Shown: one piece after another, positions 1-41,641 of the stretch
How the letters are laid out: every line of letters starts with the position of its first letter
Position numbering within the stretch: position 1 is the stretch's first letter
Virus record (IMG/VR): IMGVR_UViG_3300042542_001409
Coordinates: 1-41,641 of that record
DNA: 41,641 nucleotides
Strand: one strand, 5' to 3'
Source: a virus
The notes under the pieces: generated by a model
Databases searched by the model: none
Told to the model about the DNA's origin: nothing
Seen by the model: only the letters and a program-made list of their open reading frames with translations
Program-made: the position numbers and the translations under genes

Positions 1-193
1 CCGTTAATGATGCTGATGTATTTGAATCAGCGGTAGATAGTGGTGATACAAAAGCTTTGTACTCCTTAACAACATCATTCGATCCTAGAGTAAGTGAAGC
101 GGCAAAAGATAAAGTTGCGGTGATTGAAAAAAATGCGCCACTTGCACAAGCTTTAACTTCTATTGATACCAACACGGCTCAAGGCCGCATGGA
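1..193. repeat. Terminal redundancy, left copy
   Basis: These 193 bases recur at 41449-41641. The only difference I find is t66 here against c at 41514, a silent Leu codon change (TTA/CTA). The repeat lies inside a protein gene that reads continuously across the junction. This is what a circular or circularly permuted assembly looks like; the mismatch suggests strain variation or a read error. Confidence 0.95.
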
Positions 194-1577
194 GATTGCA
201 CAGGTTTATCAAACCCTAAACAATCGTGATGAAGCTAGGGCCAAAGGTTGGACAACGATTCAAGACAACCCACAAGTTGGTACTGCCTTGTTGCGTTTTG
301 TTATGGGTGACAAGATTGGCGCTTTGAATCAGATCACTGGCGGTGCTGTCAAAGCAGAAACTGAATACGATGACGCAGGCAAGATGCTGATCGTCAACCG
401 TAATGAACTTGGTCAGATTGATTCAATCTTTGACCCTGATGGAAAGATGATTTCACGACAAGAGTATGCCGCCCGTGGTGGTAGCCGAGACTTAGATAAA
501 ACTTTGGCTCGTAAGAAGCAACTTCTTGAGCTGGAAACCAACACCAAGACATATTTAGAAACCACTGGCAAACAAAACAAAGCTGTTGCCGCTCTTGGTG
601 CTGCATCTACCTATTCAAGGGATATGGCTGAGTTGTCCAAAGACTTTGTTGATCTTGATCCTGAAACTAGCGCAATGCTGGCGAGTTTTAATAACTCAAC
701 ATTAAACTACGAAAACAATCGTAGCAACACAATTGGTCTTTTGGATTCTCTTGCTAGAAGCAAAACCAAAGATTTGTCTGCTGGTCAAATCAAGGACATC
801 ATTACTGGCGTTGGAAATATAACTGGTCAAGTAATTAAGCATGAAGAAGGCGACAAATTTAGTGTTGGTGGTAAAACAGGAGTCTCGGTAAATGATTTGT
901 TGCAACAGACAAAACAATCATCTACATCAGCTGGTATTGAGCGTTCAGTAAACCAATCAAAAGAAAATGTTGCAAATCAAATAAGAATTGTTCAAGCGTC
1001 TAAACTTGACCCTAACCAAAAAGAAGCACAAATTCGCCGATTGCAAAAAATGGATCGGTACTTTGACTTGGCTGGTCAACGGGAAAAGATCTATGCAGAG
1101 AACAAAGAAAATCTTCCTGCATTTGCTCAAATTCCGACAAGCCTGCCAAACATTACAGACCAAGCCAGTCGTTTAAAGTTAAATGCCATTCAAGGCGAAT
1201 ATGCTGCCGCTCAAGTGAGTGCATTTAATGATTGGAAAAGCGAAGAGCTGAAAAAAGAACGTGCTGTAAATCCTAATTTTGTACCTGAACCTGGTCGTTA
1301 TGAAGCACAGTGGGTCAAGCAATCTGAATTCAAAAGATTAGAAAAAGAGTTTAGAGATCAAGCAAGAGGTATTTTGAATGAAATGCCAAAGGTTGGCCCT
1401 AAGGTTGAAACTGGAGAACTTGCTGTTGGCCCAGTGTCTGCGCCACAAGCAACACAAAATGAGCCAGCAGCCAACAAGGCGGCGGTTCCCCCATCGGAAA
1501 GATCAAAATTGTTTTCATTCCCTGAGGATGATAAAAAATCAAACAAGCCTAAAGCAAAAATTAGGAGAGTTAAATGA
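1..1577 (+). CDS. Putative ejection/internal virion protein, 3' part of a gene spanning the contig ends
   Basis: The frame is open from base 1 and matches the gene that begins at ATG 41292. Joined across the 193-base overlap it encodes 577 residues. The apparent TTG start at 57 is internal (codon 72). The N-terminus is Pro/Val/Ala rich, followed by a long hydrophilic helical body with heptad-like stretches and a basic C-terminus. It sits in a run of Ala/Gly-rich proteins after the tail genes and before lysis, the usual place for DNA-ejection proteins. I recognise no family motif, so the function comes from position and composition. It overlaps the next gene by four bases (ATGA). Confidence 0.8.
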   Translation, partial: VNDADVFESAVDSGDTKALYSLTTSFDPRVSEAAKDKVAVIEKNAPLAQALTSIDTNTAQGRMEIAQVYQTLNNRDEARAKGWTTIQDNPQVGTALLRFVMGDKIGALNQITGGAVKAETEYDDAGKMLIVNRNELGQIDSIFDPDGKMISRQEYAARGGSRDLDKTLARKKQLLELETNTKTYLETTGKQNKAVAALGAASTYSRDMAELSKDFVDLDPETSAMLASFNNSTLNYENNRSNTIGLLDSLARSKTKDLSAGQIKDIITGVGNITGQVIKHEEGDKFSVGGKTGVSVNDLLQQTKQSSTSAGIERSVNQSKENVANQIRIVQASKLDPNQKEAQIRRLQKMDRYFDLAGQREKIYAENKENLPAFAQIPTSLPNITDQASRLKLNAIQGEYAAAQVSAFNDWKSEELKKERAVNPNFVPEPGRYEAQWVKQSEFKRLEKEFRDQARGILNEMPKVGPKVETGELAVGPVSAPQATQNEPAANKAAVPPSERSKLFSFPEDDKKSNKPKAKIRRVK

Positions 1578-3031
1578 TCGCCGAATTTGAAGTTGAATTA
1601 GCGCCAGGCTTGGTAATCCGTGTTAATGCTCCCGAAGATGCGACTGAAGATGAGCTGACGGCTAAAGCTATGCAAAGCCCAAAGTATGCGGCTTTTCAAA
1701 ACAAAGGCAAAGCACAACCACCAGTTGACACTAGGGGTGGTGATTTAAGTTTGCCAGCCGACAGAACAAGTAGAGATTTGCCTGATGCGGGAACTGCTGA
1801 AAGTTTAATTTCAGAGATGAAGGCAGGGGACGCTTCCTTACAAAATGCCGCTCCCGCCGCTTTTAAAGAAATTGAAAAAGCTGGATCAGCGCCACCAGCA
1901 AGAGGGTCTATCAATAAGAAAATTGCAGAAGGCGATCTTGAAGGCGCATGGAATTCATTGACCGACCTTGAAAAAGGTAGTTTAGTAGCTAGCGTTCCTG
2001 TGCTTGCATATGGTGGCTATAAGATAGCTGACAAATTTCTTGGTAAAGAGAAACCATCGCAGCCCACCGTAAGAGTTGAACCAACAGGTGGATTGCCTGA
2101 TGGTGGTGGAGGCCAACCGAACAACATAAAGTCCCGCACGTTTGAAGCTGGCAACTATGGCAATCAAACTATTGAAACCACACCCAAGGGCATGAGCGCC
2201 AAAGAAATACAAGTTGCCACCGACATCAAAGATAGATTTGGATATGACATCAACGATCTAAAAAAACAATTTGGTGTGTCTGATATCCCAATCACTGACA
2301 TTAACCAAGCTGAAATTTTGGCAACCAATGCTCGCAATAAAGAATTAGCCGCCGCTGAAACGCCAAAACCGCCCGTAGCTGAAACACCCCCTCCAGCACC
2401 CGTGGAAGAGATTAAGCCTGCGCCAGTTGCAGAGACACCCAAAGCGCCAGCACCTCCTTCTGAGATTGTTCCACAAGGCGCAGTGCCACCCGAAGAAAAG
2501 AAAAAAGGTGGTCGACCCTCTGCCAAATCTATGGAAGGCACAACATTCCGTCCTGACCTTGGGCCTGGCGACAACTGGCTGTACAACACTGCTGGACCTG
2601 ATCGTAGAAAAGCAATTCTTGCTGAATTTAATGAAGGCAAACCAGCCAAAGATTACGAAACAGCGCAAAAACTTTACAAAAAATATCAAGAGAAATATCC
2701 AAAGGATCTGTTTGGCCCTGTGATTCCTGTTGAACAGGCCAAGGCTCGTGGTATCAAGCCACCCGAAAACTATGGACAATTGGGCAAGGTTGCAAAAGTT
2801 GGTGGAGTTGCTGGTCTTGCACTTACTGCTGCGGAAATGGCAAATGCCGCTCAAAAATCAAGTAAAGGTAATGATGCCCCTTTGCGTGAAAGCATATTCA
2901 ATTTGCTAGGCATGATTCCAGGTTTAGGTACTGCTTTTAGTGGCGCTACTTATGCTGGTGGATTAAATGAAAATGAAGCTGCTGACTTAGCTCGCCGCAG
3001 ACAAATGCCACCAACAATCACAAAGAGGTAA
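1574..3031 (+). CDS. Putative ejection/virion-associated protein with Pro-rich linker
   Basis: 485 residues, starting ATG in an ATGA overlap with the upstream gene. The first 35 residues (EFEVELAPGLVIRVNAPEDA, then TEDEL) look like a small beta domain found at the start of some phage internal proteins. Then come a linker, a hydrophobic segment (about 133-150), a long Pro/Glu/Ala-rich linker (about 255-315, PAPVAETPKAP-like repeats), a basic stretch and a C-terminal hydrophobic, Gly-rich region (about 405-465, GLALTAAEMA and GMIPGLGTAFSGATYAGG). That segment could contact a membrane during DNA entry. Function is inferred from context. Confidence 0.75.
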   Translation: MIAEFEVELAPGLVIRVNAPEDATEDELTAKAMQSPKYAAFQNKGKAQPPVDTRGGDLSLPADRTSRDLPDAGTAESLISEMKAGDASLQNAAPAAFKEIEKAGSAPPARGSINKKIAEGDLEGAWNSLTDLEKGSLVASVPVLAYGGYKIADKFLGKEKPSQPTVRVEPTGGLPDGGGGQPNNIKSRTFEAGNYGNQTIETTPKGMSAKEIQVATDIKDRFGYDINDLKKQFGVSDIPITDINQAEILATNARNKELAAAETPKPPVAETPPPAPVEEIKPAPVAETPKAPAPPSEIVPQGAVPPEEKKKGGRPSAKSMEGTTFRPDLGPGDNWLYNTAGPDRRKAILAEFNEGKPAKDYETAQKLYKKYQEKYPKDLFGPVIPVEQAKARGIKPPENYGQLGKVAKVGGVAGLALTAAEMANAAQKSSKGNDAPLRESIFNLLGMIPGLGTAFSGATYAGGLNENEAADLARRRQMPPTITKR

Positions 3032-3034
3032 ATC

Positions 3035-3244
3035 ATGGGTGAAATTGATCCAATTGCTTATGGCGCCCTAACCGCCAAAGTAGAGAACTTAGAAAAAAAG
3101 CTGGACAAGCTTGAGGCATCCATTGAAGAACTCATTGCCTTGGTCAACAAAGGCAAGGGCGGCGTGTGGGTTGGTATTGCTGTGGTGTCGGCTATCAGCT
3201 CAGTCATAGGTTTTCTCAGCCATAGCTTCTTTCCCAAGAGTTAA
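3035..3244 (+). CDS. Small holin-like protein (coiled coil plus one membrane helix)
   Basis: 69 residues, starting three bases after the previous stop. Residues 11-38 form an amphipathic coiled coil (ALTAKVENLEKKLDKLEASI), residues 44-65 one hydrophobic helix (GVWVGIAVVSAISSVIGFLS), and the tail is short and basic. This layout matches small phage proteins annotated as holins or hemolysin XhlA-like proteins. It opens the lysis and membrane gene cluster. The competing holin candidate is the two-helix protein at 4272-4595, so the assignment is tentative. Confidence 0.65.
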   Translation: MGEIDPIAYGALTAKVENLEKKLDKLEASIEELIALVNKGKGGVWVGIAVVSAISSVIGFLSHSFFPKS

Positions 3245-3246
3245 AA

Positions 3247-3933
3247 ATTGACCCAATCAGCATCCTCTTTGCCGCCAATGCTTGCGTTGCCGCCATCAAG
3301 GAAGGATGCGAACTTTACAAGCAGGCCAAGACCTCTTTTATGGAGGTCAAGTCCACTGTTGAAGAAGCTGTTGGTGTTGCCCGTGAGGTGCAGGGATTTT
3401 GGGCAAAACTCTTTGGAGCAAAACCCAAGACCCAACAGCCTGCCCAACCGACAAAAAAGAAGGAGAAGTATGTAGCTGTAAATGAAACGCAAGTGATGGT
3501 CGACATCGTTGCCCAGCTCACTACGTTCTTCAAGCTGCAAACTCAATTACAAGCTCATATCCGTGAAGAGGAAGAGCGATCAAGGACGGTCTACGATCCT
3601 GAAGCCAACCTGATGGAAGCCGCACTCAAGAGGGTGATGGCGCTTGATCAGATGGCAGAATTAGAGGTCACCATACGAGAGACTATGGTCTACCAGTCCC
3701 CTCCCGAAATGGGGGCTTTGTATAGCAAAGTGTTTGAAATGCGGGATGTCATAAGCGCCGAACAAGATGGCGCTAGACTGAAGCAAGAGGCAAAGGAGCG
3801 ATACAAAGCATGGCAACGGGAGGAGTCAAAAAGAAACTTGCGAGAAAAGTCAGCGTATCTGCTAGTGACTTCACTCTTCCTCCTGTACCTGTGGATGTGG
3901 TTCCTGTTCGTAAGTCATTTGAGGAAGACCTAG
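3247..3933 (+). CDS. Conserved phage protein of unknown function, probable ATT start
   Basis: The first in-frame ATG is at 3340, but the frame is open back to 3226. The upstream part reads IDPISILFAANACVAAIKEG, the kind of N-terminus (M-I/D-P-I... followed by an amphipathic helix) seen in phage proteins of this position. No ATG, GTG or TTG lies there in frame, so initiation at ATT 3247 is proposed, giving 228 residues. The middle is Lys/Pro/Gln-rich, followed by a long helical part (about 85-190) and a hydrophobic C-terminus (YLLVTSLFLLYLWMWFLFV). That C-terminus is encoded in DNA shared with the next gene and may be coincidental. Confidence 0.65.
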   Translation: MDPISILFAANACVAAIKEGCELYKQAKTSFMEVKSTVEEAVGVAREVQGFWAKLFGAKPKTQQPAQPTKKKEKYVAVNETQVMVDIVAQLTTFFKLQTQLQAHIREEEERSRTVYDPEANLMEAALKRVMALDQMAELEVTIRETMVYQSPPEMGALYSKVFEMRDVISAEQDGARLKQEAKERYKAWQREESKRNLREKSAYLLVTSLFLLYLWMWFLFVSHLRKT

Positions 3934-4103
3934 TGGGATGGATTGCTGCTGTTGTTTTGGTTGCACTGATGCTTCCGATGCTGGGCATGTTGTACCTTGA
4001 CATCCTAGAAGCAAAGCACGAGGCCAAAGTGCAACTTGAAAAGGTTGAAAAACTCAGACGAGAAATTGAAAGAAAGCAGAGGGAGAAAAATGAACGTATA
4101 TGA
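3810..4103 (+). CDS. Small membrane protein with C-terminal coiled coil
   Basis: 97 residues from ATG 3810. A basic N-terminus and Pro-rich segment are followed by one membrane helix (about 44-63, WIAAVVLVALMLPMLGMLYL) and a charged coiled coil to the end (EAKVQLEKVEKLRREIERKQ). The first 124 bases lie inside the end of the upstream gene in another frame. The stop overlaps the lipoprotein gene starting at 4090. Placement suggests a lysis or envelope role, but I recognise no family. Confidence 0.7.
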   Translation: MATGGVKKKLARKVSVSASDFTLPPVPVDVVPVRKSFEEDLVGWIAAVVLVALMLPMLGMLYLDILEAKHEAKVQLEKVEKLRREIERKQREKNERI

Positions 4104-4272
4104 AATTTGGGTTTTATCTGTTGCGCTTGTTTTGCTGACTGGCTGCGATGATCGATATCGTTACCCATGCCAAGACCCATTGAACTGGCAAAATGCTGAA
4201 TGTAAGCCACCAATTTGTACAGCGTCAGGCACTTGCCCTGAAATGCTGGTTAAACCTGAGGAGAAAAAGTAA
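4090..4272 (+). CDS. Small phage lipoprotein
   Basis: 60 residues from ATG 4090, preceded by an AGGGAG-like ribosome site at 4079-4084. The N-terminus is a lipoprotein signal: a hydrophobic stretch (WVLSVALVLL) ending in lipobox LTGC, with the lipidated Cys at residue 19. The mature part has five further Cys (YPC, AEC, PPIC, TC and related) and many prolines. It may be an accessory outer-membrane lipoprotein. The better outer-spanin candidate is the embedded gene at 4797. The stop overlaps the next start (TAATG). Confidence 0.75.
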   Translation: MNVYEIWVLSVALVLLTGCDDRYRYPCQDPLNWQNAECKPPICTASGTCPEMLVKPEEKK

Positions 4273-4595
4273 TGCCGACAATTGGATACAAACCAAATAA
4301 TCGCCTTAACGCTGACGAAATTGAAGTCAGGGTATGGGCATTCGTAATTGTGGTCTTGGTGACCATTCTGCTGGCCTCTATGGGCATGTTTCTGTATTCG
4401 GTTTCCTTTGTCCAACAGCCTATGAACGGCAGTATGGCGGCAATCGACAAGGTGTACACCCAGCAGATCAGCACCATCATGGTCTTCATCACTGGGGTTC
4501 TTGGAGGTGTTGCTGGTCGATCAGGTGTTAAGGCAATCGCCAACGCAAGCGCCAAGGCCGAAGCTACTGATAACGATGAGCCACCAAAACCATGA
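4272..4595 (+). CDS. Two-helix membrane protein, holin candidate
   Basis: 107 residues. Two hydrophobic segments are visible: about 22-46 (VWAFVIVVLVTILLASMGMF) and about 68-83 (ISTIMVFITGVLGGVAG), with an acidic, Pro-containing hydrophilic C-terminus. The gene begins in TAATG overlap with the lipoprotein gene and ends in ATGA overlap with the inner spanin. A two-helix protein directly upstream of spanins and endolysin could be the holin. No family motif is recognised. Confidence 0.7.
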   Translation: MPTIGYKPNNRLNADEIEVRVWAFVIVVLVTILLASMGMFLYSVSFVQQPMNGSMAAIDKVYTQQISTIMVFITGVLGGVAGRSGVKAIANASAKAEATDNDEPPKP

Positions 4596-5059
4596 GCCTG
4601 CTAAACCCATGGGTATTGCTGGGTATCGTCCTGGCTGTTTTTGGCGCAGGAACAAGCGGTTATTTCAAGGGAAGTGCGGATGAGTACGAGCGCCAGCAAC
4701 TTGAGATTGCCCGTTTAAATGAGCAGGCACGAGAAACAGAAAAACGTATGGGGGAGGTAGCTCAAACATACGCTCAAAATTTAAGGAAGTCCAACGATGT
4801 TGCAAAAGCTAAAGAGACTAAGCTGCGTTCTGATCTTGCCAGCGGTGAGCGCAAGCTGTTCATTCCTGTCAAAGCCCCCGAGTGCGCCGTACACACCGCC
4901 TCAGATTCCACCGCTCCCAGTGGAAATACAGAAACAAGAGCCGAGCTTGACTCAGGAGTTGCTCAAGCTCTTGTCGATCTCACCAGCAGGGGAGACACCG
5001 CCATCCGCAGCCTCAACGCCTGCATCGACCAATACAACCAAATGAGGAGCTTCAAATGA
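4592..5059 (+). CDS. Rz: Inner-membrane spanin subunit (Rz-like)
   Basis: 155 residues with one N-terminal membrane anchor (about 6-26, PWVLLGIVLAVFGAGTSGYF) followed by a long periplasmic helical region (about 30-100, charged heptads such as RQQLEIARLNEQARETEKRM). This is the standard layout of Rz-type i-spanins, which with an outer-membrane partner fuse the two membranes in the last step of Gram-negative lysis. A lipoprotein gene nests in its +1 frame (4797-5045) as in lambda Rz/Rz1. The spanins lie before the endolysin, the reverse of the lambda order. The stop overlaps the endolysin start. Confidence 0.9.
   Translation: MSLLNPWVLLGIVLAVFGAGTSGYFKGSADEYERQQLEIARLNEQARETEKRMGEVAQTYAQNLRKSNDVAKAKETKLRSDLASGERKLFIPVKAPECAVHTASDSTAPSGNTETRAELDSGVAQALVDLTSRGDTAIRSLNACIDQYNQMRSFK
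4797..5045 (+). CDS. Rz1: Embedded outer-membrane spanin (Rz1-like)
   Basis: 82 residues read entirely inside the inner-spanin gene, one frame over. ATG 4797 has a ribosome site AAGGAAG eight bases upstream. The N-terminus (MLQKLKRLSCVLILPAVSAS, Cys at 21) has the layout of lambda Rz1: basic residues, a short hydrophobic stretch, then a Cys. Next comes a Pro-rich stretch (KPPSAPYTPPQIPPLPVE), typical of o-spanins. The lipobox is imperfect (S-A-S-C rather than L-A-G-C). Its full nesting, Pro richness and ribosome site make it convincing. Confidence 0.8.
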   Translation: MLQKLKRLSCVLILPAVSASCSFLSKPPSAPYTPPQIPPLPVEIQKQEPSLTQELLKLLSISPAGETPPSAASTPASTNTTK

Positions 5060-5523
5060 ACCTGTCACCAAACTTCACCCTTAAAGAGCTAACTAGGTCA
5101 GACACCGCAACCCGCTTGGGCTTGGACAACACGCCCAACGATGAAGCACTTGAAAACTTGAAATTGCTTTGCGAGAAGGTTTTGCAACCTGTGCGTGACC
5201 ATTTTGGTAAATCAGTTACCGTGAACTCGGGCTATCGTAGTCCTGAGAGTAATGCTGCGGTGGGCGGGTCGAAGACCTCAGATCATTGCAGGGGCCAAGC
5301 TTGCGACCTAGAAATTGATGGCATCCCCAACCCTGAGTTGGCGCAGTGGATCATGGATAACCTTGAGTACACACAGCTCATCCTTGAATTTTATGTGCCT
5401 GGGGGTGATCCGAATGCTGGCTGGGTCCATGTTTCGTATGACCCAAACAACCTGAAAAAGCAAGAATTGACTGCTGTCAGGGTTGCTGGAAAGACTCAGT
5501 ATTTGCAGGGCTTGCAGGCTTAA
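5056..5523 (+). CDS. Endolysin, peptidase M15-type
   Basis: 155 residues. The fold is the M15 (D-Ala-D-Ala carboxypeptidase-like) family used by phages to cut peptidoglycan peptide cross-links. Visible motifs: VNSGYRSPESNAAVGG (about 56-71), then the zinc and catalytic motif S-D-H-x-x-G-x-A-x-D with H77 and D84, E111 in LILEFY, and H125 in GWVHVSY. There is no signal peptide, so export would depend on a holin. It starts in ATGA overlap with the inner spanin and ends in a 47-base convergent overlap with a minus-strand gene. Confidence 0.92.
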   Translation: MNLSPNFTLKELTRSDTATRLGLDNTPNDEALENLKLLCEKVLQPVRDHFGKSVTVNSGYRSPESNAAVGGSKTSDHCRGQACDLEIDGIPNPELAQWIMDNLEYTQLILEFYVPGGDPNAGWVHVSYDPNNLKKQELTAVRVAGKTQYLQGLQA

Positions 5524-5686
5524 GGCTCATCTCGTGAGCTTGTGCTTCCGCAAATGAACGAAAAAACGCCCCGCAGTGCTTGCACCGAAAGGCGTTTAAA
5601 TATTCAACCACCACCGTTCCACGGCCTCGCTGTCTGCCGTAGAGGGTGGTGATTTGCTCAATATGGGTCGTAATCTTTTTTGTCAA
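5477..5686 (-). CDS. Small zinc-finger-like protein, last gene of the leftward early operon
   Basis: Up to 69 residues from a TTG at 5686; a GTG at 5614 is an alternative start. The core FRCKHCGAFFRSFAEAQAHE carries C35, C38 and H51, resembling half of a C2H2 zinc finger, and looks conserved rather than random. The C-terminus overlaps the endolysin gene on the other strand by 47 bases. Start and exact length are uncertain; function unknown. Confidence 0.6.
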   Translation of the reverse strand: MTKKITTHIEQITTLYGRQRGRGTVVVEYLNAFRCKHCGAFFRSFAEAQAHEMSLKPASPANTESFQQP

Positions 5687-5906
5687 TGTTTTCTCTGATG
5701 TACTTGTAGATCATGCGCTCAATCTCGTCCCGCTCAGTCTGCTGTAGGTCATCAGTACGGTCATTGCCTGATTCATCCAGCGACTCATAATCAAACTCGT
5801 AGTCCACACCCACCGATGGGTCGTAGTCCGTTACGGTAAACCTTAACTCAAGATCCATTTCAAGCGTTTCCGAATAATAAACATCAAAATATTCCATGCA
5901 ATTCAT
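5658..5906 (-). CDS. Small acidic hypothetical protein
   Basis: 82 residues from ATG 5906, chosen because a strong GGAGG lies just upstream (5911-5918) and because the start overlaps the stop of the 36-residue gene before it (ATGA). A longer open frame to 6032 would run through that upstream gene. The sequence is strongly acidic and ends in a helical segment (ERDEIERMIYKYIRENIDKK). Acidic small proteins from early phage operons often bind host proteins, but no family is recognised. Confidence 0.75.
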   Translation of the reverse strand: MNCMEYFDVYYSETLEMDLELRFTVTDYDPSVGVDYEFDYESLDESGNDRTDDLQQTERDEIERMIYKYIRENIDKKDYDPY

Positions 5907-6013
5907 ATTTCCTCCGCCATCATGTAAATAGCCAGTATAACCAAAATAACTGTACCCAAGGCAATGCCTATGATTACAGCCCACAAAAGAAGCAAGACTA
6001 AAGAGATTTCCAT
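5903..6013 (-). CDS. 36-residue single-pass membrane protein
   Basis: Read directly: the protein is essentially one membrane helix (VLLLLWAVIIGIALGTVILV, with AIYMMAEEI at the end). ATG 6013 is preceded by GGGAGGAAC, a strong ribosome site. It overlaps the upstream winged-helix gene by 16 bases and the downstream gene by four (ATGA), so it is locked into the operon. Tiny inner-membrane phage proteins can act in exclusion or host modulation; no specific role can be read. Confidence 0.75.
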   Translation of the reverse strand: MEISLVLLLLWAVIIGIALGTVILVILAIYMMAEEI

Positions 6014-6333
6014 TCACGTTCCTCCCGCCCACTTAAGGACTTAACGGTTTTGCCAGTGGTGGTGACCAAGTTTAGCTTTTGTAGTTCGGGTAGTCTGCGG
6101 GAGACAGCATTGGGGTTTAAGCCTGTTTTCAAGGCTATCCCATCCTTACCCATAGGACCATGGGTCACAAGGGCTTCTAGGATGATTCTGAAGTGCTGTG
6201 GAGCCGCTTCTTTGATTGAGTCAGCTGCCTGGTAGCTGGTGACGGGGTCTGAACTCCGTACTCGGTTAAAGATGGGCAAGTCAAAGAATTTTTTTACTTC
6301 GCCGCCAAAATATGTATCGTCCAATTTGTTCAT
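5998..6333 (-). CDS. Winged-helix DNA-binding protein
   Basis: 111 residues, with ribosome site AGGAGAG upstream of ATG 6333. The C-terminal two thirds read as a winged helix: ILEALVTHGPMGKDGIALKT (helix 1, helix 2), then GLNPNAVSRRLPELQKLNLV (recognition helix and start of wing) and TTTGKTVKSLSGREE (wing). The lead-in SDPVTSYQAADSIKEAA is common in small phage winged-helix proteins. It probably regulates transcription or loads replication proteins. It lies mid-operon in the leftward early cluster. Confidence 0.85.
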   Translation of the reverse strand: MNKLDDTYFGGEVKKFFDLPIFNRVRSSDPVTSYQAADSIKEAAPQHFRIILEALVTHGPMGKDGIALKTGLNPNAVSRRLPELQKLNLVTTTGKTVKSLSGREEREWKSL

Positions 6334-6407
6334 TTCTCTCTCCTATTTTTACGCCAAGGGGTGGGGGTACTCGCTGCACCTTTCGGCATCCGCTTTCCCC
6401 CCGAAAA

Positions 6408-6557
6408 TCAATAACAGTTAGTGGTGCAATTGTTGCCATAACAACAGGTGGTGCAAGTTACCATGCGCCCATTCTGTGTGTAGGTGTGGGTTGAACAAGC
6501 TGCATAAACCACTGTGGATGATGCCGCAATCCAAATTGCCAAAAGTGCTTTCTTCAT
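6408..6557 (-). CDS. Secreted cysteine-rich micropeptide
   Basis: 49 residues read directly, with AAGGAGAG before ATG 6557. The N-terminus is a clear signal peptide (MKKALLAIWIAASSTVVYAA). The mature part of about 29 residues has six Cys (21, 35, 38, 39, 44, 48) among Thr, Asn and Tyr, suggesting disulfides or metal binding in the periplasm. The first mature residue is Cys, so a lipoprotein is possible, although the lipobox is weak (YAAC). I recognise no family. A periplasmic role such as superinfection exclusion is a guess. Confidence 0.72.
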   Translation of the reverse strand: MKKALLAIWIAASSTVVYAACSTHTYTQNGRMVTCTTCCYGNNCTTNCY

Positions 6558-6567
6558 TTGTCTCTCC

Positions 6568-6831
6568 TTAAAAGGGCATGTCATCATTCATGTCATCAAA
6601 GCCTGACCCTGAACTCTTACGAGTGGGTTCCGAACTCTGACGAGCTGCTGGCGCTTTGGGTTTGACCGACAAAGACAGGAAGGTCTTGCCCTCGTTGCCT
6701 TTCTTGATCCATCCATTGATCCAGTAGTCTGTTCCATCCACGTTTAGCTGACCGTTATAGTCAGCATGTGTGGCCTCTATTTTCTTTTCATTCCGTGACA
6801 GAGTGCCACGGTTTGTGTTGTCATACGCCAT
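6568..6831 (-). CDS. ssb: Small SSB-like single-stranded DNA-binding protein
   Basis: 87 residues. Residues 1-58 look like a minimal OB-type beta barrel (RNEKKIEATHADYNGQLNVD, then DYWINGWIKKGNEGKTFLSL). A Ser/Arg/Pro linker follows, and the protein ends in DDMNDDMPF, almost identical to the acidic SSB tail (DDDIPF in E. coli) that docks host recombination and replication proteins. It sits directly beside the Erf annealing gene, fitting a role coating single-stranded DNA during phage recombination. It is shorter than typical SSB (about 170 residues). Confidence 0.8.
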   Translation of the reverse strand: MAYDNTNRGTLSRNEKKIEATHADYNGQLNVDGTDYWINGWIKKGNEGKTFLSLSVKPKAPAARQSSEPTRKSSGSGFDDMNDDMPF

Positions 6832-6840
6832 ATTTTCCTC

Positions 6841-7479
6841 TTAGACTGGTTTCGCTTTTTTAATTGCGCTTCTTGTGGCTGAATCCATTTGACTGGACAA
6901 CCACACCTCTTGATCTGCCTCAAGTTGTTCGCTCTTGATCATGTCATAGGCTTCCCTTGCACGACCATTTGCAACCAACGAGCGACAGCTTTCTGCCAAC
7001 TCCATCAAATAAGTTTTGACTTCGTTGTCTAGATCATCTCCGATACCACCCTTAGGGGTAATGATCGGCGCATCTCCTTTGCGTCCTGTGGTGGCATCCA
7101 AGGCATCATGCTCGACCAGCTCCATGGCGGCGACCCACAAGTACCTCCTTTGATAAGTCTCAACTGCACCTATGTTCTGAACCTCGTGGCAACCCTTCAA
7201 TGCTGCGGAGCCAAAGGGACTGGTGATTACGATTTGACCGCCATTCTCAGTGTCAACAATGCATAGTTCAGCTTCATCTTTGGTGAACGACACCACGCCA
7301 ATCAGGCCAAGCTCATCAAAAATTTCGAGGGTGGGGTGTAAGAAATCTCCCAACTCAAAATAATGATAGCCTGCAAACTTATTTAAGCCCGACTTTTTAA
7401 GCGGTCTTGCCCGAAGCTTTGCCCGTGCCACCGCCAACTTTACATATACCTCTAAATTTGCTTTGCTTTGCTCGTTCAT
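6841..7479 (-). CDS. erf: Erf-family single-strand annealing recombinase
   Basis: 212 residues. The Erf signature is plain: KSGLNKFAGYHYFELGDFL (about 28-46), a beta stretch, then SPFGSAALKGCHEVQNIGAV and ETYQRRYLWVAAMELVEHDA. Erf proteins, named from P22, anneal complementary single strands and help circularise or recombine phage DNA. The C-terminus is a charged helical tail. The gene starts in ATGA overlap with the 74-residue gene upstream and is followed nine bases later by the SSB-like gene, its probable partner. Confidence 0.92.
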   Translation of the reverse strand: MNEQSKANLEVYVKLAVARAKLRARPLKKSGLNKFAGYHYFELGDFLHPTLEIFDELGLIGVVSFTKDEAELCIVDTENGGQIVITSPFGSAALKGCHEVQNIGAVETYQRRYLWVAAMELVEHDALDATTGRKGDAPIITPKGGIGDDLDNEVKTYLMELAESCRSLVANGRAREAYDMIKSEQLEADQEVWLSSQMDSATRSAIKKAKPV

Positions 7480-7700
7480 TCCAATGCTCCTTGTTTGTCC
7501 AACATCTTTTCATATTCATCCAACTCCAACGCAATAAATTCACTTTGTGTATGTTCATCAAAGTCGCTGAACTTTATAAAGTGATTCTCTTGGCAGCAAT
7601 GGTATTTATCGTCTTTGCTTTCCATGCAATAACAGCAATACTCTTGATCGGACTTCATGTGGTAGTCGATCAACTCTTGTTTAAATGTTTTCATCTTCAT
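7476..7700 (-). CDS. Small Cys-rich hypothetical protein
   Basis: 74 residues from ATG 7700, with AAGAGGTAC upstream. Residues 20-40 hold six Cys (YCCYCMESKDDKYHCCQENH) with a His, suggesting a zinc knuckle. The rest is acidic and helical. It overlaps the Erf start by four bases. No family recognised. Confidence 0.75.
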   Translation of the reverse strand: MKMKTFKQELIDYHMKSDQEYCCYCMESKDDKYHCCQENHFIKFSDFDEHTQSEFIALELDEYEKMLDKQGALE

Positions 7701-7709
7701 GTGTACCTC

Positions 7710-7859
7710 TTAAGAAAACCAAAGAAAAAATCCATGCAGGATTCCAATTGGAAAAAACAATGCGCCAGCGATCAAGAATCCCCACATTGCCTGTGAGAAG
7801 CAAGTGAAGATGTGTGTGAGCCATGCAAAGAAGCAAGCCCAGCCAAGAAGATATCCCAT
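7710..7859 (-). CDS. 49-residue membrane protein
   Basis: Read directly: two hydrophobic segments, about 2-22 (GYLLGWACFFAWLTHIFTCF) and about 26-48 (WGFLIAGALFFPIGILHGFF). ATG 7859 overlaps the stop of the gene before it (TAATG), so it is translationally coupled. The FFPIG-hydrophobic-HG pattern appears, in my recollection, in small phage membrane proteins of unknown role. It could be a holin-like or envelope-modifying protein. Confidence 0.75.
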   Translation of the reverse strand: MGYLLGWACFFAWLTHIFTCFSQAMWGFLIAGALFFPIGILHGFFLWFS

Positions 7860-8068
7860 TAGGCTCCCCTCGCCTTCATCATTGCGTCTGCCATTTCATA
7901 GGCTTCTTTTGCTGTATCAAACATTATTCCTGTTGGATATATTCCGCTTGCCATAATTCCTTGCAAAGCCTGTGCCGCAAAGTAATCACGCAAGGTCATG
8001 CCACCAGTAATGTCGTAGCCGCCTTTCATGTTGTAGGCGCATTGTGGAAATGCTGATGGATTATTCAT
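7859..8068 (-). CDS. Conserved small phage protein
   Basis: 69 residues from ATG 8068, three bases from the upstream stop; a TTG at 8083 would extend it by five residues. The sequence GGMTLRDYFAAQALQGIMAS, followed by AYEMADAMMKAR at the end, matches a pattern seen in many small phage hypotheticals. It is probably a short helical bundle. Function unknown. Confidence 0.8.
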   Translation of the reverse strand: MNNPSAFPQCAYNMKGGYDITGGMTLRDYFAAQALQGIMASGIYPTGIMFDTAKEAYEMADAMMKARGA

Positions 8069-8069
8069 G

Positions 8070-8273
8070 TCAATTCGATTCAATCAAAGTTTCAAAATAG
8101 GTCAGAGCAGTTGTACGAACCAAGTCCGTAATGTTCGTTCCATCGGGGGTTAAGACGGCATCCAAGACGTACTCATCAAGCATGTCTTTGTGGAATCTCA
8201 AAAGAAGATGGATGCCTTCGTACACGATCTCTCGTGTGTACTCAGCGGTTGCCATGTTGTAGTGTGTATTCAT
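8070..8273 (-). CDS. Small hypothetical protein
   Basis: 67 residues from ATG 8273, in ATGA overlap with the upstream stop; an alternative ATG at 8285 adds four residues. Mostly helical and acidic (EYTREIVYEGIHLLLRFHKD). No family recognised. Part of the unbroken leftward chain of early genes. Confidence 0.72.
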   Translation of the reverse strand: MNTHYNMATAEYTREIVYEGIHLLLRFHKDMLDEYVLDAVLTPDGTNITDLVRTTALTYFETLIESN

Positions 8274-8473
8274 TTTTGTTCCCAAGGGTCGCCCCAGTTA
8301 GAGGACACGCCAGTATTTAGGTTAGTCCAGTTATCACCCATCTTTTGGACAATGTCGCCATTGCTACCAAACCAAGAATCACCCATCTTGGTGAATGTGT
8401 TGCCGTTATCAGAGACTTTTAATGTTTCTGTGCTGTAGTAAGTTTTGCCTGAAAAAATATTGAAGTTAAACAT
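8270..8473 (-). CDS. Small protein with KMGDxW repeats
   Basis: 67 residues from ATG 8473, in TAATG overlap with the upstream stop. It contains short beta-type repeats: FTKMGDSWFGSNGD, VQKMGDNWTNLNTG and SSNWGDPW, each pairing a Gly-Asp turn with an aromatic. Repeats of this shape occur in phage proteins with small beta-propeller or solenoid pieces. Function unknown. Confidence 0.72.
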   Translation of the reverse strand: MFNFNIFSGKTYYSTETLKVSDNGNTFTKMGDSWFGSNGDIVQKMGDNWTNLNTGVSSNWGDPWEQK

Positions 8474-8709
8474 TAGAAGCTCCATCCAAATTTGTCTGCC
8501 CAGTAGGTGAATGGTGTGCGAGTAATCAAACCATCTTCTTTGATGCAAATCATCACATCTTCACCCCAGTCGGTATCGTCTGTGCGGAAGAATTCTTTGA
8601 CTTCATCCAAGAGGCCTGTTACTGCGCCTTCCCTGGTCTGCCCAATATGTTCGGCTATGGTCATTGGGGTTCTTGCCCCATAAAACTCTGCTGTCGCTTT
8701 TACTGTCAT
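8473..8709 (-). CDS. First gene of the leftward early operon, hypothetical
   Basis: 78 residues with a strong AGGAGAG before ATG 8709. The sequence is acidic in the middle (DEVKEFFRTDDTDWGEDVMI) and aromatic at the end. No family recognised. As the promoter-proximal gene it should be among the first made. Confidence 0.78.
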   Translation of the reverse strand: MTVKATAEFYGARTPMTIAEHIGQTREGAVTGLLDEVKEFFRTDDTDWGEDVMICIKEDGLITRTPFTYWADKFGWSF

Positions 8710-8865
8710 TGCTCTCTCCTTTGTGTTACGCCAAAAATGACAAACGAAGTGTCGGCGATACCGAAGTAGATGTCAAACAGTTATTGAACATGACCCTTTG
8801 CATAACTCAGGTATTATGTACCTATGCTATGATTTCCCTATCGACATCAACAAAGGAGAATCTCG
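8710..8865. promoter_or_regulatory. Divergent early control region
   Basis: 156 bases separate the leftward operon from the rightward Cro-like gene. A consensus minus-strand -35 (TTGACA, 8776-8771) faces left; the matching -10 at 17 bases is poor (GACACT). Rightward hexamers are only approximate (TTGCAT 8798-8803 and TATGCT 8823-8828). An inverted repeat at 8809-8823 lies between them. The layout fits a Cro-like switch region, but the exact promoters are not certain. Confidence 0.55.
8809..8823. promoter_or_regulatory. Operator-like inverted repeat
   Basis: AGGTA and TACCT arms flank a five-base centre. It overlaps the likely rightward promoter just ahead of the Cro-like gene, as expected for an autoregulatory operator. 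I did not find a second copy nearby. Confidence 0.4.
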
Positions 8866-9054
8866 ATGACTGTAGCGGAGCGTCAAAATAACACAATGAC
8901 CATAGAAGAGCTTCAATCTAAAACTACGCTCTACAAAATTGCCAAGGAACTTAACCTCACATACCCTGCTGTATTCAAGTGGAAGAAGAGAGGCAAGATC
9001 CCCAAGCTGCGCTTGTTTGAGATCAAAGAACTGCATCCCGAATGGTTTGTTTGA
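8866..9054 (+). CDS. Cro-like helix-turn-helix regulator
   Basis: 62 residues from ATG 8866, with AAAGGAG seven bases upstream. The core SKTTLYKIAKELNLTYPAVF, followed by KWKKRGKIPKLRLFEIKELH, has the Cro/YdaS pattern: a helix-turn-helix at about 20-41, then a short basic stretch and a dimerisation helix. It is the first rightward early gene next to a divergent control region, so it probably binds operators there. No partner repressor of CI type was found. Confidence 0.85.
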   Translation: MTVAERQNNTMTIEELQSKTTLYKIAKELNLTYPAVFKWKKRGKIPKLRLFEIKELHPEWFV

Positions 9055-9078
9055 CGGGGTATTAAATTTATGTATACT
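9051..9078 (+). promoter_or_regulatory. Strong sigma70-type promoter for the structured RNA
   Basis: TTGACG at 9051-9056 and TATACT at 9073-9078 are separated by 16 bases, five of six matches in each box. The -35 overlaps the stop codon of the Cro-like gene. Transcription would begin near 9084-9086, directly at the first hairpin of the RNA below. Confidence 0.7.
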
Positions 9079-9084
9079 TCGACC

Positions 9085-9265
9085 TGTCAGATGTGGCAAT
9101 CTGATAGTAAGCCAAGAGCAGTTAACCCCATGGTTTTTTGGTGGGGCATGAAAGAAGTGTCTAGGGTGGGTAACCACGGCAGAGGTAACTCTGAAGACTC
9201 TTGGCGAACTAACACTTTGCCCATGCCAACGGGACTTGCCCCACCAAAACATCATGGGGTTTTTC
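9085..9265 (+). ncRNA. Structured pseudoknotted RNA, about 180 nt, no known family recognised
   Basis: Helices seen directly: a 5' hairpin (9087-9092 with 9099-9104); a 25-position helix of 9124-9148 with 9237-9261 having 23 Watson-Crick pairs, one G-U and one mismatch; inside it, 9155-9160 with 9212-9217 continuing as 9162-9164 with 9209-9211 around one bulged base. Two small hairpins follow (9166-9177 and 9180-9193), each capped by a GUAA (GNRA) tetraloop. An eight-base perfect match, 9111-9118 with 9198-9205, pairs the 5' flank to the interior and makes a pseudoknot. The long helix runs into TTTTTCCTTTT, like an intrinsic terminator. A promoter lies directly upstream. Roles to consider: regulatory RNA, put-like antitermination RNA or ribozyme. 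Confidence 0.75.
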
Positions 9266-9515
9266 CTTTTGGACGGCGCAATACGGTACGTCAGTGGTTG
9301 CGTTTGAGATACCCCGATACACGGCAAGCCACATCGGGGAACGTGGGCTTAGTCTTAGAGCGTGGTGGTTGTAGACAGTCTGAGACAGTGCAGTTGCGAT
9401 GGCATGGCTCCGAAGAGCAGATCATCGAAGCACAGGCGAACTTTGGTTTTGACCACGGTAAGGCTGTGCTTTGCTCCAACATTCACCAAAGAGCAGTAGT
9501 AAATAGGAGAGAGTA
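9266..9515 (+). other. Structured leader continuation without a convincing gene
   Basis: A 148-codon frame crosses this stretch (9070-9516) but its product looks unlike a protein and would run through the RNA helices. Instead, more pairing is visible: 9312-9318 with 9333-9339; loop bases 9326-9330 with 9346-9350, a possible second pseudoknot; 9397-9401 with 9423-9427 enclosing 9407-9410 with 9415-9418 (CGAA loop); and 9428-9435 with 9464-9471. It may be an extension of the upstream RNA or the 5' leader of the replication operon. Confidence 0.5.
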
Positions 9516-9728
9516 ATGGATAGAGTGGAGATTACACGGGAATGGTTAGATAGCGTGAGTGATGAACAAGGACTCACTAAAGGCCAGCAAGTTATATTGA
9601 ACAACCTTACTGGCGAACCCCCTTACGTTGGTAAATTTATTACTTCTCAACAAGCCAATTTTTTAATGCATTGCAGGGGTTATAGGCCAAAACCCGTCAT
9701 CAAATTTGGTCGTGGCGAACATGAGTAA
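9516..9728 (+). CDS. Small hypothetical protein, first gene after the structured leader
   Basis: 70 residues from ATG 9516, with ribosome site AGGAGAG. The C-terminal part (FITSQQANFLMHCRGYRPKP, then VIKFGRG) is basic and might contact nucleic acid. No family recognised. It heads the rightward replication operon. Confidence 0.75.
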   Translation: MDRVEITREWLDSVSDEQGLTKGQQVILNNLTGEPPYVGKFITSQQANFLMHCRGYRPKPVIKFGRGEHE

Positions 9729-9749
9729 AGTAACGCAAAGGAGAGAGAA

Positions 9750-10100
9750 ATGGGAACCGAAGGCTTTAATAGATTTTGGGAGGCTTGGCCTAAGAGTGTA
9801 AGAAAGGGCGGCAAGTCCGATTGTGAGAAACGATGGAACCGCTACTACTGCGACTCATGTGTTGATCAGATCATTAAGCATGTAGAGTGGATGAAGACTA
9901 CCGATGACTGGCGCAAAGCAGATGGCGCATTCATTCCTGCCCCTGCCGTCTACCTTAACCAAAGACGCTGGGACGGTGCTGACATACCCGAAGTAAAAAA
10001 ACCCGTAGATGTGTTGAAGCAAATTGAAGAAAGCAGGAAAGCTGCTGTGCCGATGCCTGATGACATCCGACAAAAACTTAATGCACTACGGGGTAAATGA
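9750..10100 (+). CDS. Replication-protein-like (C-terminal domain type)
   Basis: 116 residues with AAAGGAGAGAG upstream. The sequence GFNRFWEAWPKSVRKGGKSD, then CEKRWNRYYCDSCVDQIIKH, is the motif found at the C-terminus of phage replication initiators and helicase loaders (F-x-x-F-W-x-x-Y/W-P-K-K-x-x-K). The second half (AFIPAPAVYLNQRRWDGADI) also fits. Only this domain is present, without the usual winged-helix N-terminus, so it may work with another protein such as the winged-helix product at 5998-6333. It probably recruits the host replisome. Confidence 0.7.
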   Translation: MGTEGFNRFWEAWPKSVRKGGKSDCEKRWNRYYCDSCVDQIIKHVEWMKTTDDWRKADGAFIPAPAVYLNQRRWDGADIPEVKKPVDVLKQIEESRKAAVPMPDDIRQKLNALRGK

Positions 10101-10112
10101 TGGACAGACTAC

Positions 10113-10397
10113 ATGCCAATCAAATTTTGGACAGACACAAAGAAACCCGTCAACTTGGCTACCTTGACACAACAAGAGCGCTTAGAGCTACTGGAGACAT
10201 TGAAGACGATGGAGGCGAGGGAATGGATTTCTCGGTACAAAAGGAAAGTGAAAGACCTTGGGAAAACGAGAGCATCTACATGGTGGTACGAGGTCTTATC
10301 CGACTTGGAGAAGAGAAGAGGCAAGCCAGCAACGAATGACTTGCGTAAAAGAATGTATGAATTGCAAAGGATAGAAAATGAAAAAGCCAAAAGATGA
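10113..10397 (+). CDS. Small basic helical protein
   Basis: 94 residues from ATG 10113, twelve bases after the previous stop. It is rich in Lys/Arg and helical: LTQQERLELLETLKTMEARE, WISRYKRKVKDLGKTRASTW, then a basic C-terminus. A DNA or RNA-binding role is plausible. A competing frame at 10097-10339 is weaker in composition and I treat it as a shadow. It overlaps the next gene by 20 bases. Confidence 0.78.
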   Translation: MPIKFWTDTKKPVNLATLTQQERLELLETLKTMEAREWISRYKRKVKDLGKTRASTWWYEVLSDLEKRRGKPATNDLRKRMYELQRIENEKAKR

Positions 10398-10536
10398 GAT
10401 GTACAAAAACTGCAAGCACGTTGCATTCAGGCTTACCGATCCATTGTTTGAAGAGTGGAAACGTCTTGGTGGAATTAATTGGATACGAGCCACCCTTGCT
10501 CACCAAATTGAAATGAGAAAGTTGGAAAAGAAATGA
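10378..10536 (+). CDS. 52-residue ribbon-helix-helix-like protein
   Basis: Read directly from ATG 10378, with AAAGGATAG upstream. VAFRLTDPLFEEWKRLGGIN followed by WIRATLAHQIE looks like a beta strand and two helices of a ribbon-helix-helix DNA-binding fold. The stop overlaps the resolvase start (ATGA). It could be a small operon regulator. Confidence 0.72.
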   Translation: MKKPKDEMYKNCKHVAFRLTDPLFEEWKRLGGINWIRATLAHQIEMRKLEKK

Positions 10537-10991
10537 TTATTTACGGTATCGATCCAGGATTCAGCGGCGCATGGGGTGCAATTGACCACCATGGAAACTA
10601 CAAAGGGTGTGGAGATATGCTACATACTGACAAGCACATACTAACCAATGATGTGTTTGAGGAAATGATTGCCATACGAGGCAAAGAGGATTGCGAAGTG
10701 GTAGTCGAATCTGTCCATAGTATGCCCCAGCAGGGCGTTTCCAGCGTCTTTAAATTTGGGGTGGCCTTTGGTGGCGCTTTGTCTTTGGCAGAGCGTATGC
10801 GCTGTCCTTGGCACTTGGTGACCCCACAGGTATGGAAGAAAGCGTTTGGGCTTACCTCTGACAAATACACCAGCAGCATGTTGGCTAGGAAGCTTTGGCC
10901 TGATGCACCACTTGCTCGACAAAAAGACAATGGACGGGCTGAGGCATTGTTGATGGCTTGGTGGTTGGTGAGACAACATGGCAACAATTGA
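10533..10991 (+). CDS. RuvC-like Holliday junction resolvase
   Basis: 152 residues with an RNase H-like fold. Acidic catalytic residues are visible: D7 in YGIDPG, E59 in VVVES, and D131 and E136 in KDNGRAEALLMAWW. The motif TPQVWKKAFGLTSDKYTSSM at about 96-115 is typical of phage RuvC-type resolvases. It would cut branched DNA arising from replication and Erf annealing so that concatemers can be packaged. It overlaps both neighbours. Confidence 0.9.
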   Translation: MIIYGIDPGFSGAWGAIDHHGNYKGCGDMLHTDKHILTNDVFEEMIAIRGKEDCEVVVESVHSMPQQGVSSVFKFGVAFGGALSLAERMRCPWHLVTPQVWKKAFGLTSDKYTSSMLARKLWPDAPLARQKDNGRAEALLMAWWLVRQHGNN

Positions 10992-11250
10992 AAATCCTTT
11001 TGTATACCCTGATGGTCCTGAGTGGCTGATCGACAAAAAGCGCCAAAAGCGCAGAGAGAAGAGAGCTGCCAAGCTGGGAAGGCCAGTTGGAGAATGGGGT
11101 GGTAAGAGGCAGGGAGCAGGAAGGCCAAGGGAAAAAACACCCGAGACATTCAGGCTTCAATTGAACAACGTGCAGAGATTAAATTTAGAGGAGTTGGGCA
11201 ATGGAGTTATCGCAAACGGAATCCAAAAGCTTATTGACAAGTACATGTGA
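10978..11250 (+). CDS. Basic protein with AT-hook-like motif
   Basis: 90 residues. A strongly basic middle (KKRQKRREKRAAKLGRP, then GGKRQGAGRPREKT) contains two G-R-P cores like AT hooks, so minor-groove DNA binding is likely. The C-terminal part (FRLQLNNVQRLNLEELGNGV) resembles a short helical dimer domain. It overlaps the resolvase gene by 14 bases and the next gene by 50. Confidence 0.75.
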   Translation: MATIENPFVYPDGPEWLIDKKRQKRREKRAAKLGRPVGEWGGKRQGAGRPREKTPETFRLQLNNVQRLNLEELGNGVIANGIQKLIDKYM

Positions 11251-11374
11251 GACTTTAGATAAGTATCGCAATCAAGTCATCGAAGAGGTGGCGAGAGAGG
11301 TAGAGAAGATGACTGGCTTTGGTCAAGACACCATAGACAGTTTGGCAATATACATAAGAGGAATGAAGAAATGA
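11201..11374 (+). CDS. 57-residue hypothetical protein
   Basis: Read directly from ATG 11201, with AGAGGAG upstream. Its first 50 bases lie in the end of the previous gene in another frame, and the stop overlaps the next ATG (ATGA). Amphipathic and acidic (TLDKYRNQVIEEVAREVEKM). No family recognised. Confidence 0.65.
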   Translation: MELSQTESKSLLTSTCETLDKYRNQVIEEVAREVEKMTGFGQDTIDSLAIYIRGMKK

Positions 11375-11517
11375 ATTACGCAGATTACGAAACACAACGC
11401 AAGATATTGATTGAATATTTGCATGTAATGATTGCCCGATGCGACTGGCATGGTGTGGCTGATGTTGCTATGGACTTGCGAGAATTGGAGGCCGAACAAG
11501 GCAGGGGACAAGTATGA
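11371..11517 (+). CDS. 48-residue hypothetical protein
   Basis: Read directly. One helical block (ETQRKILIEYLHVMIARCDW), then HGVADVAMDLRELEAEQ, resembling small phage proteins that tally helical pairs. ATGA overlaps at both ends support expression. Confidence 0.68.
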   Translation: MNYADYETQRKILIEYLHVMIARCDWHGVADVAMDLRELEAEQGRGQV

Positions 11518-11663
11518 GCAAAGCACAACAAGTTTTTGAGGCAATGATGCGATCAAAGGGACACATAGACTTCAGCAGCACAAAAGGCAGATACAACGTG
11601 CCTGCTCTGCAAACCCGATGGAATTATTTTTTGATGGGTTGGGAAATGAGGGGTGTGCTGTGA
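11514..11663 (+). CDS. 49-residue hypothetical protein
   Basis: Read directly from ATG 11514. The end, TRWNYFLMGWEMRGVL, resembles a pattern in other small phage proteins (W-N-x-F-x-x-G-W). Both ends overlap neighbours by four bases. Function unknown. Confidence 0.68.
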   Translation: MSKAQQVFEAMMRSKGHIDFSSTKGRYNVPALQTRWNYFLMGWEMRGVL

Positions 11664-11875
11664 ATTGGAAAGAACTGACCGTGAAATACATAAAAGATTT
11701 AGTCAAGCCTAAAAGTATCCGAGAGGTAATTCTCAAAGAAATGCGAGAAGCGCAATTGCGGAAGCTGGAGGCCGAGGCGGGTGTGGAATACGCCATGTCG
11801 GTGGTGCAGTACAACGAGAAGCGAATTAAGCGATTGGAGGAAAGATTGCAGCATCACGAGGAAGATAAGGAATGA
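11660..11875 (+). CDS. Coiled-coil protein
   Basis: 71 residues from GTG 11660, which overlaps the previous stop (GTGA); an upstream ATG in frame at 11618 would lie deep in the preceding gene. Residues 20-70 form a long charged helix (MREAQLRKLEAEAGVEYAMS, then NEKRIKRLEERLQHHEED). Function unknown. Confidence 0.72.
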   Translation: MNWKELTVKYIKDLVKPKSIREVILKEMREAQLRKLEAEAGVEYAMSVVQYNEKRIKRLEERLQHHEEDKE

Positions 11876-12063
11876 AAGCAAAGAACGCATTTGATTGGCA
11901 AGGGGAGTCCAGCATATGGACAAAAGATCCAAAGCTAAAACAGGTAGCCCTTGGTCAAATACTTGGAAAGAACGCAAGAGAGCGAATTAGCCTGACAGAA
12001 AAGAAACAGGTATTTGTATATTCAGTAGCCAAAGTAAAGGAAAAAGAAAATGGAAGTAATTGA
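11872..12063 (+). CDS. Small basic hypothetical protein
   Basis: 63 residues, ATGA overlap at the start and 14 bases of overlap with the next gene. Lys-rich, with an N-terminal aromatic part (FDWQGESSIWTKDPKLKQVA). No family recognised. Confidence 0.68.
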   Translation: MKAKNAFDWQGESSIWTKDPKLKQVALGQILGKNARERISLTEKKQVFVYSVAKVKEKENGSN

Positions 12064-12373
12064 CCCCAACAAAGCAATTAAGTACATCCAAGACAATTGC
12101 AAAGCATATGCCGAGGCAAAAGGTAAGAGGGTGCATATTGAATCGTTCCTCAAGACAGTCAAAGCTCAATTGATGAGCGAATCAGATGAAAAGACATTGG
12201 GAGCCCAAGAAGCATTTGCCTATTCCCATGGTCGATACATTGACCAACTTCAAGAACTCAAAAACGCTGTGGTTGAAGAGGAATATTTGCGGTACATGCT
12301 AAAAGCTGCTGAGATGCGTGTGGAGGTTTGGAAGACCGAGTCTTACAACATGCGTGTAGAAATGAAGATGTGA
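12050..12373 (+). CDS. Helical hypothetical protein
   Basis: 107 residues, nearly all helix. YIQDNCKAYAEAKGKRVHIE with SFLKTVKAQLMSESDEKTLG, AQEAFAYSHGRYIDQLQELK and AVVEEEYLRYMLKAAEMRVE resembles phage proteins annotated only as conserved hypothetical, placed next to nucleases. It might be a nuclease accessory factor. The stop overlaps the nuclease start (TGATG). Confidence 0.78.
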   Translation: MEVIDPNKAIKYIQDNCKAYAEAKGKRVHIESFLKTVKAQLMSESDEKTLGAQEAFAYSHGRYIDQLQELKNAVVEEEYLRYMLKAAEMRVEVWKTESYNMRVEMKM

Positions 12374-12756
12374 TGTACCGTGACCCTCACCTGCTCAAGC
12401 TTGCCAAAGGCGAGAAATGCCTCCTCCAGGTCGCTGATGACTGTTTGGGGGACGAGGGTTCCACCACGGTGGCGGCGCACTCAAACTTGATGACCCATGG
12501 CAAAGGGAGGGGTTTGAAAGCAGAGGATTGCTTCACAGTTTGGTCTTGCTACAGATGTCACTCAAATTTTGACCAAGGGGGGGTCTATTCTCGGGAGGAG
12601 AAAGCAGACCTCTTTTCGGCAGCTATGTTGCGGCAGATTGAGGAATGGAGGAAAATAGCCACCACCCCCACCCTCAGACCTTGGAAGGTGGAAGCGGCGA
12701 GAAATGCCCTAGACTACCTGATCAACCTATACCGAGAGGACACCAACCATGGGTGA
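12373..12756 (+). CDS. YbcO-like (DUF1364) nuclease
   Basis: 127 residues from ATG 12373, chosen over an in-frame ATG at 12328 because of the TGATG coupling and because YRDPHLLKLAKGEKCLLQVA is the usual N-terminus. Family motifs: AHSNLMTHGKGRGLKAEDCF (about 35-54), then CYRCHSNFDQGG (about 59-70), a metal site of Cys and His. DUF1364/YbcO proteins are small single-strand or structure-specific nucleases in lambdoid and other phages, expected to act with the Erf and resolvase genes. Confidence 0.88.
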   Translation: MYRDPHLLKLAKGEKCLLQVADDCLGDEGSTTVAAHSNLMTHGKGRGLKAEDCFTVWSCYRCHSNFDQGGVYSREEKADLFSAAMLRQIEEWRKIATTPTLRPWKVEAARNALDYLINLYREDTNHG

Positions 12757-13105
12757 ATTTATTCTGACTTTGCTTCATGCGGCAACCAATACCCATATCT
12801 TGCACCTACGAAGTCGCTCATTCTCGGAGCATAGTGCGCTGGGCGAGTTTTATCAGGCACTACCTGATTTGGTAGATGCTGTTGTCGAGGCCACCCAAGG
12901 TCGATATGGTCAATTAATTTCTTATCCTGTGTCATATTACCCACCTAATCAGACTGGTTTAGAAGAATTGACAGACCTGAAAGATTATGTTGATCAGACC
13001 CGCCGCACGGCTGATGTTCCGCAAGACAGCGAAATTCAGAACGCCATTGACGAAATTGCGTCATTGATTGACAGTACACTTTACAAACTCACTTTCCTCA
13101 AGTGA
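12749..13105 (+). CDS. Ferritin/Dps-like helical phage protein (DUF5856-like)
   Basis: 118 residues. A four-helix pattern is visible with regularly placed His and acidic residues: LTLLHAATNTHILHLRSRSF, SEHSALGEFYQALPDLVDAV, then VEATQGRYG. This resembles the phage DUF5856 family, related to ferritin-like proteins. It may protect phage DNA or bind metal; no activity is proven by the sequence. It is the last gene of the rightward operon and a strong terminator follows 23 bases later. Confidence 0.65.
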   Translation: MGEFILTLLHAATNTHILHLRSRSFSEHSALGEFYQALPDLVDAVVEATQGRYGQLISYPVSYYPPNQTGLEELTDLKDYVDQTRRTADVPQDSEIQNAIDEIASLIDSTLYKLTFLK

Positions 13106-13128
13106 GTTCAGTTGCCAAAGAGGGTTTT

Positions 13129-13161
13129 GAGGCTTCTCGAAAGGGAGGCCTCTTTTTTTTT
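13129..13161 (+). terminator. Rho-independent terminator of the rightward early operon
   Basis: A ten-pair stem (13129-13138 with 13143-13152, two G-U pairs) is capped by a GAAA tetraloop and followed by nine T. It ends the 8866-13105 operon ahead of the convergent minus-strand gene. Confidence 0.9.
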
Positions 13162-13172
13162 GCAGGGGGGGG
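13153..13172. repeat. T-run/GCA/G8 motif, copy A
   Basis: T9, GCA, G8 abutting the stop codon of the leftward gene 13173-13373. Related copies lie at 14047-14064 and 14676-14692. Read on the minus strand it is poly-C, TGC, poly-A directly after a stop codon. The T-run here is shared with the plus-strand terminator. Confidence 0.6.
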
Positions 13173-13373
13173 TTAGCCCCACTGTGGTTTGTTGCCCAAA
13201 GTATCACGACTGTTTGCCACAACTTCATAAAACGCTCTGTTTAATGAGCCATATTCGTTGTATTGCCACTTTGAAAACCATTGTTCTTTACCGTCATTGC
13301 TTAACAGTTTCCAATCCTCGCCCATGTCATAGGCTTTAACTAATAAAGTACCTCGTTTGTAAAATGCTTTCAT
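13173..13373 (-). CDS. Small aromatic-rich hypothetical protein
   Basis: 66 residues, with AAGGAGAATTG upstream of ATG 13373. Beta-rich and aromatic (GTLLVKAYDMGEDWKLLSND, KEQWFSKWQYNEYGSLNRAF). No family recognised. It is the last gene of a four-gene minus-strand group. Confidence 0.75.
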   Translation of the reverse strand: MKAFYKRGTLLVKAYDMGEDWKLLSNDGKEQWFSKWQYNEYGSLNRAFYEVVANSRDTLGNKPQWG

Positions 13374-13392
13374 ATCAATTCTCCTTCTTTGG

Positions 13393-13947
13393 TTAAATTA
13401 TTGTTCCATTCCCATTGCAGTCGGGGCATTCAGTCCAAATGGGTGACATTTCATCATCAAGGTTTATACCTAGATGTTCGGCACAGGTTTCGCATCCATG
13501 CGTATCATTCCAAATAGAGTCGGCTTGCTGCTCAACCTCAGTCAAAGCCGCATCAAACTTCTTGCGATACTCAGCAGGGTCTTCGTCTGTTTGCTTGGCA
13601 TCAATCTCAATGTTGTCAGTGCCGTAATCTACGCCTTCAACAATACTGCCAACCAAAAAGGCAGTTACTAGCATTCCTTGCGAATCCATATCTTTCCAAG
13701 TCCCAAGGCGGGACAATTCACCACAATCCACCCACTCGTTGACCAACTGGTCAAATGGAAATTCGTTAAAACCATCGGGTTCTATGGTTTTGAAATACTG
13801 AATCTGCACACTCAAATATGCACCGCATGAGGTGTATTTATACACTTGGCGATACAACTCAGCAGGACTATCTGCATCGGGAAATGCCTCTGCAAAATAG
13901 CGGTTGTCTGGGTCTTCGTTGTCATATTCTGGTGGGTAACTATTCAT
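13393..13947 (-). CDS. Acidic protein with C-terminal zinc ribbon
   Basis: 184 residues, with TGGAGTATTGC before ATG 13947. The body is very acidic. The end carries two Cys pairs, GCETCAEHLG and TECPDCNGNG, making a four-Cys zinc ribbon like those of DnaJ-type or small phage regulatory proteins. Strong acidity plus a zinc ribbon suggests binding to a host protein or DNA mimicry; no family is recognised. Confidence 0.78.
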   Translation of the reverse strand: MNSYPPEYDNEDPDNRYFAEAFPDADSPAELYRQVYKYTSCGAYLSVQIQYFKTIEPDGFNEFPFDQLVNEWVDCGELSRLGTWKDMDSQGMLVTAFLVGSIVEGVDYGTDNIEIDAKQTDEDPAEYRKKFDAALTEVEQQADSIWNDTHGCETCAEHLGINLDDEMSPIWTECPDCNGNGTII

Positions 13948-14046
13948 TGCAATACTCCATTGGTTAAAGAAAACAAGGTGATGCTACATTACTTTGAGAC
14001 ATGAAACAATACTCTTGTGGCAAAAAAACAAAAAAAGACACTTTAA

Positions 14047-14064
14047 TTTTTTGGCAGGGGGGGG
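14047..14064. repeat. T-run/GGCA/G8 motif, copy B
   Basis: T6, GGCA, G8 directly next to the stop codon of gene 14065-14355, the same arrangement as copy A. Confidence 0.6.
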
Positions 14065-14355
14065 TCATGCTATTTCAGGCTGCTGGTCAATGTAGGCCAA
14101 AGCTTCATGCAATGTCTCAAACTGGGCGACACACTCAAAATTAATCAAGTCTTCAATGTAGACACCAAACCGAGTCCAGTCGGGGCAGTCCCGCTTTTGC
14201 ATGTCTTTATAGTCGCAATAAATGCGAAAAGTTACATCACCGAAGACCTTAATAAAGCTTGGGCAGGCATCGTTATGCCATGAGATATCTTCCCACCCAG
14301 CAGGAAAGATAAGGGTATCGTCATAGTCGGGGAATTCTGATTTGTAATCGCTCAT
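14065..14355 (-). CDS. Small acidic hypothetical protein
   Basis: 96 residues, acidic and aromatic (SEFPDYDDTLIFPAGWEDIS), with a helical end (ETLHEALAYIDQQPEIA). Starts in ATGA overlap with its upstream neighbour. No family recognised. Confidence 0.75.
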   Translation of the reverse strand: MSDYKSEFPDYDDTLIFPAGWEDISWHNDACPSFIKVFGDVTFRIYCDYKDMQKRDCPDWTRFGVYIEDLINFECVAQFETLHEALAYIDQQPEIA

Positions 14356-14600
14356 GCTGCCACCTCATTAATTTTGACAATTCGAAACTCGCTGATATCT
14401 GTGCGACTGGATATGTGCCCAGCAAGAAAAGCCATTAGCTCATCACGGATGAATTCATCTAAATCTGTTTTAGCCTCCTCATAGCTGTCAAACGTCATAG
14501 GATGGCCTTCATCGCTTTCATCGTACTGGGTCCAAGTGTTGATCCAGCCATCACAAAATGTATGCTGCTGGACCTCATATTTCGTTGCTATGCTTTGCAT
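14352..14600 (-). CDS. Small acidic hypothetical protein
   Basis: 82 residues from ATG 14600, with TTGGAGTATC upstream, nearly the same ribosome site as gene 13393-13947. The core FDSYEEAKTDLDEFIRDELM is an acidic helix. No family recognised. First gene of this minus-strand group; its promoter should lie within 14601-14860. Confidence 0.75.
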   Translation of the reverse strand: MQSIATKYEVQQHTFCDGWINTWTQYDESDEGHPMTFDSYEEAKTDLDEFIRDELMAFLAGHISSRTDISEFRIVKINEVAA

Positions 14601-14635
14601 TTTTGATACTCCAAAAGTTAAATTTACTTACAGGG

Positions 14636-14653
14636 AAAAAAGCCAAAATGGCT
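14636..14653 (-). terminator. Weak leftward terminator-like hairpin
   Basis: On the minus strand AGCCA-TTT-TGGCT is followed by five T. The stem is only five pairs, so efficiency is doubtful. It would end a short leftward transcript from the operator region before gene 14352-14600. Confidence 0.35.
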
Positions 14654-14675
14654 GCGGGGAAAAAAGGGGTCTAAA

Positions 14676-14692
14676 TTTTTGGGCAGGGGGGG
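14676..14692. repeat. T-run/GGGCA/G7 motif, copy C
   Basis: T5, GGGCA, G7, then TC as in copy B, but here no gene stop abuts it. This suggests the motif works at the DNA or RNA level rather than being coding residue. Confidence 0.55.
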
Positions 14693-14745
14693 TCGACCTC
14701 TATATGTGCGAGAAAAATCGTCATTTTTGTGTAGCGATTTGGTAT

Positions 14746-14763
14746 TACTGTATATATACAGTA
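14746..14763. promoter_or_regulatory. Operator palindrome 1
   Basis: TACTGTATATATACAGTA, an 18-base perfect palindrome. It is the E. coli LexA consensus shortened by one TA step in the centre (CTGT-N6-ACAG rather than CTGT-N8-ACAG). Confidence 0.65.
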
Positions 14764-14773
14764 GTGAAAAAGT
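14755..14773 (+). repeat. 19-base direct repeat, copy 1
   Basis: Half of operator 1 plus its right flank (TATACAGTAGTGAAAAAGT) recurs exactly at 14801-14819, showing that operator and flank were duplicated together. Confidence 0.75.
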
Positions 14774-14775
14774 AG

Positions 14776-14793
14776 TACTGTACATATACAGCA
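14776..14793. promoter_or_regulatory. Operator palindrome 2
   Basis: TACTGTACATATACAGCA, the same CTGT-N6-ACAG pattern, centred 30 bases from operator 1. Confidence 0.6.
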
Positions 14794-14809
14794 CTGTATG
14801 TATACAGTA
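14792..14809. promoter_or_regulatory. Operator palindrome 3
   Basis: CACTGTATGTATACAGTA, same pattern, centred 16 bases from operator 2 and overlapping it by two bases. It covers the -35 position of the promoter at 14799-14827. Confidence 0.6.
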
Positions 14810-14827
14810 GTGAAAAAGTTGTATAAT
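14799..14827 (+). promoter_or_regulatory. Operator-controlled promoter with perfect -10
   Basis: TATAAT at 14822-14827. The -35 position at 17 bases (14799-14804) is TGTATA and lies in operator 3, so a bound protein would block it. It points rightward into the GGCCTG cluster, where no plus-strand gene exists, so the product would be a non-coding RNA or a replication primer. Confidence 0.45.
14801..14819 (+). repeat. 19-base direct repeat, copy 2
   Basis: Exact copy of 14755-14773, including half of operator 3. Confidence 0.75.
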
Positions 14828-14884
14828 ACTTTTTTCAGTAAAAATACATAGTGTCAATAGAGCTGTGTTTTTTCCCTTAGAACG

Positions 14885-15141
14885 GGCCTGATTTTGGCCT
14901 GATTTTGCTGGTTTTTTGGCCTGATCTGCTGATCTGCCCAGCTCTGCCCAGTGCTGGCAGCCTGTGGCCTGCTGGTGGCCTGTAGTGCAGGCTGTGAGCT
15001 GGCCTGCCTGTGGTGGCTGCTGGTGGTCCCAGCTGGTGGCCTGTGTGGTGGTGTGCTGGCTGCTGGTGGCCTGCTGGCCCGAGCTGTGGCATGTGCTGCC
15101 CTGCTGGCCTGTGTGCTGGCCTGCTGTGATCTGCTGGCCTG
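14885..15141 (+). repeat. GGCCTG hexamer cluster with Chi-like octamers
   Basis: Eleven GGCCTG copies in 257 bases, all on the plus strand (14885, 14896, 14918, 14966, 14977, 15001, 15038, 15068, 15106, 15118, 15136), with irregular spacing. Four GCTGGTGG octamers (14971, 15019, 15032, 15062) lie among them. The plus strand is G/T rich and A poor. It could be an iteron-like origin or an R-loop-prone primer region. Confidence 0.6.
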
Positions 15142-15163
15142 CCTGCTTTGCTGGGCATGTGCC

Positions 15164-15177
15164 TAAAATCGATTTTA
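15164..15177. promoter_or_regulatory. 14-base perfect palindrome
   Basis: TAAAATCGATTTTA, just beyond the GGCCTG cluster. A dimeric protein site is possible; no partner identified. Confidence 0.4.
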
Positions 15178-15263
15178 AGACCCCTAGAACGGGTTTTATG
15201 TCGCTGGGTGATATATGGGTGGCCTGATGCATAAAAAACCTCTTAAAACGCCGATTTCAGGAT

Positions 15264-15275
15264 GTGAGCGCTCAC
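15264..15275. promoter_or_regulatory. Palindrome like the symmetric lac operator core
   Basis: GTGAGCGCTCAC, identical to the centre of the ideal lac operator. LacI-family sites often have this form. It may be coincidence, since no LacI-type gene is in the phage. Confidence 0.35.
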
Positions 15276-15290
15276 TTCGCAAACACTGCC

Positions 15291-15319
15291 AAAAAAACAC
15301 CAGTTTTTCACGCTGGTGT
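15291..15319 (-). terminator. Leftward terminator of the 15338-17685 operon
   Basis: On the minus strand a seven-pair stem (15319-15313 with 15303-15297) with a nine-base loop is followed by a T-run (15296-15291). It lies 19 bases after the last gene of the operon. Confidence 0.8.
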
Positions 15320-15337
15320 GTTTTCAGTAGCAGTCGA

Positions 15338-15502
15338 TCAGGGCAGGGAATCGATCAGGGTCCAAAACTGATCAGGCAGGATAACCCTAGTCTGCCATGG
15401 GCCTGCCAGTGGCCTGCACCACAGCAGCCCTGCCTGTGTGCCTGTGACGGTCCACAGGGCCGCATCATCATCGGTGGTGATCACACCTATGGCCCCGATC
15501 AT
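15338..15502 (-). CDS. 54-residue hypothetical protein
   Basis: Read directly from ATG 15502, in ATGA overlap with the upstream gene. Contains WTVTGTQAGLLWCRPLAGPW, then LPDQFWTLIDSLP, a beta-rich composition that looks like a real small protein. A terminator follows directly. No family recognised. Confidence 0.65.
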   Translation of the reverse strand: MIGAIGVITTDDDAALWTVTGTQAGLLWCRPLAGPWQTRVILPDQFWTLIDSLP

Positions 15503-15654
15503 GATGTGCCTCCCATGATCAGCTTTTTAAGCTGTGCCACTGTGCGGCCCGTCATGTCTGCCAGCTCACGCAGTGTGAGGTTTAGGTGTGTGTCGAAATA
15601 ATGCACTATCTCGGCATCGGTGCTGCTGTAGTTTGGTTGTTTATCTTCGGTCAT
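15499..15654 (-). CDS. 51-residue helix-turn-helix protein
   Basis: Read directly from ATG 15654, with AAAGGGATAAATC upstream. LTLRELADMTGRTVAQLKKL at residues 27-46 is a helix-turn-helix. The stop overlaps the next ATG. A candidate regulator of this operon or of the operators at 14746-14809. Confidence 0.72.
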   Translation of the reverse strand: MTEDKQPNYSSTDAEIVHYFDTHLNLTLRELADMTGRTVAQLKKLIMGGTS

Positions 15655-15657
15655 GAT

Positions 15658-15861
15658 TTATCCCTTTTGATTTTGCAATTGATATTGAATAGCACAATGC
15701 CACATGCCCAGTGCATCCATGATGCCTGTATGTTCGCTGATGTACTTTATATTTTCGCCTGCGTTATAACGGGCCACAAAATCTGCCACCTGATCAGCTG
15801 GCAGGTGGCCGACATTGTCGGAATAAGCTACAACAAAAGCCTGTTGTTCTATTTTGGTCAT
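15658..15861 (-). CDS. Small hypothetical protein
   Basis: 67 residues. VAYSDNVGHLPADQVADFVA, then RYNAGENIKYISEHTGIMDA, is helical and may form a small DNA or protein-binding domain. Overlaps the upstream gene by four bases. Confidence 0.75.
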   Translation of the reverse strand: MTKIEQQAFVVAYSDNVGHLPADQVADFVARYNAGENIKYISEHTGIMDALGMWHCAIQYQLQNQKG

Positions 15862-16535
15862 GCTGCCACCTGCTGTAAAAAAAAGGTTTTTTCGACTTTT
15901 GCTTTGCCTGTGCCATGTGCAGGGAATCCGACAATAACGTCACGCTGCCTGCTGCACAGCTCACAGGTGGCACAGCTGATATCGTCCTTATATGTCGCTG
16001 GGCATGTGATCACTCTGCGGCCTGCTGGTGTCACTGTCTGAGCTGGTGCATCAGCTGGCAGCACCACCACCACAGGGCCTGCCTGTGTGTCTGCGAGCTG
16101 GTCAGCATGTGGCAGGCTGTTTGCTGAGAGGTTTACAGTAAAACCCCATGCATTCGCATGTCTAACCCAGTGCAGGGCCTGCTCGCTGTGCTTGTGTGTA
16201 TATGTAAAACCCCTGCGGCCTGCATTCGCTGCCACCAGCTGGCCCAGTGCTACAGGGTCCACATGTTCATCAGTGCCAGGCAGATCGCCAGCCTGGTTCA
16301 TTCTCCACAGCTGCCCAGCTGGCAGGCCTGCGATGGTGTCGCAAAATTCGGCCCAGCTCATGCCCCGATCCCCTGCTGTGACTTTTGCCCAGTGCAGGGC
16401 CAGTGGCCCAGTGTCAGCGTAGCAGCCCTGCTTTTTAAATGGGCAGCTGCTCGGGCATGTCTCTGCACTGCTGGTGCTGACAGGGATCGGCCCTGTTTTG
16501 GCATTCGCTGATCGCATGGTGATATGTACTTGCAT
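15858..16535 (-). CDS. gp88/DUF7227-like Cys-rich phage protein
   Basis: 225 residues. The N-terminal signature reads ITMRSANAKTGPIPVSTSSA, ETCPSSCPFKKQGCYADTGP, with a later ALHW. A second Cys group (CPATYKDDISCATCELC, about 190-206) and basic GFPAHGTGKAK follow. This pattern belongs to a phage family I know as gp88-like or DUF7227; several Cys could bind zinc or an iron-sulfur cluster. No activity is established. It is the largest gene of the island and the best clue to its origin. Confidence 0.75.
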   Translation of the reverse strand: MQVHITMRSANAKTGPIPVSTSSAETCPSSCPFKKQGCYADTGPLALHWAKVTAGDRGMSWAEFCDTIAGLPAGQLWRMNQAGDLPGTDEHVDPVALGQLVAANAGRRGFTYTHKHSEQALHWVRHANAWGFTVNLSANSLPHADQLADTQAGPVVVVLPADAPAQTVTPAGRRVITCPATYKDDISCATCELCSRQRDVIVGFPAHGTGKAKVEKTFFLQQVAA

Positions 16536-16538
16536 TAT

Positions 16539-16616
16539 TTAACCCCTATAAAAAAGAAAAAAAGACAACATTAGGCCGATGGCAACAGCTGCGAGGATGT
16601 CTAGAATTTTGCTCAT
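16539..16616 (-). CDS. 25-residue single-pass membrane peptide
   Basis: Read directly from ATG 16616, overlapping the upstream stop (ATGA). The product is one hydrophobic helix (ILDILAAVAIGLMLSFFLFY) with a basic end. Its stop lies three bases before the next start. Coupling on both sides supports expression. Confidence 0.6.
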   Translation of the reverse strand: MSKILDILAAVAIGLMLSFFLFYRG

Positions 16617-16834
16617 GCTTGCACCTTTTTAGAGTTTTCCACAATGCGATCTGTCAGCACTGCTAAACCCCTGAGCAGGTCAGCAGCTCTGCGCCGATCA
16701 GGCAGGCTGTAACCCTGATGGGACACTGTGAACCAGCCATTAGAATCGACAGTTACAGTGCAGGGCCTGCGCTTAACTGCCAGCCATGCGGACATGTAAG
16801 CCTGTGCTAAATGTTCTTTGTCTGTGTGTGTCAT
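16613..16834 (-). CDS. Small basic hypothetical protein
   Basis: 73 residues. AYMSAWLAVKRRPCTVTVDS, then GWFTVSHQGYSLPDRRRAAD, LLRGLAVLTDRIVENSKK. A central beta hairpin between two helices; basic. Overlaps both neighbours by four bases. No family recognised. Confidence 0.75.
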   Translation of the reverse strand: MTHTDKEHLAQAYMSAWLAVKRRPCTVTVDSNGWFTVSHQGYSLPDRRRAADLLRGLAVLTDRIVENSKKVQA

Positions 16835-17163
16835 GCTTTACCCTTTTGCAGTGTGGTGACAATCCGCACAGTGGCAGGCACTGATTTAGTGTGTGCTGTG
16901 ATCAGCTGGTGTGATGGATCGAAATGCTGTGCCACTGCCTGCCAGTCGATCTTTTTTCCCTCTGCGACATCAGAGACCAGCGACTGCCAGCGTGTGCCGA
17001 GATATCTGCCTGCGCCAGCTGATTTAATGGTGCTTTTTAGGCTGTCGATCTGCTCTGCCAGTGCTGCGGCCTGATCTTGCAGCTGGCCTAGTTCATCTAC
17101 CATTAATTCGATTGACGGTGTCAGCGTGATAACTGGTGCGTGTGTGTGTGTGGTGGTTTCCAT
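16831..17163 (-). CDS. Coiled-coil phage protein
   Basis: 110 residues from ATG 17163, with AAAGGACAT upstream. A coiled coil at about 20-48 (ELMVDELGQLQDQAAALAEQ, IDSLKSTIKSAG) precedes a globular part (GTRWQSLVSDVAEGKKIDWQ). This layout occurs in small phage proteins with a helix-turn-helix-like C-terminus. Function unknown. Confidence 0.75.
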   Translation of the reverse strand: METTTHTHAPVITLTPSIELMVDELGQLQDQAAALAEQIDSLKSTIKSAGAGRYLGTRWQSLVSDVAEGKKIDWQAVAQHFDPSHQLITAHTKSVPATVRIVTTLQKGKA

Positions 17164-17198
17164 GGTTATATGTCCTTTGCTTTGCTGGTGGTTAAAAA

Positions 17199-17399
17199 TT
17201 AAATTGTGTTTTTTGTGAAATCAGTTTCCCATGCACTATTAATGCGCTGGGTCAGTGCCTGCATGCAGTGTTGATATTCCACATTGCACTCTGTTGCCAG
17301 CTGTTGCACCAGCTGATCAACTGATGCCCCTGTGCTCCATTGCAGATATGCTGTCTCTGCGATATCTGCGACTGCTGCTTTATATGCCTCGTATGCCAT
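17199..17399 (-). CDS. Small hypothetical protein
   Basis: 66 residues from ATG 17399, chosen over a longer frame to 17543 because CAGGGGCAC lies just upstream, the same context as the next gene in the operon. Helical: AYKAAVADIAETAYLQWSTG, then QLVQQLATECNVEYQHCMQA. No family recognised. Confidence 0.72.
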   Translation of the reverse strand: MAYEAYKAAVADIAETAYLQWSTGASVDQLVQQLATECNVEYQHCMQALTQRINSAWETDFTKNTI

Positions 17400-17440
17400 G
17401 ATGTGCCCCTGTGTTGTGATGATGTGATTATGTGGTGATA

Positions 17441-17471
17441 TGTCGCAAAGTATATTAGGATATACCCTTAG
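17441..17471 (-). repeat. Upstream element shared by two island genes, copy 1
   Basis: TGTCGCAAAGTA, then ATTAGGATA and ACCCT recur at 17749-17779 with small changes. Both copies lie ahead of genes sharing the CAGGGGCACA ribosome context. On the minus strand a TATACT and a TTGATC at 16 bases make this copy a plausible promoter. Confidence 0.55.
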
Positions 17472-17472
17472 A

Positions 17473-17685
17473 TCAATAACCATCGCATTCGATATGGATG
17501 CCCCAGTCAGTGACCCGAGCAGACCAGCCACATGAGCTGCCATGCTCTGCCATTTTTGCCAGTGTGTGGATGATGTCGGCCTTCACAATTTCGATCAGGA
17601 TGTCAGTGCCTGCCATTGTGGTGAATGCTTTGCCTTTGGTTGTTTTCAAAAGCTTGATCAGCTGTGCGATGGTGTAGTCTGTCAT
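17473..17685 (-). CDS. Small hypothetical protein, first gene of the island operon
   Basis: 70 residues from ATG 17685, with CAGGGGCAC upstream. TIAQLIKLLKTTKGKAFTTM, then DILIEIVKADIIHTLAKMAE; an alpha-beta pattern. No family recognised. Confidence 0.74.
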   Translation of the reverse strand: MTDYTIAQLIKLLKTTKGKAFTTMAGTDILIEIVKADIIHTLAKMAEHGSSCGWSARVTDWGIHIECDGY

Positions 17686-17748
17686 GGTGTGCCCCTGTTG
17701 TTTGGCTGCTGTGCTGTGTGCTGTGCAGTGATATAAATATATCGCACA

Positions 17749-17779
17749 TGTCGCAAAGTAACATTAGGATAAACCCTAA
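17749..17779 (-). repeat. Upstream element shared by two island genes, copy 2
   Basis: Matches 17441-17471 apart from a one-base insertion and a few substitutions. It contains an inverted repeat ATTAGG/CCTAAT (17763-17768 with 17775-17780). Confidence 0.55.
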
Positions 17780-17798
17780 TATATTAGATTAAATAGTC

Positions 17799-17827
17799 AT
17801 TACATTTGAATCTTTTCAAACAATCAA
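17799..17827 (-). promoter_or_regulatory. Leftward promoter of the island operon with internal dyad
   Basis: Minus strand: TTGATT (17827-17822), 17-base spacer, TGTAAT (17804-17799). The spacer is almost filled by an inverted repeat TTTGAA-TCTT-TTCAAA (17805-17820), a likely operator. Confidence 0.55.
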
Positions 17828-18039
17828 GTATATATAAATGTCACCATATGGCATGTGCAGCTCGCACAAAAAAGAAAAGATAAAAACCTCGGGCCTGTGT
17901 CTGATCACATAGTAGGGAATACAGCAGCTGTAAGGGCTGGCAGGCTGGTCGGGCCTGTGCTGCCACATAGGACCAGCTCAGAGAAAACAGAAAAGTGATG
18001 CCGCCTCCCAGCGGAGAAAACACAGCCTGCCCTATTGAA

Positions 18040-18060
18040 TGCAAATGAGAGTGATTTGCA
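18040..18060. promoter_or_regulatory. Operator-like dyad
   Basis: TGCAAAT and ATTTGCA are perfect seven-base arms around a seven-base centre. Arms and spacing fit a dimeric repressor. Located mid-way between divergent operons. Confidence 0.45.
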
Positions 18061-18174
18061 ACACGCAGCGACAGCCTATAAACCCCTGTGCCTGTTGACA
18101 TCTGCCCAGCTCGCACACCAGCAGCCAGCACCGATCGCCCCATAAACCCCCCAGGGGGGTAGGGCTGGACATGG

Positions 18175-18200
18175 AAAAAAAAGGGGGGGCCCACTCCCCC
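18175..18200 (-). terminator. Leftward G/C-tract terminator-like hairpin
   Basis: On the minus strand GGGGG (18200-18196), AGTGGG, a run of C (18189-18183) and eight T. No minus gene lies to its right, so it would insulate the island from leftward transcripts starting near the late promoter. Confidence 0.4.
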
Positions 18201-18244
18201 ATTCCCAAATTTTTTTCAAAACTTTTCTATATAACCTTTGTCCT

Positions 18245-18272
18245 TTGTACCAGCCCCGTGTAAAGGTAATAC
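18245..18272 (+). promoter_or_regulatory. Candidate late promoter
   Basis: TTGTAC (18245-18250), 16 bases, TAATAC (18267-18272), followed by AGGAGATAGG and ATG 18302. It is the only promoter-like stretch directly before the 23-kb rightward block. The match is moderate, so an activator may be needed. Confidence 0.45.
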
Positions 18273-18301
18273 AATTTGGAATAATTGCATAGGAGATAGG
18301 T

Positions 18302-18802
18302 ATGGAATGGACACTGGCGCACCCTCTACATGACATAGAGGACATCATGGAGCTGACTGCTAGGAACTACAGCGATGAGGCTGAGATCTTTGCGAAGAAG
18401 GACCACGATGTATTTAGGCACATCATTACGGTGACGCTGACTAACCAACTGTTTGACCGTACCAAAGAGTTTGTGTCGGTGTGTAGGGATAACGGCAAGC
18501 TGCTTGGGTACTGCTGGTTTGATCGGGGTGGTTACACTACCTATTCTCGTGATGAGATATCGAATGCCAAGTACCACCATGTTGATTTAGATTTATCTGC
18601 TCGCTTGCGTGTAAGGTTAATTAATGAGATGATTGACCAACATTTACTTTGGGCAGGGCGGTGTGGTATCCCTGTTGTTTGTTCTTCCTCCATAAGGGCT
18701 GACTATGAAACTTTTATGCGAATACATAAAAAACGTGGCTTTACAGTTATGGGCTCGTATGCGTGGGTTCGTACAGAAGAAGGATTGAAGTGGGTAAAGT
18801 AA
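18302..18802 (+). CDS. GNAT-like acetyltransferase fold protein
   Basis: 166 residues with AGGAGATAGG upstream. The order fits a GNAT fold: FVSVCRDNGKLLGYCWFDRG (beta 2-4), ARLRVRLINEMIDQHLLWAG (helix after the acetyl-CoA site) and IPVVCSSSIRADYETFMRIH, KKRGFTVMG (helix and last strands). The Q/R-x-x-G-x-G/A acetyl-CoA motif is not clear, so catalytic activity is unsure. Being first in the late operon, it may modify a host or virion protein. Confidence 0.65.
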   Translation: MEWTLAHPLHDIEDIMELTARNYSDEAEIFAKKDHDVFRHIITVTLTNQLFDRTKEFVSVCRDNGKLLGYCWFDRGGYTTYSRDEISNAKYHHVDLDLSARLRVRLINEMIDQHLLWAGRCGIPVVCSSSIRADYETFMRIHKKRGFTVMGSYAWVRTEEGLKWVK

Positions 18803-19128
18803 CTGAACTAAAACGTCCTGTTGGTCGACCTAAGTCTGTTGTCAACAGCGTCACCGAATATGGTGCGTTGTTCAACCGCCTCAATAATGAACGAGCTGCC
18901 GCTGGCCTACCCCATTTGAAGACTGCCATGGAAGTCCTGATTGAGGCTATGCAGTCAGATGAGCTGGACATCAAAGACAAGGCCAGGATTGCTGATAAGC
19001 TGGCTCCGTTTGAGTCGAGCCGTGCGCCCATCATTTCGATTGAACATGTACAGAACATCCAAAAGGATGAAGAAGATACTGCTGATGAGTCGCTTGCTGC
19101 TTTCATGGAAACCCTAAGAAAGGTATGA
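18790..19128 (+). CDS. Putative terminase small subunit or DNA-binding protein
   Basis: 112 residues from GTG 18790, with AAGGA upstream; overlaps the GNAT-like gene by 13 bases. The N-terminus [20 protein letters not shown] is AT-hook-like; the rest is helical and acidic ([20 protein letters not shown], ending [13 protein letters not shown]). A DNA-binding N-terminus plus acidic helices ahead of the large terminase suggests the small subunit, but I recognise no specific family. Confidence 0.55.
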
Positions 19129-19129
19129 T

Positions 19130-19276
19130 ATGCCACTGAAACAAGGTACTTCTAAGAAGACAATGTCTGCCAACATTAAGACTGAGATGAAGGCAGGCAA
19201 ACCACAGAAGCAAGCAGTCGCCATCGCTTACCAAGTCAAACGGGAAGCACAACGTAAACCGAAAGGGAAGAAATGA
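19130..19276 (+). CDS. 48-residue conserved basic phage protein
   Basis: Read directly from ATG 19130. [20 protein letters not shown] with [18 protein letters not shown] is a pattern recurring in small basic proteins near the packaging genes of podoviruses. Probably binds nucleic acid or is a small virion component. ATGA overlap with the next gene. Confidence 0.8.
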
Positions 19277-19560
19277 GCGCTTACACCTCGGGCAACAACG
19301 CCCCCACTCAAATGGCCCAAGCACCAAACCGCAAAGGCAATGTATCCAAACATCTGCCCAGCAACAAGGGTGGCGCTACTGCTGTTACTCGCCCATCGGG
19401 TGGTACTGTGGTTGCTGGCCCCAACCAAGGCAAGCCTGCTTGCGGTGGCAACATTGCAACCCGTGGTCAAAAAGTCATGGTCACCACACACTGCGATTAC
19501 GATGGACGCATCAAGAATGATGGCTACATGAATGCAGACCGTACTAACTACTTGAAGTGA
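19273..19560 (+). CDS. Low-complexity hypothetical protein
   Basis: 95 residues rich in Gly, Asn and Thr ([20 protein letters not shown]), ending in [20 protein letters not shown]. No family recognised. Sits in the block of small proteins before the terminase. Confidence 0.7.
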
Positions 19561-19567
19561 GAACAAC

Positions 19568-19795
19568 ATGAACTCATACGGAAAAGTAATATCAGGCGGC
19601 AAGTCAATGCGTAAAGGCTTGACCAAGAACATCAACGACAAAGTTGAAGGCCACAACGGCGACTTGAAGCGCAAAGAAGTGATTGCCACTGCTGTCAACA
19701 ATGCGTACAAAGTGAACACCGTGTCTTCGCAACATACCAACAATGTGAAGAACTTTGGTAAGTTCACAAAGCCCTCAGTACCATCGAAGGTCTAA
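19568..19795 (+). CDS. Small basic hypothetical protein
   Basis: 75 residues, Lys-rich: GGKSMRKGLTKNINDKVEGH, then NGDLKRKEVIATAVNNAYKV. No family recognised. Confidence 0.7.
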   Translation: MNSYGKVISGGKSMRKGLTKNINDKVEGHNGDLKRKEVIATAVNNAYKVNTVSSQHTNNVKNFGKFTKPSVPSKV

Positions 19796-19797
19796 CA

Positions 19798-20031
19798 ATG
19801 AAAATTGCAAACTTTAAACGTGATGCAGACAATAACGTGGTTGCGATCCTTGAAGATGGCTCCGAAGTTATTCTTTCTGCTGGCTACATTGAATCCAACA
19901 AGCCACGAGTTGGTAGCGAATACGGACCTCCTTTAGTAGTTGAAGAAGTTGTTGAAGCACCAGTCGTTCAAGAAACGATTGTTGAAGAAAATCCAACTGT
20001 TGAATCAAACGAAGATGGCAACGATTCGTAA
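19798..20031 (+). CDS. Small acidic hypothetical protein
   Basis: 77 residues. A beta-rich start (KIANFKRDADNNVVAILEDG) and a Val/Glu-rich tail (EEVVEAPVVQETIVEENPTV). Overlaps the next gene by 17 bases. No family recognised. Confidence 0.7.
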   Translation: MKIANFKRDADNNVVAILEDGSEVILSAGYIESNKPRVGSEYGPPLVVEEVVEAPVVQETIVEENPTVESNEDGNDS

Positions 20032-20284
20032 AACAACCAAGGGCAAAGGGGCGAACTATCGCTCCACGGAAGCTGGGGCAGGCATGACTGCAAAAGGTCG
20101 TGCCGCTTACAACAAGGCCACAGGGTCAAACCTTAAACCCCCAGCACCAAACCCAAAGACCAAAGCCGATGCTGGTAGAAAGAAATCTTTTTGTGCAAGA
20201 ATGAGCGGTATGCCTGGCCCCATGAAAGATGAAAAGGGTAGGCCAACACGGAAAGCCGCTTCACTTAAGAATTGGAATTGCTGA
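20015..20284 (+). CDS. Basic phage protein (DUF6321-like)
   Basis: 89 residues from ATG 20015, chosen over a longer frame to 19940. GRKKSFCARMSGMPGPMKDE and GRPTRKAASLKNWNC form a strongly conserved pattern I associate with DUF6321 in podovirus genomes. Highly basic, so nucleic-acid binding is likely. Ends in TGATG overlap with the next gene. Confidence 0.78.
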   Translation: MATIRKTTKGKGANYRSTEAGAGMTAKGRAAYNKATGSNLKPPAPNPKTKADAGRKKSFCARMSGMPGPMKDEKGRPTRKAASLKNWNC

Positions 20285-20433
20285 TGAAAGCTGGACTCTA
20301 TGCGAATATTCACGCAAAGAAAGAACGGATAGAAAAAGGTTCCAACGAGAAAATGCGTAAGCCTGGAACCAAAGGCGCACCCACTGCAAAAGCTTTTAAG
20401 CAGTCTGCCAAAACGGCAAAGAAACCTAAGTAA
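20284..20433 (+). CDS. 49-residue conserved basic phage protein
   Basis: Read directly from ATG 20284. GLYANIHAKKERIEKGSNEK with MRKPGTKGAPTAKAFKQSAK is a pattern found in many podoviruses beside the previous gene type. Function unknown; very basic. Confidence 0.82.
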   Translation: MKAGLYANIHAKKERIEKGSNEKMRKPGTKGAPTAKAFKQSAKTAKKPK

Positions 20434-20448
20434 CCACTGGAGTAATGA

Positions 20449-21090
20449 ATGGCAACGTATGACATTGAGGCCCTCAGAGCCGACCTTCCCACAGCTAAAG
20501 ATCTTGCACAGTTTGTGTTTGACCGCACAGGCATTTCGCTTGATCTGATTGGCAAGTCCAAAGACGATCAGTACCAAGTAGCCAAGAACGCCCTTGAGGG
20601 CAAAAAGGTTCCTTCTGAGTTTGCTACAGACCTAAACCCCTACATCGACAAAAAGGATTTGATCCCTGTTGATGAAGTACGCAAGCTGCCTCCACGCAAC
20701 CCTGAACTGCCCGACATTGATTCCCGTGTCCATTTCTTTGGTGCGTTTAATATGCCCCACCCAAATGACCCACAGGGTGACAAGAAAGTTCAGATCAATT
20801 TTTGGAAATACGACAACGGCCTGATTACATATCAGATCATGGGGCCGCTTGAGCAAATTCCTGTTGGCGAAAAAATTAACCGTTACGGTCAGACCGTGCC
20901 TGAGAAATATTCTTGGATGGACCCCCGTACTGAAGAGTTAATCTTGCGCCGCCCTGATGGCACATACACAGAAAAAGGTCGTGGACTGTACGCTTTCTGT
21001 TCAGGTGAAAAGGGTAGCGGTTTGTGGACCATGATCGACAGAAACATCATGTCGGTTGCTGCGAAGAACATTACTGATCCTTGGGCGTAA
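20449..21090 (+). CDS. Hypothetical protein upstream of terminase
   Basis: 213 residues. An N-terminal helical part (IEALRADLPTAKDLAQFVFD) is followed by a beta-rich domain (DSRVHFFGAFNMPHPNDPQG and INFWKYDNGLITYQIMGPLE). No family recognised. Ends in TAATG overlap with the next gene. Confidence 0.75.
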   Translation: MATYDIEALRADLPTAKDLAQFVFDRTGISLDLIGKSKDDQYQVAKNALEGKKVPSEFATDLNPYIDKKDLIPVDEVRKLPPRNPELPDIDSRVHFFGAFNMPHPNDPQGDKKVQINFWKYDNGLITYQIMGPLEQIPVGEKINRYGQTVPEKYSWMDPRTEELILRRPDGTYTEKGRGLYAFCSGEKGSGLWTMIDRNIMSVAAKNITDPWA

Positions 21091-21278
21091 TGGAAGATTA
21101 TTCGGCGGTATTTAAAGATCGCCTTGCTGGTCAAGCTGAAGTATGCGCCCGTAAAACACTGGAGCTACTTCAGAAAGACTTGCAAGTCACTCACAAGTTA
21201 AACGCACAAGAAATTTATTACCTCGCCTCTGCTGCCGAAGTTCTTTTGAACATGCGAGACAAGTATGGCAAGAAGTGA
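21090..21278 (+). CDS. Small helical protein, possible small-terminase component
   Basis: 62 residues from ATG 21090 (TAATG coupling). One long helical hairpin (RLAGQAEVCARKTLELLQKD, ELNAQ-like turn, EIYYLASAAEVLLNMRDKYG). It overlaps the large terminase by 14 bases, so it could be a packaging accessory protein. Confidence 0.65.
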   Translation: MEDYSAVFKDRLAGQAEVCARKTLELLQKDLQVTHKLNAQEIYYLASAAEVLLNMRDKYGKK

Positions 21279-22857
21279 AGCAAGTTCGTATATTCAACCG
21301 ATATACAAAGACCGTGCCCTCAAGCACTTGGTCAAACTTGCTGGCGGCAAAAAAGGAATCAAAGCCTTAGACGCTGACCAACTCCGTGCCATGCAAAAGG
21401 CACAGGAAAAAATTGCCGAGGACATGCAGTTCAACAGCATTCGCTGGTTTCGTCCGTTCCCATACCAAATCAAATTCTTTGAAACTGGCACAGACTTCTC
21501 ACGCCGTGGGATGATTGCTGCCAACCGATCGGGCAAGACTGTGGCCTCTGCTTTTGAGGTGGCCTACCACTTGACAGGCATGTACCCCGACTGGTGGAAA
21601 GGCAAGCGTTGGGATAAACCCATCATTGCTATGGCTACTGGTGAATCTTGGGAACAGGTTGCGAAAACGCTACAGTCAAAAATATTGGGCTGTGACGATA
21701 TCAAGCAGGCCTACAAGCTAGGATCGGGGTCAGTTCCACGGGAGAAGATTGATGCCAAATCCATCAGAGCAGACGGACAAAACGTCCTCGCCATTGAAAT
21801 TTGGCATGTCAGCGGAGGAAAGTCAAAACTCTACTTCTCCAACTACACGCAGCAAGTCCGACACCTTCAAGGATTTGAACTTGATCTTGTCCTCTTGGAC
21901 GAACAGCCTCCCGATGAAATCTTTTCAGAACTTGTTGTCCGTACAGCAGCTAGAGAGGGACAGGTTATCTGTTCATTCACCCCCCTCAAAGGATTGTCAG
22001 GATTAGTCAGGAAGTTTTGGGACAACATTGAAGGATATTGCCATGTGCGTGTTACTTGGGATGATGTTCCTTTTGTCAATGAATGGGGTGAAGACTTCTT
22101 CTCCCAAAAAGAACGTGAGCAGTTAGAGCGGGACTTTATGCCGTGGGAACGGGACTGCCGCATGAAGGGTATTCCCTTGGTCGGCAAAGGCGTGGTCTTT
22201 CCCTTACTGGAATGGCCTCTTTACAAGGCAATGGATGAAGATCTGCGCTCCAATGAAAAAATGGAACGCCTCATCAGTTTTGACTTGGGAATTAAAAATG
22301 ACCCAACAGTTATCTCGTTCTTTTTCAGAGATCCTGTCGAAGAGATCATCTATCTTCATCGCCAAATCACGATTCCTGCGGGTGAGACACCCGATGAATA
22401 TGTCCACTACCTCTTGGATAGAGAGTCCCGTGGAATACCGATCGCACTTCCACACGATGCGACCTTGGCAGGGCGCTACACGCTTACGGAACAATCTGTT
22501 AGAGAAGTATTTGAAGATTCTTATAACCTCAACTGCATCCCAGGCGCAATCCTCAACCCGCCCAACGACCAAGGCAAAGTAACCAACCACAAAGCTTACG
22601 GCATCAATATAATGCGCCTAGGTATGGAGCGTGGGACTTTCCGAGTTAATGAGTCTTGCAAAGCATTTTTAGATGAATGTAGAAATTACGCAATTGATGA
22701 TGCGGGAAGGTTTTCAGACCCTGATGACCACATCGACTCGGCAAGAATTGGCTTGCTGGCGTTGATTCAGGGACATGGTGAAAGTCTTTTGGGCAGATCA
22801 AACGGCTTCGCTTTCCGTAGACCAATAGCGGTTGAAGGTAAGCAACAGCGAATTTAA
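21265..22857 (+). CDS. terL: Terminase large subunit (packaging ATPase and nuclease)
   Basis: 530 residues. ATPase motifs: Walker A AANRSGKT (85-92), Walker B LVLLDE (208-213) and coupling motif SFTP (237-240). The nuclease domain begins ISFDLGIKNDP with D340 and ends with DPDDHIDSARIGLLAL, supplying the last acidic residue near 503. The enzyme cuts concatemeric DNA and pumps it into the prohead through the portal. It is followed nine bases later by the portal gene. Motifs cannot by themselves tell headful from cohesive-end packaging. Confidence 0.95.
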   Translation: MARSEASSYIQPIYKDRALKHLVKLAGGKKGIKALDADQLRAMQKAQEKIAEDMQFNSIRWFRPFPYQIKFFETGTDFSRRGMIAANRSGKTVASAFEVAYHLTGMYPDWWKGKRWDKPIIAMATGESWEQVAKTLQSKILGCDDIKQAYKLGSGSVPREKIDAKSIRADGQNVLAIEIWHVSGGKSKLYFSNYTQQVRHLQGFELDLVLLDEQPPDEIFSELVVRTAAREGQVICSFTPLKGLSGLVRKFWDNIEGYCHVRVTWDDVPFVNEWGEDFFSQKEREQLERDFMPWERDCRMKGIPLVGKGVVFPLLEWPLYKAMDEDLRSNEKMERLISFDLGIKNDPTVISFFFRDPVEEIIYLHRQITIPAGETPDEYVHYLLDRESRGIPIALPHDATLAGRYTLTEQSVREVFEDSYNLNCIPGAILNPPNDQGKVTNHKAYGINIMRLGMERGTFRVNESCKAFLDECRNYAIDDAGRFSDPDDHIDSARIGLLALIQGHGESLLGRSNGFAFRRPIAVEGKQQRI

Positions 22858-22866
22858 GGATGCAAA

Positions 22867-25038
22867 ATGCTTGATAAACAAAACATAGTTGTAGACGGTA
22901 TCGAAAGCCCAACAGGCACTAGCGACATTGTCCGTAAAGTTGCTCACGAGATTTACGTCAAGATGGTGGACTATCTCCGTCTGACGCAATCCAAAAACAC
23001 ATACAACCGTTTCAGTGATTACCACTACCTAAATATTCCTGTTTCAAACTCAACAGAGCCAATCCGAGGCATTGATTACATTCACCCAATTGTTGCGCCT
23101 GGCGTTGATTACGCTACAGCTATTGCAACCAAGTGTTTGATGCCCAACGGCAAAGTAGAGTTTGAGTTTGAACGCTTTACAGAGCAAGATTCTGAGCAAG
23201 CCCGTCAAGCTACCGAGATGGTCAAGTACATGATCAACTCAAAGAACGACTCGTATCAAGTCATTCGTGATTGGTCACAAGATGCGTTTCTTCACAAGAA
23301 CGGCATCGTCATGGTGTCGCCCGTTCGTGAACCCGTTACCCAATACAAAAAGGTTGAAGGCACACGGGACCAACTGAAATCATTTGAGATCATGGCTGGC
23401 GAAAAAGGCTTGACCGCCAAGCGCCAAAACATGCGTAAGATCGATGTTGATTTGCAAGGCGCAATGCAAGAAACCATGCAGGCCGCAGAAGCAGGCATGG
23501 ATATGGAAGATCCTAATGAAGCCTTGGGCGACTCACTCAAAGCCAACACTATCTACCGTGCAGAGTACAAGCTGACAGGCTACTCCACCACCGTGCGGAT
23601 TAAACACGTTGCCCAACATTACTTTGTATGCAACCCAACCATTCCTAGAATTCAAGATCAAGACTTTTGCGGTTTCTATGACCCCATGACTATTCATGAG
23701 GCCAAAGAACAATTTCCGTATATCGACATGGAAAAGTTTGCCGACCATGCGGCTTATGGTCCTGCTGGCGCTTACCAAGCTGGCGCTTTGGAAAACGACT
23801 TGGCGCTCCACGCCCGTGACTCCACGCCAGTGCCAGGTCAAGGTGTCATTGCCTCCCAAGGCGCTGACCGATTCAGCCGTGTGGTGATGCTGACAACAGC
23901 ATGGCTCCGTAGAGATATTGACAATGACGGCGATGAAGAACTAATTGAGTGCTGTTTCTCAGGCTCTTACGTCCTGTATGTCAAAGAGGTCGACTTCATA
24001 CCTTTGGCAAACATGTGTCCAAAGCCAATCACTGGCAACTTCTTTGGCTACAGCCTTGCCGAGCGTTTGGTTCCCATGCAAGAGTACGCCACTTCTATTT
24101 GCCGTGCCGAGATGGCATTTGCAATGCAGGCATCTACTCCACGCATTGGTGTCAACCCTGAATTTGTGGATGCCGAAGAAATCCAACGTGGCGTGTCTGC
24201 TTTGTTTATCTTGGACCGCAAGTTTGATCCTGCCAAGCACGTTTATGAGTTTGGAGCCATGCAGGGTAACTTGGCCTATGTCCAGTCAGCCATGCAAAGG
24301 TTTGAGGCCGACAAGATGGCGATGATCGGCATGACCAGCCCCAACGATGTGCTGAATCCTGAAGTAATGAAGGACGGCAACAGTGGATACAAGCTGCAAT
24401 TGGCTATGGGTCCAAACCAGTTGATCCAAGACGAGATGGTCAAGAACTGCGCTATCGCTGTGCGGGACATGATCTACCTTGTATGGAAGACACTCTTACA
24501 GTATTCTGACGATTACAACATCCAACAACTGGCTGGTGTCGTGTCCCAAGGTAGACCATTCATGGATGCAGTCTCCATGGAAAACTTTGAATTCATTGAC
24601 CGCAAACTGATTAACATCGATTTGGCGTTGGGCTTCTTGTCTGAAGAAAACCGCCTGACTCGCCAGCAGTTGATTGTTCAATGCCAAACACAATTTGCCC
24701 AAGCAATGATGCAGCTTGACCCAAGCGTACCCGAGTTGTTTGCTAAAGTGCGCCGCCCCTACGAAGACACCTTGCGTGTGTTGAACGTAAAAGACGTAGA
24801 TGCTTACTTGCCTACCTTAGAAGAAGCGGCAAGAATAATGCAAGCTAAAGCACAACAAGGACCAAGCATGGACGACCAAGAAAAGATGTCCAAGATGGAA
24901 CTCAACAAAGCTACCACAGGCGAAAAAGCAGCCAACACAGCCTTGCTGGTCAAGAAAGCTGAAGACATTGACACAGATAACTATTTTGAGCAGATAGCAG
25001 CAGATCGTGGAAAGCTAACTGCCGTACAAGTTGATTAA
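22867..25038 (+). CDS. Portal protein
   Basis: 723 residues, near the 725 of the P22 portal and larger than T7-type portals. Typical stretches: PIRGIDYIHPIVAPGVDYAT near the start, VIRDWSQDAFLHKNGIVMVS (about 138-157), and a stem region with NVLNPEV-like and AMGPNQLIQDEMVKNCAIAV (about 515-535). It forms the dodecameric ring for DNA entry and exit and the tail platform. A helical C-terminus (EEAARIMQAKAQQG and beyond) may form the barrel. Confidence 0.92.
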   Translation: MLDKQNIVVDGIESPTGTSDIVRKVAHEIYVKMVDYLRLTQSKNTYNRFSDYHYLNIPVSNSTEPIRGIDYIHPIVAPGVDYATAIATKCLMPNGKVEFEFERFTEQDSEQARQATEMVKYMINSKNDSYQVIRDWSQDAFLHKNGIVMVSPVREPVTQYKKVEGTRDQLKSFEIMAGEKGLTAKRQNMRKIDVDLQGAMQETMQAAEAGMDMEDPNEALGDSLKANTIYRAEYKLTGYSTTVRIKHVAQHYFVCNPTIPRIQDQDFCGFYDPMTIHEAKEQFPYIDMEKFADHAAYGPAGAYQAGALENDLALHARDSTPVPGQGVIASQGADRFSRVVMLTTAWLRRDIDNDGDEELIECCFSGSYVLYVKEVDFIPLANMCPKPITGNFFGYSLAERLVPMQEYATSICRAEMAFAMQASTPRIGVNPEFVDAEEIQRGVSALFILDRKFDPAKHVYEFGAMQGNLAYVQSAMQRFEADKMAMIGMTSPNDVLNPEVMKDGNSGYKLQLAMGPNQLIQDEMVKNCAIAVRDMIYLVWKTLLQYSDDYNIQQLAGVVSQGRPFMDAVSMENFEFIDRKLINIDLALGFLSEENRLTRQQLIVQCQTQFAQAMMQLDPSVPELFAKVRRPYEDTLRVLNVKDVDAYLPTLEEAARIMQAKAQQGPSMDDQEKMSKMELNKATTGEKAANTALLVKKAEDIDTDNYFEQIAADRGKLTAVQVD

Positions 25039-25049
25039 AAAGGATAGAA

Positions 25050-25379
25050 ATGAAAAGCTTGGTATTGAAAATCCGTGAAGCCTTCAACCGAAGGACACGA
25101 ACCGAACATACATTTAAGGAGGCCACGCACGATCAGAGAACGCTGGTTCTACAAAATGGGGAGTGCGCCAGCCGCCTCCTTAGGAACGAGGATTTTGCAT
25201 TGATGTTCAACCTGTACAGGTTTTACATATTGGAGCGACTGGAAGACGATAAGACAGACGCTGACAGGATTAGCAACGCACATTTTGTTGCTGGGGTTCG
25301 GGATTTCGTGGCTTTTATCGAAAAGCAGGAATATCTCGGAAAGGTGGCTCTGAAAAGAGCTGAAACAAACGAGAAATAA
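25050..25379 (+). CDS. Hypothetical protein between portal and scaffold
   Basis: 109 residues, AAAGGATAG upstream. Helical and charged: FKEATHDQRTLVLQNGECAS, MFNLYRFYILERLEDDKTDA. Position is often held by a small head-assembly or protease-like factor, but no motif is seen. Confidence 0.7.
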   Translation: MKSLVLKIREAFNRRTRTEHTFKEATHDQRTLVLQNGECASRLLRNEDFALMFNLYRFYILERLEDDKTDADRISNAHFVAGVRDFVAFIEKQEYLGKVALKRAETNEK

Positions 25380-25388
25380 GGGTAAGAT

Positions 25389-26504
25389 ATGTCAGACGTA
25401 AGTGCAGTAGCACCCGCCACTGAGCAAACTGGTAGCGCACCAACCGCAGACTCCATTGCAGCGATGATTGCCGCCAATAGGCGTAACACTCCGCAGCCTG
25501 ATGGAAGTCAGCCGCCACCAGCGGGTACAACTGGAAATAGTCCAGCACCCGAGGCGGCTCCTGAAGAGGAAGCCGAACCTGAAGATAGCAATGCAACGAC
25601 TGAAGACCCGACAAACGATAGTGAAGACTCCGAATCCACCGATGGTGTAAATGAGGGTGTCAATTTCCTAGAGTTTGCGGAAGCGAACCCTGACATGGTG
25701 TTGCGAATTCCCAACAAGGACGCAGAAGGCGGCTTTGTGGAGCTAACAGCATCGAAGGCGGCAGCAATTCTTGGTCAAGGCAGTGCTATTCATGAAAATG
25801 CGAGGAAACTTAAAGCCGAGAAGGCAGAGTTCGAAGAGTTAACGGCGAGTAGGATTAATCAGCTTGATGGTTTACAGATTGGGCTGGAGTTAACGGTTGT
25901 CCCGCAACTGCAAAGTGCGGCAGATGAGCTGATAACCCTCCAACAGTACAACCAGCAATGGGAGCAGATCCGAAGTCAAGCTACGGATGAAATAGAACGT
26001 AGCAGAGCAGAGGCGGCAATCCGTCAGAACACTCAATTGATTGAAGAGAAGGCTGGCTTTATTAAATCTAATCGCCCGAAGGTAGAGCAGTTTTTTGCTA
26101 TTCGGTCACAGTATGTTCAACAACAACTTGAACAAGCTAGGCAGAATTTCAGCGACAAAGAGTTGTCCAACAAGGTTCACTTTGAAGAGCTGAGAGAAAA
26201 ATTGGCAAAGAATTGGAAAGGTGCAAATGGCTCGTATGTCCCTGGCGTGAAGAATATTGATCTTCTGTCCAGTGATGAACATATCTTGGGTTTGATTCGG
26301 GATGGCATGAAATTCCGAGAAGGCCCTAAGGTAAAGAATGCTGGTGGTTCGTTGGCTGCGTCCAACCGCCCCGTATCTAAAGCCAAAACATCTCCGATAC
26401 CTGAGACACAACAACTCCAAGAACGAGCCAACAAAGGTGATAAGAAAGCCGCACAGGATCTATTGGCAGCCATGTTGGCGGCAAACAAAACACGCCGCCG
26501 TTAA
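25389..26504 (+). CDS. Scaffolding protein
   Basis: 371 residues. An acidic, Pro/Ser-rich N-terminus (about 35-90), a long charged coiled-coil middle (about 130-290, KLKAEKAEFEELTASRINQL and similar) and a basic C-terminal tail (LAAMLAANKTRRR) that could bind capsid subunits. This composition and position directly before the capsid gene are standard for scaffolds, which guide prohead assembly and then leave. Confidence 0.85.
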   Translation: MSDVSAVAPATEQTGSAPTADSIAAMIAANRRNTPQPDGSQPPPAGTTGNSPAPEAAPEEEAEPEDSNATTEDPTNDSEDSESTDGVNEGVNFLEFAEANPDMVLRIPNKDAEGGFVELTASKAAAILGQGSAIHENARKLKAEKAEFEELTASRINQLDGLQIGLELTVVPQLQSAADELITLQQYNQQWEQIRSQATDEIERSRAEAAIRQNTQLIEEKAGFIKSNRPKVEQFFAIRSQYVQQQLEQARQNFSDKELSNKVHFEELREKLAKNWKGANGSYVPGVKNIDLLSSDEHILGLIRDGMKFREGPKVKNAGGSLAASNRPVSKAKTSPIPETQQLQERANKGDKKAAQDLLAAMLAANKTRRR

Positions 26505-26523
26505 TCTTCAAAGGAGTTTTTAA

Positions 26524-27678
26524 ATGTCAACAATCACCTCAACAAGCTTGGGTAACGGTAATGGTTCATACACTACCGACATCGTGGTCAAGGACTTGGA
26601 CCTGACCGTTTCTAACTATGTTAAAGATCGCACCCCGATCACCAACATGGCAATGAGCAAAAAACGCAAGATCAATTCGACCTTGCACATTTGGCCCATC
26701 GATTACTTCCGCACACCTACTTTGAACGCAAAGTTAGAAGGCGCTGCCGTTACAGCTTCAAACGCTGACAGCAACACCCGTGCTAACTGTGGTAACTACA
26801 CACAGATCTTCACAACCACAATCGGTGCTACTGGTACTGCTCGTGCTGTTGAACAGGCTGGTGGTGATCCCCAAGCGTATCAAGAAGTCAAGCAATTGAC
26901 CGAGATCATGTTTGACGTTGAATTGCAAATGGTTCGTGCCGATGGCGCTTCCATTAAATATTCAGGCCAAGATGCTACTCAAGGTGCAGCACCAAACAAC
27001 GGTCGCCGTTTTGGTTCTTTGTACTCTTTTGCTGGCACACGTTCAGGCAACGACACAGACGGTACTTCCGTTTTGAACTTGGCTACCAGCGATGGTAACG
27101 ACACCACTTCAGCAACCGCCACCAACACTCCCTTCAATGGTTTGTTGAGCAATGCTGGTCTTGGCTACTTCACTTTCAGTTCAGGTACTACCCTGCAAGC
27201 TTTCAGCCCCGTGCTGTACAAGCAGTTGGTTACTACCGCTGAACAGCGTTTCAATGCCAAGATTACCAACATGGTTGTCCCAACCTCGTTGCGTACCACT
27301 ATCTCTGACAACATTCCTCAGAGCCGTTCTATCAACCGTTTTAACCCTGCTGACAAGGGCGACACGATTGGTACATACGAAGGTGACTTCAACTACACCT
27401 ATCAGATCGATGACTCATGGGTTATGGATCAGACTGGCGCAGACAACACTTCGATTCTGTTCTTGAATCCTGATGTTGTTCAGTGGGGTTCTTTGCGTGA
27501 ACTTGGCCCAAATAACGAAGTGTTCAGCAATGCTGATGCTTCTTTGGACCAGTACATCATGGAAGGCACATTGATTGTGCGTAACCCAGCTGGTGTGGCT
27601 GTTTTGGCAGCTATGACAACTGGCGCAGTGGTTACCACTCCTCGTGCCGCCGCTCAAGTTAAGCGTTATTTGGTGTAA
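26524..27678 (+). CDS. Major capsid protein (SU10-like, DUF5309)
   Basis: 384 residues with AAAGGAG upstream. The order TPITNMAMSKKRKINSTLHI, WPIDYFRTPTLNAKLEGA, NYTQIFTTTIGATGTARAVE, then QTGADNTSILFLNPDVVQWG and QYIMEGTLIVRNPAGVAVLA matches the SU10-type capsid family with the HK97 fold. No N-terminal processing site is evident. A terminator follows directly, which would make this the most abundant message end. Confidence 0.9.
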   Translation: MSTITSTSLGNGNGSYTTDIVVKDLDLTVSNYVKDRTPITNMAMSKKRKINSTLHIWPIDYFRTPTLNAKLEGAAVTASNADSNTRANCGNYTQIFTTTIGATGTARAVEQAGGDPQAYQEVKQLTEIMFDVELQMVRADGASIKYSGQDATQGAAPNNGRRFGSLYSFAGTRSGNDTDGTSVLNLATSDGNDTTSATATNTPFNGLLSNAGLGYFTFSSGTTLQAFSPVLYKQLVTTAEQRFNAKITNMVVPTSLRTTISDNIPQSRSINRFNPADKGDTIGTYEGDFNYTYQIDDSWVMDQTGADNTSILFLNPDVVQWGSLRELGPNNEVFSNADASLDQYIMEGTLIVRNPAGVAVLAAMTTGAVVTTPRAAAQVKRYLV

Positions 27679-27681
27679 AGC

Positions 27682-27711
27682 AAAAAGGGAGCTAACCACT
27701 CCCTTTTTTTT
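27682..27711 (+). terminator. Terminator after the capsid gene
   Basis: AAAAAGGGAG (27682-27691) pairs with CTCCCTTTTT (27699-27708) around a seven-base loop, ending in a T-run. It probably attenuates rather than ends late transcription, since further late genes follow. Confidence 0.8.
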
Positions 27712-27731
27712 AATCTTTTAAAGGAAAAATC

Positions 27732-28535
27732 ATGTCTTTAAATTTCAAGCAGTACAACACGGCATTTGCCACTGACGTAAACACTGGCGCTGTTACTGGC
27801 GTTATTGATGTCAATGCAGAAACTCAGTTCTTCCCCCGCATATTGGCTGCAAGTGGCATTCCTGTCATGGTTGCTAACAGTGGCACTATTGCTACTAACG
27901 GCACTGTGACTTTGGGTACTGCCTTACCAACAACTTATGCTTCCGCTTTCTGTTACTTCCCAGCCTCTGCTGTGTCAGGTGACTCTACTGGTGGTATTTA
28001 TTATGTGGTGTTTTCAAGCACTACAGCGGGTGTTGTGTACGCTGGTAAATACGGTGTTGCAAACGGTGTTGGCTCTGTTGCATTTACCCCTGCTGTTCCC
28101 ACAGGAACTTTGACAGCGGTAACTGGCTCAAACAGTGCTTACACTGGATCTACCACTGAAACAACTTTGATTAACGTCACTGTTCCTGCTGGCGCTATTG
28201 GCGACAACGGTCAAATCGTTGTTACTGCTAATTGGGCTACCAATAACTCTGCTGGCGCTAAAGCTGGCGCTGTTTACCTTGGCGGTTCTGCTGTTGGTTC
28301 TTCATCTTCATATACCACTTCTACTGGCGGCAGTTCTATGAACTCCATTCGTAATCGTGGTGCATTGACTGCACAAACCAGCCAATTGATTGGCGGCGCT
28401 GCTACTGGTGCTTCTGTCTACACAGCAATCAACACTGCTGCAAGCACATCAATCACCATCACTGGTGATATTGCTACAGCAACAGACAACGTGATTCTTG
28501 AAGGATTCACAATCGAGTTGTTCCCACAAGACTAA
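27732..28535 (+). CDS. Putative capsid decoration or head fibre protein
   Basis: 267 residues rich in Gly, Ala, Ser, Thr and Val with few charges: beta-rich repeats such as TGSTTETTLINVTVPAGAIG and TNNSAGAKAGAVYLGGSAVG. Such composition right after the capsid gene is usual for decoration or head-fibre proteins. It is bracketed by two terminators, so its level may be set separately. No family motif recognised. Confidence 0.7.
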   Translation: MSLNFKQYNTAFATDVNTGAVTGVIDVNAETQFFPRILAASGIPVMVANSGTIATNGTVTLGTALPTTYASAFCYFPASAVSGDSTGGIYYVVFSSTTAGVVYAGKYGVANGVGSVAFTPAVPTGTLTAVTGSNSAYTGSTTETTLINVTVPAGAIGDNGQIVVTANWATNNSAGAKAGAVYLGGSAVGSSSSYTTSTGGSSMNSIRNRGALTAQTSQLIGGAATGASVYTAINTAASTSITITGDIATATDNVILEGFTIELFPQD

Positions 28536-28547
28536 GTCGAACCAAAA

Positions 28548-28573
28548 GGGGGCTCTTCGGAGCCTTCTTTTTT
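28548..28573 (+). terminator. Terminator with UUCG tetraloop
   Basis: GGCTC (28551-28555), TTCG, GAGCC (28560-28564), extended by weaker pairs, then a T-run. Second attenuator in the head region. Confidence 0.8.
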
Positions 28574-28586
28574 AAAAGAGAATTGC

Positions 28587-29084
28587 ATGGAATTAGACGA
28601 CACACCGCAAATTAACGAAGACTATTTCACCAAGGGTAACCTTGAAGCTGGAATAGATGGCGTTTTACGCAAAAACGACAAACTCTTCAATGAGGTTAAG
28701 TCAGGCACTTGGTCGCAGACGTTTAACACCAAGACGATGGATTACAAAGTAGGTGCTGTTAACGGTCACCGCTATGTACAGTACGACCAAAAGAATGTGC
28801 AAGAAATCAAACAGTTCTGCAAAGAACGAAGGGAATTTCATGCGATTCACGGCACTGATAATCCTTTGTTTGCTGGTACTTTTCATGCCATGCAGTTGCC
28901 TAAATGTTTTGCCCATGAAATCAGTTCCAAATGGTTTAATAATCGCCCTTGGGAATTGATTAAACAAGACAAAGAAGACAAGATATTGTTTTACGCCATT
29001 GTCAATGAATATTATTCTGATTTTGTCTGCCATCCGAGCGGGAAGATCCCACTGCCATACAATCCAGCTATTCCGACCAAGTGA
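28587..29084 (+). CDS. Hypothetical head-region protein
   Basis: 165 residues, with AAAGAG upstream. Mixed alpha-beta with many aromatics: SGTWSQTFNTKTMDYKVGAV, FAHEISSKWFNNRPWELIKQ. Position between decoration and adaptor genes suggests a structural or assembly role. No family recognised. Confidence 0.72.
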   Translation: MELDDTPQINEDYFTKGNLEAGIDGVLRKNDKLFNEVKSGTWSQTFNTKTMDYKVGAVNGHRYVQYDQKNVQEIKQFCKERREFHAIHGTDNPLFAGTFHAMQLPKCFAHEISSKWFNNRPWELIKQDKEDKILFYAIVNEYYSDFVCHPSGKIPLPYNPAIPTK

Positions 29085-29092
29085 GGTAGTCC

Positions 29093-30070
29093 ATGTCCTT
29101 ATTCATTCAATCTGCTAACGCATTGGTAAGTCGTGTAGCACAGTGGGTAGGGGCAATTCCATCACCTTTGAGCATCACCGCTACTTCGTTTGACGATGAA
29201 ACTGGCATCATTACCGTTTCCGCTGACCCCCGAGCCTTGGTGTATGTTGGAGACTTTATTGGCACAGGAATCAGTAGCTACACAGCCATTCTTGAAGTCA
29301 GCAGCACAACTATTACCGTCAGTGATCCCGAGGGCGTTTGGCAAGATCTGAGCTATCCTGGCGTAACTATCCTCAAGTTACCCACACAATCTTCACTGGA
29401 AATCCAAGCTTGTATTCAGCTTGCTGAGTTAAAGATGCGTGTGATTGAGCTGCCTGGCTTGCGTACCAATCCGTATGACTTGATTGACCCAACAATTTTG
29501 ACAACCGATGCACAGGGTTTGGCTCCTATCCCTGCGGATATGAATTGGCCTATCTTGTTTTTTCAAGAAACTCCTCCATCCAATGACCCCAACACTTCAT
29601 ATGGTCCTTGGATTATTTATGACCGTGTTGGTGACCGTGAGATTATTCGCCGCCGAATGATTGACCAACTCTATGTGCGCCCGTTTGGTGTGCCAAGGGT
29701 TATCCGTGCTTCATTCAGTGAAGTTGGACCCAACTATGTGTTTACACCAAACCCTGGCGCAAACGTAGTCATCAAAGCCTACTACCAGCGCACTTTTCCG
29801 TTTTTGTTAAGCCCAACCGAAGATGAGGATAACCCTATTGTTCAAAACAATGCGGCTTTGGCATCTTTCCCTGAAGGCTATCTGTACGGCACATTGTGGG
29901 CGTACTATGACAAAAACAAAAACAACGAAGAGGCTGTCAAATGGGATGGTCGTTTCGAAGATGCTTACGGCAAGATTGAAGATCAGAACTTCAAAGATAA
30001 ATGGCGTGGTGGCGACACTCACCTGACATCTGAGTTCCAGCCTAGAAACCCAAGATACAGCTTTAAGTGA
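29093..30070 (+). CDS. Head-to-tail adaptor-like protein
   Basis: 325 residues. An N-terminal beta domain is followed by helices and an adaptor-like part: QACIQLAELKMRVIELPGLR, APIPADMNWPILFFQETPPS, then a long helical C-terminus with FEDAYGKIEDQNFKDKWRGG. This pattern is seen in tail tubular A/gp4-type adaptor proteins of podoviruses that join portal and tail. Family assignment is by pattern, so moderate. Confidence 0.65.
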   Translation: MSLFIQSANALVSRVAQWVGAIPSPLSITATSFDDETGIITVSADPRALVYVGDFIGTGISSYTAILEVSSTTITVSDPEGVWQDLSYPGVTILKLPTQSSLEIQACIQLAELKMRVIELPGLRTNPYDLIDPTILTTDAQGLAPIPADMNWPILFFQETPPSNDPNTSYGPWIIYDRVGDREIIRRRMIDQLYVRPFGVPRVIRASFSEVGPNYVFTPNPGANVVIKAYYQRTFPFLLSPTEDEDNPIVQNNAALASFPEGYLYGTLWAYYDKNKNNEEAVKWDGRFEDAYGKIEDQNFKDKWRGGDTHLTSEFQPRNPRYSFK

Positions 30071-30078
30071 GGTAACAC

Positions 30079-32022
30079 ATGGCATCAGGTGGCCTCTATG
30101 GAAACAGTGGCAATGGCGCTCTTATTGCCCAGCCAGGCGCAGAAACACCAGGCTTGTACGGAAAGAGCCCCAATGGCTCTGCTGTGGCGCAACTAGGCGC
30201 TGAATCGGCTGGCTTGTATGGCCCAACCACTCGTTTTGGTGTAACAGGCCCTACAGGCCCTACGGGAGCCACTGGCCCTACAGGTCCAACAGGAACTACG
30301 GGTCCAACGGGTCCAACAGGCGCTACAGGGCTTACGGGTGCAACAGGACCCACAGGTGCGGCTTCTACAGTTCAAGGCCCCACAGGCCCAACTGGGCCTA
30401 CTGGCGCTCAAGGTATTCAGGGTGATCAAGGCATTCAAGGCATTCAAGGTCCTACAGGCTCTCAAGGTATCCAAGGCATCCAAGGTGTACAAGGTATTCA
30501 AGGACCAACTGGTACGCAGGGTATTCAGGGCGTAACTGGTCCCACTGGCCCCACTGGAGCTGATTCAATTGTTGCTGGCCCAACGGGCCCCACAGGTCCG
30601 ACTGGCAATACTGGAGGTATTGGGCCAACTGGACCACAAGGTGACCAAGGTATTCAGGGTGTGCAGGGAGTCCAAGGTATTGAAGGGCCCACAGGACCTC
30701 AAGGCGTTGTTGGGCCAACTGGATCTACTGGAAACACTGGAGCTACAGGGCCAACGGGAGCGACTGGACCTACTGGCCCACAAGGTATTGATGGCACTTC
30801 ATCATCTTTGTTTGAATACAAAGCAGATACAAACCAAACATCAGGCACACCATCTAATGGTTATGTATATTGGAATAACGCAACTCAAATATCAGCAACA
30901 CAACTGGTGTTTAGCCACTTAACTTCAAATAATATTGATGTTGATTTGTTTTTAGGGTTCTTAAAAACTGGCGATCATGTCATTTTGCAAGATGAAAGCA
31001 ACTCCACCAATTATCAAAAGTGGACGTTAACAGCCAACCCCACTATTGTTACAAACACATCGGTTACTTATACGGTTTCTTTAGATTCATCCAGCGGAAC
31101 TGGAACTACTGGTTTTGCAAATAACCATCAATTAATTGCAATTTTGCAATCTGTTGGTGTAACTGGACCAACTGGGCCGATAGGAGCTACTGGACCTACA
31201 GGCGCTGCCTCTACCGTTCAAGGGCCAACAGGACCCACAGGAGATCAAGGCATCCAAGGTATCCAAGGTGTTGTTGGACCCACAGGGCCTCAAGGCATTC
31301 AGGGTATCCAAGGCATTCAGGGAATTGATGGACCAACAGGACCAACAGGCGCACAAGGCATACAAGGCATTGATGGCCCAACAGGGCCTACAGGCGCAGC
31401 TTCGACTGTTGCTGGGCCTACGGGGCCCACGGGTGCGGCTTCCACTGTAGAAGGTCCAACTGGGCCTCAAGGTATACAGGGAATTCAAGGAGTCCAAGGT
31501 ATTGATGGGCCTACTGGACCAACAGGCTCTACAGGAGCTACTGGCGCTGGTGGACCCACAGGGCCAACAGGAACATCAGGGCCTGGCACTGCAATTAACG
31601 CAACAGCAAGCACTGCGGCAACAGCCCAATATATTGTGGGCGTGGCTGCGGCAGGATCAAATCAAACGCCGACTGTTTCAACAACATCTGCTGTTTCTTT
31701 CTTGCCATCAACAGGTGAATTGACTGCGGTAACTGTCTCAGGCTCATCAGATGAGCGCCTGAAGATGGATTGGGAAGATCTGCCTGCGGATTTCGTTGAA
31801 CTTCTTGCATTGGTCAAGCATGGCTCTTACACCCGAAAAGATACACCAGTTTCTGTGCGTCAAGTTGGTGTATCTGCACAATCATTGCAAGCTGCACTGG
31901 AACTTGCTGTATCTGAGAACGACAACGGTTATTTGTCTGTAGCATATGGAAACGCCGCTTTGGTGGCATGTATTGCATTGGCTAAACGCCTAATTGAACT
32001 TGAAAAGGAAGTCAGGAAATGA
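30079..32022 (+). CDS. Collagen-like fibre with S74-type intramolecular chaperone
   Basis: 647 residues. Residues 1-50 carry three 20-residue repeats with GLYG. Collagen-like Gly-X-Y runs cover about 54-239 and 360-503, mostly GPT, GAT, GIQ and GVQ triplets, with a non-collagen domain between (240-359). Residues 557-647 read [16 protein letters not shown]..., the S74 peptidase chaperone that helps trimerise fibres and then cuts itself off at Ser-Asp (S557). Proteins with this layout are trimeric phage fibres or spikes binding the host. The glycosyltransferase gene overlaps its stop. Confidence 0.88.
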
Positions 32023-33080
32023 AGATTGCCGTATACGCCATCAGCAAAAACGAAGAACAATTTGTCAAACGCTTTTGTGAATCGGCAAAAGATGCCGACA
32101 TCATCCTGATTGGCGATACAGGCTCAACAGACAACACTGCTGAACTTGGCAGGCAATGCGGCGCAACCGTGGTCGACATCCGCATTAAGCCTTGGCGCTT
32201 TGACAAAGCCCGTGAGGCCGTCCTTGCTTTGCTTCCTGATGATGTAGATGTCTGCATTTCGCTGGACTTAGACGAGGTCATGGAAGAAGGCTGGAGAGCC
32301 GAGATTGAGCGTGTTTGGATGGACAACACCACACGCCTGCGTTACAAGTTTGACTGGGGTTGTGGAATTGCTTTCTTTTACGAAAAAATCCACCACCGTC
32401 ACGGTTACTTTTGGCATCACCCATGTCATGAGTACCCAATGCCCGACCCAAGGACAAAAGAAGTTTGGGCGCACACAGATATGCTTTTGGTAAGCCACCA
32501 TCCTGACCCTACCAAGTCAAGAAGCCAGTACATGGACTTGCTTGATGTGGCGGTCAAGGAAGACCCACAATGCCCTAGAAACGCCTTTTATCACGCCCGT
32601 GAGCTGACTTTTAATCGCCGCTGGGGTGAAGCTATTGATGCCCTTAACAAGTACCTTGAAATGCCCCAAGCAACGTGGTCAAACGAGCGTTGCTATGCCA
32701 TGCGATTGCTGGGCCAGTCTCATTCTGAATTGAGGCAAGATTGGGCGGCAATCAAGTGGTTGCGTTTGGCTTGTGCCGAAGCGCCCGACACCCGTGAGCC
32801 ATGGGTTGAGCTTTCGATGCTGTGTTATCGCCTGAGTATGTGGCCTGAATGTTATTTTGCCGCCCAACAGGCGCTGGCAATCACCAACAAGGCCGCTGTT
32901 TACACCATGGACCCATCCGTTTGGACTGAAAAGCCTTATGATTTGGCATCAATTGCAGCTTGGCATCTTGGACACAAAGAACAAGCTGTGGATTACTGCA
33001 AAAAGGCTTTGGAATACAACCCATCGGATTCTAGATTGGTAAAAAATCTAGGATACATGACCGAGGAACAAAATGTCTGA
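32019..33080 (+). CDS. Glycosyltransferase family 2 with TPR repeats
   Basis: 353 residues. GT-A start [34 protein letters not shown]-like nucleotide loop, and metal motif SLDLDE with D83 and D85. From about 190 the protein is made of TPR helices ([40 protein letters not shown]). This GT2-TPR layout is like protein glycosyltransferases such as SunS-type enzymes. Starting inside the last codons of the collagen-like fibre gene, it is likely to act on that fibre or on a host surface target. Confidence 0.88.
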
Positions 33081-34695
33081 TTACACCCGTCTGCGTACAC
33101 CTTTTACCAGCATGTCGTTTACACCCGATGTGCCCAGCAACGCTTTGGGCCCAACGGAGTACAACAGCGGCTTAAATGTTGAAGCAGATGTGCGTGGGGT
33201 AAAGAAGATTTATGGCGAACAACAGATTTTGGATGCCGTGCCAGGTAACACCATTTTTGTAAATGCCAACTATCGTGATCAAACCACATTTGTCTATATT
33301 GTGGCAACTCGTGAAGGAAGATGGTACAAAGTTGCAACCACTGGTGTTACCAATATAACGCCAGGTTATGGAGCAAATCCAAGTGTTGCTTTGACGGGAT
33401 ATAACGATGATCTAAATATCACTTCATCATGGGTTGGTGGTGTGTTTTTTATCAACGACACATTGCGCCCTCCTATGTATTACCGTCCAACGGATACAGA
33501 AATTCAAATTTACGATACAGCGCCTGATAATTTTGTGTGGGACTATGGAGTTGGTGTTGTTGCCACACGAGCAGGATTTATGCGAAATTTCTGTTCACCC
33601 AATGTTGGCAATATCTTGATTGCAGGCAATTTAACGCAAGATCTTGATACCAGCGTTACGGTAAATTTTCCAACAACGGTTCGGTGGTCACAAGCGTTTG
33701 CTGATACAGGTGTCCCAGCTACTTGGGAACCAACCCTAACAAACATTGCCAACGAACAAGAAGTTCCAGTGCGTGGCCCATTAGTTGATGGTTTCTTTTT
33801 AGGTGGGAACTTTTACGTTTGCTCATATTGGGATACCGTAATGTTTAGCCCAATTGCATATCAAAGCAGCACAGCGCCAATCTTTGGAGTTCGATTGTTT
33901 AATCAGGGCCGTGGCCTGCTGAACAACAACTGCTGCGTCAACACTGACCAAGCTGTGTATGGTGTCGATAGTAGAGACATTTGGGTATTTGATGGAAGTA
34001 ATTTCAATTCTTTGGGTAACCAGCGGGTTAGAAATTATTTCTTTTCCAACCTAAGTCCAACTTACCAAAATCGATTGTTCATGGTGAACAACACGCAGAA
34101 ATATCAAATTGAGATCTACTATCCTGACTTGGAAAGCACTGGTTGGTGCAACAAAATGTTGTCTTACCGTTATGACCTTCAGGTGTGGAATGCGCCAAAG
34201 GACATTCAGGATGCATGTAATGGTTGCGAAGCTCCTGTATACAACTCAACTGAAGCTGATTTTATGTATGCAACACGTTGCGTTACATATGCCCAAGGCA
34301 GCACAGCAAGCGCTGAATTAATTCAAACTGGGCAAGGTAATTCATTTATTAACGATGCGCCAATTCCAGCATTGTTTGAACGCAATAACCTTGTTTTGCA
34401 ATCAGAAAAAGGTCCAGTACCTTACAGCTCAAAAGTGTACATACACCGTGCTTTGCCCGAAATTGCTGGCACGGGCAGCATAGACATAACCATTGGCGGC
34501 GCTAACTCAACCGCTCAAGATCCAACTTACGGTCAAACAGGACATGTGGATATTGTTACCGACAATCCTTGGGTGACAACTCAACAAAACGCTGTGCGTA
34601 CAGTGTCTATTAAAGTTGAATCAAATGATGCAACTAATGCGTGGAACATGACAGCCATGAATTGGCAAGCTACAGTTGTTGAGGATGCGTTCTAA
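33073..34695 (+). CDS. Tail nozzle or stabilisation protein-like
   Basis: 540 residues, overlapping the glycosyltransferase by eight bases. Beta-rich with SMSFTPDVPSNALGPTEYNS near the start and repeated propeller-like strands (GVVATRAGFMRNFCSPNVGN, FYVCSYWDTVMFSPIAYQSS, AVYGVDSRDIWVFDGSNFNS). This resembles podovirus nozzle or DNA stabilisation proteins (T7 gp12, P22 gp10). Assigned by pattern and position after the adaptor. Confidence 0.7.
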   Translation: MSDYTRLRTPFTSMSFTPDVPSNALGPTEYNSGLNVEADVRGVKKIYGEQQILDAVPGNTIFVNANYRDQTTFVYIVATREGRWYKVATTGVTNITPGYGANPSVALTGYNDDLNITSSWVGGVFFINDTLRPPMYYRPTDTEIQIYDTAPDNFVWDYGVGVVATRAGFMRNFCSPNVGNILIAGNLTQDLDTSVTVNFPTTVRWSQAFADTGVPATWEPTLTNIANEQEVPVRGPLVDGFFLGGNFYVCSYWDTVMFSPIAYQSSTAPIFGVRLFNQGRGLLNNNCCVNTDQAVYGVDSRDIWVFDGSNFNSLGNQRVRNYFFSNLSPTYQNRLFMVNNTQKYQIEIYYPDLESTGWCNKMLSYRYDLQVWNAPKDIQDACNGCEAPVYNSTEADFMYATRCVTYAQGSTASAELIQTGQGNSFINDAPIPALFERNNLVLQSEKGPVPYSSKVYIHRALPEIAGTGSIDITIGGANSTAQDPTYGQTGHVDIVTDNPWVTTQQNAVRTVSIKVESNDATNAWNMTAMNWQATVVEDAF

Positions 34696-36857
34696 TGCCA
34701 TTTGCACTAGACAGCAACCCATCCATCTCAGAACTTTCTGAGGCGGTTAATTACATCCTTGCAAACTTGGGTTCGGGTACACCGCCTGGGCAATTTCCTG
34801 TAAATAACGACCCAACAACAGGTTTTATTTCAAACACTGTTGGCACATTAATTCAATACCAATACAGATACTTGGATGTTAAATATGCCGATAACACTGC
34901 TGGGCTGAACTTTAGCGATAACCCATATGGTCGTTTGTACTTTGGCTTGTACAACGATGACACTGTTACTGAAAGCGTTAGCCCCTCACAATACACATGG
35001 TTTCTAGTAACTGGTGGATTTGGAGCAACTAAGACCCTTTGGGTGGTAACTGCTGGTGGGCGACATGCGACCTTTGCTGCATCGCAAGAAGCGCCTGACT
35101 TAAACCAAAATTGGCGACTTGTGCCTTTGCGGTCTATTGATCTTGACAACCCATTTAAGCCTTTTGATCAATGGATGAATGTTAAGTTTGCTGATGACCC
35201 AACAGGCGCAGGACTTAGCGATAGTCCTACAAACAAATTCTTTTATGGTCTAGCAACATCAACTGACAACACCATATCAGTAGACCCTACAGATTACGAA
35301 TGGTCGCCGTTTGACTTTAGTACAACTAATGAGTTGTTTTACAGATCTTTTGGTGGTCGCAACATTTCTTTTGTGCCAAACGAAAACAAGCCAATTGGCT
35401 ACATTCCATATATCTATGGAACAACCATAAATTTAGATGTTGCCACTTTGGGGGCAATGACTCAGATTGGCATCATTTCAACAGACCCATTAATTATCGA
35501 ATCTCCATTTAGGTATTTATTAGTTCGATATGGCACAAGCAGTGCAGGCGCAAGCTCATCTAATGATCCTGCGGGTAAAACATATTTTGGTGTGCAGGCA
35601 TCGGACATCATTGCCCTTGATACAAACCCAGCAAATTACACATGGTTTGATGCTGGCGGTACTTTTATTACTGATGTTTATTTGTGGGTAAGAACGACTG
35701 GTGGCAACACTACACAATTTAATTTATCTATTGATGCACCTGACAATTCGGGCTGGATAAATCAAACAACTCAAACGCTAACTTCAAGCCCATACATTGA
35801 TGTCTACAGCCGCACAGGATCTGTAGTAGTAAGTGTCACAAGCCCAACCTCGGGGCGAATCGGGTTTTCTAATTTAGGGGCTAATGGTGTTGTCAATCTA
35901 AACCTTGATCCCTATGGGCAAGGTAGAGATACTGCTGGATATTCTTTTGATCCAGCGGCTACATCAACTATTGAGGTAGATGAGTTTGGAAGGATTGTTC
36001 TAGCTGCCGCATTAGACACTGTTCTTTACAGCACATTACAAACATCCGCAACCGCAGGACAAACTGCTTTTAGTTTTTCAAATTCACAACCTGACCAAAT
36101 ATTGGTGTTTCGCAACGGGTGCTTTCTTGACCCAAATGTAGACTACACCCGCACATCAACAACAGTAACATTTGCAACGGCATGTGAGTTGAATGATGTG
36201 ATTCAGATGTACTACATCAGATTAATTGATGCGACCACATCAGCAGACAAAGTGCCTTTTGTTGTTCAAACTGAAACTTTGGTGAATGGACAAACAACAA
36301 TAACCTCTACAAATGCTGATGGCGCTGAATTACTTTTGTTAAACGGCGCTTTGGTAATGGATAGTGACTATGATTACATAGGCACAAATCAAGGCTATGA
36401 GTTAATTACTCCATCGGTAGGTGGAAATTTAAACATTGTAGTGTTTGCTTTTAATAACGCAAATGCGTTGATATTTGCTGAAAACTACACACAAACAACT
36501 TTTGCCAATACTAATGTTGTGTTTCCAACCCAGTTTGCTCGCAACTCTCATTTGATGTGGTTTTGTGGCGCTTTGATAAGGCCTGGAACTGACTACACAA
36601 TGGCTGGCGCAGCTGATTTTATATACACATACACAATCATTGGCGCATTGTCATTCAGTGGTCAGCCATCTCAATTCGTATCATTTAGAAGTGCTGGAGA
36701 AGCTTCCGCATCATCAATCAGTGCCGCTGGTGTGTTGGGTATGGATATGCCTGTTTACATTGAACATAAACCTAGTATGAAAGAATTGTTTGCTGATATG
36801 CAAAAAGAGCTAGAAATACTAAAATCTGAAATAGCAATGCTGAAAGGCCAAAAATGA
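34695..36857 (+). CDS. Tail fibre or tail-associated protein with three internal repeats
   Basis: 720 residues. Three related units at about 58-142, 158-230 and 272-354 share a V-K/R-Y/F-A-D...SDNP...YFG...P-x-x-Y-x-W pattern and end in G-G. The C-terminus is a trimeric-looking coiled coil (MKELFADMQKELEILKSEIA). Probably a fibre shaft or baseplate-linked protein. TAATG coupling at the start and ATGA at the end. Confidence 0.75.
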   Translation: MPFALDSNPSISELSEAVNYILANLGSGTPPGQFPVNNDPTTGFISNTVGTLIQYQYRYLDVKYADNTAGLNFSDNPYGRLYFGLYNDDTVTESVSPSQYTWFLVTGGFGATKTLWVVTAGGRHATFAASQEAPDLNQNWRLVPLRSIDLDNPFKPFDQWMNVKFADDPTGAGLSDSPTNKFFYGLATSTDNTISVDPTDYEWSPFDFSTTNELFYRSFGGRNISFVPNENKPIGYIPYIYGTTINLDVATLGAMTQIGIISTDPLIIESPFRYLLVRYGTSSAGASSSNDPAGKTYFGVQASDIIALDTNPANYTWFDAGGTFITDVYLWVRTTGGNTTQFNLSIDAPDNSGWINQTTQTLTSSPYIDVYSRTGSVVVSVTSPTSGRIGFSNLGANGVVNLNLDPYGQGRDTAGYSFDPAATSTIEVDEFGRIVLAAALDTVLYSTLQTSATAGQTAFSFSNSQPDQILVFRNGCFLDPNVDYTRTSTTVTFATACELNDVIQMYYIRLIDATTSADKVPFVVQTETLVNGQTTITSTNADGAELLLLNGALVMDSDYDYIGTNQGYELITPSVGGNLNIVVFAFNNANALIFAENYTQTTFANTNVVFPTQFARNSHLMWFCGALIRPGTDYTMAGAADFIYTYTIIGALSFSGQPSQFVSFRSAGEASASSISAAGVLGMDMPVYIEHKPSMKELFADMQKELEILKSEIAMLKGQK

Positions 36858-37180
36858 CCCAAGCAATGAATTTAGCAAACTTCTCTAACAGCTTAGATAG
36901 CTCGGGAGGAATGCCGCCAACGCAAATAAATTCACCTGTGCCTGTTTCCAAAGGTGGAACAAATGCGGCAACTGCTGCTGATGCTAGAACAAATTTAGGT
37001 GTTCCTCCAAATGCTGGAACAACAGCAACAGGCACATGGCCTATTAGTGTTACGGGTTCTGCAACATCTTTAATCACTACAAATTTTTCAATTGAGCAAT
37101 CAGGGGCAAATTTGGTAATCAAGTATGGGGCGACAACAATTGTCACCATTTCATCTGCTGGCACTATTAGTGCTGGTTAA
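36854..37180 (+). CDS. Short fibre protein with KGGTxA repeat
   Basis: 108 residues. VPVSKGGTNAATAADARTNL followed by GV is the classic phage tail-fibre repeat motif. Next to the preceding fibre gene it probably forms part of the same fibre. Confidence 0.8.
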   Translation: MTQAMNLANFSNSLDSSGGMPPTQINSPVPVSKGGTNAATAADARTNLGVPPNAGTTATGTWPISVTGSATSLITTNFSIEQSGANLVIKYGATTIVTISSAGTISAG

Positions 37181-37194
37181 TTAAGGAGTAAAGC

Positions 37195-37914
37195 ATGGCA
37201 ACAACAAGTATTGGCGCACCAGGCGTAGTGTTTCCTGATGGAACTACACAAGCTTCGGCAACAACTGGAGTGGGAACAGTTACGGTTTACGCATCACCAT
37301 CAACTTTTTCAAAACCAGCAAAGCTTGGCTTGAAATATATCAAAGTAACTGTAATTGCCGCAGGTGGCAATGGGGGCAATACCACAGCAGCACCATCAGG
37401 CGGGAGTTCAGGCAGTGCATTTGCTGGCGGCGGCGGCTCTGGTGGAATTGGAATAGGCATGTTTCCTGCACCAAGTTTACCAACAGCACCTATTGCAATT
37501 ACAGCAGGAGCTAGCGGAACACCATCATCTTTAGGATCATTTGTTAGCGCAACGGCTGGTGGTAATGCCGCTCCAGTTTCGGCTTCGGGAAGTGCTGTTA
37601 ATGGGTTAGGTGGAGCAGCAGGTTCTACAACTTTTGGGTCAACTGTTCAAATTGCCTCATTTGGTTTAGTGGGAGAAGCAGCAGCAGGTGGTGTAGCAGG
37701 GAACGGAGCAGTGACAGCTTTACTTACAGGGGTTGGTGGAATAGGATCGCCTGGAATTTCCCCAACCGCTGCTGGTTATCCTGGAGGTGCGGCTTCAGGT
37801 TATGGAGCGGGTGGTGGAGGAAGTGCTGCACGAGCAAATGTTCCTTCAGGTCCAAGATCGGGTACTGGCGGCGCTGGTTCTGCTGGAGTAGTAATTATTG
37901 AGGAGTTTTATTGA
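37195..37914 (+). CDS. Glycine-rich fibre tip protein
   Basis: 239 residues, with AAGGAG upstream. N-terminus GAPGVVFPDGTTQASATTGV, then Gly/Ala/Ser-rich loops (SGSAFAGGGGSGGIGIGMFP), ending GSAGVVIIEEFY. Gly-rich polyglycine-type sandwiches with this ending are found in fibre tip adhesins. Likely a receptor-binding component. Confidence 0.78.
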   Translation: MATTSIGAPGVVFPDGTTQASATTGVGTVTVYASPSTFSKPAKLGLKYIKVTVIAAGGNGGNTTAAPSGGSSGSAFAGGGGSGGIGIGMFPAPSLPTAPIAITAGASGTPSSLGSFVSATAGGNAAPVSASGSAVNGLGGAAGSTTFGSTVQIASFGLVGEAAAGGVAGNGAVTALLTGVGGIGSPGISPTAAGYPGGAASGYGAGGGGSAARANVPSGPRSGTGGAGSAGVVIIEEFY

Positions 37915-38315
37915 TGAAAGCACTTATTTCGCCTTTGGAGCCTAGTCAAACTGGGTATCGTGTTGCTTGGACAAATCCTATTGAAATAGATCATGCACCT
38001 CCTTTATTTTGGGTTGATTGTATAAACAATGTTGTACAAGATTTATATTGGTACGACCCAACAGATCAGCAAATAAAGCCTGTACCTGCGCCTGTTATAT
38101 CGGCAGAAGAAAACAAAGCTATTGCCATACAGTTGCTATCTGATACTGATTGGGTAAATGAACCTGATGTTATAAATCCTGACATAAACCCACATTTATT
38201 AAATCAATCTGAATTTCTTTCTTACAGAAGCCAAGTTCGCTTGATTGCAATAAATCCAACTGAAGGTGACATAGATTGGCCTTTGAAGCCTGAAGAACAA
38301 TGGAGTAGCGTCTAA
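37914..38315 (+). CDS. Tail fibre assembly-like protein
   Basis: 133 residues from ATG 37914; a TTG three bases upstream is possible. Ordered motifs YDPTDQQIKPVPAPVISAEE, IQLLSDTDWVNEPDVINPDI and FLSYRSQVRLIAINPTEGDI, DWPLKPEEQW occur in proteins following fibre genes. Probably a chaperone for the fibre tip. ATGA and TAATG coupling on both sides. Confidence 0.72.
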   Translation: MKALISPLEPSQTGYRVAWTNPIEIDHAPPLFWVDCINNVVQDLYWYDPTDQQIKPVPAPVISAEENKAIAIQLLSDTDWVNEPDVINPDINPHLLNQSEFLSYRSQVRLIAINPTEGDIDWPLKPEEQWSSV

Positions 38316-39424
38316 TGTGTAATCAACTGTCTCAGTTCACTATTGAAAAGTATGTACATCTAGAAAGTTTTCTTGATATTGGTAATTGCAATGAATTGAC
38401 TGCTGAACTGAAACGGTTGGTTGATGCAAAAGCAACACGCAAAGACGAGCAATGCCCGACATCAGAAGCAATTCATGGCGCAATGGTGTTTGATAAATTG
38501 TTAATTGATCTTTTGCCACACTTTGAAAGAGCATCAGGCAAGCGCCTTTATCCTACCTACAGCTATGCTCGACTGTACAAAAAAGGTGAAAAGCTAAAAA
38601 TCCATACTGACAGGGAATCTTGCGAAATTAGCGCAACTCTTACCCTTGGTTTTGATGGTGAAGCATGGCCTATCTACATGGGCGATGAAGGAGAAAAGAA
38701 CGCTTCCAAGATCACTATGGGTGTGGGTGATGCCGTTCTTTACCGTGGAATGGAAAAGCATCACTGGCGCAAAAAATTTAAAGGTAACTGGCAAGCACAG
38801 GTTTTCTTGCACTACGTTGATGCCGATGGGCCACACAAAGAATGGAAATTTGATAAACGACCTAGCTTGAATTTGCCAAGCCAAGAACTTCAACAATGGG
38901 TCTACACAGACATATTGACCAAAGAAGCTTGCGATTCACTAATCAAGTTGTACACAAAGACTGAAGTACCTAAACAACCGCCTGTTATTGGCACTGGTGC
39001 TGGCGCTGTTGACACTTCAATCCGTAATGTAGAAAGGGTTATGTTACCCACCTACAAGGATATTGGAGGTCGATTGGCGGCGGCGGGATTTGCGGCAAAC
39101 CATTCAGCATGGAAGTTTGATATTACCCATGCTAACCAAGCTGAATTCCTGATTTACCCTGCTGGTGGGCGGTATAAATCGCATGTAGACACCTTCTTGG
39201 CACACGGGGATGAATGTCGTAAACTTACAGTACTTGCCTTCCTCAATGACGATTTCAAAGGGGGAAGGTTTTACCTACAAAACGGGCACGAAAAGTATTA
39301 CCCTCCGCAAAGCAAAGGCACAGTCCTTGTATTCCCAAGTTTCATCATGCATGGCGTTGAAGATGTGGAAGAAGGCAATCGATATTCAGTAGTTTGCTGG
39401 ATGGTCGGCAAATTCTTTAAATAA
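38315..39424 (+). CDS. Tandem 2-oxoglutarate/Fe(II) dioxygenase (prolyl-hydroxylase-like)
   Basis: 369 residues with two DSBH domains in tandem. Domain 1 (about 60-170): H97-x-D99 in KIHTDRESC, H149 or H150 in MEKHHWR, beta strands typical of this fold. Domain 2 (about 195-365): H290-x-D292 in KSHVDTF, H346 in FIMHGVED and R356 in GNRYSVVCW, all residues expected for Fe and 2-oxoglutarate binding. The family includes prolyl 4-hydroxylases, common in aquatic phages. The target is not known; a collagen-like fibre in the same operon is a candidate. Confidence 0.88.
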   Translation: MCNQLSQFTIEKYVHLESFLDIGNCNELTAELKRLVDAKATRKDEQCPTSEAIHGAMVFDKLLIDLLPHFERASGKRLYPTYSYARLYKKGEKLKIHTDRESCEISATLTLGFDGEAWPIYMGDEGEKNASKITMGVGDAVLYRGMEKHHWRKKFKGNWQAQVFLHYVDADGPHKEWKFDKRPSLNLPSQELQQWVYTDILTKEACDSLIKLYTKTEVPKQPPVIGTGAGAVDTSIRNVERVMLPTYKDIGGRLAAAGFAANHSAWKFDITHANQAEFLIYPAGGRYKSHVDTFLAHGDECRKLTVLAFLNDDFKGGRFYLQNGHEKYYPPQSKGTVLVFPSFIMHGVEDVEEGNRYSVVCWMVGKFFK

Positions 39425-39432
39425 GGAAAATC

Positions 39433-39966
39433 ATGGGCGCAGCATCAGCAGGAGTTCAATCACCGCAATCATCTATGCCTGCGGGTAAGGGTGCGGGTGC
39501 ATCACCCAGCACACCCGCTGGATCAACCAATTCAACCACTTACCCCTCTACATCAGGCCAGCCTACCATGGGTGCGCCAAACACCAATAGCAACACTGGT
39601 ATGGATATAGCCCCAGCAGGCAAAGGTGGTGGTTCAAGCATTGCAACACCAGCAGTTGGTACGCCTGCAACCACTTATGCACAGCCACAAGATATGTCAA
39701 CTTTCAGAAATGTTGATGCTTCAGGAAACCCTGTAACGCCAATGTCAGGACTAGGTCGGTATGCAAATACTGTTGGGGGTCAACCAACTTCATATCTTGC
39801 CGACAAAAACCAACTTCCAACAGGTGGACCAGCCCCTAATATGCCTGATCAAAGCCAAATGTACACTGGCTCACCAAATCAAATGGTAAGCAATACTCAA
39901 ATGCCTAGAGGCGCATCAGGTAAAGGTGCTGCTGCTGGTGGATCACAGGGCAAAGGCCCTCAATAA
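39433..39966 (+). CDS. Low-complexity virion protein
   Basis: 177 residues dominated by Gly, Ser, Thr, Ala, Pro, Asn with repeats of AGKG-type (MPAGKGAGASPSTPAGSTNS, DIAPAGKGGGSSIATPAVGT, ASGKGAAAGGSQGKGPQ). Largely disordered. Part of the ejection protein block, function inferred from position. Confidence 0.65.
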   Translation: MGAASAGVQSPQSSMPAGKGAGASPSTPAGSTNSTTYPSTSGQPTMGAPNTNSNTGMDIAPAGKGGGSSIATPAVGTPATTYAQPQDMSTFRNVDASGNPVTPMSGLGRYANTVGGQPTSYLADKNQLPTGGPAPNMPDQSQMYTGSPNQMVSNTQMPRGASGKGAAAGGSQGKGPQ

Positions 39967-39977
39967 GGAGATAAATC

Positions 39978-40700
39978 ATGTCATTTGGCTCATCAGGTGG
40001 TAGTTCCACGACACAGGTAGTAATGTCTCCCGAACAACGGCAGGCATTAAAAGAACAAACTAAATTTTTAACTGAAACGGCTTTTCCCGCTTATCAAAAA
40101 ATTCTTGGTCAGGCTACTAATGTTTATGGAGATGTAGCCCCTAAAGTAGGAGAAGCTGCTACTGGTGCAGGCAATGTTGCTGGGCGTGTTGGCGCTGAAT
40201 TAGAACGTCAGGGTGCTGGCGCTTATGGAACAGGCCTGAGTGGCCTCAAAGCTTTGTTTGACCCCAACTACAAAGCCCAACAAGTTGAAGCTGCTATGCA
40301 AAAAGGCCGTGAAGAGGCTCGTGAATCTCAGCTTGGACAGAATGCCATGTACGGTGGTGCTGGTGGCCTAGGTGGCGCTCGTATGGCGTTGGCAGATAGA
40401 AACCTTGCTTCGCTCAATGCTCAACGTCAAGCTACTGCTGCGGCTGCGGCTTCTGCTGGCGTTGAGGCCAACCGTGCTACAGCGGCTCAAAAGCTTGCAG
40501 AGTTTGGTCAACAAGGTTTGACTGGCGCTACTGGACAAGCTGGCGCAAAGATCGGTTTTGCTGGCGCTCCTCAAGATGTATTCAACAAGTATGCTTCAGT
40601 TATCTTTGGCGTACCTCAAGCCAACACAACTCCCAACTTTGCTGGCACACAAGGCAGCAAGTCTACTGGCGACAGTCAATCTAAAGGCTTTGGTCTGTAA
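39978..40700 (+). CDS. Putative internal virion/ejection protein
   Basis: 240 residues, Ala/Gly-rich helical: QRQALKEQTKFLTETAFPAY, GREEARESQLGQNAMYGGAG, NLASLNAQRQATAAAAASAG. Such compact Ala-rich helical proteins near tail genes are typical podovirus ejection proteins that leave the capsid with DNA. No specific family. Confidence 0.72.
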   Translation: MSFGSSGGSSTTQVVMSPEQRQALKEQTKFLTETAFPAYQKILGQATNVYGDVAPKVGEAATGAGNVAGRVGAELERQGAGAYGTGLSGLKALFDPNYKAQQVEAAMQKGREEARESQLGQNAMYGGAGGLGGARMALADRNLASLNAQRQATAAAAASAGVEANRATAAQKLAEFGQQGLTGATGQAGAKIGFAGAPQDVFNKYASVIFGVPQANTTPNFAGTQGSKSTGDSQSKGFGL

Positions 40701-40709
40701 GGAAAAATT

Positions 40710-41282
40710 ATGGCAACAGCATTTGACGGTTTAGGAATGCAGTTCTTGGGCAAAGAGCGCCAGCACATGGCTAGTGGCCCTTTCGGTGATCTTGCCAAAA
40801 TGATTGCGCCTGGAGCCTTGGCCTATGGTTTGTATAAATCAGGTGCTGTAGACAGCTTGAATAGTGCTTTTAACCCTAAAGAAGCTTTGATGGGTTACAT
40901 GAAGGGTCAGGGTGTTGCTCCACCTCAAATGAGTGGGACTACAAACGATATGCTTGCTAAAGCAAACCGTGATAACAACTTAACCCCCGCCATGGTAAAC
41001 ACGCAAAACAATGTTGGTGTGCCTCCAACAGAACCTGAGCCAATGGTTCCTTCTAGAACAATAGATAACGATGTGAATGACGTAATCCCTTTGCAGTCAG
41101 TCAGCGCCGATCCGTTCAAAAGAGATGTATCGCAAGACATGGCTGCATTGCAAACCACACAAGCCCCAGCCCCAGCCCCACCCCCATCCAATGCTGGACA
41201 AGGACAAATGGGCAAAGATGCAAAGAACGATGGTGGAGTTGATATGGCTTCAATTGTCAAACTTTTGATGGCGTTTGCTTAA
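40710..41282 (+). CDS. Putative ejection protein
   Basis: 190 residues. An N-terminal amphipathic and hydrophobic part (DLAKMIAPGALAYGLYKSGA) is followed by a Pro-rich linker (TTQAPAPAPPPSNAGQGQMG) and a short hydrophobic end (MASIVKLLMAFA). Layout fits small injection proteins. No family motif. Confidence 0.7.
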   Translation: MATAFDGLGMQFLGKERQHMASGPFGDLAKMIAPGALAYGLYKSGAVDSLNSAFNPKEALMGYMKGQGVAPPQMSGTTNDMLAKANRDNNLTPAMVNTQNNVGVPPTEPEPMVPSRTIDNDVNDVIPLQSVSADPFKRDVSQDMAALQTTQAPAPAPPPSNAGQGQMGKDAKNDGGVDMASIVKLLMAFA

Positions 41283-41291
41283 GGAAAAACT

Positions 41292-41641
41292 ATGTTGCCC
41301 CAACCATTACAAAAACCTCCTGAAGCAGATGCCACTGGTGGAGTAGTTCCAGTTGCACCTCCTGAAGTGGCAGTAGCGCCAGTTGGTGTTGCGCCGCCAT
41401 CTAATGTTGTGCCAATAAAACAAGGTGGGTTAACAGTAAAAACAGCTACCGTTAATGATGCTGATGTATTTGAATCAGCGGTAGATAGTGGTGATACAAA
41501 AGCTTTGTACTCCCTAACAACATCATTCGATCCTAGAGTAAGTGAAGCGGCAAAAGATAAAGTTGCGGTGATTGAAAAAAATGCGCCACTTGCACAAGCT
41601 TTAACTTCTATTGATACCAACACGGCTCAAGGCCGCATGGA
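41292..41641 (+). CDS. Ejection/internal virion protein, 5' part of the gene spanning the contig ends
   Basis: ATG 41292 follows AAGGAAAAACT nine bases after the upstream stop. The first 116 codons run off the window; the same frame continues at base 1 through the 193-base overlap to the stop at 1577 (577 residues in total). The start is Pro/Ala/Val-rich (VAPPEVAVAPVGVAPPSNVV). Confidence 0.85.
   Translation, partial: MLPQPLQKPPEADATGGVVPVAPPEVAVAPVGVAPPSNVVPIKQGGLTVKTATVNDADVFESAVDSGDTKALYSLTTSFDPRVSEAAKDKVAVIEKNAPLAQALTSIDTNTAQGRM
41449..41641. repeat. Terminal redundancy, right copy
   Basis: Copy of 1-193 with c41514 in place of t66. The overlap indicates a closed or permuted molecule of about 41,448 bp. 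Confidence 0.95.

Follow-up and report, generated by a model that had tools for sequence, protein, structure and literature searches.

A structured RNA with a promoter-like upstream element and a terminator-like end, linked to a second structured RNA in uncultured freshwater phages

Background

To our knowledge, very few controls of transcription that need no protein have been described, put being the example, an RNA which binds the zinc-binding domain of the beta' subunit of RNA polymerase and suppresses termination. P4 CI RNA and P1 C4 RNA are phage immunity RNAs derived from leaders, which pair in trans with the leader, act by premature termination and hold their specificity in short pairing sequences. 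The put RNA of phage HK022 is about 70 nt long and consists of two stem-loops (PMC9378689). The late gate of lambdoid phages, PR'-tR', is marked by a Q binding element between -35 and -10 and a -10-like pause element. In this gate a promoter is followed by a short leader, a terminator and the operon, and the gate is opened by Q, which acts via DNA sites in the promoter (PMC6606751). GOLLD and ROOL are large structured RNAs encoded by phages; both pseudoknots and kissing loops occur in them, and their function is unknown (PMC12286853).

The RNA described here, named RNA1, is filed under none of these systems, since its anatomy is unmatched in all of them. Like HK022 putL and putR it would act in cis within early transcripts of a phage, as a structured and noncoding RNA. 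However, put has no terminator, whereas RNA1 is twice as long and comprises a pseudoknot, a probable kissing loop and a terminator-like end. With PR'-tR' the RNA1 cassette shares the order of promoter, short leader, terminator and operon, a likeness of sequence layout only, but what is conserved in it is an elaborate fold of the RNA, and it occurs in early as well as late operons. The closest layout is that of lambdoid PR'/tR' and the closest position that of HK022 put. As structured phage RNAs of unknown function GOLLD and ROOL are nearest, but they measure about 600-800 nt and often lie near tRNA islands, while RNA1 has 140-190 nt and a terminator closure; their Rfam models gave no match to RNA1. 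Unlike in P4 CI and P1 C4, the variable pairing of RNA1 lies within one molecule and is tied to a conserved fold.

Results

Fold of RNA1

The window, i.e. the whole stretch of DNA that was analysed, comprises the 41,641 nucleotides of the IMG/VR virus record IMGVR_UViG_3300042542_001409. Positions 9086-9264 are a real structured RNA (RNA1), which lies in the following surroundings:

8866-9054, plus strand: Cro-like HTH protein, upstream neighbour (phrog_8008, E 9e-5; P22_Cro below the cut-off)
9051-9078, plus strand: predicted sigma-70-type promoter of RNA1, TTGACG (9051-9056), 16 nt, TATACT (9073-9078), 10 of 12 consensus matches
9086-9105, plus strand: H1, 5' hairpin of 7 bp with loop GUGGCA at 9093-9098
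9111-9118, plus strand: 5' arm of the pseudoknot (PK), GCCAAGAG, partner of 9198-9205; the hypervariable arm of the family
9124-9148 paired with 9237-9261, plus strand: closing helix P2, 25 positions with 23 Watson-Crick pairs, one G-U and one mismatch
9124-9148, plus strand: 5' strand of P2, 96-98% of cells paired among the copies
9155-9160, plus strand: 5' strand of P3, AAGUGU, paired with 9212-9217; P3 encloses the 3' arm of the pseudoknot
9166-9177, plus strand: GNRA hairpin a, GUGG-GUAA-CCAC, an insert of type A
9180-9193, plus strand: GNRA hairpin b, CAGAG-GUAA-CUCUG, an insert of type A
9198-9205, plus strand: 3' arm of the pseudoknot, CUCUUGGC, eight-base pairing with 9111-9118
9212-9217, plus strand: 3' strand of P3, ACACUU, from the predicted fold
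9220-9233, plus strand: H4, hairpin CCC-AUGCCAAC-GGG with loop UGCCA at 9224-9228
9237-9261, plus strand: 3' strand of P2; the base of the helix is a terminator-like stem ending in GGGGUU
9260-9264, plus strand: U tract, presumed 3' end of RNA1 with the form of an intrinsic terminator, judged from sequence only
about 9265-9497, plus strand: RNA2 (type i), a second conserved noncoding structured RNA, directly behind the terminator
9750-10100, plus strand: replication-initiation-like protein, downstream neighbour (phrog_9474, E 3e-15)

All helices match base by base the drawing in an earlier note, which had been made from the letters of the window. The 25-position helix claimed there was confirmed by direct reading and recovered independently by blastn as a 25-nt inverted repeat of 92%. 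The two hairpins capped by GUAA and the eight-base pseudoknot were found in place as well, and the arms of the latter are complementary across homologues. The nested fold alone has a minimum free energy of -73.2 kcal/mol compared to -52.4 +/- 4.5 kcal/mol for shuffled sequences (z -4.7), and none of 200 shuffles was as good. The earlier picture thus holds for the fold, the promoter and the T-rich end, but it missed the downstream RNA2, the contact between the two loops and the fact that the family is modular. Its statement that no phage RNA class is known to have this layout agrees with the search of the window RNA against the covariance models of Rfam 15, which gave no match at the gathering score or at E <= 10. 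No tRNA or tmRNA was found in the window or at RNA1 elements. What is new is the RNA class; the idea of gating itself has known parallels.

Relatives and classes

Relatives were fetched by the replication-initiation-like protein, which led to 67 viral loci, and L071 was fetched by one exact DNA pattern. Comparison by blastn revealed the RNA of the window at 95% and in the same place in L033, while the similarity of L071 to the window is confined to 9084-9265 (97.8%). In about 40 other loci the sequence at the RNA1 site differs, but the 230 bases behind it are shared. This differing sequence is the same RNA: H1 carrying GUGGCA is followed by a PK arm and the long closing helix, within which an inner helix encloses the second arm, then by a hairpin whose loop contains GCCA, and finally by the closing strand and GGGGTTTTT. 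When a pattern of these features was applied to viral contigs, it gave at least 120 stretches, and about 108 unique RNA1s from uncultured viral contigs remained among the matches listed after a check of the H1 stem. The carriers are many uncultured freshwater phages. Type A, which has the two extra GNRA hairpins, comprises the window, L033, L071, L096, L107, L113 and L172. In total, at least six classes of RNA1 differ in sequence and share a layout of promoter, 5' hairpin, a variable long-range loop pairing and a terminator-like closing helix.

The window matches the covariance model R1 of types A/B (H1 with GUGGCA loop, PK, P2, P3, H4 and the GGGUUUUU end) with 90 bits and E 2e-22, a match by construction, as this model was built from 64 sequences that include the window. 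Types A/B were not found in the phages of INPHARED, no genuine copy was present in bacterial genomes (GTDB), and plasmids gave no match to the type of the window. Twenty-six pattern matches in genomes were rejected as RNA1, as the H1 stem failed or they were judged by eye to be due to chance; five covariance-model matches in 399 genomes from the order to which Herminiimonas belongs turned out to be ordinary terminators of the AAAAACCCCGC..GCGGGGTTTTT kind. One annotated record, an uncultured podovirus, contains class C together with RNA2 type ii.

Covariation and the pseudoknot

In an alignment of 64 diverse RNA1 copies, 96.2% of the pair cells hold standard pairs compared to 85.8% after shuffling, and 178 double changes were observed versus 41 expected. 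Neither level was reached by any of 500 shuffles, and pairing falls to about 42% when the partners are slid. For H1, 99.6% of pair cells are kept with double changes in four of the seven pairs; the H4 stem is paired to 98.4% and the helix equivalent to P3 covaries. In L033, L071, L096, L107, L172 and L113, the loop of GNRA hairpin a stays within GNRA (GUAA/GCAA), and hairpin b shows compensated stems (CAGAG/CUCUG, CAGGG/CCCUG and CGAGG/CCUCG) with the loops GUAA, GAAA and GCAA.

The pseudoknot was tested separately and without an alignment, by comparing own arms with partner-swapped arms in 100 unique arm pairs. Uninterrupted Watson-Crick runs in own arms comprise 6-14 bp, mostly 9-10, those with swapped partners mostly 4-5 bp. 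The arms are hypervariable and complementarity is retained in every copy: between copies of divergent phages which have one to three changes in about 130 other positions, four to seven of nine positions can differ in both arms, with pairing intact. Compensating substitutions in homologous loci, the check which the earlier note had set for its structured RNA, were therefore found, including those in the pseudoknot. Diversifying selection on the arms is suggested by their variability but is not claimed here, since drift constrained by pairing alone can account for it; because the genes of these phages are far apart, the divergence of the arms may represent free drift under this constraint. A search for trans targets of the arms within their own contigs gave no excess over swapped arms.

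A probable kissing contact

In the window, the H1 loop sequence UGGCA (9094-9098) is complementary to the H4 loop UGCCA (9224-9228), and a kissing contact between the two loops is likely. Covariation is silent on this contact in types A/B, because the loop sequences hardly vary there; the UGGC and GCCA loops, that of H1 included, are equally constant among copies that were fetched without selection for loops. Other classes offer more variation. Class D, which is reached weakly by the A/B model via L241 (33 bits), has UGGU opposite ACCA in most copies and UGGC opposite GCCA in L241. In class C the H1 loop is hypervariable, and each of the 22 unique copies has an inner loop complementary to it over 7-9 bp; in class I a hypervariable H1 loop with a matching inner loop was seen in two copies. 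A rough geometric argument suggests that a stack of H1, the pseudoknot and the kissing helix could run beside the closing helix like a strut. As a candidate antiterminator switch, pairing of the post-terminator CUUUUGG with GCCAAGAG of H4 was considered; it is complementary in type B and broken in L071, L172 and L093, and the candidate was rejected.

Predicted promoter and terminator form

The promoter claimed in the earlier note reads TTGACG-16-TATACT and precedes H1, and its spacing is fixed in about 107 copies: RTGTATAAT stands at -16 to -8 from H1 behind a T-rich -35 region, and each base of the TATAAT hexamer is conserved at 74-83%. Classes C and D, which are unrelated in sequence, have TTGACA/TATAAT-like elements of their own at the same place. 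At the other end, the closing helix has AACCCC...GGGGUUUUU at its base, which resembles an intrinsic terminator in form, and the U tract is kept in relatives. GGGTTTTT occurs in every copy found by protein neighbourhood, i.e. independent of a pattern, and the GGGGUUUUU end is present in copies that were not selected for it. Ordinary bacterial terminators also triggered the RNA1 covariance model. A simple terminator scan omits the end of RNA1 because the loop of the stem has about 90 nt. Judged by these elements, transcription probably starts near H1 and stops at the U tract, which would yield a stable short product.

Coding potential

An open reading frame of 148 aa (9070-9516) runs through RNA1, and a protein-coding gene, or a DNA element, with the paired bases as a by-product has to be considered. 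For coding speak the open frame itself, which has an open counterpart in about 70 of the 108 copies, and the total length, which keeps one phase modulo 3 in 74 of 108; moreover, in the deposited record MW202484.1 a related element bears the annotation of a hypothetical protein. On the other hand, variable columns are evenly spread over the codon positions (29/31/26), the phase of the 5' half of RNA1 is evenly distributed, as in a random frame, RNA2 carries indels of 1-2 nt, and base pairs covary. Neither Pfam nor PHROG has a family for ORF 9070-9516, and Pfam has none for the minus-strand ORF 8827-9327 either. Coding by either frame was rejected for lack of a family match and, in the plus frame, of codon-position bias, and we regard this explanation as hardly credible. 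Homologues that keep a reading frame in place of paired bases, which the earlier note had named as the finding that would speak against a structured RNA, did not appear. The constant phase of the total length despite the absent coding signal is an unexplained residue. The related cassette of L283 (MW202484.1, 3536-3895), deposited as hypothetical protein UOF77725.1, illustrates the risk of mis-annotation.

RNA2 and the exchange of modules

RNA2 type i is conserved at 85-90% DNA identity among relatives, compared to about 68% amino acid identity of the replication protein, and has covarying helices. At its 3' end a possible H-type pseudoknot was noticed (GCACAG-AGCGAA..CUGUGC-UUUGCU). RNA1 lies upstream of RNA2 type i in all 36 newly fetched, unselected contigs, 34 of them with types A/B (L307 being assigned by eye) and two with class I, so that two classes of RNA1 precede this type. 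In 75 contigs anchored on RNA2 type ii, a promoter and an RNA1 closed by a terminator lie ahead of most RNA2s; these RNA1s belong to class A/B, C, D or rarer ones, at least six classes of the same layout. In L004, L005 and L007, whose replication proteins are 96-97% identical to that of the window, class C with type ii replaces type A with type i. Hence, the classes of RNA1 and RNA2 are mixed and matched. The two RNAs are separable, since an ORF lies between them in L083. A clustering of RNA2 was set aside because it included coding sequence and merged types.

The RNA2 of L072 (1302-1417) and L088 (4454-4571) is the Rfam family Betaproteobacteria-1 (RF02932, E 1e-16), and its place directly behind RNA1 gives this orphan family a phage context. 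RF02932 has no match within the window, and no RNA1 of the class of the window was found upstream of RF02932 in bacterial genomes, so the coupling is not universal outside phages. A match resembling int-alpA RNA (RF02996) was seen at L097 4260-4332, behind RNA1 and RNA2 and just upstream of the start of the replication-initiation gene. Neither the RF02932 nor the RF02996 model matches RNA1 or the window. In L173, a tRNA-like element (GGTGGGGCGC..GGTTCAAGTCCCGGGCGCTCCACCA) with a long insert lies directly behind RNA1 at about 2060-2215 and is not called by ARAGORN. L245, a UViG with an isolate-looking IMG identifier, has RNA2 type ii behind a small HTH gene with no recognisable RNA1.

Genomic context

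Cassettes are found after cro, before or directly after the replication gene, and between terL and the head-protein gene; most copies of RNA1 lie in the early region. Wherever the arrangement was read by eye, RNA1 is co-directional with its recognisable neighbours. An automatic tally of orientation by the longest ORF on either strand was too noisy and was set aside.

Discussion

We tentatively favour reading the cassette as a cis-acting gate, in which a promoter and a clasped, probably conditional, terminator leader are followed by RNA2 and then by the gene, and give this reading somewhat less than an even chance. The sigma-70 promoter would fire constitutively, with the transcript beginning at H1, which would fold first and wait. 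After synthesis of the 3' strand of P2, the pseudoknot (or the H1 loop in other classes) would clasp the loop beside the terminator and thereby brace P2, and most transcripts would stop at the U tract, giving a short and stable RNA. Some condition, e.g. a phage or host factor or an RNA polymerase modified upstream, might then allow readthrough via RNA2 into the operon. Overall, this would combine a constitutive promoter with a conditional stop, the control being built into an elaborate RNA.

Several observations count for such a gate, namely the fold, the covariation, the promoter at fixed spacing, the GGGGUUUUU end, the absence of a coding signal, the shared layout and the linkage to RNA2. 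A clasp near the terminator moreover recurs in unrelated sequence, given the kissing H1 loop of class C. The gate is favoured because RNA1 is co-directional and coupled to RNA2, and because an absolute stop would be dangerous between terL and head genes: it would cut off essential genes in the operons, and the stop should therefore be relievable. Against it count the terminator stem, whose loop is unlike that of textbook terminators, and a fold which looks mutually compatible rather than bistable, with neither an antitermination factor nor a switch conformation identified. The extreme conservation outside the pseudoknot could equally mean a trans-acting RNA that binds a host partner.

The latter is the main rival, possible though doubtful: RNA1 would be a trans-acting structured ncRNA, moron-like with its own promoter and terminator, which as a stable molecule binds a host component (RNA polymerase, ribosome, nuclease or defence protein) or regulates phage genes, and RNA2 would be a second such RNA or a leader. 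Its autonomous ends, the strong conservation, the varied positions (after cro, before or after the replication gene, between terL and head genes) and the near-identity of RNA1 in phages with no other regional similarity, as in L071, count in its favour. However, a free-standing sRNA gene would need neither co-direction, where checked, nor the coupling to RNA2 in 36 of 36 contigs, and the PK arms are unmatched elsewhere in their own contigs. Rather improbable is a specificity RNA related in principle to P4 CI, P1 C4 or the incompatibility RNAs of plasmids, where terminated RNA1 pairs in trans with nascent relatives via the hypervariable arms and forces their termination, thus defining immunity groups. 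The exchange of four to seven of nine arm positions on both sides in an almost fixed RNA, the recurrence of hypervariable paired loops in classes C and I and the many copies ahead of a replication gene would suit it, but the flanking genes are so divergent (about 68% amino acid identity for the replication protein) that the arms may simply be drifting with pairing as their one constraint, the location of some copies between terL and head genes does not fit, and no repressor-like genetics are known.

Among the three functions proposed in the earlier note, a regulatory RNA is still the best. Its second proposal, a put-like antitermination RNA for the replication operon, would have the nascent RNA stay on the polymerase so that later terminators are ignored. 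The position directly behind cro in an early operon is in line with this, given that in HK022 the PR transcript runs for about 270 nt before it reaches putR (PMC9378689), and RNA2 could take the put role behind the stop of RNA1. RNA1 could work in this way, but it is built differently, as it is longer (140-190 nt), pseudoknotted and ended by a terminator-like closure and has no Rfam match even at E 10; the restriction to the replication operon does not fit those copies that follow the replication gene or lie between terL and head genes. We consider put-like processive antitermination very unlikely. For its third proposal, a ribozyme, positive evidence is lacking: the compact pseudoknotted fold and the vicinity of some copies to terL might point to self-cleavage or to a packaging RNA, but no Rfam ribozyme model matches and most copies are in the early region, which makes either function exceedingly improbable.

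Extending the cis gate, one may speculate, although we consider it unlikely, that these cassettes are modular RNA gates: interchangeable RNA1 terminators, shut by a 5' hairpin clasp with a phage-specific pairing key, would be coupled to interchangeable RNA2s and move between early and late operons, which they would control with no dedicated protein. If RNA folding alone does gate operons, the cassette would add to the few protein-free controls of transcription; if RNA1 acts in trans, it would be a new kind of phage RNA effector. In either case, a widespread and strongly conserved RNA with clean pseudoknot covariation has no Rfam family and is absent from sequenced isolate phages, and for these reasons it has so far escaped notice or been mistaken in annotation for a hypothetical protein. 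The natural swaps of the arms are ready-made variants for asking whether pairing or sequence matters.

Finally, a motif (GGAT..ATCCACCCTTGG.GAACCTATG..AAAGGA) was noticed before the start of the replication gene in L071, L145, L171, L178 and L190, which is possibly a translational control element.
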